Shown here piece after piece: positions 1-42,034 of a stretch of 42,034 nt of DNA. This stretch comes from Candidatus Rokuibacteriota bacterium. Its GTDB lineage: Bacteria; Methylomirabilota; Methylomirabilia; Rokubacteriales; CSP1-6. A program made the position numbers and the translations under genes. The DNA is taken from NCBI GenBank assembly GCA_003220495.1, contig QHSP01000063.1:1-42034 (forward strand), given 5' to 3'. Below the pieces are notes generated by a model, which saw only the letters and a program-made list of their open reading frames with translations, was not told the origin of the DNA and searched no databases. Position 1 is the first letter of the stretch; the number at the start of each line of letters is the position of its first letter.

Positions 1-260
1 CAGGCGAGGCGAAGAACCAGAGCCATGTCGACGACCCGATCGTCACCGACATGTTGATCCGCCAGCGGCGGATCTTCGACGTGGCGAAGCGGCGCGAGGT
101 CATCCACGACCTGCAGCGCTATCTGGCGAGGCAGCAGTACTACGTCCAGCTGCCGTCGGGGATCTACGTCGCCGTCTGGGACGGCGCGCTGAAGAACTTC
201 GGGCCGAATCTCGGCTATGACTACGGCGGCCGCCTCGTGGCCGCCTGGCTCGACCGGTAG
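1..260 (+). CDS. ABC transporter substrate-binding protein, family 5, C-terminal fragment (5' end outside window)
   Basis: The reading frame is open from base 3 to the TAG at 258-260, giving about 85 residues of a protein whose start lies upstream of the window. The segment after DDPIVTDMLI (an arginine-rich run, AKRREVIHDLQRYLARQ, then a YYVQLPSG strand) is the usual C-terminal helix and strand of periplasmic oligopeptide/nickel-type (family 5) solute-binding proteins, where the last lobe closes over the ligand. It would act in the periplasm and deliver a peptide-like or other organic ligand to a DppBC-type permease. No permease gene follows; a hairpin and an insertion sequence come next. 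The family call is fairly safe; the ligand cannot be read. Confidence 0.7.
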   Translation, partial: GEAKNQSHVDDPIVTDMLIRQRRIFDVAKRREVIHDLQRYLARQQYYVQLPSGIYVAVWDGALKNFGPNLGYDYGGRLVAAWLDR

Positions 261-297
261 GCCGAGCGACCGAGGGAGCCGACGGCGGTCTCCGTTC

Positions 298-320
298 GAG
301 CGCCGGCTTCGCCGGCGCTC
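298..320. terminator. Stem-loop after the binding-protein gene
   Basis: GAGCGCCGG and CCGGCGCTC form a perfect 9-bp stem around a CTTCG loop, 38 bases after the stop codon at 260. There is no U-run, so an intrinsic terminator is only one reading; a transcript-stabilising hairpin is another. A second, imperfect hairpin with the same GGCTTCGCC core lies at 436-456. The rest of 261-475 holds no gene that I can support. Confidence 0.35.
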
Positions 321-480
321 CGAATCAGAGATCCCGACCGCGAGCGATCCCGGTGGGGGGCCATCGGGGAGAGCAGATCGCCGGGGAGGCGCGCGGTCGG
401 CATCGGTCGGTCCTCCTGGTTGCTGCGGAGTCTAGTGCGGCGGCTTCGCCGGCGCAACCGATCCTGGCGCGTCTGTTGTT

Positions 481-526
481 GACAAGTGATCTGTCCGCTC
501 GGTTTTGACACGTGATCTGTCCGCTC
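481..526. repeat. Left end of the insertion sequence, two direct 20-bp motifs
   Basis: GACAAGTGATCTGTCCGCTC (481-500) and GACACGTGATCTGTCCGCTC (507-526) differ at one base and are spaced 26 bp start to start. They are the probable transposase binding sites. The transposase stop codon (525-527) overlaps the inner copy. Confidence 0.7.
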
Positions 527-1841
527 AGGCCGCCGGCCCGACCGGGAGCCGTGGACCGCGCCGCCGTTTGATTGGGGGGCGCGCCGGGGGGTTAGCAACC
601 CTCGGACGACGAGGCGATCGTGGCGCCTGAGCCAAATGCGCGCGCGCGTTTTTCGGTCGGGGTTGGCGCGAAGCCGGCGGCGGGGCCAGCGGACGGCCCG
701 CGGCATCGAAATGCCCCCAACACTGCGTGCCGTGCCAGACCGAGTGTCCGCCGTGGAGAGTGCGGCGGACGGTCACCCCGAGCCCCGCACAACTCCGGCG
801 CCCGGGCTGCTGGGGGATTTGTAGCACGACGTCATCGAGCACCACGACGTGGTCTCGGCCGACGGTGCGCGCTTCGACGTGGCAGAGGATCGCGTCGAGA
901 TCGGCGCCATGGAGCGGGACAAAGGCCGAGGTGGGGTCGGCCGGCGCGTGCGCGAACTCCTCGTTGTAGTCGGCGATGAAGCGTTCGAGGAGATACGCGT
1001 TGGCCGCCGCCACCGTCCGGATACCGGCCAGCGCCAGCTCGTTGATGAGCCGGCCTTGCACCGTGCGGTTCAACCGCTCGCTGCGCCCGCGTCCCTGGGG
1101 CGAGTAGGAGGCAATGTGCTCGATGCCGAGCTGCGCCCGCGCGCGCCCGACCTGCGTCAGCCGCGTGCGGTCGACGCGGCCCCCCGCCTGGGGCGTGTGA
1201 AACGCCCAGCCGGCGCGGTCGGTGTAGAGCGCCACCGGCAAGCCGTGCTCGCCGAACACCGTGCGCCGGGCCGTCATCACCGCGTGGGTGGTTTCCGCGG
1301 GCCAGAGCTGCGCGTACAGCAGGCGCTTGGTCGCATCGTCGAGCACGGCGATGAGGGTCTGCTGCGCGTCGGGGCCGTGGCGCAGCCAGGCATGTCGACT
1401 GCCGTCGAGGTGCCGCAGCTCGCCGACGCACGGCCGGGGCTCGCGCCGTCGGCGATGCCGCCCACGGGCGCGGCCCTTACGCACCAAGCCGGCCTCCTGC
1501 AGCGCCAGCTTCACGAAGCTATAGGACAGCGTCACCCCATGATCGCGCCGAGCGAAGCGGTAGAAGTGGCGCACGTTCCAGCCGGTAAAGCGCTCTCGGT
1601 ACAGCCGCACGATATGCTGCACCTCGAGCGCCGGCGCCTTGCGCGGCGACGGCAACTGCCGCCGATCGTACAGCGCCACGGCGCCGCCGGCTTCAAACCG
1701 CGCCCGCCAGCGCCGCACACTGCGGGGCTCAACGCCCAGCATGTCCGCTGCCTGCAGCCACGTCAGGGTGCCACTCAATGCCCGCATGATGACTTCCTGC
1801 CGTTTCATGGCCCGCTCCACCGCGGCCGCGGCCAACACCAT
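525..1841 (-). CDS. ISNCY-family-like DDE transposase
   Basis: A 438-residue transposase. An N-terminal helix-turn-helix reads LTWLQAADMLGVEPRSVRRW (residues 26-45). The integrase-like catalytic core carries candidate acidic residues D146 (HLDGS), D208 (LYTDRAG) and E255 (GRSERLNRT), the DDE layout of this family, which cuts and joins element ends. The last 60 or so residues are Pro/Arg-rich and of low complexity. The ATG at 1841 is chosen because a strong AAGGAGG lies 5 bases upstream; a downstream Met (MKRQEVI, 1808) matches the usual family N-terminus and is an alternative. The stop codon overlaps the left terminal motif, so essentially the whole element is coding. Family assignment rests on the MKRQEVI/RRWR start and the DDE spacing. 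Confidence 0.8.
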   Translation of the reverse strand: MVLAAAAVERAMKRQEVIMRALSGTLTWLQAADMLGVEPRSVRRWRARFEAGGAVALYDRRQLPSPRKAPALEVQHIVRLYRERFTGWNVRHFYRFARRDHGVTLSYSFVKLALQEAGLVRKGRARGRHRRRREPRPCVGELRHLDGSRHAWLRHGPDAQQTLIAVLDDATKRLLYAQLWPAETTHAVMTARRTVFGEHGLPVALYTDRAGWAFHTPQAGGRVDRTRLTQVGRARAQLGIEHIASYSPQGRGRSERLNRTVQGRLINELALAGIRTVAAANAYLLERFIADYNEEFAHAPADPTSAFVPLHGADLDAILCHVEARTVGRDHVVVLDDVVLQIPQQPGRRSCAGLGVTVRRTLHGGHSVWHGTQCWGHFDAAGRPLAPPPASRQPRPKNARAHLAQAPRSPRRPRVANPPARPPIKRRRGPRLPVGPAA

Positions 1842-1886
1842 CGGCACCTCCTTGGATGCCTATGGCTGTACTGCGCGCCGCGCGCA

Positions 1887-1931
1887 AAGCGGACATTTCA
1901 CTTGTTCTCGGGAGCGGACAGATCATGTGCT
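1887..1931. repeat. Right end of the insertion sequence, two inverted copies of the left-end motif
   Basis: Read on the minus strand, 1931-1912 gives AGCACATGATCTGTCCGCTC and 1906-1887 gives AACAAGTGAAATGTCCGCTT. Both match the left-end motif, the outer copy best over its last 14 bases. Spacing is 25 bp start to start, close to the 26 bp at the left end. Confidence 0.65.
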
Positions 1932-1954
1932 CCCTACACGCTTGGTCTGGCCGC

Positions 1955-1983
1955 TTGACCGCGCGCGCCGCGGCCACTAAGCT
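1955..1983 (+). promoter_or_regulatory. Candidate sigma70-type promoter for the D-2-hydroxyacid dehydrogenase
   Basis: TTGACC (1955-1960), 17-bp spacer, TAAGCT (1978-1983). The same two hexamers with the same spacing occur on the minus strand at 41788-41816. It lies just outside the right end of the insertion sequence, about 140 bases before the gene at 2121. The rest of 1935-2120 shows nothing else. Confidence 0.4.
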
Positions 1984-2120
1984 GCGCGGCGGTGGTGCGC
2001 GCTGCAGGCCGTCGCGGGACCGCTGTGCGAGCCGCGGGGCCGGCCGGGGGCTGGGGCCCCCAGGCCCGAGGCGAGCGAGACGCAGTGCTCCGCCGGCCGA
2101 GGCGCGCTTATGACTGATCC

Positions 2121-3086
2121 ATGACGACGTTCTTGATGCTGCCTCCGCAGACTCCGACGACGCGCGGCTGGGCCTCACGGCTCGCGTCCGCGCTGCCGCG
2201 GCTCTCCGTCGTGGTGGCCGAGACCGAGGCGGAGGCTGCGCGCGCCGTCGGCGATGCCGAAGCGGCGTTCGGGACGATGCCGGACGCGTTGATCCGCGAT
2301 GCCCGGCGCCTGCGCTGGCTCCAGGCGCCGCAGGCGGCGCCGCCGGCCGGCTATTACTCGCCCGCGCTGATCACGCACGCAGCGACCGTGACCAACTTCC
2401 GCGAGATCTACAACGACCACATCGGCGCCCACATCATGGCGTTCGTCCTGGCGTTCGCCCGCGGGTTCCACCACTACCTGCCTCGGCAGCTCAGGCGCGA
2501 GTGGCGTCGCGAGCCCATGGATGGCGGCGTGATCCACCTGCCGGAGGCCACAGCGCTGATCATCGGGGTCGGCGGGATCGGCAGCGAGGCGGCGCGGCTC
2601 GCGGCGGCGTTCGGGATGCACGTGATGGGGATCGACGCGCGGCGCCGCGAAGCCCCGCCCGGTGTCGTGAAGCTCGACGGACCTGACGCGCTCGACTCGC
2701 TCCTGCCGCTGGCGGATTTCGTCATCCTCACCGTTCCGCACACGCCGGCGACCGAGCACTTCATGCACCGGGCCCGCTTTCAGCTCATGAAGCGCACCGC
2801 GTTCTTCATCAACATCGGGCGCGGCATGACGACGCGGCTCGACGACCTGGTCGCCGCGCTCCGGGCGGGCGAGATCGCCGGCGCGGGGCTTGACGTCTTC
2901 GAGCAGGAGCCGTTACCGGCCGATCACCCGCTGTGGACGATGCCCGGCGTCCTCATCACGCCCCACACCGCCGGCCACGGCCCGCACCTGGACGAGCGGC
3001 GCTTCGAGATCCTGCTCGACAACTCACGCCGCTTCCTCGCCGACCTGCCGCTTCGCAACGTGGTGGACAAGGCCAACTGGTTCTAA
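2121..3086 (+). CDS. D-2-hydroxyacid dehydrogenase family protein
   Basis: A 321-residue NAD(P)-dependent oxidoreductase that would interconvert a 2-hydroxy acid and a 2-keto acid in the cytoplasm. The nucleotide-binding loop reads GVGGIGSEAA in the middle of the protein. The family's catalytic residues are visible: Arg234 in NIGRG, Glu263 in DVFEQEP and His282 in ITPHTAGHG. Length is normal for the family. It resembles the phosphoglycerate-dehydrogenase-like branch, but no ACT domain is present, so serine synthesis is not implied. No strong Shine-Dalgarno precedes the ATG; a promoter-like sequence lies at 1955-1983. It stands alone between an insertion sequence and a gene remnant. The substrate is unknown. 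Confidence 0.88.
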   Translation: MTTFLMLPPQTPTTRGWASRLASALPRLSVVVAETEAEAARAVGDAEAAFGTMPDALIRDARRLRWLQAPQAAPPAGYYSPALITHAATVTNFREIYNDHIGAHIMAFVLAFARGFHHYLPRQLRREWRREPMDGGVIHLPEATALIIGVGGIGSEAARLAAAFGMHVMGIDARRREAPPGVVKLDGPDALDSLLPLADFVILTVPHTPATEHFMHRARFQLMKRTAFFINIGRGMTTRLDDLVAALRAGEIAGAGLDVFEQEPLPADHPLWTMPGVLITPHTAGHGPHLDERRFEILLDNSRRFLADLPLRNVVDKANWF

Positions 3087-3110
3087 GGGAGCTCGGGGCC
3101 TCCGCTTGCG

Positions 3111-3320
3111 ACCGGCGTAGATCTCCTGCATCTCCTTTTCGCCCCAGACGATCGCCTGATCGAGCGTCATCTTGCCCGTTGCGTGCTGCGCGAACATATC
3201 GGGAATGCCTTTCTTGCCGATCCTCAGCCAATCCTCCCAGGTGTCCGGGTTCTTCTAGCCGATCTGCTCGAGCAGATGGGTGCGCACGGCGATATCCTGC
3301 CGCCGCTCGAAGACTCGGGC
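3111..3320 (-). pseudogene. Decayed C-terminus of a family-1 (sugar-type) ABC substrate-binding protein
   Basis: Read on the minus strand, one frame gives about 50 residues that look like the last helices of a family-1 extracellular binding protein: NPDTWEDWLRIGKKGIPDMF followed by a helix ending IVWGEKEMQEIYAGRKRR. An in-frame TAG (3255-3257) interrupts it, the N-terminal bulk is missing, and the frame runs on into the antisense of the neighbouring dehydrogenase gene. It is therefore a remnant rather than a gene. It fills most of the gap between the dehydrogenase and the dioxygenase. The family call is by helix pattern only. Confidence 0.45.
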
Positions 3321-3415
3321 GTCACTCGGTGAGGCTCACGCGCCGATCCGCGACCGGCACCGCGGGCGCCTTCGCCCGAGGGGTGTGATAGCCTTTCCGG
3401 TCGGGAGGAAGGACG

Positions 3416-4267
3416 ATGGTCCAGGTTCGACGCCTCGGGTCGCAGATCGGCGCGGAGATCCACGGAGTCGACGTCAGGAAGCTCGACGACGCGAGCTTCG
3501 CCGAGATCTATCGGGCGTGGCTCGACAACAACGTGGTCGTGGTGCCGGGTCAGGAGCTCGAGATCGACGACTTCCTGACCTACAGCCGGCGCTTCGGCTT
3601 CGTGAGCCCGCACCCGTCGAAGACGACGCGCCATCCAGACTATCCGGAGATCACGTTGCTCGGCGTCAACAAGTTCGGCACCGACGGGGCGCTCGACATG
3701 GCAATCTATCGGCGCGGCGCCGAGGGATGGCACACCGACGGCGCGTACGATCAGGAGCCGTTCAAGGCCACGCAGCTCTACGCGCTGGCCGTTCCGAGCC
3801 GGGGCGGCGACACCCTGTTCGCGAGCATGTACGCGGCCTACGATGCGCTGCCGCAGCGGCTCAAGCAGCAGCTCGAGGGCCGAGTCGGCGCCTTCACCTA
3901 CGGAGGACGTCGCAAGGCGACCACGCTGCTCAACGCCGAGGACCGCGACTGGAAGCCGGTCTTCCATCCGATCGTCCGCACCCATCCCGAGACCGGACGC
4001 AAGGCGCTCTATTTCGATCCGGGCAAGATCTTGCGGATCGAGGGCCTCGAGGCGTCGGAGAGTGACGCGCTCATCGACGAGCTCGCCGGCTACATGATCC
4101 AGCCCGAGGGTCAGTACCGCCACACGTGGCGCAAGGGCGACATCGTGATCTGGGACAACCGCTGCTCGTATCACAAGGCTGCGGGTGACTATCCGCCCGA
4201 GGAAGACCGCATCCACTGGCGCGTGTCGATCAAGGAGCGTGCGGAAGGGAACGGCGATCGGCGATGA
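3416..4267 (+). CDS. TauD/TfdA-family 2-oxoglutarate/Fe(II)-dependent dioxygenase
   Basis: A 283-residue cytoplasmic dioxygenase that would couple decarboxylation of 2-oxoglutarate to hydroxylation of an organic substrate. The iron-binding facial triad is visible as His106-x-Asp108 in GWHTDGAYDQEP and distal His253 in NRCSYHKAAGDYP. Arg265 and Arg269 lie 12 and 16 residues after the distal His, where TauD binds 2-oxoglutarate and substrate. A good GGGAGGA ribosome-binding site precedes the ATG. The stop overlaps the next gene (ATGA at 4264-4267), so it is translationally coupled to a dienelactone-hydrolase-like protein. Taurine is the classic substrate of the founding member, but no taurine transporter is adjacent. 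TauD-family members also attack phenoxyacids, alkyl sulfates and many others. Confidence 0.9.
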   Translation: MVQVRRLGSQIGAEIHGVDVRKLDDASFAEIYRAWLDNNVVVVPGQELEIDDFLTYSRRFGFVSPHPSKTTRHPDYPEITLLGVNKFGTDGALDMAIYRRGAEGWHTDGAYDQEPFKATQLYALAVPSRGGDTLFASMYAAYDALPQRLKQQLEGRVGAFTYGGRRKATTLLNAEDRDWKPVFHPIVRTHPETGRKALYFDPGKILRIEGLEASESDALIDELAGYMIQPEGQYRHTWRKGDIVIWDNRCSYHKAAGDYPPEEDRIHWRVSIKERAEGNGDRR

Positions 4268-4980
4268 CGATCGACGCGCGCATGCTCACCCTCGAGCAGG
4301 ACGGCATTCCCGGCTACACCGCGCGCCCGGACGGACCCGGGCGGCGGCCGGGGATCCTGATGGTGCATCACGCCCACGGCGTCACGGCCGACTACAAGAT
4401 CGACGCGTATCGCCTCGCCCAGCTCGGCTTCAACGTGCTGGCGCCGAGCCTCTTCAACATGTTCGGCATTCCCGGAACGAACCAGATCGGCCACGGCGCC
4501 GATCTGCAGGCGAAGCACTCCGACGGCGAGTTCCTCGGCAAGATGACCGAAGCCTGGCACTACCTCGTCGAGCGGATGGGCTCGGATCCGGCGCGGACGG
4601 CGGCGATCGGCCATTGCATGGGCGGTCGCCTGCTCATTCCCTTCGCGGCCGACAATCCGCAGCTGAAGGCGATCATCCTCTACTATCCGTCCGTCCGGGA
4701 CGAGCCGGAAACGTCCCATCGGCCTCGTCACGCGTTCCATCTGGCGCGAACGCTCAAGTGCGCCTCGCTGGTGTTCTGCGGCGGCAAGGACTTCATCGCG
4801 ACACCGGCGATCCAGGGTCCGCTCTGGGAGAGCTTCATCGCCAATGGTCAGCCCGTCGAGTGGCACTTCTTCTCGGATGCCAACCACGGCTTCCGTCACC
4901 CCGACAACGACGGCTTCCAGCCGCACTACGCCGATCTGGCCTGGCCGATCGTGACCGACTTCCTACAGCGCAGGGTGTGA
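4264..4980 (+). CDS. Dienelactone hydrolase family protein
   Basis: A 238-residue alpha/beta hydrolase. The dienelactone-hydrolase triad is present in order: nucleophile Cys118 in GHCMGG, Asp176 in FCGGKDFIAT and His208 in DANHGF. The founding enzyme opens dienelactones in chlorocatechol breakdown; many homologues are general esterases. The ATG overlaps the stop of the upstream dioxygenase by four bases, so the pair is likely co-translated and may act in sequence on one substrate (oxygenation, then hydrolysis), which is inference. Length is normal, no signal peptide is seen, and the protein should be cytoplasmic. Confidence 0.88.
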   Translation: MTIDARMLTLEQDGIPGYTARPDGPGRRPGILMVHHAHGVTADYKIDAYRLAQLGFNVLAPSLFNMFGIPGTNQIGHGADLQAKHSDGEFLGKMTEAWHYLVERMGSDPARTAAIGHCMGGRLLIPFAADNPQLKAIILYYPSVRDEPETSHRPRHAFHLARTLKCASLVFCGGKDFIATPAIQGPLWESFIANGQPVEWHFFSDANHGFRHPDNDGFQPHYADLAWPIVTDFLQRRV

Positions 4981-5009
4981 TCGCCGGCGCCGGCGCGCCG
5001 CGGTAGCCC

Positions 5010-6857
5010 GTGGTTCTGACCGTGCGTGTTCCGGCGCTGCTCGGCCTCGGACTCCTCGCCCTTCTCTGGGCTTCCGGTTCCTCGTCCGGCGCTCCCTCGG
5101 ACTCCTTCCGCGCCGGGATCGAGCGCGTGATCGCCGAAGCCGGCAAGACTCCGGAGCGCACGCGCCTGCAGCGGCTCTTCGAGCTCCACTGGGACTATCT
5201 CCTTCAAGAGTTCCCGGAGTTCGCCACGGAAGTCGGCGTCTTGGGGCAGAACGATCGATGGACCGACCGGTCGGCGACCGCGATCGCCCGCCGCAAGGCC
5301 GATCTCGAGTTGCCGGTCAAGGCGCTCGCGACGATCGATCGAACGAAGCTCGCGCCCGAAGACGCGCTCAACTACGACCTCTTCAAGCGCCAGGCCGAGG
5401 CTCAGCTCGAGGGGCGACGTTTTCCGTGGGAGCTGATGCCGCTGAATCAGCTATACGGCATCCAGCACAGCGTCCCGCAGATCCTCGGCGAGCAGATGCC
5501 CGCGCGGACCGCGACGGACTACGAAGCCATGCTGAGTCGTCTGCGCGGGACGGCCGCGCTCGTAGACCAGACGATCGCCGCGATGAAGGAGGGGTTGCGT
5601 CGCGGCGTCACGCCGCCCAAGATCACGCTGCGCAACGTCGTCGCGCAGGCCGACGCGATCCTCGTCGAGGATCCGGCGACGAGCCCGCTCCTCACCGCCT
5701 TTCAGAAGATTCCCGAGACGGTTCCGGCTGACCGGCGCGAAGCCGTGAGGGTCGAAGCGGCGACGCTCCTGAAGGACCAGTCGCTGCCGGCGTTCCGGCG
5801 GCTGCGCGATTTCCTCGCGAGCGAGTACGTGCCCAACTGCCGCGATTCGCTGGCGGCCGGGGCCTTGCCCGACGGACCGGACTGGTACGCCTACCTGGTC
5901 GCCCAGTCGACGACCACGCGTTTGACACCGAAGCAGATTCACGAGATCGGCCTCGAAGAGGTCAAGCGGATCCGCGCCGAGATGCAACGGCTGATGCGCG
6001 CGACCGGCTTCGCCCAGGACCTCGCCGCCTTCTTCGAATTCCTGAGGACCGATCCGCGCTTCTTTTTCTCGCGGCCCGAGGATCTGCTGGCCGGCTATCG
6101 CGAGATCGCCAAGCGCGCCGATCCCGAAGTGATCAAGCTCTTCGGCCGGGTGCCGCGCCTGCCGTATGGTGTCGTGCCGATGCCGGCGCACAACGCGGCG
6201 TCGCGGAGCGCGGGCGCCTACGACGCGGGCTCGCTGGCCGCGGGCCGGCCCGGGTATTTCTCGGCCAACCTTTCGGCTGTCGAGACGCGGCCAAAGTGGG
6301 AGATGGAGGCGCTGGTGCTCCACGAGGCCGTCCCCGGCCATCACCTGCAGATCGCCCTCGCCCAGGAGCAGCCGGATCTGCCGAACTTCAGGAAGTACGG
6401 CGGGTACGAAGCCTACGGCGAAGGCTGGGCGCTCTACGCCGAGACGCTGGGCCGCGACATGGGCTTCTACAGGGATCCCTACTCGCACTTCGGAGCGCTC
6501 AACTATCAGATGTGGCGGGCAGTCCGGCTCGTGGTCGACACCGGCATTCACGCATTCGGCTGGAGCCGCCAGCAGGCGATCGACTACTTCAAGGCCAACT
6601 CCGCCAAGCCCGAGCGAGAGATCGTGGTCGAGATCGATCGCTACATCGTCTCGCCCGGCCAGGCGCTGGCCTACAAGATCGGCCAGCGGAAGTTCCTGGA
6701 GCTTCGCGAGCGAGCCGCGCGGGAGCTCGGTGCGAGGTTCGACCTCCGCGCCTTCCACGACGCGGTGCTGGCCGAAGGGGCGCTGCCCCTGGACGTGCTC
6801 GAGGCGCGGATCGACGCTTGGATCGCCCAGCGCAAGGCGTCCGGAACTATGCCTTGA
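5010..6857 (+). CDS. DUF885 family protein, exported, with zinc-peptidase-like motif
   Basis: A 615-residue protein starting at GTG. A hydrophobic N-terminus (VPALLGLGLLALLWASG) is a signal peptide, so it acts outside the cytoplasm. The family's conserved LHEAVPGHH (His438, Glu439, His444) and downstream YGEGWALYAE (Glu471) give an HExxxGH plus Glu arrangement resembling a metallopeptidase site. Family members are mostly uncharacterised, so peptidase activity is inferred. Length is typical. It follows the dienelactone hydrolase by 29 bases and may share its transcript. Its last 11 bases overlap, tail to tail, the end of the amidohydrolase on the other strand. Confidence 0.85.
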   Translation: MVLTVRVPALLGLGLLALLWASGSSSGAPSDSFRAGIERVIAEAGKTPERTRLQRLFELHWDYLLQEFPEFATEVGVLGQNDRWTDRSATAIARRKADLELPVKALATIDRTKLAPEDALNYDLFKRQAEAQLEGRRFPWELMPLNQLYGIQHSVPQILGEQMPARTATDYEAMLSRLRGTAALVDQTIAAMKEGLRRGVTPPKITLRNVVAQADAILVEDPATSPLLTAFQKIPETVPADRREAVRVEAATLLKDQSLPAFRRLRDFLASEYVPNCRDSLAAGALPDGPDWYAYLVAQSTTTRLTPKQIHEIGLEEVKRIRAEMQRLMRATGFAQDLAAFFEFLRTDPRFFFSRPEDLLAGYREIAKRADPEVIKLFGRVPRLPYGVVPMPAHNAASRSAGAYDAGSLAAGRPGYFSANLSAVETRPKWEMEALVLHEAVPGHHLQIALAQEQPDLPNFRKYGGYEAYGEGWALYAETLGRDMGFYRDPYSHFGALNYQMWRAVRLVVDTGIHAFGWSRQQAIDYFKANSAKPEREIVVEIDRYIVSPGQALAYKIGQRKFLELRERAARELGARFDLRAFHDAVLAEGALPLDVLEARIDAWIAQRKASGTMP

Positions 6858-7917
6858 TCCCGAGCAGCTTCGCCGCCGTCCCGCCGAGCATCGCCACGCG
6901 TTCGTCGTCGCTCAGGCCTGGCGTGCCGAGGATGTGGTCGACCGACGTCTTCGTCCACGGGAACGGATAGTCGGTGCCCATCACGATCTGACCGGGCCCG
7001 GTCTCGGCGACGAGGTGGCGCAGCGCCTCGGGCGTGAAGACGAGCGAGTCGAAGTAGAGCTGCTTGAGATACTCCGTCGGCTTCTTCTTCAGCGGCTTGG
7101 TGCACCGGTCGGGGAAGGTCACGCAGATCGCGTCGGAACGCGCCGCGTAGGACGGCAGATAGCCGCCGCCGTGGGCCGCGCAGATCTTCAGCCCGGGAAA
7201 GCGGTCGAGCGTACCTTCGAAGATCAGGTGCGAGAGCGCGATCGCGGTCTCGAGCGGATTGCCGATGGCGTTCTCGAGACCGCCGCTGCCCTTCAACCGC
7301 GGCTTGAGGTCGGCCGCGGCGCCATCGGCCTGCGGGTGGATGAACACCAGCACGCCGAGCTGCTCGGCCTTGGCCCAGAACGGGTGGAACTTCGGGTCGG
7401 CCAGATCCTCGCCGGCGACGCTGCCGCCCACACCGGCGCCGCGCAGGCCGTACTTCTTGACGCCCTCTTCCAGCTGCTCGGCGGCGAGGTCCGGGTGCTG
7501 GAGCGCCACCGACGCGAACGCGACGAAGCGTTCGGGGTTCGCGGCGCAGGCTTCCGCCAGCTTTTCGTTCTGGATCCGGATCAGCTCGCGCGCGACGTCG
7601 CGGTCGGCCCGGTACCAGTACGGGTTGATGCTCAAGGCCTCCATGTCGATCCCCTGCTCGTCCATCGCGCGGACCCGATCGGCGGGCTGCGACATGAGCA
7701 AGGTCTGCGGCTCGACCTTCCGGCCCATCAGGGCCATCGCCTCCGGCACGGCGCAGTGCGCGTGCACGTCGATGGTCTTGACGCGGCGGCCGTTGACGAC
7801 GACCTCGCGGCGCCGGCCCTGCGCCTGCACCGGCGCGACGCCCGTCAGGTTGCACGCGACAAAGGCGATGCCGGCCGCGCGGGCGGCTCCTTCGACGAAC
7901 TCGCGGCGAGTACTCAT
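6847..7917 (-). CDS. Amidohydrolase family protein (ACMSD-like), exported
   Basis: A 356-residue metal-dependent hydrolase or decarboxylase of the amidohydrolase-2 group. Metal-binding landmarks are an N-terminal HxH (His52, His54 in VHAHC), HP in IHPQAD, HGGGYLPSY, and Asp316 in MGTDYPFPW. The N-terminus STRREFVEGAARAAG resembles a twin-arginine signal, followed by a hydrophobic stretch with a possible lipobox cysteine (FVAC), suggesting export of a folded metalloenzyme. ATG 7917 is chosen because GGAGGG sits four bases upstream; a GTG 12 bases earlier is poorer. Family relatives decarboxylate aminocarboxymuconate semialdehyde or similar aromatic acids. The substrate here is unknown. Confidence 0.85.
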   Translation of the reverse strand: MSTRREFVEGAARAAGIAFVACNLTGVAPVQAQGRRREVVVNGRRVKTIDVHAHCAVPEAMALMGRKVEPQTLLMSQPADRVRAMDEQGIDMEALSINPYWYRADRDVARELIRIQNEKLAEACAANPERFVAFASVALQHPDLAAEQLEEGVKKYGLRGAGVGGSVAGEDLADPKFHPFWAKAEQLGVLVFIHPQADGAAADLKPRLKGSGGLENAIGNPLETAIALSHLIFEGTLDRFPGLKICAAHGGGYLPSYAARSDAICVTFPDRCTKPLKKKPTEYLKQLYFDSLVFTPEALRHLVAETGPGQIVMGTDYPFPWTKTSVDHILGTPGLSDDERVAMLGGTAAKLLGIKA

Positions 7918-8001
7918 GGTGCCCTCCACATCGTTTCGAGCGCGAGGCGTGGCTCGCGGCGGATTCCCGCGGACCCTGACCGCGCGCAGGGTGTAGTGGC
8001 T

Positions 8002-9198
8002 CTAGAAGAGCGGGCTGTTCGACTCGAGCCCGAGCACGGTGCGCCCCACGGCCTCGTAGTTCACGAACTGGAGCTGGTTGTGGCGCGTGACCACCTCGGC
8101 GTCGCGCGCGTACCGCTCGAGCGGACTCGACGTGAAGATCGACGTGGTGCCGGCGGTGGCGCAGATCATGTGCGTGGCGGTGGCTGCGCTCTGCGCCGCG
8201 TGGGTCATCGCCAGCCGGAGGTCGGCCCGCTGGCGCTCGGAGATCGGCCGCGCGGCGACGGCGGTCTGCCACATCTCGCCGACGACGTCGAACAGGAGCG
8301 CGCGGCCCGACCTCAAGATCGCCTCGGCTTCACCGACCTTGGCCTGCACCAGCGCGCGGTCGCGCAGGAGCTCCGACGACGAGCGCGGGACCTTGACCTG
8401 CGCCAGCTCCACGAACGCGTCGATGGTGGCGCGGGCGACACCGAGCCCCACGCAGCAGAAGCCGCACCCGGCCAGATCGAACCCGTGCATGCGGTTCATC
8501 GGGCCGGTGACCCGCGCGCGCAGATCGAGCGCCGAGAACGTGCGCTCCTCGGGCACGAAGAGATCCTCCACCTCGACGTCGTGGCTCCCCGTGCCGCGTA
8601 GCCCGCTCACGTTCCAGGTGTCGACGATGCGCGCAACGGACTTCGGATAGAAGTATGCGATCCGCACTTCCTGGTCACCGTTGGGTCGCAGACGCGGCTG
8701 ATCGCCGTCGAAGACCTTGCATGCGCCGTGGAGCGCGGAAGAGTGCATACAGCCGCTCGCGAAGAACCAGTGGCCGGTGACCTTGTAACCGCCCGGCACC
8801 GCCACGGCGCGCCCGCGGGGATTCGCGGACCCAGCCGAGATCCCCACCGGATCGCTGAAGAAGATCTCGCGGCGCACCTCGGGCGCGAACTGCGCGCTCT
8901 GGCGCAGCGTGTTGATCCCCATCGCCAGGCACCAGCCCGTGGAGCCGTCCGCGCGCGCGACCTCCTCGATGACGTGCAGGGTCGTGAGGATGTCGGCGCC
9001 CAGTCCCCCTTCGGCCTCGGGCAGGGCGACCCTGAAGAGGCGAGCGTTGGCGATTTCCAGGACGAGCTCGGGCGGAAGCTGGCGCGCGGCCTCGATCTCG
9101 GCCGCTCGCTCGCGGATGCGCGGCCCAAGTGCCTGAGCAATCGCCAACGGCGTGGTCGCTGCCGGCACCGTGTCGGTGATCATGGAGTCGGCGCCCAT
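8002..9198 (-). CDS. Acyl-CoA dehydrogenase-fold flavoprotein (group D monooxygenase-like)
   Basis: A 398-residue protein with the acyl-CoA dehydrogenase fold throughout: an N-terminal helical domain (PELVLEIANARLFRVALP), a beta domain (YKVTGHWFFASGCMHSSAL, then WNVSGLRGTGSHDVEVEDLF) and a C-terminal helical bundle ending in ERYARDAEVVTRHNQLQF. The WFFASG and RGTGSHDV signatures match the HsaA/HpaB-like two-component flavin monooxygenases better than true fatty-acyl-CoA dehydrogenases, and the usual catalytic Glu context is not evident. A reductase partner is not adjacent. The start is uncertain: ATG 9198 or ATG 9183. A promoter-like sequence at 9197-9226 would favour 9183. Confidence 0.82.
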   Translation of the reverse strand: MGADSMITDTVPAATTPLAIAQALGPRIRERAAEIEAARQLPPELVLEIANARLFRVALPEAEGGLGADILTTLHVIEEVARADGSTGWCLAMGINTLRQSAQFAPEVRREIFFSDPVGISAGSANPRGRAVAVPGGYKVTGHWFFASGCMHSSALHGACKVFDGDQPRLRPNGDQEVRIAYFYPKSVARIVDTWNVSGLRGTGSHDVEVEDLFVPEERTFSALDLRARVTGPMNRMHGFDLAGCGFCCVGLGVARATIDAFVELAQVKVPRSSSELLRDRALVQAKVGEAEAILRSGRALLFDVVGEMWQTAVAARPISERQRADLRLAMTHAAQSAATATHMICATAGTTSIFTSSPLERYARDAEVVTRHNQLQFVNYEAVGRTVLGLESNSPLF

Positions 9199-9226
9199 CC
9201 TGCGCCAGCCGCGGGCGCGCCGTCAA
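9197..9226 (-). promoter_or_regulatory. Candidate promoter for the acyl-CoA-dehydrogenase-fold gene
   Basis: On the minus strand: TTGACG (9226-9221), 18-bp spacer, CAGGAT (9202-9197). Transcription would begin near 9190, which leaves ATG 9198 outside the message and makes ATG 9183 the start with a very short leader. It lies exactly where the truncated thioredoxin-like gene breaks off. Confidence 0.3.
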
Positions 9227-9241
9227 GACGCCGGCCGAGGT

Positions 9242-9616
9242 CAGGAGCTCGTTCACGATGTCGGCATTCGGCGACTCGCCGGGATCGGCTCGCGGACCGC
9301 GGCCCAGCTCCTGGCCGTCGCGCGGGAAGATACGGAGCTCCAGACCGATCGCTTCGGCCAGGCGCGCCAGCATCGGAACGTCACGGCGGCGGTCAGACGA
9401 CCACTCCTCCGATATCACCAGAACCTTCACGGGACCGCCGGATTGCGCGGCGAGCCAGCGGATCGCGGCGACCTGGGCCTCGCTCAATTGGGCGCGCGCG
9501 TACCGCGCGCGGAGCAGACCACTGAAATCCTGCCGTCTGGGGCCCAGCCACCAGCCGGCCTCTCGCGCGAGATTCTCCGGGGTGCCGACGTACGCGACGT
9601 ACTGATCGAAGGTCAT
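9242..9616 (-). pseudogene. Thioredoxin-family protein, C-terminally truncated
   Basis: From ATG 9616 (MTFDQYVAYVGTPENLARE) the frame encodes about 125 residues that read like an uncharacterised thioredoxin-fold family, with VKVLVISEEWSSDRRRDVP, LELRIFPRDGQ and ESPNADIVNELL. As I recall the family, a Cys sits where this protein has Arg in SSDRRRDVP, and it continues for 60-80 more residues. Here the similarity stops at NELL (9242), and about 40 bases later the next gene starts. The frame stays open into the neighbour's antisense, which is not family sequence. A deletion or rearrangement seems to have removed the 3' part. A GTG at 9664 is an alternative start. Confidence 0.55.
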
Positions 9617-9671
9617 ACCCTGCGCAAAGCGCTCCGCCGTCACGACGCTCTTCCCGCGGCCCACGCGGGTG

Positions 9672-9701
9672 AGCGTAGCGTTTGCAAACGAGGAGCGTCA
9701 A
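9672..9701 (-). promoter_or_regulatory. Candidate promoter for the thioredoxin-like gene
   Basis: Minus strand: TTGACG (9701-9696), 18-bp spacer, TACGCT (9677-9672). Its -35 box is the left arm of the palindrome CGTCAAGA-N9-TCTTGACG (9696-9720) shared with the plus-strand promoter. Confidence 0.3.
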
Positions 9702-9743
9702 GAACCGGGGCCTCTTGACGCCGCGCCTCTTTGGGCAGATTCT
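9696..9743 (+). promoter_or_regulatory. Candidate promoter for the amidohydrolase/lyase pair, with overlapping palindrome
   Basis: TTGACG (9715-9720), 17-bp spacer, GATTCT (9738-9743), about 60 bases before the GTG start at 9803. The -35 box is the right arm of a perfect 8-bp inverted repeat, CGTCAAGA (9696-9703) and TCTTGACG (9713-9720). The two divergent -35 elements therefore face each other 13 bp apart, and one protein bound there could govern both directions. Confidence 0.35.
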
Positions 9744-9802
9744 CGCTCGCATCGAGCGACTCACGGCCGCGTCCTGAATCTCGGCCGTTGGAGGACACCA
9801 CC

Positions 9803-10993
9803 GTGGCGCGAAACGGATACCGGATCTTCGACGCCGACACCCACGTCGGGCCGACGATGGACGTACTCGAAGGCTATCTGGCCTCGCCCGAGCGCGCGGC
9901 GCTCGAGCCGCTTCGCGATCTGCGCCGCGTGAACACGCGCACCGGCCAGATCTCGTATCACGTCGGCGAGCGCAAGTACGAGCGGCGTCTGGGCGAGCCG
10001 GCGGCACGGCCGGCGGACCCCCGCGCGTACATGGGCGCCTACGGCGGCGCGCACAAGGGCCGCGACCCTGACCCGCGGGTCGATCACGACCCCGCGGCGC
10101 GCATCGCCGATATGGACTCCGAGGGCGTCGACGTCAATTTGCTGCTGCCCTCCGGCTGGTTCGGCACCTGGACGACCGTCGAGGACACCCGGCAGGAGCT
10201 CGCGTTGTATCGCGCCTACCATCGCTGGATGACGGACTACTGCTCGGCCTATCCCGAACGGCTGAGCGGCGTCATCCTGGTCTCGGGCCGCGACGTGCGC
10301 GGAAGCCTCGCGGAGGTCGAGCGATGCGCGGCAGAGCCGTGGGCGCTGGCGCTCTTCTGCTACGCGCCGTACGGCATGCCCCTGGACCATCCCGATCTGG
10401 AGCCGTACTGGGCGGCGGCGCAGCATCACGACCTCTCGGTCGTGCTCCACACGTTCACGGTCATGCCGCCCTACGGGCCCGGAGGTCTGGATACCTGGGA
10501 CAACCTCTGGCTGCAGCGCTCGGCCGCGCATCCCTGGTGCGGCATGCGCAACATGGCCGCACTCATCGGCGCGGGTGTGCTCGATCGGTATCCGAATCTG
10601 CGACTGGGAGTGCTCGAAGCCGGGCACGGATGGCTTCCGTTCTGGGCCAAGCGCCTGGACGAGCACGCCGAGTCGGTGGCGCGCGCTCTGCCGCCGCTCA
10701 AACACAAGCCGAGCGACTACATCACCTCTGGTCGTTTCTTTCAGACTATCGAGATGTCGGAAGGCGTCGAGCTGACGCAGGCCGTCATCCAGCTCCTGGG
10801 CGAGGACATCCTGATGTACGCCTCGGACTACCCGCACGGCGAGAGCTGGTTTCCAAAGTCGGTGGACACGGTGATGGCGTGGAATCTGCCGGAGCCTGCG
10901 AAGCGCAAGCTCTTCTGGGACAACGCCGCCCGCTTCTACCGTCGCTTCAACCGCGCACCGGCGGGCGTCGTCTCGACCACCGATCGTGCCTGA
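9803..10993 (+). CDS. Amidohydrolase family protein
   Basis: A 396-residue protein of the amidohydrolase-2 group. Landmarks are an N-terminal FDADTHVGP (the first metal motif has D-x-D-x-H rather than H-x-H), a central VVLHTF, LEAGHGWLPFWAKRLDEH, and a C-terminal YASDYPHGE whose Asp would be a metal ligand. GTG 9803 is chosen over an upstream ATG (9731) because GGAGG lies 8 bases before it and family similarity begins at ARNGYRIFDAD. The stop overlaps the following lyase gene by 8 bases, so the two are translationally coupled. Relatives hydrolyse or decarboxylate cyclic and aromatic acids. It has no signal peptide, unlike the amidohydrolase at 6847. Confidence 0.86.
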   Translation: MARNGYRIFDADTHVGPTMDVLEGYLASPERAALEPLRDLRRVNTRTGQISYHVGERKYERRLGEPAARPADPRAYMGAYGGAHKGRDPDPRVDHDPAARIADMDSEGVDVNLLLPSGWFGTWTTVEDTRQELALYRAYHRWMTDYCSAYPERLSGVILVSGRDVRGSLAEVERCAAEPWALALFCYAPYGMPLDHPDLEPYWAAAQHHDLSVVLHTFTVMPPYGPGGLDTWDNLWLQRSAAHPWCGMRNMAALIGAGVLDRYPNLRLGVLEAGHGWLPFWAKRLDEHAESVARALPPLKHKPSDYITSGRFFQTIEMSEGVELTQAVIQLLGEDILMYASDYPHGESWFPKSVDTVMAWNLPEPAKRKLFWDNAARFYRRFNRAPAGVVSTTDRA

Positions 10994-11852
10994 CCGGGGG
11001 CCGCGACCCTCGACGAAGCTACGGACCCTGCTGGCGCGCAACGATCGGGTTCTGGCGGTGCTGGGCGCGCCCAACGCCTTCCACGCGAAGATCATGGAGG
11101 CCGCCGGCTGCGAGGCGGCATTCGTGGGCACCGGCATCACCGGCGGTAACTACACGGCGCTCCCCGACACGGGCCTTCTCTCCGCCACCGAGTGCCTCCA
11201 GTTCGCGGGCTACATCGCGCGGGCCGTCTCCTTTCCTTTGATCCTCGACGGCGACACCGGCCACGGCGGTCCGCCCGCGGTGCGCCGGCTCGTGCACGAG
11301 AGCATCCGCGCCGGGCTGGCCGGGATTCGCATCGACGATCAGCCGATCGAGGGCAAGCGCGCCACGCAGTCAGCCGGTATCGAGGTGGTCTCGCGCGAGG
11401 CGGCCGTCGAGCGCTACCACGCCGCGGTTCAGGCCCGTGACGAGCTCGACCCCGACTTCGTGGTCATGGCGCAGTGCTACGCGCGCGACGCGGTGAACGG
11501 CGGCATGAGCGAGCTCGTCGAAAGGCTGAACGCGTATCTCAGCCGCGGTCGGGTCGACTGGGTGCAGTTCGAGTCGCCGCATTCGGTGGACGAGATCAAG
11601 GAGGCGCGCGCCGCGGTGGCCGGCGTTTTTTCGGTCATGCAGGGCAAGCTGCCCCGGCCGTTGAGCTTGTCCGAGCACTTCGCGCTGGGACTACGCGTGG
11701 CGTGGTACACGTTCCTGCCAGACCAGGTTCTGAAGGCCACCAGCTGGGAGTTCCTGCGCGACTTCATGCAGCGGGACATCGACGCGTGGGCCGACTTTCA
11801 GGCCAGCCACGCCGGCAACCCGCACCTCCGCACCCTCCGGTCGAATCCCTAG
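10986..11852 (+). CDS. Isocitrate lyase/PEP mutase-fold protein (non-canonical active site)
   Basis: A 288-residue TIM-barrel protein starting at GTG, overlapping the amidohydrolase stop by 8 bases. The superfamily metal-binding motif is intact: Asp88-Gly-Asp90-Thr-Gly-His in LILDGDTGHGG. Where isocitrate and methylisocitrate lyases have KRCGH with the catalytic Cys, this protein reads EGKRATQSAG (residues 122-131), so the Cys is absent. That points to the oxaloacetate-decarboxylase, PEP-mutase or carboxyvinyl-phosphonate branches, or an unstudied activity, cleaving or rearranging a small 2-oxo acid. Coupling to an amidohydrolase suggests that it processes the product of that enzyme, which is inference. 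Confidence 0.83.
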   Translation: MPDRGPRPSTKLRTLLARNDRVLAVLGAPNAFHAKIMEAAGCEAAFVGTGITGGNYTALPDTGLLSATECLQFAGYIARAVSFPLILDGDTGHGGPPAVRRLVHESIRAGLAGIRIDDQPIEGKRATQSAGIEVVSREAAVERYHAAVQARDELDPDFVVMAQCYARDAVNGGMSELVERLNAYLSRGRVDWVQFESPHSVDEIKEARAAVAGVFSVMQGKLPRPLSLSEHFALGLRVAWYTFLPDQVLKATSWEFLRDFMQRDIDAWADFQASHAGNPHLRTLRSNP

Positions 11853-12029
11853 GCCCCGATTGCCCGCCTCGCACGGCGTTGCCAGTCTGGCCACCGGGAG
11901 CCGCTGTTAGCGACGCGATTTTGCGACGTTCTTGCCCGGGGGGCTCATGGCATCACCCATGCTCTCAACCTTCAACTGAGCCATCCATAGATACGGCAAA
12001 TACGGCCCGATGACGGAGGAGCCAACGCC

Positions 12030-12617
12030 ATGAGACGCGCATTTCTGATCCTGGCCACGATCGCCTTGATGCTGCCGCCGACCGTACTGCTGGCCCAGTC
12101 GCCGAGCCCCGAGGTCAAGAAGACCGCGAAGGCCGATGACGCGACGAGGCCGAGTAGCGGCGGCGCCGGACAGACGATGAAGGACTCCTGGATCACGACC
12201 AAGACGAAGCTCGCGCTCACGACGGACGGCCGCACGAAGGCCCGCCACATCTCGGTCGAGACGCAGGGCCGCGCCGTCATGCTGCGCGGCAAGGTGTCGA
12301 GCACCGAGGAGCGGACGGCGGCCGAAGAGATCGCGCGCGGCATCTCCGGCGTCGCCTCCGTGAACAACGCGCTCCAGATCGTGCCGGACGATCAGCGCAA
12401 GACGGTCGACACGAAGGACGACGGGATCGAGACCGCCATCCGCGAACGGCTCATGAACGACGCTCAGCTCAAGGGCGCCGGCATCAAGATCCGCTCGGAC
12501 AATAGCGTCGTGACCTTGCGAGGCAAAATCTCGGACCCGAAGGCCAAGTCGCACGCCTCCGACGTGGTGCGCGGCGTGCCCGGTGTCAGGGCGGTGAGGA
12601 ACGAGCTCGCCCTGTAG
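12030..12617 (+). CDS. Periplasmic protein with two BON domains
   Basis: A 195-residue protein with a clear signal peptide (FLILATIALMLPPTVLLAQS). Two BON domains follow. The first spans roughly residues 50-120 (WITTKTKLALTTDG, MLRGKVSSTEERTAAEEIAR, GVASVNNALQI). The second spans roughly 130-195 (IETAIRERLMNDAQLKG, VVTLRGKISDPKAKSHASDV, GVRAVRNELAL). BON domains bind phospholipid or hydrophobic surfaces; the OsmY/DolP-like double-BON form supports envelope integrity under stress. A GGAGGAG ribosome-binding site precedes the ATG. It stands 177 bases after the lyase gene and 25 bases before an unknown gene, with which it may be co-transcribed. Confidence 0.9.
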   Translation: MRRAFLILATIALMLPPTVLLAQSPSPEVKKTAKADDATRPSSGGAGQTMKDSWITTKTKLALTTDGRTKARHISVETQGRAVMLRGKVSSTEERTAAEEIARGISGVASVNNALQIVPDDQRKTVDTKDDGIETAIRERLMNDAQLKGAGIKIRSDNSVVTLRGKISDPKAKSHASDVVRGVPGVRAVRNELAL

Positions 12618-12642
12618 GGTTGGGCTCGATGTCCGGCCACTA

Positions 12643-13389
12643 ATGCTGGCTCAGGCGGACTTCCAGAGAGCCCTGGCGCTCGCGCTCGGCGAGTTCGCGT
12701 CGGCGTGGACGATCGTCGGCGATTGCGCGCCGGTCGATCGCTTCGATGCGAGCCACTGGGGCTCGGGCCCGCAGAGCTTTCAGGTGACGCTGCGCCATCG
12801 CGTGACCGGCCATCTGAAGGTGCTCGGCCGGCGGGTCGCCTATGAGCCCGGCGCGACCGTGCATCCGGCGGTCGCGCTTTCGCTCGTCGGGGCCTACCGA
12901 CATGGGAACTCCGAGCCGATCCGGGTCTATCTGGAGGAGATCGGCGTCGCGGCGGTCAGCACCAACGACACGACGCACTTCTTCCGCCGTGCCTCGACCA
13001 CCTCGCCACCGCCGGCGGCGCGTGCGGAGCCGGCCGAGATCCTGGCGGCGGGGCTGGCCGTCGCGGCGCCCCTTTCCTCTCGCGGTACGACTTCGGTGGT
13101 TGGGGAGCCCGACGGATTGGAACGCGAGATCGAAAGCCGGCCGCAGCGCACAGGGCTCAGGTCCTGGCGCCTGAAGCCGAAGTGGCCGTCGCTTCTGACC
13201 GGTGGCTCACGTGAGCCGCGCGAGGTCCCCCCACCGCCCGTGCCCGCCGGTCTCAGACGGAGCATGCGAATGCCCCAGGCGCCTGAGGCCCGCAAGCCGA
13301 TGCTCGGCCGGCTCAGGCGAGAGCTGCAGATCTGGTACTGGCGCCGGGCCGCGGGTAACGGCCAGGACAAGTCGCACGCACGGGATTGA
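12643..13389 (+). CDS. Hypothetical protein, 248 aa
   Basis: I do not recognise this protein. The first 115 residues look like a compact folded domain (LALALGEFASAWTIVGDCAP, then alternating strands in FQVTLRHRVTGHLKVLGRR and LSLVGAYRHGN). The remainder is Pro/Arg-rich and probably disordered, ending in a basic helix (LGRLRRELQIWYWRRAAG). There is no signal peptide and no obvious catalytic motif. It starts 25 bases after the double-BON gene without a strong ribosome-binding site, and faces the binding-protein gene of the Liv operon across a bidirectional terminator. The uninterrupted frame and its position support a real gene. Confidence 0.55.
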   Translation: MLAQADFQRALALALGEFASAWTIVGDCAPVDRFDASHWGSGPQSFQVTLRHRVTGHLKVLGRRVAYEPGATVHPAVALSLVGAYRHGNSEPIRVYLEEIGVAAVSTNDTTHFFRRASTTSPPPAARAEPAEILAAGLAVAAPLSSRGTTSVVGEPDGLEREIESRPQRTGLRSWRLKPKWPSLLTGGSREPREVPPPPVPAGLRRSMRMPQAPEARKPMLGRLRRELQIWYWRRAAGNGQDKSHARD

Positions 13390-13399
13390 AGCGGGGCGA

Positions 13400-13417
13400 G
13401 GCGGCCGCTCGGCCGCC
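13400..13417. terminator. Bidirectional stem-loop between convergent genes
   Basis: GGCGGCC (13400-13406), GCTC loop, GGCCGCC (13411-13417). It is extended outward by GGGGCG on the left and CGCCC on the right with a bulge. It lies between the convergent stops at 13389 and 13434. It is strong enough to end transcription both ways, though no U-tract is present. Confidence 0.5.
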
Positions 13418-13433
13418 CCGCCCGGTCCTGCGA

Positions 13434-14654
13434 CTAGTTCTTGCGGAAGGCGTCGAACAGCTCGCCGAACAGCTCCCAGTACTCGCCGTTGAACTTGGCC
13501 AGTCGCTCCTGCTGGATGGGGGCGTGATCGGTCGGGCTGGTGTCCACCTTGATACCCGGCAGCAGGAACGGCAGCTCGACGCCCTTGAGGTTCTCCGCCT
13601 GCCGCATGATGTTCTCGCGTGACAGGTCGCTGCCGCACTGCTTGATCACGTGGGCCATCAGGATCGCCGCGCTGTAGCCGAAGAAGTTCGAGTCGTCCTC
13701 GAGGCTGCCCTCGGGGTAGTACTTCTTCATGAACGCGACCCAGTCCTGGAAGCCCTTGTCGTTCTTCCACTGTGGGTCGGTGACGACCTTCGTGTAGAGC
13801 GCCGTGATCAGCCCCCTGGATGCCTCGACACCGGCGGGTTTGAGCACGCTGGCGTACGAGCTCGACACGTTGTTGAGGAAGTGGGTGGGCTTCCAGCCGA
13901 TGTCGTGGGCCTTTCTGATCGCCTGCACCGCGAACTTTGGGATCGTCACGTTGAAGAACACGTTGGCCCCGGAATTCTTGAGATTGATGATCTGTGAGTC
14001 GATCGTCGGGTCCGTCACCTCGTGGCTCTGCTTGAGCACGATCAGCTTCGAGGCGGCGGCGCCGAGGCCGTCCTCCATGCCCTTGACGTAGTCCTTCCCG
14101 TAGTCGTCGTTCTGATACAGGATGCCGATCTTAGCGTCGGGGATGTTCTTGAGGATGTACGCCGCGTAGACCCTGCCCTCGGTCTGGTAGTTGGGCTGGA
14201 AGCCCATCGTCCACGGGAAGTTCTTCGGGTCGTCCCACTTGGTGGCGCCGGTGGCCACGAAAAGGTGCGGCACCTTCTGCTGGTTGACGTACTTGTGGAT
14301 CGCGGTGTTGGTCGGCGTCCCGAGCGTCTGGAACAGCGCGGCGACCTGGTCCTGCTCGACCAGCTTGCGCACCATCTCGACGGTCTTGGGTGGCGTATAG
14401 GCGTCGTCGTAGGTGATGAAGGTGATCTTCCGGCCGTTGATGCCACCCTCGTCGTTGACCTTCTTGAAGTAGGCGGCGATCGTCTTGCCGATCGTGCCGT
14501 ACGCCGAGGCGGGGCCACTGTAGGGGTTGGTGTTGCCGATCTTGATCTCGGTCGGGGTGACGCCGACCACCGTCTGGGCGCCGGCCGGGACCGTGGCCAC
14601 GGCGGCCATGCCCAGCGCGAGTGCGAGGGCGAGCAGTTGCAGGCTGCGTCTCAT
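13434..14654 (-). CDS. Branched-chain amino acid-type ABC transporter substrate-binding protein
   Basis: A 406-residue periplasmic binding protein (Peripla_BP_6/LivK type). The signal peptide is RRSLQLLALALALGMAAVAT, with cleavage after VPAGAQ. The mature start VGVTPTEIKIGNTNPYSGPA is the standard first strand of the family. Later landmarks are INGRKITFITYDDAYTPPKT, ILYQNDDYGKDYVKGMEDG and the C-terminal FFGYSAAILMAHVIKQCG. ATG 14654 has GGAGG just upstream. It is the last gene of the minus-strand livGFHM cluster, 14 bases after livM, and is followed by a strong hairpin. Relatives bind branched-chain amino acids, amides, urea or aromatic acids; the ligand cannot be told here. Confidence 0.92.
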   Translation of the reverse strand: MRRSLQLLALALALGMAAVATVPAGAQTVVGVTPTEIKIGNTNPYSGPASAYGTIGKTIAAYFKKVNDEGGINGRKITFITYDDAYTPPKTVEMVRKLVEQDQVAALFQTLGTPTNTAIHKYVNQQKVPHLFVATGATKWDDPKNFPWTMGFQPNYQTEGRVYAAYILKNIPDAKIGILYQNDDYGKDYVKGMEDGLGAAASKLIVLKQSHEVTDPTIDSQIINLKNSGANVFFNVTIPKFAVQAIRKAHDIGWKPTHFLNNVSSSYASVLKPAGVEASRGLITALYTKVVTDPQWKNDKGFQDWVAFMKKYYPEGSLEDDSNFFGYSAAILMAHVIKQCGSDLSRENIMRQAENLKGVELPFLLPGIKVDTSPTDHAPIQQERLAKFNGEYWELFGELFDAFRKN

Positions 14655-14668
14655 GAACACTCCTCCAT

Positions 14669-15673
14669 TCACGTCGTGGTATGAGCCTGTGAGGGAACGA
14701 CGCTCCGTTCCTTTTGTTGAACGCGTGACCGAGTAGCCCGGATCCAGAGTAGCCGGATCGCCCCGGCGATGCCAAACGGCATGAGGTACATGAACCCGAT
14801 CAGGAACACGCCGAAGATCGCCCAGGGCGCCGCCTTGGAGATGTCCTGCGCCCAGTTCGGAACGAACTGGATGAACAGGGCCCCGAACACGGCGCCGGAG
14901 ATCGACGCCAGGCCGCCGATGACGCTGCCGATCAGCAAGGTCACCGACAAGAACACGTTGAAGGAGTCCGGCGCAACGTACGCAATCACGCACGCCGACA
15001 AGGCTCCGGCCACCCCGGTGTAGGCCGCGCTCACGCCGAAGACCAGCGATTTGTAGAGCGCCGTGTTGACGCCCATCGCCTCGGCGGCGATATGGTTGTC
15101 CCGGATCGCGACGATCGCGCGGCCCACCCGGCCGCGCAACAAATTGGCTCCCAGCCAGAAGAGGAGCACGAGCACGCTCAGGGTCACGAAGTAGAGCCAC
15201 TGATCTGGGTTCAGCGGCAGGCCGAACGGGGCATTGGGCTTGCTCAGCACGATGCCCTGCGATCCGCCCGTCCAGTGCTCGAAGTACTTCAGGATCTGAG
15301 GCACCGCCAACGCCAGCGAGAAGGTGGCCAGTGCGAGATAGAGCCCTTCGAGGCGAAGGGCGGGCAAGCCGAAGAGGAATCCGACGATTAGGCACAGCAC
15401 GCCCGCCACCGGGATGGTCCAGCCGTAGGAGATGTTCCAGCGATCCATCATGATCGCCGAGACGTAGGCGCCGATCGCATAGAACGCGCCGTGACCCAGC
15501 GAGAACTGGCCGTTGTAGCCGGTCAGCATGTTCAGGCCGAGGATGGCGATCGCGTAGATGTAGACTTGCGAGAACTGAAAGAGGCGAAAGTTGCTCAGCA
15601 TGAGCGGCAGCGCGCACGCCGCCAGCAAGAGAGCCAGCAATCCGGCGACGCGCGGCAGGCGCGCGATGCTCAC
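14669..15673 (-). CDS. livM: Branched-chain amino acid-type ABC permease, LivM
   Basis: A 334-residue inner-membrane permease subunit with multiple hydrophobic segments. The LivM signature IAILGLNMLTGYNGQFSLGH is near residue 40-60, followed by GLYLALATFSLALAVPQ and AIRDNHIAAEAMGVNTALYK, the loop that contacts the ATPases. It starts at GTG 15673, whose last two bases are part of the livH stop (GTGA), so translation is coupled. It pairs with LivH to form the pore for the binding protein encoded next. The C-terminal tail is Arg/Gln-rich (RVQQKERSVV) and longer than usual. Confidence 0.92.
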   Translation of the reverse strand: MSIARLPRVAGLLALLLAACALPLMLSNFRLFQFSQVYIYAIAILGLNMLTGYNGQFSLGHGAFYAIGAYVSAIMMDRWNISYGWTIPVAGVLCLIVGFLFGLPALRLEGLYLALATFSLALAVPQILKYFEHWTGGSQGIVLSKPNAPFGLPLNPDQWLYFVTLSVLVLLFWLGANLLRGRVGRAIVAIRDNHIAAEAMGVNTALYKSLVFGVSAAYTGVAGALSACVIAYVAPDSFNVFLSVTLLIGSVIGGLASISGAVFGALFIQFVPNWAQDISKAAPWAIFGVFLIGFMYLMPFGIAGAIRLLWIRATRSRVQQKERSVVPSQAHTTT

Positions 15674-16551
15674 ACCCGCTTCACTACGGTGGTGCCGAAG
15701 AGCCCCGTCGGCCTGACCAGCAGGACCACGATGATCATCGCCAGCGCGACCGTGAACTTGAGCTCGGTGCCGATGAAGCTCACGTACGTCCCCACCAGGT
15801 TCTCGACGACGCCGACGATGAACCCGCCCAGCACCGCCCCTCCCGGGCTCGTGAAGCCGCCGAGGGTGGCCGCGGCGAAGGCGTAGATCTGCACCCCGCC
15901 CATCAGATTGGGCTCGAGGGTCAGGACCGGCGCGACCATCATCCCCGCGACGGCGCCGAAGACGGCGGCCAGGCCCCAGCCGAGCGCGAGCATCCAGCCC
16001 ACGCGGATTCCGACGAGCCGGCTCGAGACCGGGTTGTGCGCGGCCGCGCGCATGGCGAGCCCCAGCGGCGTGAACCGGAAGAAGAGATAGATGCAGAGGA
16101 GCACGAGCATCGTGACCTCGATTTCCCCGAGGTCGTGAGCGCCGAAGACGACGTTGCCCACCTTGATCGGATTCGCAGAGAATGGACTGGGAAACGGCTT
16201 CTGCAGATAGGTCCAGATCCAGCCGGCGACGCTGTTGCAAATGACCAGGAGGCCGAGCGTGACCATCACGATCGACAGGATCGGCGCGTTCTCGACCGGG
16301 CGAATCACCACGCGCTCGATGACGACGCCGCCCACGAACGCGATCGCCAGGGTCGACAGGAACGCGACCCAGTACGGCAGCCCGGCGTTGATCAGCGACC
16401 AGCAGATGTAGGTCGCGAACATCGCCAGCTCGCCCTGCGCGAAGTTCACGACGTCGGTCGCCTGATAGATCATGACCAGGGCGAGCGCCAGGCTGGCGTA
16501 GATGCCGCCGGTGGCGAGCCCCGAGACGACCTGCTGGATGAGGATGTCCAT
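15670..16551 (-). CDS. livH: Branched-chain amino acid-type ABC permease, LivH
   Basis: A 293-residue inner-membrane permease subunit with several membrane segments. The family signature LALVMIYQATDVVNFAQGEL is near residue 22-41, and GLAMRAAAHNPVSSRLVGI is the coupling loop that touches the ATPase dimer. The C-terminus (GLFGTTVVKRV) is as usual. ATG 16551 lies one base after the livF stop, and its own stop overlaps the livM start, so the gene sits within one continuous operon (livG-livF-livH-livM-binding protein). Confidence 0.92.
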   Translation of the reverse strand: MDILIQQVVSGLATGGIYASLALALVMIYQATDVVNFAQGELAMFATYICWSLINAGLPYWVAFLSTLAIAFVGGVVIERVVIRPVENAPILSIVMVTLGLLVICNSVAGWIWTYLQKPFPSPFSANPIKVGNVVFGAHDLGEIEVTMLVLLCIYLFFRFTPLGLAMRAAAHNPVSSRLVGIRVGWMLALGWGLAAVFGAVAGMMVAPVLTLEPNLMGGVQIYAFAAATLGGFTSPGGAVLGGFIVGVVENLVGTYVSFIGTELKFTVALAMIIVVLLVRPTGLFGTTVVKRV

Positions 16552-16552
16552 C

Positions 16553-17263
16553 TCAGTATCCGAGGTACGCGCGGCGGATCGCGTCGTCCTTGCGCAGCAC
16601 GTCCGAGGGCCCTTCCATCACGACGCGTCCGGTCTCGAGCAGGAACACGTGGTCGGCGAGATCCAGCGCGAGCGCCGCGTTCTGCTCGACGAGGAGAATG
16701 CTGACTCCGGTCTGATTGATCGTTCTGAGAATCCGGAAGATCTCGCGCACGACGAGAGGCGCGAGCCCCAGCGACGGCTCGTCGAGCAGGAGCAGCCGCG
16801 GCCGCAGCATCAGCGCGCGGGCCACCGCGAGCATCTGCTGCTCCCCGCCCGAGAGTGTGCCGGCCGCCTGCCGGCGTCGCTCGTGCAACACCGGGAAGTA
16901 GCCGAAGACACGCTCGAAGTCGTCCTTGAGATTACCGCGCTCGCGCCGGCCCCAGGCGCCCAGCCGCAGGTTCTCCTCGACGGTGAGGTGCACGAACGTG
17001 CCGCGCCCCTCGGGCGCGTGAGCGATGCCGAGCTGCACGACGTCCTCGGTGGCCCGTCGCTCGAGCGCCTCGCCTTCGAAGCGGATGGTGCCGGTCGTGC
17101 GCACCATGCGCGAGATGGCCCGCAGCGTGGTCGTCTTACCGGCGCCGTTGGCGCCGAGGATCGTGGTGATCCCGCCCGTGGCCATACTGAAGCTGACGCC
17201 GTGCAGCGCCTTCGTGCGTCCGTAGAAGGCCTCGAGCGCCTGCACGTCGAGGAGCGCGTTCAC
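16553..17263 (-). CDS. livF: Branched-chain amino acid-type ABC transporter ATPase, LivF
   Basis: A 236-residue cytoplasmic ATPase energising the LivHM pore. Walker A is GANGAGKT (residues 37-44), the ABC signature is LSGGEQQ (137-143), Walker B is LLLLDE (157-162), and the H-loop region includes LLVEQNAALAL, typical of LivF. It starts at GTG 17263 in a GTGA overlap with the livG stop. All catalytic motifs are intact. Confidence 0.93.
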   Translation of the reverse strand: MNALLDVQALEAFYGRTKALHGVSFSMATGGITTILGANGAGKTTTLRAISRMVRTTGTIRFEGEALERRATEDVVQLGIAHAPEGRGTFVHLTVEENLRLGAWGRRERGNLKDDFERVFGYFPVLHERRRQAAGTLSGGEQQMLAVARALMLRPRLLLLDEPSLGLAPLVVREIFRILRTINQTGVSILLVEQNAALALDLADHVFLLETGRVVMEGPSDVLRKDDAIRRAYLGY

Positions 17264-18024
17264 GCGGCCTCGCCGAGATAGGCTCGGATGACCTCGGGGT
17301 TTCGCTGCACTTCCGCCGGAGTGCCCTCGGCGATCTTCCGGCCGAAGTCGAGCACGACGACCTTGTCCGAGACCTGCATCACCAGGCTCATGTGGTGCTC
17401 GACCAGCACGATCGTCAGCCCGCGCTCGGCGCGGATCCGCCGGATGAGCGCGCCGAGCGTGCCGACCTCCTCGTGATTGAGCCCGCCCGCGGGCTCATCG
17501 AGGAGCAGGAGCTTCGGACGGCTGGCCAGCGCCCGCGCGAGCTCGACGCGCTTGAGCGTGGCGAACGGCAAGCCGGCGGCGGGATGGTGCGCGACCGGGC
17601 CGAGATCGAGGAACTCCAGGAGCTCCTCGGCAGAGGCCCGGCACCCGGCTTCTTCCCGCGCGACCCAGCCGAGCTTCAGCGCGTTCGATAGGAAGTCGCT
17701 CGAGGTGCGGCAGTGGGCGCCGACCATCACGTTCTGGAGCACGCTCTGGGTGGGGAACAGGGCGAGATTCTGGAATGTCCGGCCGATCCCGAGCCCGGCG
17801 ATCCTGTGAGCCGGCTGCGTCAGCAGCGGCGCGCCCTCGAAGCTGACCGTGCCCGCCGACGCCGTGTAGAGACGGCTCAGGCAGTTGAACAGGGTGGTCT
17901 TGCCCGCGCCGTTCGGCCCGATCAAACCCACGATCTGTCGGGGCTCGGTGTCGAACGAGACCCTGTCCAGTGCGACGATGCCGCCGAACCGGACCGTGAC
18001 GTCACGAACGCTGAGGATGGGCAC
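17260..18024 (-). CDS. livG: Branched-chain amino acid-type ABC transporter ATPase, LivG
   Basis: A 254-residue ATPase, first gene of the operon. Walker A is GPNGAGKT (residues 36-43) and Walker B is [15 protein letters not shown]. The usual LSGGQ/LSYGxQR signature is replaced by [15 protein letters not shown], a looser version seen in some LivG branches as I recall. The histidine loop is [10 protein letters not shown]. Similarity begins right at GTG 18024 ([14 protein letters not shown]), so I take that start although the frame stays open further upstream. The stop overlaps the livF start. Confidence 0.9.
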
Positions 18025-18069
18025 CTGGCTCTCCGCGCAGGGAGTCGGGGCTCCCGCTCGAGCGCGCAG

Positions 18070-18075
18070 AGTATA
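18070..18075 (-). promoter_or_regulatory. Possible -10 box of the first Liv operon
   Basis: Minus-strand TATACT (18075-18070) lies about 45 bases before the livG start. No good -35 box stands 16-18 bases upstream (TTCTCG at best), so this is a weak call. Confidence 0.2.
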
Positions 18076-18104
18076 TGCGAAGGGCCCGATTTCGAGAAGC
18101 GAGG

Positions 18105-18941
18105 CTACTTCGCGGCCCGCGCCTGCTCGTAGAGCGGGAGCACGCGCTGCGAGAACACCTCCAGGTCCTTGATACGGGCCTCGTTCGACGGGTGGGTCGA
18201 CAGGAGCGCCGGCGGCGCGCCGCCGCCGGAGAGCTTGGCCATCTTCTGCCATAGCGCGATCGCGGCCCTAGGATCGTAGCCCGCTCGCGCCGCGAGCTCG
18301 ACGCCCATACGATCGGCTTCGGTCTCGTGCAGACGCGAATATGGAAGCAAGACCCCGACCTGCCCGCCCAGCCCAACCGCCGCACTGCCCAGCTGTCCGG
18401 TACCAGGAACAAAGATGTCAGCCAGGACTCCCGCCAGGCTCGCGCCGATCCCGGCGGCGGCCTGCTGGGACGCGCGCTCGCGACTGTGCTCGCGCAGCGC
18501 GTGCGAAATTTCGTGTCCCAGCACGGCGGCGAGCTCGTCGTCCGTGATCTGCAGCTTCTCGATGATGCCGGTGTAGACCGCGATCTTCCCGCCGGGCATG
18601 CACCATGCGTTGATCTGGGGCGAGGTCAAGACGTTCACTTCCCACTTCCAGTCCAGCGCGTCCTTGCGAAAGACGGCGGTTTGCGGGATGAGTCGCTTGG
18701 TGATGGCGCGAACGCGCTCGACCTGTTGTGGGTCTTTGTTGACGTTGCCCTTCGGCGTCTGCTCCTTGATGACATTCTGGTACTGCACCGCCGCGGCCTG
18801 ATCCAGCTCCGCCGACGACACGAGCAGGAGCTGGCGCCGCTCGACCCCGACGGCGCCCTGCTCGGTGGTCGTCGAGCATGCGGCAAGCGATGCGGCCGCG
18901 AGCGCCGCGATCCCCAGGCGGGCGGTCATCCGTCTCCTCAT
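18105..18941 (-). CDS. M48-family metalloprotease, lipoprotein
   Basis: A 278-residue envelope protease. The N-terminus is a lipoprotein signal with lipobox SLAAC (Cys22). Zinc ligands are His143 and His147 in GHEISHALREHSRE, catalytic Glu144, and a third ligand in the HETEADRMG motif (Glu206). This matches the LoiP/YcaL/BepA-like M48 proteases that degrade misfolded outer-membrane proteins. A hydrophobic Gly-rich stretch (AAAGIGASLAGVLADIFVPG) follows the active site, as is usual. It is divergent from the tandem-Rid gene, with a promoter pair that shares a palindrome at 19005-19019. Confidence 0.93.
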   Translation of the reverse strand: MRRRMTARLGIAALAAASLAACSTTTEQGAVGVERRQLLLVSSAELDQAAAVQYQNVIKEQTPKGNVNKDPQQVERVRAITKRLIPQTAVFRKDALDWKWEVNVLTSPQINAWCMPGGKIAVYTGIIEKLQITDDELAAVLGHEISHALREHSRERASQQAAAGIGASLAGVLADIFVPGTGQLGSAAVGLGGQVGVLLPYSRLHETEADRMGVELAARAGYDPRAAIALWQKMAKLSGGGAPPALLSTHPSNEARIKDLEVFSQRVLPLYEQARAAK

Positions 18942-18981
18942 CGGGTGCCTCCAGTTCGACTTCGTCTCGGAGAGTACTTCG

Positions 18982-19009
18982 ATGATAGGGACTCACGCGA
19001 AAGGGTCAA
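18982..19009 (-). promoter_or_regulatory. Candidate promoter for the M48 protease gene
   Basis: Minus strand: TTGACC (19009-19004), 16-bp spacer, TATCAT (18987-18982; five of six match TATAAT). Its -35 box overlaps the left arm of the palindrome GTCAAGG-A-CCTTGAC (19005-19019), whose right arm holds the -35 of the opposite promoter. Confidence 0.5.
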
Positions 19010-19043
19010 GGACCTTGACGCGCCGAGGCCGCCGGCGCAGTAT
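19005..19043 (+). promoter_or_regulatory. Candidate promoter and palindromic operator for the Rid genes
   Basis: TTGACG (19015-19020), 17-bp spacer, CAGTAT (19038-19043). The 15-bp palindrome GTCAAGG-A-CCTTGAC (19005-19019) is perfect and covers the -35 boxes of both divergent promoters, so one bound protein could block both. Confidence 0.45.
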
Positions 19044-19102
19044 GGCCCCTCTGGCGTCCCTGCGAGCTCGTGACCTACGGTGCGGCCCTGAAGGAGGACG
19101 TG

Positions 19103-19894
19103 ATGGATCGTCGAGACATTCTCGCCGAACGCCCACTCGAGAGCGGTCGTGGCTTCATGCCCGCCGTGAGCGTCAATCCGTCGAGGCTCCTGTTCACCGC
19201 CGGGTTGACCGGGAGAAACCCCGACGGAAAGCTCGTCGCGGGCGGGATGGGGCCACAGGCGCGGCGCACGTTCGAGCGTTTGCAAGGCGTCCTCTCGCGC
19301 GCCGAGACGCGGTTCGACAACGTCATCAAACAGCTCGTCTACGTGACGGACCTCGACGCCTACAACGCGAGCGGCCGGGCGGAGCGGGCCAAATTCTTCG
19401 GCAGCCGGCCGGCGTCGACGGGGCTGGTCGTGCGGCGGTTGGCCGACCCGGCGATGCTGATCGAGGTCGAGCTCGTCGTGGACCTCGGCGGGTCCGCGGG
19501 CGGCAAGCCGTTGCTCGAAAAATACAACGCGGAGAACCACGGCGGTGAGTTCTACCAGGGCGTGATCGTCAACGGTGGGCGCTTGCTGTATTTGGCCGGT
19601 CAGGTCGCGAACAACCCCGACGGCTCGGTCGCCGGCGTCGGGGACTGGCGGCGTCAGGCCGAGAAGGTCTACGAGAACATCGGCCACGTGCTGCGCGCCG
19701 CCGGCGCGACACCCGCGAGCATCGTGAAGGAAACGACGTGGGTCCTCAGCATCGAGTCCTGGGGCCCAGCACGGACCCCTGTGCGCCGCGCGTTCTACAC
19801 GGGCGATTTCCCGGCCTCGACCCTGGTCGAGATCCCGGGGCTGGCCCGGCCGGAGTTCCTGGTCGAGATCGAAGTCATCGCGGCCATCGCGTAA
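19103..19894 (+). CDS. Tandem Rid-domain protein (two YjgF/YER057c/UK114 domains)
   Basis: A 263-residue protein with two Rid folds in a row. The first spans residues 1-135 (LLFTAGLTGRNPDGKL, NVIKQLVYVTDLDAY, MLIEVELVVDL). The second spans roughly 140-263 (LLYLAGQVANNPDGSVAG, SIVKETTWVLSIESW, FLVEIEVIAAIA). The Arg that RidA uses to hold the imine carboxylate (PARS context) is Ser in both domains (RPASTGLV and FPASTLVE), so this is not a classical imine deaminase and belongs with the Rid subfamilies of unknown role. ATG 19103 has AAGGAGGA upstream. It is followed 16 bases later by a single-domain Rid gene, probably in one operon. Confidence 0.88.
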   Translation: MDRRDILAERPLESGRGFMPAVSVNPSRLLFTAGLTGRNPDGKLVAGGMGPQARRTFERLQGVLSRAETRFDNVIKQLVYVTDLDAYNASGRAERAKFFGSRPASTGLVVRRLADPAMLIEVELVVDLGGSAGGKPLLEKYNAENHGGEFYQGVIVNGGRLLYLAGQVANNPDGSVAGVGDWRRQAEKVYENIGHVLRAAGATPASIVKETTWVLSIESWGPARTPVRRAFYTGDFPASTLVEIPGLARPEFLVEIEVIAAIA

Positions 19895-19910
19895 GCGGGG
19901 AGGATCGACC

Positions 19911-20297
19911 ATGCCGTTCAGCACGATTTCGACACCCGAGGCGAAGCCGGTCGCGAACTACAAGATGGCGACGCGGATGGAGGGAGGCCGGCTCCTCTAC
20001 ATCTCCGGTCAGGTCGCGTGGGACGCGGCCGGCAACATCGTCGGCAAAGGCGACATGCGCGCGCAGGCGAGGCAGGTGTTCGAAAATCTCCGCGGCGTCT
20101 TGCGCGCCGCCGGCGGCGACCTTGCAAACCTCATGAAGATCACGACCTACATCACCAAGCTCGAGGACTTCCCCGCCGTCGCGCAGGCACGCAGCGAGGT
20201 GTTTCAGGGAGAGCTCCCGGCCAGCACCCTGATCGTGGTCAAGAGTCTGTTCCACCCGGACTTCCTGATCGAGGTCGAGGGTACGGCGGCGGTGTGA
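19911..20297 (+). CDS. Rid family protein, single domain
   Basis: A 128-residue Rid protein: RLLYISGQVAWDAAGNIVG, a helix with QVFENLRGVLRAAGGD, LMKITTYITKLEDF and FLIEVEGTAAV. It lacks the RidA arginine (LPASTLIVV instead of PARS), as do both domains of the gene before it. GGGGAGGA precedes the ATG. The last 59 bases overlap, tail to tail, the 3' end of the MFS gene on the minus strand. Rid proteins form trimers; the upstream tandem protein could supply mixed subunits, which is inference. Confidence 0.9.
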   Translation: MPFSTISTPEAKPVANYKMATRMEGGRLLYISGQVAWDAAGNIVGKGDMRAQARQVFENLRGVLRAAGGDLANLMKITTYITKLEDFPAVAQARSEVFQGELPASTLIVVKSLFHPDFLIEVEGTAAV

Positions 20298-21489
20298 GCG
20301 TCGGCGACGGCACGCGAAGCGCGACCGCGAGTGCGACGCCCACCAGGGCCAGGATCGACGCTAGCACGCACCCGGCGCTGAAGGAGCCGGTGAGGTCGCG
20401 CACCCAGCCGGTCGCGGTGGGTCCGACGATGGCCCCGATGAAGCTGATGCTGTTGCTGAAGCCGAACGCCGTGCCCAGCTCCTCTCGGCGGACCATCCGC
20501 GCCAGGAGCGTGTAGACCGCGCCCCAGATCGACCAGCAGAAGAACGCGGCCACGAACAGCACGGCCGCCAGGCCGGGGATCGATCGCTGAACGATGACCA
20601 TGGCCATGGCCAGCATCGAGACGGCGAGCCCGCCGAGACCGGCGACGATCACCGTCTTCGAGGCGTAACCACGCTCGACGAGTCGATCGTGCGCCCACCC
20701 GCTGACGACCATCCCCAGTGATGCCGCAACGCCCTGCAATGCCGCGTAGCTGCCGGCGCGGCCGACGTCGGTCACGCCCACCTCGGCGAAGAAGAGGGGC
20801 GCCCACGTCGCCAGGATGAACTGGTCGCCGATGGCGCAGAGGCTGATGAGCGCGAGCACACAGAGCCGTCCGTTCGAGAAGAGACTCCTGAGCCGCTGCG
20901 CGGCAGGCACCCGCGCCACCGGCGGCGCCGGCGCGGGCACGTACCGCACGATGAGCAGCGCGGCGGCGATCGGGCCGAGCCCGAAGAGCATCATCACGGT
21001 TCGCCACGGAAGGATCTCCACCAGCACGCCGCCGATGACGAGCCCGAACGTGAGCCCGAGGCCGGGCCCGGAAAACGAGACCCCCTGCCCGAGACCGATG
21101 CGATCGGGGGGCGTCACGGTCGCGATGATGGCCCGATCGTTCGAGAAGAGTGAGCCCTGGAACGCGCCCGTCAGCGCTCGCGCGAGGAACAGCGTAGTGA
21201 ACGAGCCGGCCAGGCCGGTGAGCCCGGCGGCGAGCGCGCCGCCGAGCAGGCCCAGGAGCAGGATGCGCCGACGGCCGAAGCGATCGCCCAGGAGCCCCGA
21301 CGGGATCTGCATGAGCACGTACGCGTAGAAGAACGCCGACGCGAGCAGACCGGCCCGCGTGTAGGAAAGCTGGAGCTCGTCGATGATCGAAGGCAGCAAC
21401 GCCGAGAAGCCGATGCGGATGACGAAGTTCGCCGCCCACGCGCAGATGAGCAGGATCCACACGACCACGTACGAGTGAAGAGGCGACAC
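20239..21489 (-). CDS. MFS transporter
   Basis: A 416-residue major-facilitator membrane protein with about 12 hydrophobic segments. The conserved loop between TM2 and TM3 reads GLLGDRFGRRRILL. The first helix reads VVVWILLICAWAANFVIRIG. The central cytoplasmic loop is short, and the tail after the last helix is Pro-rich (SPTLTPPPYPRPRSG). The sequence style (YTRAGLLASAFFYAYVLMQI) resembles the anion/sugar-acid symporters that import organic acids. It starts at GTG 21489 with no clear ribosome-binding site. The 3' end overlaps the single-domain Rid gene by 59 bases in antisense. Confidence 0.88.
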   Translation of the reverse strand: MSPLHSYVVVWILLICAWAANFVIRIGFSALLPSIIDELQLSYTRAGLLASAFFYAYVLMQIPSGLLGDRFGRRRILLLGLLGGALAAGLTGLAGSFTTLFLARALTGAFQGSLFSNDRAIIATVTPPDRIGLGQGVSFSGPGLGLTFGLVIGGVLVEILPWRTVMMLFGLGPIAAALLIVRYVPAPAPPVARVPAAQRLRSLFSNGRLCVLALISLCAIGDQFILATWAPLFFAEVGVTDVGRAGSYAALQGVAASLGMVVSGWAHDRLVERGYASKTVIVAGLGGLAVSMLAMAMVIVQRSIPGLAAVLFVAAFFCWSIWGAVYTLLARMVRREELGTAFGFSNSISFIGAIVGPTATGWVRDLTGSFSAGCVLASILALVGVALAVALRVPSPTLTPPPYPRPRSGSPGGTDS

Positions 21490-21811
21490 GCGGACGCGAG
21501 TCTAGCACCACATTCCGCGCCTTCGACTTCTCAGATCTGCGACATTCTCAAGTCTGCGGCGTTCTCAAGTCTGCGGCGTCGGCCGATGAACGCTCGAGTG
21601 TTCCTCGTGGTCCTTCGTGGCATCGGCCGCGCTCGCACGATGTCGCGCCGAACCTCGTCTCTCCGCGTGGGAGCTCTCGTTTTGCGCCACTTACCGCTTC
21701 ACATCGCGATTCCCCAGCCATGTGGCATCGCTGCTGCACGCCGTTACCCACGAAGACCGCGGCTCGACGCACGCAACGTGCGGCAAGGGCAAACCGTCGG
21801 GGAGAACCACG
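21490..21811. other. Intergenic region with short tandem repeat
   Basis: This region separates the divergent MFS and FN3/Ig genes. It contains 2.5 copies of a 17-bp unit: TCTGCGACATTCTCAAG (21536-21552), TCTGCGGCGTTCTCAAG (21553-21569) and a partial TCTGCGGCG (21570-21578). The reading frame of the downstream protein extends back to 21617 but shows no family sequence there. No clear promoter was found. Confidence 0.5.
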
Positions 21812-23350
21812 ATGTCGGCAACGAACCCGCGATCGGCCGTCATCCAGCTTGGGCTCGGCCTGTCGCTCCTGCTGCTCCTGCTCATGACCACTTCGAGTAC
21901 CGCCGGGATCCTGGACGCGACCTGGACAGCGCCGACGATGAATACGGATGGAAGTCCTCTCACCGATCTGGCGTCGTATCGGGTCTACTATGGCACGCCG
22001 AGCTCCCCGTGCCCGGGATCCTCCTGGGCTCAGGTCGCCTCCCCGACACCGAGTCCCGGCCCCAGTCAGAGCGTGAGCTTCAGGCTCACGGGGCTGGCGA
22101 CCGGCGCGCTCTATCGCGCCGCCGTGAGCGCCGTGGACGCCTCCGGCCTCGAGAGCGCCTGCTCGACCGAGGTGAGCGCCGTAGCACGAGCCGAATTTGC
22201 TTTGAGCCCGACGGGCCCGCTGAATTTTGGAAGCGTGAGCCTCGGCAGCTTCGCGGAACAGACCGTCACCCTGACGAACACGGCCGGCGGGACGGTATCC
22301 GGGACGGCGTCCGTCGCCGCGCCGTTCAGCGTCGTGTCAGGCACTCCGTTCGCCCTTGCCGGAGTCGGCGCAAGCCAGGCCGTCAAGGTTCGATTCACAC
22401 CGACGATGGCGACGACCGTGAGCACGAATCTCATGATCGCGGCCGGGGGTGGCACGGTCTCCGCCGGCGTGACCGGTAGCGGATCCGGCGGTGACTCGAT
22501 TCCGCCAACGCTCGCGATCACCTCACCCACGTCGAGTGCCACCTACACCACGACCGGCTCGTCTGTCACTCTGCAGGGCACCGCCTCGGACAACGTCGGG
22601 GTGAATCAGGTGACCTGGGTGAACAGCCGCGGCGGCAGCGGCACGGCAAGCGGGACGAACAACTGGACCGCCGCCGGGGTCGGTCTCCAGCTCGGCTCCA
22701 ACACGGTCACCGTCACGGCGAGGGACGGCGCGGGGAATACGGCGATGGCCACGCTGGCGGTGACGCTGAGCGATACGGCCCCACCGACGGTCGCCGTCAC
22801 GACGCCGGTCGCCGGTGGAACGGTGGCGGGCGCGGTGAGCGTGTCCGGCCGCGCCACCGACAACGTCGGCGTCGCCGGCGTTCAATTCAAGCTCGACGGC
22901 GTCAGCCTCGGGCCGGAAGTGACCGTGGCTCCCTACGCCGTGACGTGGAACACCGGGACGACGGCCGACGGTTCACACGTTCTGACGGCGGTCGCTCGGG
23001 ACACGGCTGGCAACACGGCGACGGCGGCCGCCATATCGGTCACGGTGGCGAATGCGGCAAAGACCGACCTCACTCCCCCGACCATTTCGAAGGCCAGCCT
23101 CTCGGTCGGGTCGACCGGCGCCACGATCGGATGGGCGACCAGTGAGCCGACCGATGCCCAGGTGGAGTACGGCGTGACGAGATCCTACGGCGCCCTGGCG
23201 CCCCGCGATACGACTCTGCAGACGTCGCATTCACAGGTGATCAACGGTCTGGTGACGAACACCTGGTACCACTTCCGGATCAGGTCGCGAGATGCCGCGG
23301 GCAATCTCGGCTTGTCGGGTGACTATCGGTTCAAGACGCGCAGCCGCTGA
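21812..23350 (+). CDS. Secreted modular protein: FN3, choice-of-anchor/ASH, two Ig-like and FN3 domains
   Basis: A 512-residue exported protein. The signal peptide ends near TTSSTAG. An FN3-like domain follows (SYRVYYGTPSSPCPG to YRAAVSAVDASGLESAC). Next is an ASPM/SPD-2/Hydin-type domain (LNFGSVSLGSFAEQTVTLTN, VKVRFTPTMATTVS). Two bacterial Ig-like domains each start at PPT (PPTLAITSPTSSATY, PPTVAVTTPVAGGTV) and end in DGAGNTA or DTAGNTA. A last FN3 domain (GWATSEPTDAQVEYG, YHFRIRSRDAAGN) completes the protein. No enzyme domain or sorting anchor is visible, so it is probably a cell-surface or extracellular binding scaffold. ATG 21812 is chosen because the signal peptide starts there and GGGGAGA precedes it. 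Confidence 0.82.
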   Translation: MSATNPRSAVIQLGLGLSLLLLLLMTTSSTAGILDATWTAPTMNTDGSPLTDLASYRVYYGTPSSPCPGSSWAQVASPTPSPGPSQSVSFRLTGLATGALYRAAVSAVDASGLESACSTEVSAVARAEFALSPTGPLNFGSVSLGSFAEQTVTLTNTAGGTVSGTASVAAPFSVVSGTPFALAGVGASQAVKVRFTPTMATTVSTNLMIAAGGGTVSAGVTGSGSGGDSIPPTLAITSPTSSATYTTTGSSVTLQGTASDNVGVNQVTWVNSRGGSGTASGTNNWTAAGVGLQLGSNTVTVTARDGAGNTAMATLAVTLSDTAPPTVAVTTPVAGGTVAGAVSVSGRATDNVGVAGVQFKLDGVSLGPEVTVAPYAVTWNTGTTADGSHVLTAVARDTAGNTATAAAISVTVANAAKTDLTPPTISKASLSVGSTGATIGWATSEPTDAQVEYGVTRSYGALAPRDTTLQTSHSQVINGLVTNTWYHFRIRSRDAAGNLGLSGDYRFKTRSR

Positions 23351-23380
23351 AAGACCGGCCGGCTGACGACGGCGCCGAAT

Positions 23381-24082
23381 TCAGAGCCCCAGGTACGCCT
23401 TCTTCACGCCCTCGTCGCGCAGGAGGTCCTGGGCCTTGCCCTGCATCACGAGCTGACCCGTCTGGAGCACGTAGCCGTACTGGGCGAGCGTCAACGCGAG
23501 CATCGCGTTCTGCTCCACCAGGATGATGGAGACGTCGAGCGCGTTGATCTGCCGGATGATTTTCCCGACCTCGGCTGTCATGATGGGCGAGAGGCCCATG
23601 GACGGCTCATCGAGTAGAAGCAGCTTGGGCCGGCTCATGAGGGCGCGGGCGATGGCCAGCATCTGCTGCTCACCGCCGCTCAGCGAGCCGGCGAGCTGAC
23701 GCCCGCGCTCCTTCAGGATTGGAAAATGCTCGTAGACCATAATCAAGGTGGAGGCCACGTCCGCGCGCGATCGCCGGTACGCGCCCATTGTGAGGTTCTC
23801 CAGCACCGTCATCTTGGGGAACAGCCGTCGGCCCTCGGGCACGTGCGCGATGCCGAGGCCCACGACCTGATGCGGGGCGAGCCCGACCAGCGAGGTACTC
23901 CCGAATCGTAGCTCTCCGGCGCCGGGCTTGACGAGGCCCGTCAGCGCCCGCAGGCTCGTCGTCTTGCCGGCGCCGTTGGCCCCGATCAGGCTGACGATGG
24001 ACCCGGCCGGGACGCTGAACGACACCCCTTTGACCGCTTCGACGGTCCCGTAGCGAACCCAGAGGTTCTCGACCTCAAGCAT
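23381..24082 (-). CDS. livF: Branched-chain amino acid-type ABC transporter ATPase, LivF (second operon)
   Basis: A 233-residue ATPase with Walker A GANGAGKT (residues 34-41), signature LSGGEQQ (133-139), Walker B LLLLDE (153-158) and the LivF-typical ILVEQNAMLALTLAQ. ATG 24082 fits the family start (MLEVENLWVRYG) and overlaps the livG stop by 8 bases; a GTG at 24091 is an alternative. It is the last gene of the second Liv operon. Confidence 0.92.
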   Translation of the reverse strand: MLEVENLWVRYGTVEAVKGVSFSVPAGSIVSLIGANGAGKTTSLRALTGLVKPGAGELRFGSTSLVGLAPHQVVGLGIAHVPEGRRLFPKMTVLENLTMGAYRRSRADVASTLIMVYEHFPILKERGRQLAGSLSGGEQQMLAIARALMSRPKLLLLDEPSMGLSPIMTAEVGKIIRQINALDVSIILVEQNAMLALTLAQYGYVLQTGQLVMQGKAQDLLRDEGVKKAYLGL

Positions 24083-24836
24083 GAGCCACACCCGTGCCGA
24101 GATAGGCCTGGATCACCTCGGGGCTGGTGCTGACGTGCGACGGGGTACCCTCGGCGAGCTTCCGCCCGAAGTTCAGTACGACGATGCGCTCGCAGGTCCC
24201 CATGACGGCCTTCATGTTGTGCTCGACGAGAAGAATCGTCGTGCCGCGGCTGCGGATCGTCTTCACCAGGTCCATCACGCGGCCGCTCTCGTCGAGGTTC
24301 ATCCCCGTGACGGGCTCGTCCAGCAGCAGGAGCCGTGGCTCCGCCGCCAGGGCCATCGCGATACCGAGTACCCGCTGATGTCCGTGCGGCAGGTTGCGGC
24401 TCAGCTGGTGGGCGTGCGCCGCCAGCCCGGTGAAGTCGAGGACATCACGCCCCCGAGCGATCTCGTCGGCCGGAAAGTCGCGACGACTGAACAGCACCTG
24501 CCGCGGGCCCTTGCCGCTGTGCAGATGCAAGCCCAGGAGCACATTCTCGAGCGCGGTCATCTCCTGGAAGAGCGTGGTGAGCTGAAACGTGCGCACGAGC
24601 CCGCGCGCGGCGATCTGATGCGGGCGGAGGCCGGTGATGTCCTCGCCGTCGAAGACGATCGACCCGCGGGTCGGTCGCAGAAATCCGCTCAGGAGATTGA
24701 AGCAGGTCGTCTTGCCGGCGCCGTTCGGGCCGATCAGGCCGACGATCTCGCCCTTGTCGACGGTGAGGTCGACGCCGTTGACGGCCGCCAGCCCGCCGAA
24801 GAGCCGGGTGAGATCGCGCGTCTCGAGGAGCGGCAC
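24075..24836 (-). CDS. livG: Branched-chain amino acid-type ABC transporter ATPase, LivG (second operon)
   Basis: A 253-residue ATPase starting at GTG, four bases after the livM stop. Walker A is GPNGAGKT (36-43), the signature region is LPHGHQRVLGIAMAL (the LivG variant of LSGGQ), Walker B is LLLLDEPVTGMNLDE, and the H-loop is LVEHNMKAVMG. It ends with the family's IQAYLGTG. It forms the nucleotide-binding pair with the overlapping livF. Confidence 0.92.
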   Translation of the reverse strand: MPLLETRDLTRLFGGLAAVNGVDLTVDKGEIVGLIGPNGAGKTTCFNLLSGFLRPTRGSIVFDGEDITGLRPHQIAARGLVRTFQLTTLFQEMTALENVLLGLHLHSGKGPRQVLFSRRDFPADEIARGRDVLDFTGLAAHAHQLSRNLPHGHQRVLGIAMALAAEPRLLLLDEPVTGMNLDESGRVMDLVKTIRSRGTTILLVEHNMKAVMGTCERIVVLNFGRKLAEGTPSHVSTSPEVIQAYLGTGVAHA

Positions 24837-24840
24837 GAAG

Positions 24841-25812
24841 TCAGGCCGCCGGACTCGGCGTGGGCGACGAGGCGGTCCGCCACCACCTGAGCTCGGCGAG
24901 CTTCCGGGGCAGCGTGATGAGCCCGCCGGGCAGGAAGAGGATCGTCAACAGCATCGCGATCGAGAAGAAGATCGTCTCGTACGGGCTTCCTCGGAAGGGC
25001 TCGGAGAGCAGCGACAGGAAGGTCGCGCCGACGACCGGGCCGACGAAGTGTCCGCGCCCGCCGACATAGTTGTAGACCAGGATGTTCGTCGCCATCAGGA
25101 AACCGAACTCCGGCGGGAACAGGAATCGAATGAAGTGGGCGTAGAACGCGCCAGCCGTCCCGGCGAAGAAGCAGCCGAGCATGAAGGCCAGAAGCTTGTG
25201 GCGGGCAATGTCGACGCCGAGCGACTGGGCGAGGTTGTCGCCCAGCCCGATGCTCTTCCAGATGAGACCCAGCCGGCTGTGCTCGAGCTTCCACAGCACC
25301 AGCAGGATGACGAGCGTCAGCCCGAGCACGAGGTAGTACTGGCTGGCGCGCGTGGTCAGCGTCATGCCCAGGATGCTTGGCTTGGGAATCCCGCTCAGGC
25401 CGCTCATACCGCGCGTGAGCGAGACCCAGAGCTGGGCGATGAGGCGGATCACCTCGACGAAGGCCACGGTGACCATCGCGAAGTACACGCCGCGAAGCCG
25501 GAGCGACGGATAGCCGATCGCGAGCCCGACCGCGGCGGCCAGGAGCGCTCCGCACACGAGCGAGATCTCGAACGGCACCGCAAGGTTCTTCGCGAGCAGG
25601 GCGGACGTATAGGCCCCGATCGACATGAACGCGGAGTGTCCGATGTTCAGCTGGCCGCAGGTCAGCGACGGGCGAAGGCTGGCGGCGAGGATGACGTTGG
25701 TGAAGACCAGCGCGAAGACGTGCACGTAGTAGTCGCCGCCGAACCTGGGCACCAGCAGCGCGAGCCCCACCACTGTCGCCAGCACGATCGGGACGCCGAG
25801 CTTAGGACGCAT
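24841..25812 (-). CDS. livM: Branched-chain amino acid-type ABC permease, LivM (second operon)
   Basis: A 323-residue inner-membrane permease with multiple hydrophobic segments. Landmarks are LRPSLTCGQLNIGHSAFMSI (the LivM substrate-path signature), LRLRGVYFAMVTVAFVEVIR, IGLGDNLAQSLGVDIARHKL (ATPase-coupling loop) and YNYVGGRGHFVGPVVGA. The ATG overlaps the livH stop by 11 bases. It differs clearly from the first operon's LivM, so the two systems are separate lineages rather than a recent duplication. Confidence 0.92.
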   Translation of the reverse strand: MRPKLGVPIVLATVVGLALLVPRFGGDYYVHVFALVFTNVILAASLRPSLTCGQLNIGHSAFMSIGAYTSALLAKNLAVPFEISLVCGALLAAAVGLAIGYPSLRLRGVYFAMVTVAFVEVIRLIAQLWVSLTRGMSGLSGIPKPSILGMTLTTRASQYYLVLGLTLVILLVLWKLEHSRLGLIWKSIGLGDNLAQSLGVDIARHKLLAFMLGCFFAGTAGAFYAHFIRFLFPPEFGFLMATNILVYNYVGGRGHFVGPVVGATFLSLLSEPFRGSPYETIFFSIAMLLTILFLPGGLITLPRKLAELRWWRTASSPTPSPAA

Positions 25813-26665
25813 AGCCGAAGAGCCCGGTTGGCCTGAACAGTAGCAGCATGATGATGAAGACGAAGCTCAGGAGGAACGCCGGCTCCGCCCCGAGCGCCGT
25901 GGCGACGATCGAATCGATGAGCCCCAGCATGAGCCCACCCAGGATCGCGCCGGGTATGCTGCCCAGGCCGCCGAGAATGATGATGATGAACGCTTTCAAG
26001 AGCGGCTGCTCGCCCATCATCGGATCGAGCTTGAAGATCGGCGCCATGAGCGCCCCGCTGGCCGCGGCGAGGGCAAAGCCGATGGCGAACGCGAGGCCGT
26101 TGACCACGTGCACGTTGACGCCCTGGAGGGCCGCCGCCTCCTTGTCCTGTTCGATGGCGCGCATCGCGGCTCCAAGGCGCGTGTTGTTGATGAAGAGATA
26201 GAGGCCGATCACCAGGGCGGCGGCGACCGGAATGATCATCAGCCGCTCGATCGAGATTCCGACGCCGAGGATGTTCCGGGTGCCCGGGAAGACCGGCGGC
26301 ACGTGCTTATCGAGCTGGCCGAAGACCGGATACCCCGCCGCTTGCAGGAACGTGGTGAGGGCCAGCAGCGCGACCAGAGTCGGCTCGATGCCGCCCTTGA
26401 TCGGCCGGTAGATCGAGCGCTCGACGAGATAGCCGAAGATGCCGAGCAAGACCATCGACGCGACGAATGCGACGAAGTAGGGCATGCCCCCTTGGAAGAA
26501 CACGTAGTAGATGACGAACGCGCCCAGCATGTAGACCGCGCCGTGCGCGAAGTTGATGATGTGCATCATGCCGAACATGAGTGTCAGCCCAAGGGCCATC
26601 AAGATGTAGATCGACCCGAGCGACACGCCGATGATCGCGCTCTGGACGAACAAAGCCGGTGTCAT
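25802..26665 (-). CDS. livH: Branched-chain amino acid-type ABC permease, LivH (second operon)
   Basis: A 287-residue inner-membrane permease. Signatures are LTLMFGMMHIINFAHGAVYM (residues about 27-46), GAAMRAIEQDKEAAALQGV (ATPase-coupling loop) and IIILGGLGSIPGAILGGL. It lies downstream of the binding protein, separated from it by a hairpin-rich gap (26666-26804), and overlaps livM. Confidence 0.92.
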   Translation of the reverse strand: MTPALFVQSAIIGVSLGSIYILMALGLTLMFGMMHIINFAHGAVYMLGAFVIYYVFFQGGMPYFVAFVASMVLLGIFGYLVERSIYRPIKGGIEPTLVALLALTTFLQAAGYPVFGQLDKHVPPVFPGTRNILGVGISIERLMIIPVAAALVIGLYLFINNTRLGAAMRAIEQDKEAAALQGVNVHVVNGLAFAIGFALAAASGALMAPIFKLDPMMGEQPLLKAFIIIILGGLGSIPGAILGGLMLGLIDSIVATALGAEPAFLLSFVFIIMLLLFRPTGLFGYAS

Positions 26666-26737
26666 TGGGGCAAAGAGCGTGTCATTGGGATACGCGGTGC
26701 CCTTCGAGGCCCCCCAGGACGCAGCGCGGTATCGAGG

Positions 26738-26762
26738 GGCGCCCCGGCTGCGCCGGGGCGCC
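26738..26762. repeat. Inverted repeat between the binding-protein gene and livH
   Basis: GGCGCCCCGG (26738-26747), loop CTGCG, CCGGGGCGCC (26753-26762). This is a perfect 10-bp GC stem inside the operon, probably limiting read-through from the binding-protein gene or protecting its mRNA end. Confidence 0.5.
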
Positions 26763-26779
26763 TCCGAACGCGGGGGGCT

Positions 26780-26803
26780 TGGGGGGCCCTTCTAGGCCCC
26801 CCA
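26780..26803. terminator. Stem-loop directly after the binding-protein gene
   Basis: TGGGGGGCC (26780-26788), loop CTTCTA, GGCCCCCCA (26795-26803), one base from the binding-protein stop (26805-26807). It has no U-run. Its place after the first gene of the operon suggests partial termination or an RNase-blocking hairpin that raises binding-protein output over the permease genes. Confidence 0.5.
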
Positions 26804-26804
26804 T

Positions 26805-27974
26805 CTAGTTATGCGGCGGGAGGAGCTGCGTCACGAGGGTCGCGACCCCGTCCTTCACCTCGGAAAACGGCATCGGGTAGATGATCTGATTGCCGATGCC
26901 GTAGTAGTCCTTCCCGCCGAAGTGCGCCTTGCCCCAGAGATTGTCGAACTCGACGACGCCGAGGGCGTCGGCCACCTTCTTCGGATCGAAGCTCTGCGCC
27001 TTTTTCACCGCAGCAACGAAGGCGAAGGCCGGATTGGCGAAGTCGATGCTGGTCGCGTTCCATTCGCCATACTTCTTCGTGTAGCGCGTCTGCCAGCTCT
27101 TGATCCGCTCGGGCAGCGGGGTCTGCACGAAGCCGTGCACCCACATGCCCTCGACGTTCGCCTTGCCGGCGATGTTCGCGACCACGGAGGTATCCACCTG
27201 CCCGATGTGGATGAACCGACCCTTGAAGCCGAGCTCGCGCGCTTGCTTGATGATCAGGCCCACGCTCCCGGCCGGCGAGGCCAGTACGCTGATCACGTCC
27301 GGCTTTTGGGTCAGGATGCGCAGCAGGACCGGGTTGAAGTCGGTCATGGTGCGCTCGAAGAACTCCTTCGCCACGGTCTCGTATCCGAGCTTCTGGATGA
27401 ACGTCGTTTCCACCTTGATCGACCACCACCCGGTGTCGTCGTTGGGCGAGATCGTCGCGACGCGCTTGAGGCTCGGATGGTTTTGCTTGACCCACTTCCA
27501 AAAGGACGTGGTTTCCGGGGGGGCGGGGAAGCTGTGGAACGTGAGCGGATTCTTCGGGCTCACGAGGCCGTCGGCGTACGCGAGCGGGAGATTCAAGACT
27601 CGCCCCTCGTTGACCGCTTCCTCGTTGGCCTTGACGACGGCGCCGCCCAGGATCGAGACGTACTTCACACCGTCCTTGGCGATGAGGCGGTTGACCGTGG
27701 CGACTCCTTCGGCGATCACGTACTTGTGATCGTAGGCGACGACCTCGAGCTTGTACTTCTTGCCGCCCACGTCCAGTCCGCCCTGGGCGTTGATCTCGTC
27801 GAAGATGAGCTCGGTCGCATTCTTGTGGGGAATTCCCCAGGGGGCGGCCGGACCGGAGAGAGGCGTCGAGACGCCGAACTTGACGACGTCTTGTGCTCGC
27901 GTGATCCCAGGCCCGACGGCGACGAGCCCGGCCACGGTGAGACACGCCAACATCCGGGAGCGCTGTGATCTCAT
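26805..27974 (-). CDS. Branched-chain amino acid-type ABC transporter substrate-binding protein (second operon)
   Basis: A 389-residue periplasmic binding protein. The signal peptide (MLACLTVAGLVAVGPGITRA) is followed by QDVVKFGVSTPLSGPAAPWG, the first strand of the Peripla_BP_6 family. Later landmarks are ATELIFDEINAQGGLDVGGK, VATISPNDDTGWWSIKVE and the closing segment DYYGIGNQIIYPMPFSEVKD. ATG 27974 is chosen because GAGGAGG lies about 8 bases upstream; the GTG at 27980 is too close to it. It is the first gene of the operon behind a near-consensus promoter at 28039-28068. The ligand is not evident. Confidence 0.92.
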   Translation of the reverse strand: MRSQRSRMLACLTVAGLVAVGPGITRAQDVVKFGVSTPLSGPAAPWGIPHKNATELIFDEINAQGGLDVGGKKYKLEVVAYDHKYVIAEGVATVNRLIAKDGVKYVSILGGAVVKANEEAVNEGRVLNLPLAYADGLVSPKNPLTFHSFPAPPETTSFWKWVKQNHPSLKRVATISPNDDTGWWSIKVETTFIQKLGYETVAKEFFERTMTDFNPVLLRILTQKPDVISVLASPAGSVGLIIKQARELGFKGRFIHIGQVDTSVVANIAGKANVEGMWVHGFVQTPLPERIKSWQTRYTKKYGEWNATSIDFANPAFAFVAAVKKAQSFDPKKVADALGVVEFDNLWGKAHFGGKDYYGIGNQIIYPMPFSEVKDGVATLVTQLLPPHN

Positions 27975-28038
27975 CGCCACCCCTCCTCGACTTGGTATTG
28001 GGTCAGAGGGCCCAGGTCAGAGTGCTTCGCGCACGCGG

Positions 28039-28068
28039 ACTATAGAAACGTCAATCGCTCCTTGTCAA
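28039..28068 (-). promoter_or_regulatory. Sigma70-type promoter of the second Liv operon
   Basis: Minus strand: TTGACA (28068-28063), 18-bp spacer, TATAGT (28044-28039). The -35 is a perfect match and the -10 matches five of six bases, the best promoter in the window. A second TTGACG (28054-28049) lies within the spacer. It is about 65 bases before the binding-protein ATG. Confidence 0.6.
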
Positions 28069-28081
28069 TGGGGAACAGCTG

Positions 28082-29071
28082 TCAAGAGTCGGTGAACCGG
28101 CCGACGAGGTCGGTCGCGAACCGCTCGAGCTGCCCGAGGTCGTAATCGCAGGTGGCGAGGACCATGTCCCGGACGCCGGCGGCTTCCAGATCCCGGATGC
28201 GCTCGACGATCTCGCGCGTCGTCCCGAGGAAGTACGACTGCTGGAGATTCTCGAACGTCCGATGCGTGCCCATCACGCGCTCGAAGACCGGGCGCTGCAG
28301 CCGCAGCGCCTCCTCGCGATCGGTCGTATCGACTAGGTGCAGAAAGTTCAAGTGGCCACAGCGCAGCGAGCCCGGATCACGCCCGACCTTCACGCAGTGT
28401 TCGCGGATCACCCGCGCGTCGTCCTTGACCATCTGCTGGCTGCCGGCGGCGCGCGCCAGCCAGCCGTCGGCGCCGGCGATCCGCGAGAGCACCGCTGGAA
28501 CGATGTAAGGCTTGTCGGGCGAGAGCGAGGTCTGGATCTTCGACCCGCCGCCGACCCACAGCTCGGGAAAGCGCGGCAGCCGCGGCTCGATCGTCACGTG
28601 CTGGAAGCGATAGTAGCGGCCCTCGAAGCTCACATCTCGCTCGGCCAGGAGACGGCGGAGCGCCGCGATGATCTCGTCGGTCCGGCGGCCGCGCTCGGAG
28701 AGTTTCATGCCGAGCGTCTCGAACTCGTGCTGGTCCCAGCCCGGCCCGACCCCCAGCACGAAGCGTCCTTCCGACAAGTGCCAGAGCGTCTGGATCTCGC
28801 GAGCCAGCGGGACCGGATGGTAATAGGGCGCGATCAAGAGTCCGGTCGCCAGACGGATGCGCGTCGTGACGCTCGCGGCGTGCGCCAGGCAGAGCAACGG
28901 CGACATCCAGACGGTGCCGTACAGGCCCGGCGCCTCCAGGAAGTGCTCGGCCACCCAGAGCGCGTCGAACCCGAGCGCTTCGGCCTTGCGGGCGAACTCC
29001 TTCACACGCGCGGCCTGGTCGAAGCGCAGATCTCGCCAGGCAAATGTCGGGAGATAGACACCGAATCTCAT
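28082..29071 (-). CDS. LLM-class flavin/F420-dependent oxidoreductase
   Basis: A 329-residue bacterial-luciferase-fold protein: MRFGVYLPTF, EALGFDALWVAEHF, TTRIRLATGLLIAPYYHPVP and LSEGRFVLGVGPGWDQHEFE are the standard barrel strands and cofactor-binding turns, followed by FPELWVGGGS. Members are FMN-dependent monooxygenases or F420-dependent dehydrogenases; the sequence alone does not decide. The frame extends upstream of ATG 29071, but family similarity starts exactly at that Met. It is divergent from the family-5 binding protein. A cytoplasmic oxidation role in catabolism is inferred. Confidence 0.9.
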   Translation of the reverse strand: MRFGVYLPTFAWRDLRFDQAARVKEFARKAEALGFDALWVAEHFLEAPGLYGTVWMSPLLCLAHAASVTTRIRLATGLLIAPYYHPVPLAREIQTLWHLSEGRFVLGVGPGWDQHEFETLGMKLSERGRRTDEIIAALRRLLAERDVSFEGRYYRFQHVTIEPRLPRFPELWVGGGSKIQTSLSPDKPYIVPAVLSRIAGADGWLARAAGSQQMVKDDARVIREHCVKVGRDPGSLRCGHLNFLHLVDTTDREEALRLQRPVFERVMGTHRTFENLQQSYFLGTTREIVERIRDLEAAGVRDMVLATCDYDLGQLERFATDLVGRFTDS

Positions 29072-29137
29072 GGCCGACGTGAGTCTACGGCATGGCCCCC
29101 CCGAGGTCGACGGCCATAGTCGGCGGCAGGCGCCCTC

Positions 29138-29166
29138 TTGACACCGCTGGTGCCTGCGAGCAGAGT
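29138..29166 (+). promoter_or_regulatory. Candidate promoter for the family-5 binding protein
   Basis: TTGACA (29138-29143), 17-bp spacer, CAGAGT (29161-29166). The -35 is perfect and the -10 weak. It lies about 110 bases before the ATG at 29276. Confidence 0.3.
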
Positions 29167-29275
29167 CGCTGCACATTCCGACGTCCGATCTCGCGGCACT
29201 GGTTCTGGGTTTGATGTCCCCGACCGTCGGGCCGCTGGCGGTGTCCGACGCCAGACAACGATGGAGGACGACGCC

Positions 29276-30799
29276 ATGAAACGCTCACTCGCAGCGCTGA
29301 TCCTTCCGCTGCTGTCCCTGTTCGTTGCCGTCATGCCTGCTGTCGCCGCCGACGGGCAGCTGACCTGGGCCGTTCACATCTCGCTCGCCCCGACCTGGTT
29401 CGACCCGGCGGAAACGCCCGGGATCGTCACGCCCTTCATGATCCTGTACGCGCTCCACGATGCGGTCGCCAAACCCATGCCGGGCAAAACGCTGGCGCCG
29501 AGCCTGGCCGAGAGCTGGACGGTCTCGCCTGACGGCCTCACGTATGACTTCACACTCCGCAGCGGGGTCAAGTTCCACAACGGCGAGACGGTGACCGCCG
29601 AAGATGTGAAGTTCTCCTTCGAGCGCTACAAGGGTGCCGCCAACAAGGCGCTGAAGGACAAGGTCCGGACGGTGCAGATCGTCGATCCGCTCCGGGTGCG
29701 GTTCGTCCTCAAGGAGCCATGGCCGGATTTCATGACGTTCTATGCGTCACCGGCCACCGGCGCCGGTTGGATCGTGCCGAAGAAGTACGTCGAGAAGGTC
29801 GGGGACGACGGCTTCAAAAAGGCGCCGGTCGGGGCCGGACCGTACCGGTTCGTCTCGTTCACTCCCGGTGTCGAGCTCGTCATGGAAGCCTTCGATCAGT
29901 TCTGGCGCAAGCCACCGTCGGTGAAGCGACTGGTCTTCAAGTCGGTCCCCGAGGAGTCGACGCGTCTGGCCATGCTGAAGCGCGGTGAGGCCGACATCGT
30001 CTACTCCATCCGCGGCGCGCTCGCCGAGGAGCTCCAGCGGACGCCCGGCCTGACCCTGAAGCCGACCATCCTGCACGGCACGCAGTGGCTGAACTTCGTC
30101 GAGCAGTGGGATCCGAAGTCGCCGTGGGCCGACAAGCGGGTGCGCATGGCGGCGAACTACGCGATCGACCGCCAGGCCATCAACCGCGCGGAGACGCTCG
30201 GCTTCTCGCGGATCAGCGCGAGCATCGTTCCGCACAGCTTCGAGTTCGCCTGGCAGCCGCCGCTCTGGCCCTACGATCCGGCGAAGGCGAAGAAGCTCCT
30301 CGCCGAGGCCGGCTACCCCAACGGATTCAACGCCGGGGAGTATTCGGTGGACAGCGCGTATGCCTCGGTTGTCGAGGCCATGGCGAACTACCTCGGCGTG
30401 GTCGGGATCATCGCCAAGGTGCGTCCGCTCGAGCGGGCGGCGTTCTTCACCCAGTTCAAGGAAAAGAAGCTCAGGAACCTCGTCCAGAGCGGCAGCGGCG
30501 CCGCCGGCAACGCCGCCACTCGAATCGAGGCGTTCGTGGCCGCCGACGGCATGTACAGCTACGGCAGCTACCCGGACATCGAGGGCCTCTTCCGCGAGCA
30601 GGCGGCCGAGCTGGATCCCAAGCGCCGCGAGGCGATCTTGATCAAGCTCCAGCAGCTCATGCACGACAAGGTCATGTTCGCGCCGCTCTGGGAGCTGGGC
30701 TTTCTCAACGGGCACGGCCCCCGGGTGGCCGAGTCAGGCCTTGGGCTGATCGCGGGCCACGCCTACTCGGCCCCGTACGAGGATCTGAAGCTCAAGTAA
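29276..30799 (+). CDS. ABC transporter substrate-binding protein, family 5 (orphan)
   Basis: A 507-residue periplasmic binding protein. The signal peptide is LAALILPLLSLFVAVMPAVA. Family-5 landmarks are LAPSLAESWTVSPDGLTYDF, GVKFHNGETVTAEDVKFSFE, VGAGPYRFVSFTPGVE, VRMAANYAIDRQAINRAE and AKKLLAEAGYPNGF. ATG 29276 has ATGGAGGA upstream. No permease or ATPase genes are nearby, so it must use a remote transporter or serve as a receptor. A close relative is encoded at 39716-41254 on the other strand, with long nearly identical stretches such as VGDDGFKKAPVGAGPYRF. A convergent hairpin follows. Confidence 0.9.
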   Translation: MKRSLAALILPLLSLFVAVMPAVAADGQLTWAVHISLAPTWFDPAETPGIVTPFMILYALHDAVAKPMPGKTLAPSLAESWTVSPDGLTYDFTLRSGVKFHNGETVTAEDVKFSFERYKGAANKALKDKVRTVQIVDPLRVRFVLKEPWPDFMTFYASPATGAGWIVPKKYVEKVGDDGFKKAPVGAGPYRFVSFTPGVELVMEAFDQFWRKPPSVKRLVFKSVPEESTRLAMLKRGEADIVYSIRGALAEELQRTPGLTLKPTILHGTQWLNFVEQWDPKSPWADKRVRMAANYAIDRQAINRAETLGFSRISASIVPHSFEFAWQPPLWPYDPAKAKKLLAEAGYPNGFNAGEYSVDSAYASVVEAMANYLGVVGIIAKVRPLERAAFFTQFKEKKLRNLVQSGSGAAGNAATRIEAFVAADGMYSYGSYPDIEGLFREQAAELDPKRREAILIKLQQLMHDKVMFAPLWELGFLNGHGPRVAESGLGLIAGHAYSAPYEDLKLK

Positions 30800-30805
30800 G
30801 CCGGA

Positions 30806-30833
30806 GCCGGCTCGGGCACCTACCTGAGCCGGC
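30806..30833. terminator. Convergent stem-loop
   Basis: GCCGGCTC (30806-30813) pairs perfectly with GAGCCGGC (30826-30833) across a 12-base loop. It lies 6 bases after the binding-protein stop and overlaps the last codons of the NHL-repeat gene on the other strand. Confidence 0.4.
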
Positions 30834-31767
30834 GGAACTTCCTGAAGCAGCGAAGGTGTCGGGGCGGATTCATGTGGCGTCCCCGGATGGTGAACGCGAC
30901 GTCGCCCACGTAGAGATCGCCATGGGAGTCCACGGCAACCCCATGGGGCGCAATGAACTGACTCGGCCCTTCGCCTTCTTCCGGCTCGCCGAAGCGCGTC
31001 TGCAGTCGGCCCTGGAGGTTGTAGATGCTCACGCGGTGGCCCAACCCGGGAGCGTCGTCCACTCCCCCCATGCCGTTCAACTCACCGATGAAGAAATTCC
31101 CTTCCGCGTCCAGACAAATGCCGTCCGGCCGATGAATGTTGTTCCACATCGTGATGAACTTGCCGTTGGGGTCGAAGACCTGGATGCGGTGGGCCTCCCG
31201 GTCGGCGATGTAGACGTGATCGTCCTTGTCGATGACGACATTGTGCGGACGGATGAACTGGCCGGGGTCGATGCCGGGCTCGCCCCACGACAGGATGTGC
31301 CGGCCCTCTGGAGTGAATTTGTGGATGCGGCTGTTGCCGTAGCCGTCAGACACGTAGAGATGTCCCGTGAGTCGTGACACGGCCACGTGGGTGGGACGGT
31401 TGAAGGGTTTGCCTTGCCACTTGGGTGCGGGCTGCTTGGGACTCCCCAGTGTCATCAGCAGCTTGCCGTCCAGCGTGAACTTCTGGATGGTGTGAAGCCC
31501 ATCGTCCACGCAATAGACCGAATCGTCGGGCCCGGTGTGGATGCCGTGAGGTCGATCGCTAAACACGCCTTCGCCGAACGATCTGAGCACGTTGCCCTGG
31601 CGGTCGAAGACGACGACCGGATGCTCGCCCCTGTTGAAGACGTAGACGTTGTCTTTGCTATCCACCGCCACCCCTGCCACGTCGATGAAGGACCACCCGG
31701 GCGGCAGCTTTTCCCAGCCCTCCACCGGTTCGAACACCAAGTTGCCACTGCCGAGTCTCATCGCCAT
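30820..31767 (-). CDS. NHL-repeat six-bladed beta-propeller protein
   Basis: A 315-residue protein built of NHL repeats: the motif (PHGIHTGPDDSVYCVDDG, RPTHVAVSRLTGHLYVSDGYG, IRPHNVVIDKDDHVYIADR, IHRPDGICLDAEGNFFIGE, APHGVAVDSHGDLYVGD) recurs about every 45-55 residues. This gives a propeller like peptidylglycine lyases or TRIM-NHL proteins. There is no obvious signal peptide. GAGGAG stands five bases before ATG 31767. Function is unknown; such proteins often bind ligands or act as lyases and lactonases. It lies between an orphan binding protein and a second propeller gene on the same strand, 64 bases away. Confidence 0.82.
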   Translation of the reverse strand: MAMRLGSGNLVFEPVEGWEKLPPGWSFIDVAGVAVDSKDNVYVFNRGEHPVVVFDRQGNVLRSFGEGVFSDRPHGIHTGPDDSVYCVDDGLHTIQKFTLDGKLLMTLGSPKQPAPKWQGKPFNRPTHVAVSRLTGHLYVSDGYGNSRIHKFTPEGRHILSWGEPGIDPGQFIRPHNVVIDKDDHVYIADREAHRIQVFDPNGKFITMWNNIHRPDGICLDAEGNFFIGELNGMGGVDDAPGLGHRVSIYNLQGRLQTRFGEPEEGEGPSQFIAPHGVAVDSHGDLYVGDVAFTIRGRHMNPPRHLRCFRKFRRLR

Positions 31768-31831
31768 CTTGGGCTCCTCTCTTCAGTTGGTGGCTCGACC
31801 GCCGTCGCTTCTATCGAGGCACGGTCAGCCC

Positions 31832-33022
31832 CTACTGGGCTCGGCCGCGCATCGACGCCGGCTGGCCCGGCAGCTTCAGCTTCTTGCCGGTGTCGGTGAT
31901 CTTCGTGCCCTCGACCTTGAGGATCGAGACGTCGCGGTCGGTGTAGTTGCCGACGTAGACGTACTTCCCGTCGGGGCTGAAGACGACGCCTTCCGGCAAG
32001 CCGCCCACCTCGACCTCGCCCACCTTGGTGACCTTCTTGCCCTCGATCTTGAGCACGGCCAGGCTGCCGTTGCGCCTGGTGTTGAACCACATCGTCTTGG
32101 CTACGCTGGCTCCGCCGAGCAACACGGCCACGGCCACGTCGCCCTTGGGGCTGATGGCGAAGCCCTCGGGCGCATCGCCGACCACGACGCGATCGATCAC
32201 GCGGGGCGGCTGCTGCTCGAGGTCGATGATGCTGACGGTATCGATGTGGCCGTCCGGCGCACCGGAGTTGCCGTTGTCGGCGCTGATGCCGATCTTGCCG
32301 TCGGGCGTGACGTCGATGTTGTAGGGCCAGAGCCCGACGGGCATGTCGTGCTTGGCGTTGGTGGCCTTCTGCCCTTCGATCGTGAGCAGGGCGATCTTGT
32401 GGGCGGCGAACTTGGTCGCGAGCGCACGCTTGCCGTCCGGCGTGAACGCGACCGACGCGACCTCGTCGCCCATCGCCACCGTGTCGACCAGCTTGACGTC
32501 GTTGCCATTGAGCGAGAGCACGCTGATCGACTTGTCCGCGCGGTTCGCCACGAGCGCCAGGGTCCCCGCCCGGTTGATCGCCAGGCCCGACGGCTGCTTG
32601 CCGACCTCGACGGTGCCGATCTGGCTGGGCGGATTCGTTTTCAGGTTGAAGACGTAGAGCTTGGTGTCGGGTTGAGGCTTCCAGCTGGTCCCGTCCTGGA
32701 TCCAGTCCACCGAGTTGGCGACGATGGCCAGCCGCTCGTCGGCCGTGATCGCGAGATTGACCGGCGGACCGAAGATCGAGTTCATCAACGGGAAGCTGAT
32801 GAGGATCTTCGGCGCCTCGCGGTTCGTGATGTCGACGACCGAGATCGTGTCCTTGCCCGGCGCGACGAACGCGCGGTTGCCCTCGGCGTCGAACACGACC
32901 TTCTCGTCGTTGCCGACGATCATCAGGTCGGCGAGCGCCGAATACGGCCACGCGATCGGCGCGATCGTGAGGGCGAGGAGCAGGCGGACGAGAGTGGCGG
33001 CACGGCGGTCACGAGATGTCAT
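31832..33022 (-). CDS. Exported YncE-like beta-propeller protein
   Basis: A 396-residue protein with a signal peptide (LVRLLLALTIAPIAWPYSALA) and repeated blades of the YVTN/YncE type: AFVAPGKDTISVVDI, KQPSGLAINRAGTLALVANR, DEVASVAFTPDGKRALATK, APEGFAISPKGDVAVAV and LPEGVVFSPDGKYVYVGNY. This predicts a seven-bladed periplasmic propeller. ATG 33022 follows AAGGAGGA at good spacing. The family's role is poorly known (DNA or ligand binding has been proposed). The downstream NHL gene may share the transcript. Confidence 0.85.
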   Translation of the reverse strand: MTSRDRRAATLVRLLLALTIAPIAWPYSALADLMIVGNDEKVVFDAEGNRAFVAPGKDTISVVDITNREAPKILISFPLMNSIFGPPVNLAITADERLAIVANSVDWIQDGTSWKPQPDTKLYVFNLKTNPPSQIGTVEVGKQPSGLAINRAGTLALVANRADKSISVLSLNGNDVKLVDTVAMGDEVASVAFTPDGKRALATKFAAHKIALLTIEGQKATNAKHDMPVGLWPYNIDVTPDGKIGISADNGNSGAPDGHIDTVSIIDLEQQPPRVIDRVVVGDAPEGFAISPKGDVAVAVLLGGASVAKTMWFNTRRNGSLAVLKIEGKKVTKVGEVEVGGLPEGVVFSPDGKYVYVGNYTDRDVSILKVEGTKITDTGKKLKLPGQPASMRGRAQ

Positions 33023-33256
33023 CGGTGGCTCCTCCTTGAGCGCTCGCAGTGGCGACTTGCCGCGGGCACGCTTCCGCGGCCGGAGCGATGGTGGCACAAA
33101 CGGTTCGTCGTCGCCAGGCCACCCGTTGGGCCATCGCGGCCTTGCGGCTGCGGGACGTCACTCGTACACTTCCCGAGCACGAGAACGAAGCGCGCAACGA
33201 GAGCGACGACCGCGACCGCCCCGGTCTCCACCGGGCGGAGATGCGGGGGGCCAGCG

Positions 33257-33888
33257 ATGCGATGGCAGATGGGCAGGCGAAGTGACAACATCGAAGATCG
33301 ACGCGGGATGCCGGTCGGTCGAGGCGCCGCCGTCGGCGGCGGCATCGGCACGCTGCTGCTCGTGCTCCTGGCGATGTATTTCGGAGTCGATCCGAGCGTG
33401 ATCCTGCAGGGAACCGACCCGGGCAGCTCGCGGCCATCGTCGAGCGTTCAGCAACGGCCGGCCGGCGACGATCAGCTGCGCGATTTCGTCTCGGTCATCC
33501 TCGCCGATACCGAGGACACGTGGCGCGAGCTCTTCCGCCAGATGGGCCGGGAGTATCAGGAGCCGCACCTGGTGCTGTTCAGCAGCGCGGTACAGTCGGC
33601 CTGCGGCTTCGCCGAGGCGGCGGTATCGTGACCTGCGCGACAAGATCGGCGCGCCAGGCGACTTCGCTCAGGCCTACGTCATCGCCCATGAGGTGGGCCA
33701 CCACGTCCAAAACCTCCTCGGGATCGCCGAGCGCATCCAGGCGGCGCGAAGCCGTCGGAGCCAGACCGAGGGCAACGCGCTCCAGGTGCGCATGGAGCTC
33801 CAGGCCGATTGCCTGGGGCGTCTGGGCCAGCAACGCCCAGCGCGCGCGCCAGATTCTCGAGCCCGGCGACATCGAACAACTGCCCTGA
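33257..33888 (+). pseudogene. Neutral zinc metallopeptidase (YpfJ-like), frameshifted and internally deleted
   Basis: The 5' part (MRWQMGRRSDNIEDRRG, a membrane segment GGGIGTLLLVLLAMYFGV, then [18 protein letters not shown]) matches the YpfJ zinc-peptidase family but stops at 33629-33631. In another frame the sequence resumes at [20 protein letters not shown], with the zinc motif HEVGHHVQ (His codon at 33687), so about 20 residues and the frame are lost near 33620-33630. A second shift after MELQAD moves [19 protein letters not shown] into a third frame ending at 33888. The normal C-terminus is missing too. Two frameshifts and a deletion make this a pseudogene. It would have been a membrane-anchored metallopeptidase. 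Confidence 0.8.
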
Positions 33889-33947
33889 CGCCCGATGATT
33901 AGGCGCCGCGCTCTCAGCGGGTGTATGCATGAGGCGCGGGAACGACC

Positions 33948-35225
33948 ATGAGCAACTCGGGCGAGCGGTGGGACTACGACGTGGCGGTCATCGGCGGGGG
34001 GCCGGGCGGCTCCAGCGCCGCGACTGCGCTGGCCCGGCGTGGCCGGAGCGTGGTCGTGCTGGAGCGCGAGCGGTTTCCGCGCTTTCACATCGGCGAATCG
34101 CAATTGCCGTGGACCAACGAGATCTTCCGCGCCCTGGGCGTTCGCGACACGATCGCGGCGTCTGGCTTCATCGAGAAGTGGGGCGCGAGTTTCCGGGGGC
34201 CCGACGGCCCGGACGAGCGATATGCCGACTTCCAGAACGCCCGGGAGACGCCCACGCCCCAGACGTTTCAGGTTCTTCGGGAAAAGTTCGACGAGATTCT
34301 GCTCCGCCATGCGGAGAAGTGCGGCGCTCGGGTGCTCGAGGAGCATCGGCTCGTCGATGCGGTCTTCGACAGCGACGGCGTCACGCTCCATTTCGCGGGT
34401 CGAGACGGCGGCGCCGATACCGTGCGGGTCGGCGTGGTGGTCGATGCGTCAGGACGAGCCGGCGTGCTGGTGAAGCGCTTCGGCCGCCACGAGCATGATC
34501 CGCTCCTGCTGAACATCGCGGTCCATGCGCAATACGAGGGCATCCCCCGAGCCTCCGGCCGGCGCGCAGGGGACATCCGGATGTTCACGCGCCCGGACAT
34601 GGGTTGGCTGTGGTTCATTCCGCTCTCGGACGCCGTCATCAGCGTCGGCGCCGTGATCCCGCAGGTCGTTCACCGCCGCGAGTCCAGGCCGACGCCGGAG
34701 GAGAGTCTGGCCCACTATCTCGCCGACACGCCCGCCGCGCTGCCGCTGCTCGAGAGAGCGCGGCGTGTTTCCCCCGCCCGGTTTGACGCCGACTACTCCT
34801 ATCTGGCCACCCGCATCGCCGGGGACCGCTGGGTCGCTGTCGGCGACGCGGCGGCGTTCCTGGATCCGGTGTTCTCTACCGGCGTGATGCTGGCCATGCA
34901 GGGAGGTCTCGAAGTCGCAGAGGCGATCGATTCCGGCCTGCGCGCCGGCGACGTGTCGGTGCGCGCTTTCGCCCGCTATGAACGCGCCGTGCGCGGCCGC
35001 TATCACCATTTCCGACGCTTCGCGGTCGGGTTCTACGACCCCGCCTTCCGCAAGCTCTGGTACTCGCGCCCGCCTTTGCGCAGCATCTTCGACGCCGTCG
35101 TATCCGTGCTGGCCGGGAACTGGCGCCCGTCGGCAACAACGCGGGTCCTGGTCGAAGTCTTCTTCGCGGTCGTCGCCGTGAAGCGCGTTCTGTTGCGGCT
35201 CGGACGCCTTCGCCGCGCTCGCTAG
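33948..35225 (+). CDS. FAD-dependent halogenase-like oxidoreductase
   Basis: A 425-residue flavoprotein. The FAD-binding GGGPGGSSAA is at residues 16-25 and the second FAD motif VGDAAAFLDPVFSTG near 298-312. Two features recall flavin-dependent halogenases: FHIGESQLP (46-54) and the WxWxIP signature as WLWFIP (220-225). A lysine, Lys77 in FIEKWGASFRG, stands where PltA/CmlS-type halogenases have the lysine thought to carry the chloramine. The geranylgeranyl-reductase-like and other p-hydroxybenzoate-hydroxylase-fold enzymes share part of this, so halogenation is plausible but unproven. The stop codon overlaps, tail to tail, that of the haloacid-dehalogenase-like gene. Start ATG 33948 follows CGGGA. 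Confidence 0.75.
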   Translation: MSNSGERWDYDVAVIGGGPGGSSAATALARRGRSVVVLERERFPRFHIGESQLPWTNEIFRALGVRDTIAASGFIEKWGASFRGPDGPDERYADFQNARETPTPQTFQVLREKFDEILLRHAEKCGARVLEEHRLVDAVFDSDGVTLHFAGRDGGADTVRVGVVVDASGRAGVLVKRFGRHEHDPLLLNIAVHAQYEGIPRASGRRAGDIRMFTRPDMGWLWFIPLSDAVISVGAVIPQVVHRRESRPTPEESLAHYLADTPAALPLLERARRVSPARFDADYSYLATRIAGDRWVAVGDAAAFLDPVFSTGVMLAMQGGLEVAEAIDSGLRAGDVSVRAFARYERAVRGRYHHFRRFAVGFYDPAFRKLWYSRPPLRSIFDAVVSVLAGNWRPSATTRVLVEVFFAVVAVKRVLLRLGRLRRAR

Positions 35226-35923
35226 CAACCAAGGCGGGCTGCAAGATCCTCGAGATCCGTCGCGACGATATCCCAGTCTGATGCTGCCTTGAGGTCAGTC
35301 GTTTGTCCCGGACCGTATTCCAGCGGGCGCGGGACAAATGCCGTCGCCATACGCTCGTGGCGCGCCGCCTCGAGATCGTAGTTGTGGGCGGCAACCATCA
35401 AGACTTCTTCGGGCTTGAGACCGAGAAGAGAGATGGCCGTTCGATACGCTTCCGGCCGCGGTTTGTAGCAGCGGGCATTCTCTGCGGTGATGACGCAGTC
35501 CCACGGGAGCCCGGCAAATCGGGCGAGCTCGACCATCCCGATGAAGCTCGCGTTGGAAAGCGGCGTGACGATGTACCGGACCTTCAGACGGCGAATCCCA
35601 GCGACAGCGTCAGGCCATGGCCGGAGCCGCCACCAAACGCGAGCAAGCGCGTCGATCTCTTCACTCGTAAGACGAGTGATGCCATGTGTAAGGAGGAGTT
35701 CGTCTAACCGGGTTCGATATATTGCGTCAACCGTCGTCCACGGCATCTCGCCGCGATTGACCTTATCCATGGCGGGGCGGTAGGCGGCCTTCCACTCGTC
35801 GAGAAATCGGACGCGGTCGAACGTGAGGCCCTTTCGCGCGGCTAGCGACTGGAGCTCAGCGAGAACGCTCGTCCGCCAGTCAACGACCGTACCGTACGTA
35901 TCGAAAGTGAGGGCTCGAATCAT
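35222..35923 (-). CDS. HAD hydrolase, haloacid dehalogenase type II-like
   Basis: A 233-residue HAD-superfamily hydrolase. Motif I is FDTYGTVVDW with nucleophile Asp8; Asp at the usual +2 position is replaced by Tyr, as in L-2-haloacid dehalogenases. Motif II is TPLSNAS, motif III has Lys in CYKPRPEAYRTA, and motif IV is HNYDLEAAR. This Asp-x-Tyr-Gly-Thr pattern marks the haloacid-dehalogenase branch over phosphatases. Its ATG overlaps the stop of a short upstream reading frame (ATGA), and its stop overlaps the halogenase-like gene by 4 bases. A role in removing halogen from a small acid is inferred. Confidence 0.85.
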   Translation of the reverse strand: MIRALTFDTYGTVVDWRTSVLAELQSLAARKGLTFDRVRFLDEWKAAYRPAMDKVNRGEMPWTTVDAIYRTRLDELLLTHGITRLTSEEIDALARVWWRLRPWPDAVAGIRRLKVRYIVTPLSNASFIGMVELARFAGLPWDCVITAENARCYKPRPEAYRTAISLLGLKPEEVLMVAAHNYDLEAARHERMATAFVPRPLEYGPGQTTDLKAASDWDIVATDLEDLAARLGC

Positions 35924-36084
35924 GAGGCCCGCTCCCGAACGGGATGAGCCTCCGTGAGACGGAGGCTAGCGCGACCGCCTGAGAGTTCGAAAGGGTTCTC
36001 GGAGTGCGGCGACAGGCTCATTTGGAGAGGCGCGATGAGGGCGGCGCACATGAGCGACAGCGCGAGACTCGTAAGCGGATTCAT
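35920..36084 (-). CDS. Small reading frame (54 aa) with signal-like N-terminus, remnant of the 37478-37789 gene
   Basis: From ATG 36084 the minus strand reads MNPLTSLALSLMCAALIAPL and runs to a TGA that overlaps the dehalogenase ATG (35920-35923). The region upstream and the first 45 bases or so align with the start of the gene at 37478-37789. Near 35965-35985 the DNA aligns with that gene's 3' end in a different frame (RRSR-stop). It is therefore an internally deleted copy. Whether the 54-residue product is made is unknown, but the coupling to the dehalogenase start could matter for its translation. The rest of 35924-36223 holds no other gene. Confidence 0.4.
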   Translation of the reverse strand: MNPLTSLALSLMCAALIAPLQMSLSPHSENPFELSGGRASLRLTEAHPVRERAS

Positions 36085-36136
36085 TGCGGCCAACAAATTC
36101 TCTCAGTTCGCAAACCTGAGTCTACTCCGGCGAGCC
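35965..36136 (-). repeat. Partial duplicate of the 37478-37834 segment
   Basis: Minus-strand matches to 37478-37834 lie at both ends: GCCGGAGTA-ACT upstream, GAGAGGATTTGCTGG-like before the coding start (GAGAGAATTTGTTGG here), and the end GGTCGCGCTAGC preceded by AG-CGGTCG. The middle of the gene is absent. The two copies flank the MFS gene in the same orientation. Confidence 0.55.
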
Positions 36137-36223
36137 TGCGCGTAAGGCCGGCTTGGCCGTCGTTCTCCCGCCCGGTGAACTGAAACGGGTTTGGCCACAA
36201 TTGGGGCACATTCCACAGGCGCG

Positions 36224-37366
36224 TCAGTCCGCCGCGGCGAGACCCGAGCGCGCGGTCGGGCTCGCGGCAGGCGAAGTGCGCCAGAGCGCTCCCGCGAGCG
36301 CCAGGAGCAGCATGGCCGCCGCGGTCACCAGCACGACCTGCCACCCTCGGTGGTGGAGAAGTTGCCCGGACGACAGCGAGGTCAACGCCGCCGTCCCGAA
36401 GACCAGGAAGTCGTTGGCGGCCTGAGTGCGCGAGCGCTCGGCCGGGGTGTAGGCCTTCGTCACCAGGGTCGAGCCCGCCACGAACATGAAGTTCCAGCCG
36501 ATCCCGTTGAGGGTCATGGCCAGCAGGAAGTTGGGCACGCCCACGTCGACGAAAGCCGCCGCCACGCCGAGGACGTTGAGTGCGATGCCGAGAAGGATGA
36601 GGGGGCGCTCGCCCCAGCGCTGGACGAGTGTGCCGGTGAAGAAGCCGGGCAGGAACATCCCCACGACGTGCCACTGGATGACGAAGGCCGTGTCAGCAAA
36701 CGTGTGGTGATGGGCCATCATGGCCAGCGGGGTGCCGGTCATCAAAAGGTTCATCACCCCCTGGCCCATCATCTGGGCGAGGACCGCCGCGATGAAGATC
36801 GGCTGGCGCACGATCTCCGTGATCGAGCGGACGGGACCGCCGGTGCGGACGGCCTCCTCCGTCGGGGGCGGCATGCGGAGGCGGACGAGCAACGCGGAGG
36901 TGAGCAAGCCGAGCACGGGGACGCAGAGATACGAGCCCAGGTACGTGGTGTCGAAGAGCTGCACTGTCCCCCGGGCGAGCATCGGACCGATGAACGCGGC
37001 GGCCAGGCCGCCGGCCAGCACGAAGGAGATGGCGCGGCTTCGGAGCTCGGGAAGCGACGTCTCGGCCGCGGCGAAGCGGTACTGCTGGGCGAAGGCCACG
37101 GAGACACCGAGGAGGAGCGCCGCCGCGGTGAGCAGCCAGAAGTAATCGTAGGCCAGGGCGACCGCGCTGACCAGGCCGCCGGCCGTCGCGCACAGCGCGC
37201 CCACCACGAAGCCCAGCCGGCGGCCCACGCGCTTCATCAGCAGCGAAGCGGGGATCGTGCTGAGGGCGGTGCCGATTACGGACATCGTCGACGGCAACGT
37301 GGCCAGGGCCTTGTTGCTGGCCAGGGCGTAGCCGGCGAGGCTGCCGACAGCGGAGATGAGCGTCAC
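36224..37366 (-). CDS. MFS transporter
   Basis: A 380-residue major-facilitator protein with about 11-12 hydrophobic segments. The TM2-TM3 loop reads LLMKRVGRRLGFVVG. The C-terminal half has WHVVGMFLPGFFTGTLVQRW and TPAERSRTQAANDFLVFGT. The first possible start is GTG 37366, but TM1-like sequence begins earlier in the same frame (NVLLLTLTQATSSTSV), and no ATG, GTG or TTG occurs between it and the stop of the preceding gene. Either a CTG (37429) is used, the start has been lost, or TM1 is shortened. It lies between two copies of a small secreted-protein gene. The substrate is unknown. Confidence 0.8.
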   Translation of the reverse strand: MTLISAVGSLAGYALASNKALATLPSTMSVIGTALSTIPASLLMKRVGRRLGFVVGALCATAGGLVSAVALAYDYFWLLTAAALLLGVSVAFAQQYRFAAAETSLPELRSRAISFVLAGGLAAAFIGPMLARGTVQLFDTTYLGSYLCVPVLGLLTSALLVRLRMPPPTEEAVRTGGPVRSITEIVRQPIFIAAVLAQMMGQGVMNLLMTGTPLAMMAHHHTFADTAFVIQWHVVGMFLPGFFTGTLVQRWGERPLILLGIALNVLGVAAAFVDVGVPNFLLAMTLNGIGWNFMFVAGSTLVTKAYTPAERSRTQAANDFLVFGTAALTSLSSGQLLHHRGWQVVLVTAAAMLLLALAGALWRTSPAASPTARSGLAAAD

Positions 37367-37477
37367 CGAAGTTGACGATGTCGCCTGGGTCAGAGTGAGG
37401 AGAAGGACGTTCCGGAGACGGAGGTTCAGGGTCGAGAACTTACCACAGTCGAGCTCAGCGTGCCGACAGGTGCGGTG

Positions 37478-37789
37478 CTAGCGCGACCGTCTGCGAGCGC
37501 CGCTGCCGATCCGCTCCGGGATGAAACCGTCCTCGCCGGGGACGCATCGCGGATCGCCCACACCGACGTAGAGCCGAAAGGGCTCTTGGATCGGGTTGGA
37601 GCGGGGCGGGGCCGGGCGGTCTAGAATGTCATCCCGCCTGGTCGAATCGATGGTGACCGACTGCGCCGGTCGGCTCATCTGGAGAAGGATGTTGGGTTGG
37701 GTCGGTTCCTGAGCGCCCGCGGGCGCGACGAAACCGGCGCAGGCCATCAGCACCGCGATACACGTGACCGGTTTGGTTGCGTCCAGCAA
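37478..37789 (-). CDS. Small secreted protein of unknown function, 103 aa
   Basis: I do not recognise it. The signal peptide reads KPVTCIAVLMACAGFVAPAGA, with mature start QEPTQPNILLQM. The rest is polar and Pro/Arg-rich with a possible strand (PFRLYVGVGDPRCVPGEDGF). Translation begins at TTG 37789 or nearby; a GGAGAGGA lies immediately upstream, too close to be ideal. Its stop is in frame with the downstream MFS gene 112 bases away. A deleted copy lies beyond the MFS gene at 35965-36136. Confidence 0.5.
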   Translation of the reverse strand: MLDATKPVTCIAVLMACAGFVAPAGAQEPTQPNILLQMSRPAQSVTIDSTRRDDILDRPAPPRSNPIQEPFRLYVGVGDPRCVPGEDGFIPERIGSGARRRSR

Positions 37790-37812
37790 ATCCTCTCCGC
37801 TCCCCGACGCTA

Positions 37813-37842
37813 AGTTTACTCCGGCAAAGCCCGCGCCGTCAT
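37813..37842 (-). promoter_or_regulatory. Possible promoter of the small secreted-protein gene
   Basis: Minus strand: ATGACG (37842-37837), 18-bp spacer, TAAACT (37818-37813). The -10 region (GCCGGAGTAAACT) is conserved in the duplicate copy as GCCGGAGTAGACT. Confidence 0.3.
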
Positions 37843-37875
37843 CTCTTAACGGGGGACGCCACCCCCGGTCCCCGG

Positions 37876-37904
37876 TTGTGAAGGACGCCTCTTTTACCTA
37901 TGCT
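37876..37904 (+). promoter_or_regulatory. Candidate promoter for the SDR gene
   Basis: TTGTGA (37876-37881), 17-bp spacer, TATGCT (37899-37904), 30 bases before the ATG at 37934. GAGGA at 37922-37926 serves as the ribosome-binding site. Confidence 0.45.
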
Positions 37905-37933
37905 TAGCGGAGTTTGCAAGCGAGGAATCCTTT

Positions 37934-38776
37934 ATGAGCTCCGCCCGTAGGCAGGTCGCCGTTGTGGTTGGAGCAACCTCCAAGTGGCAGTCGGACGGAC
38001 GCAACACCAAGCTGGCGCACGGCAAGGTGCTCGACGACAGCGACATCCCCGTTGGGATGCGCTGGGGCGTCGGCGGCGCGACCGCCCAAAAATTCGCCAA
38101 GGAGGGGTTTGTTGTCGTCTTGACGACTCGCAACACCGCCAATGCTTCGGCGCTGGAGAAAGCCATCATCGAGCAAGGCGGCGAAGCCCTGATCGTCGAG
38201 CTGGACCTGGTGTCGCGCGAATCCATATCGCGGGCGTTCGCCACGATTCGCAAGCAAGTTGGTGACCCGGATGTCCTGGTCTACAACGCCGGGTATCTCG
38301 AGGGGCGTGACTTGCCGCCGGACAAAGAGCTCCTTGAGCATGTCCCGGTCGAGATTTTCGAGACCGCCCAGCACATCGCCAGCCGCGGACCGTTCCTCGT
38401 CGCGCAGGAAGTCTTGCCCGCCATGCGACGGCGCGGTGCCGGCTCCTTCCTCATCTCGAACAATCAGTTCTCGTTGCGTGGTCGCAAACGCCTGACCGGG
38501 CAGTCGTTATACTATCCGCGCGTGATGATGCGCACCCTGGCGCAGGTGCTGACGGAGGAATATTCCGAGCACGGTGTCCACGTGGCCAATGTCGTGATCG
38601 ACGGCCTCATCGACTCGCCAGGCACCCGAGCCCTTCCGAGAGCCCGACAGAATCCTGAGATCGTGATGAATCCCGTGAAGATTGCCGAGGCGTTCTACTA
38701 CCTACACACTCAGGACAGATCCTGCTGGACGCACGAGCTGCAGTTGACGCCGTTTTCAACCAAGCCGAGCTTTTAG
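37934..38776 (+). CDS. SDR-family oxidoreductase with atypical nucleotide loop and no YxxxK
   Basis: A 280-residue Rossmann protein of the short-chain dehydrogenase family. The first strand (VAVVVGAT) leads into the glycine-rich turn, but about 28 residues (roughly 15-43) are inserted before the rest of the turn, GVGGATAQKFAKEGF. The NAG motif is present (YNAG, 117-120). The catalytic tetrad is incomplete: where Tyr-x-x-x-Lys is expected the protein reads SLYYPRVMMRTLAQ, with Tyr193 and Tyr194 but no Lys at +4. It may be catalytically inactive, or use Arg196 or another residue. It stands between a secreted-protein gene (divergent) and a PAC2 gene (same strand, 32 bases downstream). Confidence 0.8.
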   Translation: MSSARRQVAVVVGATSKWQSDGRNTKLAHGKVLDDSDIPVGMRWGVGGATAQKFAKEGFVVVLTTRNTANASALEKAIIEQGGEALIVELDLVSRESISRAFATIRKQVGDPDVLVYNAGYLEGRDLPPDKELLEHVPVEIFETAQHIASRGPFLVAQEVLPAMRRRGAGSFLISNNQFSLRGRKRLTGQSLYYPRVMMRTLAQVLTEEYSEHGVHVANVVIDGLIDSPGTRALPRARQNPEIVMNPVKIAEAFYYLHTQDRSCWTHELQLTPFSTKPSF

Positions 38777-38808
38777 AGGCGCACGCTCCACTGCCGAGAG
38801 GATCATCA

Positions 38809-39708
38809 ATGGACCACGTAGTATTCGACCACGAACCGCCGGCGAACCTGACGACGATGGTGATAGCGTTTGGGGGATGGATCGACGCCGGCCAAGCGGC
38901 CACGGGCGCCTTACGCCACCTGGTCCGCGACCTCTCGGCCTCGCGGCTGGCTCGCATAGACCCTGAGCAGTTCCTCGTGTTTACCCAGGAACGGCCCAAC
39001 GTGCGGATGCGGGCTGACGAGAGCCGCGAGATCGACTGGCCGCAGAGCGAGTTCTTCGCGTGCCCCCCAGGCGATGGCCGAGAGGGGCTCCTCCTGTTTT
39101 CCGGTGGGGAGCCCCATCAGAGGTGGCGCACCTACACGAAGGCGTTCCTCGATGTGGCCGAGCGCTGCGGGGTGAGGCGGATCGTCTCGCTCGGAGCCCT
39201 CCTGGCCGGCGCTCCTCATACGCGACCCATCCGTGTCACAGGACGCTGCACCGACCCCACCTGGCGGTCGGTCCTCGAGGCCTGGGGCATTTATCGTCGT
39301 CCAACCTACGAAGGCCCGACCGGTATTTCCACGATCGTCCTGGACGCCGCGGAGCGACGTGGAATGTCGCATCTCGGCTTCATGGGGCAAGCGCCCCACT
39401 ATCTCCAGAACGCCGAGAATCCAGCGGCGATCCACGCCCTGTTGACCTACGTTGCCCGCCTGCTCCACCTCCGTCTGGACATGTCCCAGTTCGCCGAGGC
39501 CATCAAAGAGTTCCGCACTCAATGTGATCGCGAAGTGGCTCGGAATCGCGCCACGCGAGAGCACGTGCAGCAACTCGAGCAGCAGTACGACGCGTCGGCC
39601 GCCGAGGAGCCGTCAACGCTCCCGAGCGGAGAGCTCGACTCGGACAAGCTGATGCAGGACCTAGAGGACTTCCTGCGGAAGGAGCGGGAAGGCGGTCAGC
39701 AAAGCTGA
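38809..39708 (+). CDS. PAC2 family protein (proteasome assembly chaperone-like)
   Basis: A 299-residue protein. The PAC2 hallmark is MVIAFGGWIDAGQAATGALR near residue 18-37, followed by IDPEQFLVFTQERP, GLLLFSGGEPHQRW, GVRRIVSLGALLAGAPHTRP and a C-terminal helical tail with EHVQQLEQQYDAS and DLEDFLRKER. Bacterial PAC2 proteins are mostly actinobacterial and of unknown role; archaeal and eukaryotic relatives help assemble proteasomes. GAGAGG precedes the ATG. No proteasome gene is in the window. It faces the family-5 binding-protein gene tail to tail with 7 bases between stops. Confidence 0.85.
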   Translation: MDHVVFDHEPPANLTTMVIAFGGWIDAGQAATGALRHLVRDLSASRLARIDPEQFLVFTQERPNVRMRADESREIDWPQSEFFACPPGDGREGLLLFSGGEPHQRWRTYTKAFLDVAERCGVRRIVSLGALLAGAPHTRPIRVTGRCTDPTWRSVLEAWGIYRRPTYEGPTGISTIVLDAAERRGMSHLGFMGQAPHYLQNAENPAAIHALLTYVARLLHLRLDMSQFAEAIKEFRTQCDREVARNRATREHVQQLEQQYDASAAEEPSTLPSGELDSDKLMQDLEDFLRKEREGGQQS

Positions 39709-39715
39709 TGGCCCT

Positions 39716-41254
39716 TCACGGCTTCTTCAGCTGGAGGTCTTCGTACGGCGCCGAGTAGGGGTAGCCGGGGATCAAACCGACACCGGCTTGCTCGACGCGC
39801 GCGGAAACTCCCGCCATGGGGCTCAGCTCGTAGATGGGGACGTGCATGACGCGCTCGTGCAAGATTCGCTGGATCTGATGTAGCAACGCTTCACGCTTCG
39901 TTCGATCGATCTCGCGGGCCTGGCGCTGGAACAAGTCCTCCACCTCAGGAAGGACACCGTACGCGAAGATGCCGGTCGTGGTCACGTAAGCCTCGAGTCT
40001 CGTCGCCGCGTTCCCGCCGGAGCCGTTGAGCCCCATCAGAACGCCTTTGAGCCTCTTTTCGCGCCAGGCGGTGAGGAACGCCGCCCGCTCCAGCGTGCGG
40101 ATGCGCGTGCGGATGCCGACGGCCCCGAGATAGCCGGCCAGGGCCTCGCCCATGGCATACAACGGCGGATACGGATAGAACTCTCCGGCGTCGAAGCCGC
40201 CCGGGTAGCCGGCCTCGGCCAGAAGCTGTCTGGCCTTGCCGGGATCGTACGGGGGCGCCTCGAGCGAAAGCGCGAACTCGAAGGATCGAGGAACGATCGA
40301 GCCGGTCAGGCGCGAGGTGCCGAGCGACTCGGCTTGGTTCACGGCCTCGCGATCGAGCGCCAGGCTCGCCGCTTGCCGGACACGCTTGTCGTACCATGGC
40401 GACTTCGGATCCCACTGGTCGGGCAGATCGAGCCAGAAGACGCCGTTGCCGCCTGCTCTCGACACGATCCGCACGTGAGGAGTCCGACGTAGGTCCTGGG
40501 CGACCGGCCCGTTGACCTGGAAGATGACGTCGACGTCGCCTTTCTTGAGCGCGGCGCTGCGCGTCGTGTCGTCGGGCATGACCTTGAACACGAGCCGCTT
40601 GACCTGAGGCTCCTTCCGCCAGTAGCCCTCGAACGCCTCGGCGACCAGCTCCACCCCGGGATTGAACGAGACGAATCGGTACGGGCCGGCGCCGACGGGC
40701 GCCTTCTTGAAGCCATCGTCGCCGACCCGCTCGACGTATTTCCGGGGAACGGTCCATCCCACGCCTGACGCCGTGGTGCCGTAGTACGTCAGGAAATCCG
40801 GCCAGGGGTCCTTGAGGAGGAACCGCACCCGCCCGGGATCCACGACCTGCACCTCCCGGACCTTTGCCTTGAGGAGCTTAGCGCCCGCGCCCCGATAGCG
40901 ATCGAAGGAGAACTTGACGTCCTCGGCGGTCACGGGCTCGCCGTTGTGGAACCTCGCGCCCTTTCTGAGGACGAACTCATAGGTGAGGCCATCCTTCGAG
41001 AGCGCCCACGACTCGGCCAGGCTCGGGGTGTGGAGACCGCCTGGCATCGGCTTCACCAGCGCATCGTGGAGGGCGTAGAGCACCATGAACGGGATGATCG
41101 CGCCTTCGGTCTCCGCCGGGTCGAGCCATCGGGCGGCCAGGGACACGTGCACTCCCCACGTCATGACCCCCTCGGGCGCCGCGTGGAGCGGGCGCGCCGG
41201 GGCGAGGAGGAGACACGCGAGCGCGACGAGCGCGGCCAGGCTACGCGAGGGCAA
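39716..41254 (-). CDS. ABC transporter substrate-binding protein, family 5 (paralogue of 29276-30799)
   Basis: A 512-residue periplasmic binding protein with signal peptide LAALVALACLLLAPARPLHA. Landmarks are GVMTWGVHVSLAARWLDPAE, HTPSLAESWALSKDGLTYEF, ARFHNGEPVTAEDVKFSFD, VGAGPYRFVSFNPGVE and RQLLAEAGYPGGFDAGEF. It closely resembles the binding protein at 29276. The likely start is TTG 41254, since upstream codons in this frame lie inside the broken amidohydrolase and no signal peptide precedes it. It overlaps the amidohydrolase end by 14 bases, so the two were coupled. No permease genes follow. Confidence 0.88.
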   Translation of the reverse strand: MPSRSLAALVALACLLLAPARPLHAAPEGVMTWGVHVSLAARWLDPAETEGAIIPFMVLYALHDALVKPMPGGLHTPSLAESWALSKDGLTYEFVLRKGARFHNGEPVTAEDVKFSFDRYRGAGAKLLKAKVREVQVVDPGRVRFLLKDPWPDFLTYYGTTASGVGWTVPRKYVERVGDDGFKKAPVGAGPYRFVSFNPGVELVAEAFEGYWRKEPQVKRLVFKVMPDDTTRSAALKKGDVDVIFQVNGPVAQDLRRTPHVRIVSRAGGNGVFWLDLPDQWDPKSPWYDKRVRQAASLALDREAVNQAESLGTSRLTGSIVPRSFEFALSLEAPPYDPGKARQLLAEAGYPGGFDAGEFYPYPPLYAMGEALAGYLGAVGIRTRIRTLERAAFLTAWREKRLKGVLMGLNGSGGNAATRLEAYVTTTGIFAYGVLPEVEDLFQRQAREIDRTKREALLHQIQRILHERVMHVPIYELSPMAGVSARVEQAGVGLIPGYPYSAPYEDLQLKKP

Positions 41255-41680
41255 ATCCGTAGAGCCGAGCCGCGGTCTCGCGAACGATCTGCCGCCGCTC
41301 TTTGTCCGGGACCCCTTTGAAGTCACGCTCGACGACCTCGCGCGAACGCGGCCAGGTCGACACCGTGTGGGGATAGTCGGAGGACCACATGATGTTCTCG
41401 ACCCGATGAACTCGCGGCTCGCGACGCCCACCCGATCGTCGATGAAGGTCGCAAAGATCTGGCGCCTGAAATACGCCGGAGAAGATCAGCACTCCCATGC
41501 CCTGGGCGAGATGGGTCGGCGGCACCCCTTCCAGCACCAGGTAGGCACCCGGCTTTTGCCCGGGAGGTCCTCCACCACACGTGGCGCGCGGTCACGGAAC
41601 TGCTTGTCGATGCGCTCGACCCAGAGGTCGCCCGGCTCGTTCACGTGCGAATCGGCGGAAATCAGCCTCGGCTCGGTCAT
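41241..41680 (-). pseudogene. Amidohydrolase, frameshifted and internally deleted
   Basis: From ATG 41680 (after TTGGAGGTG) the protein begins MTEPRLISADSHVNEPGDLW, the start of an amidohydrolase-2 enzyme with its D-x-H metal motif. Near 41550 the frame shifts (the continuation LEGVPPTHLAQGMG is in another frame). A second shift near 41405-41420 separates DDRVGVASREF from ENIMWSSDYPHTVSTWPRS, the C-terminal metal-Asp region. Only about 146 codons remain of the usual 350-400, so roughly 200 residues of the barrel are gone. The 3' end (AARLYGFALA) overlaps the binding-protein start. Two shifts and a deletion make it non-functional. Confidence 0.8.
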
Positions 41681-41787
41681 GATCCACCTCCAAATCAGTG
41701 ACGCGGGAACGGGGGGCTTGAGGGCGGGCACTCACGCGAACGGCCTCCAATCAACCGGGCCTGTTCACCGCCTCGAAAGTGTGGCCG

Positions 41788-41816
41788 AGCTTACCTGCAT
41801 GGTCTGGATCGGTCAA
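41788..41816 (-). promoter_or_regulatory. Candidate promoter for the amidohydrolase remnant and binding protein
   Basis: Minus strand: TTGACC (41816-41811), 17-bp spacer, TAAGCT (41793-41788), about 110 bases before ATG 41680. The hexamers and spacing are identical to those at 1955-1983. The rest of 41681-41879 shows nothing further. Confidence 0.45.
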
Positions 41817-41879
41817 CACTGTGGACGGCGGCGTGCTCTTACACGAGATGCGCGGCTGGAGCGAGAGACTCGATGCCCG

Positions 41880-42034
41880 TCACGCCAGGTGTTCCTTGTA
41901 GCTCACCCAATCGTGGAGTTTGTAGCGGAAGCTCGCCAGATCCGGCGGGACGGCGTTGGCGAGATAGGGCGGGCAGACGCCTCCCTGCGCGCGAAAGACG
42001 CCGAGAATCTCGGGGCCGCTGAGCCGCTTGTCCA
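41880..42034 (-). CDS. C-terminal fragment of an unknown protein (5' end outside window)
   Basis: The minus strand reads 50 residues from the window edge to TGA 41880-41882: DKRLSGPEILGVFRAQGGVC, then PPYLANAVPPDLASFRYKLH and a Trp/Tyr-rich end (DWVSYKEHLA). I do not recognise the family. The open frame and residue composition suggest a real gene end. Confidence 0.4.
   Translation of the reverse strand, partial: DKRLSGPEILGVFRAQGGVCPPYLANAVPPDLASFRYKLHDWVSYKEHLA

Follow-up and report, generated by a model that had tools for sequence, protein, structure and literature searches.

The window analyzed here, a stretch of 42,034 nucleotides of contig QHSP01000063.1 from Candidatus Rokuibacteriota bacterium, contains an ORF for an SDR-fold protein that is followed by a PAC2-family gene (Table 1). 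A preliminary description had reported a stop-free SDR frame with an interrupted nucleotide-binding turn and no catalytic Tyr-x-x-x-Lys, and the ORF does translate without a break. The GC contents at the three codon positions, 0.63/0.43/0.79 for the ORF and 0.61/0.43/0.93 for the insertion alone, resemble those of coding sequence. The Pfam adh_short (PF00106) match (E 6.7e-23) spans residues 40-233 only and so begins just ahead of W44-G45-V46-G47, where the glycine motif resumes. The start of the PAC2 gene is preceded by the sequence GAGAGGA; among the loci clustered, the PAC2-SDR pairing was found only in L001-L006 and the window.

Other parts of the window deserve mention. A gene for a tryptophan-halogenase-like FAD protein (33948-35225, + strand; E 1.4e-32) and one for a haloacid-dehalogenase-like hydrolase (35222-35923, - strand) lie tail to tail with a 4-base overlap, and an MFS transporter gene (36224-37366, - strand) comes after the latter. 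At 41241-41683 (- strand), near the contig end, two short overlapping frames are likely the ends of one amidohydrolase whose middle is missing; the C part matches Amidohydro_2 (E 1.5e-10), and the N part has an amidohydrolase-like start with no Pfam match. Decay of the gene or a collapse during assembly would account for this arrangement.

Table 1. Features of the SDR gene and its 3' neighbor (positions in the window; residues of the SDR-fold protein)
Feature	Position	Strand	Basis or remark
Ribosome-binding-like GAGGAA	37922..37927	+	Read by eye; 6 nt 5' of the ATG
SDR-fold ORF, 280 aa, no Tyr-Lys pair, split glycine loop	37934..38776	+	Translation, Pfam, alignment, model
Strand beta-1, residues 8-12	37955..37969	+	Predicted model
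Glycine motif, first half, G13-A14-T15	37970..37978	+	Invariant, 67/67
Insertion, residues 16-43	37979..38062	+	Absent from the paralogues compared
Glycine motif, second half, W44-G45-V46-G47, start of helix A	38063..38074	+	Alignment, model
R66 after strand beta-2	38129..38131	+	67/67 and 20/20 paralogues
NAG motif, N118-A-G	38285..38293	+	N118 and G120 invariant; A119 almost invariant
Loop after NAG, residues 121-137	38294..38344	+	Alignment
Active-site segment, residues 180-200 (SLRGRKRLTGQSLYYPRVMMR)	38471..38533	+	16/21 columns invariant
C-terminal S-C-W-T-H-E-L-Q-L-T-P, like the C-termini of 3h7a and paralogues	38720..38752	+	Alignment
PAC2-family gene, possibly co-transcribed with the SDR gene	38809..39708	+	E 1.2e-48; 32 bp 3' of the SDR gene

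The interruption of the nucleotide-binding turn was evident in the translation, which reads VVGAT, then 28 residues, then RWGVGGATAQ; the figure of 28 extra residues is a count relative to the usual GxxxGxG spacing. Compared with 20 paralogues that lack the catalytic Tyr, the glycine loop is 27 residues longer in 18 cases and 26 residues longer in one, the remaining paralogue having no N-terminus in the reading frame used. The loop described earlier as altered is split by an insertion but not lost: G13, G45, and G47 are present in all 67 rows of alignment A1, on which our motif and column counts are based. The contiguous TGxxxGxG turn of the classical SDR superfamily is absent as such, the glycines being kept but separated. 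Within the insertion, K17, W18, Q19, G22, R23, T25, L27, H29, G30, D34, D35, and R43 are invariant; with 12 of its 28 columns invariant, compared with 113 of 280 in the whole protein, the insertion is conserved like the rest and not more so. When residues 8-52 were used as the query by themselves, no PDB sequence matched at E up to 10, and none of the best 60 of 212 PDB profile matches starts before profile position 28.

The replacement of YxxxK by SLYYPRVMMR was likewise supported by translation and alignment. Aligned with seven ordinary SDRs from the same genome, all of which carry both Tyr and Lys, the protein has L192 where these have the Tyr and R196 where they have the Lys. YxxxK occurs in none of the 67 rows in columns 181-215, and L192 and R196 occur in every one. 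Among eight regions counted, which had been chosen after the alignment was inspected, invariance is highest in segment 180-200 (P 6e-4). The stretch before the catalytic helix is 2 residues longer than in the paralogues, and the loop preceding this helix holds K185, invariant in 67/67; K185 may thus be a Lys elsewhere in the site, which the preliminary description named as a refuting find. A second extension, of 6-7 residues, follows the NAG motif, where Y121, G124, R125, L127, P128, E132, L133, and E135 are invariant. The invariant polar residues specific to the family include K17, W18, Q19, R23, T25, H29, D34, D35, R43, and W44 in the N-terminal part and Y121, R125, E132, E135, K185, R186, Y193, Y194, and R196 farther on. 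The conserved polar residues around the site speak against a simple loss of function.

The preliminary description had proposed a search for homologues that combine the insertion with the loss of the Lys. When each species was represented by one genome, a scan yielded 269 relatives, of which the best 80, with 76-94% identity, were examined; the other 189 could include intermediates, and the bait consisted of short query peptides, some of them within the insertion or active site, which favors relatives having these parts. The whole-protein searches were independent of the bait peptides. The full-length insertion together with L192 and R196, and hence both features sought, was common to 79 of the 80 relatives fetched, the 80th (L064) being cut by a stop. 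An insertion of the same length in so many relatives is more than chance, and the earlier suggestion of a subfamily with different chemistry therefore stands as far as the subfamily is concerned. Across the genomes searched, the lowest member has 68% identity (L106, insertion present) and the next best protein 38% (L115, no insertion), and no protein falls into this gap.

An assembly error, a frameshift, or a decaying gene might have produced such a frame. Locus L064 holds an internal stop, and copy G063, from the window's phylum, consists of two pieces that lie in separate frames; damage or poor assembly has therefore affected some copies. For the window copy, however, this explanation was ruled out by the common and conserved insertion, which has equal length in 79 of the 80 fetched loci, and we regard the explanation as having a negligible chance. 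The dN/dS values relative to the window were low (0.05-0.13 in the seven comparisons printed), and pN was 0.089 in the insertion and 0.102 elsewhere at similar pS (231 pairs from 22 sequences). The gene, insertion included, is under purifying selection, and the ORF represents a real subfamily under selection, neither an assembly error nor a decayed gene. The L064 copy is a Rhodospirillaceae SDR gene (5001-5837 of that locus) and adjoins a full-looking amidohydrolase gene.

According to record titles, the carriers belong to Rokubacteria, SAR202/Dehalococcoidia Chloroflexi, Binatota/Binatia, Alphaproteobacteria (including Reyranella, Belnapia, and Rhodospirillales), Acidimicrobiaceae, and a few others; the carrier at L053, Belnapia arida T18, is titled as a strain and not as a metagenome bin. 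With 8 to 26 first-ranked candidates scored per genome, matches were found in 11 of 95 genomes of the window's phylum, its own included (10 of 94 others), one of them in two frames. The family was carried by 9 of 289 genomes in the class of Belnapia, counting the centre genome, and by the centre genome only in three further groups (1/301, 1/148, and 1/198); in the group of 148, one more genome had a 38% paralogue only. On a quick tree built from the 67 rows, 17 of them unlabelled, 8 class labels required 10 changes (minimum 7, shuffled mean 25), indicating that the tree mostly follows class. The high identity across phyla and the patchy presence suggest some horizontal transfer. Among plasmids, with an E limit of 1e-25, the one record found was a 35% relative that matches from query residue 45; among viral contigs, four pattern matches included no relatives.

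Although the absence of Tyr-x-x-x-Lys was confirmed, the loss of the Tyr is common to a wider group that includes PDB entry 3h7a and all 20 paralogues. The Tyr site of the paralogues is occupied by F in 15, H in 4, and L in 1, and the Lys site by K in 16 and M in 4, against R in the subfamily. In these alignments, the glycine-loop insertion, the change of Lys to Arg, and the two smaller loop extensions are specific to the subfamily. The short-chain dehydrogenase of Rhodopseudomonas palustris in 3h7a was the top PDB profile match (83.5 bits, next 70.3), with a structural Z of 27.1, an rmsd of 2.0, and 25% identity over 211 aligned residues of a 212-residue chain. Like the subfamily, it has no catalytic Tyr (Phe in 3h7a), and its C-terminus SAWTFEMEIRPY resembles the SCWTHELQLTPF of the window protein; it differs in keeping the Lys (FASAK), in a glycine loop without the insertion, and in a shorter loop after NAG. 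The C-terminal segment around W265 replaces the glycine-rich tail that SDRs usually have; W265 is present in 67/67 members and 20/20 paralogues, and T266 in 70% of the paralogues. We take the 3h7a-like Tyr-less group to be CDD SDR_c10. In the open-access literature, we found no paper on this subfamily or on the 3h7a group (SDR_c10, cd05373).

In a 38-row tree, the insertion family formed a single clade (100/100) with a long stem (1.64) and fell on the side of the paralogues, apart from the seven canonical SDRs (100/100); the paralogues had been chosen for their similarity to the query, and the family lies within or beside them. Because the Tyr is absent from all 20 paralogues and the tree groups them in this way, its loss probably preceded the insertion. 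A separate SDR clade (L110, L123, L126, and L132) has SHA-x-AM in place of YxxxK and a WWN-type C-terminus, with neither Tyr nor Lys. The subfamily is well bounded. Its Pfam match is to SDRs in general only, and none of the best 25 of 196 NCBIfam rows for the query reached its own cut-off, nor did any of the best 25 of 159 and of 119 for two paralogues.

FabI enoyl-ACP reductase is a divergent SDR with a Y-x6-K site. The subfamily has the same spacing in Y193-x6-R200 (67/67), with Arg instead of Lys. Since R200 is general in the paralogues (20/20), where position 193 is not Tyr, the spacing is probably incidental and says little for or against a FabI-type site. A precedent for the Leu is BcSDR of Burkholderia cenocepacia, termed a divergent SDR by its authors, which has Leu at the catalytic Tyr site, conserved in its relatives, and NADP+ in the crystal (PMC11614110). 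It differs from the subfamily in keeping TGxxxGxG and the Lys (LxxxK), and Ser or Asn has been proposed as its base (PMC11614110).

Our first structural model (pLDDT 74.8) was weak around the site, and a second alignment included nine ordinary SDRs encoded in the flanks of the fetched loci. The second model (pLDDT 83.0, pTM 0.87) has SDR topology, and pTM, structural matches, and Pfam all point to a predicted Rossmann fold of the PF00106 type. The NADP-bound 3rkr tops the matches listed (Z 28.2, rmsd 2.4, 218 aligned) with many other SDRs close behind, and all 1000 chains taken from the Foldseek list reach Z 8. In addition to strand 1 (8-12), the model has helix A at 45-56 and a short helix at 23-29. 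The insertion leaves and re-enters at the nucleotide-binding turn, with pLDDT below 50 at 18-26; at this low confidence, it might just as well obstruct the cofactor site.

All 67 rows retain the three glycines, R66, D91, and N118, and in SDRs these positions sit around the cofactor. Their retention favors the predicted binding of NADP(H). The position of R66 often carries a basic residue for NADP in SDRs (PMC11614110). We therefore propose, at what we judge to be an even chance, that the protein is a functional NADP(H)-binding enzyme of a distinct SDR subfamily, with rearranged acid/base groups and a part in the catabolism of organic compounds. The insertion would either cover the cofactor site at its adenosine/pyrophosphate end or reach into the active site, R196 would make the ribose contact that normally falls to the Lys, and another invariant polar residue would perform the proton transfer of the Tyr; candidates are H29, D34, D35, Y121, R125, K185, Y193, Y194, and H267. 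We think it rather doubtful that residues of the insertion (e.g., H29, D34, and D35) and the two family-specific loops supply the acid/base groups of both Tyr and Lys; if they do, the cofactor loop and catalytic site have merged in one new structural element. The absence of both Tyr and Lys counts against an NADP(H)-dependent enzyme, as does an insertion no more invariant than the rest of the protein.

The same absence of both catalytic residues is what a non-catalytic SDR would display, that is, a pseudoenzyme acting as a structural or regulatory partner, as in heteromeric SDRs, or as a ligand sensor. In heterotetrameric BbsCD, one subunit is inactive, and the structural matches include BbsCD (7pcs) alongside many ordinary SDRs. 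However, the flanks of the 80 loci contained no constant SDR partner gene nearby, some loci being short and a distant partner gene lying outside the reach of this search. Nine other SDR genes were found in the flanks of 7 of the 80 loci, and one of these genes (in L022) is adjacent and on the same strand. The invariant polar active-site segment also seems more than a plain scaffold would need, and we consider such a role improbable, slightly more so than the alternative below.

A protein with the SDR fold might instead work without a cofactor, as a lyase, hydrolase, or isomerase with no hydride transfer, in the manner of halohydrin dehalogenases; the split and filled glycine loop would then be a substrate or anion pocket, with Arg for Lys. 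Halohydrin dehalogenases share with the subfamily the SDR fold, the Arg in place of Lys, and a changed nucleotide loop (PMC11976700), and the many invariant charged residues in three loops would fit this alternative. They are defined by S-x12-Y-x3-R and T-x4-F/Y-x-G (PMC11976700), and these motifs occur in none of the 67 rows in columns 151-230 and 1-60, respectively, so membership in that family was rejected. The missing motifs also count against a cofactor-free mechanism, as do the three glycines, R66, D91, and NAG Asn, whose retention sets the subfamily apart from halohydrin dehalogenases. We regard such a mechanism as unlikely, if only a little less so than a non-catalytic role.

The neighborhood bears on the catabolic part of the proposed NADP(H)-dependent function. 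Neighboring genes were picked by a composition-based choice that missed the L022 SDR gene, which a separate flank search recovered. Of 88 adjacent same-strand genes counted, 75 were scanned, giving 47 Pfam families (25 listed); they included 16 Amidohydro_2 genes, 5 TPP enzymes, 5 alpha/beta hydrolases, and 3 luciferase-like monooxygenases. Many are not catabolic (e.g., SfsA, sulfate permease, and PPK2), and the neighborhood is not constant. Amidohydro_2 made up 16 of 75 genes versus 1 of 25 in the control, genes beside other SDRs (Fisher P = 0.063, in a test that treats related loci as independent). This P value and the inconstant, partly non-catabolic neighborhood count against a catabolic NADP(H)-dependent enzyme. 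Two amidohydrolases are weakly similar to L-fucono-1,5-lactonase (44.5 and 63.7 bits, cut-off 400). A TPP enzyme adjoins the SDR gene in L020, L031, L063, L069, and L079; for the one compared (L069), the nearest solved structures are oxalyl-CoA decarboxylase and 2-hydroxyacyl-CoA lyase. The main text of PMC7176365, on 2-hydroxyacyl-CoA lyase, contains neither 'short-chain dehydrogenase' nor 'SDR'. The TPP-enzyme neighbors are a possible lead to the pathway; overall, the neighbors hint at catabolism and fix no pathway.

Few enzyme families are as large as the SDRs, whose members are as a matter of routine labelled NAD(P)-dependent oxidoreductases. For this slowly evolving subfamily, carried mostly by uncultured bacteria, an NAD(P)-oxidoreductase annotation is not to be trusted. 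With the Tyr and Lys gone and the nucleotide loop rebuilt, the subfamily is a clean case in which to test how such an SDR functions or what it turns into.
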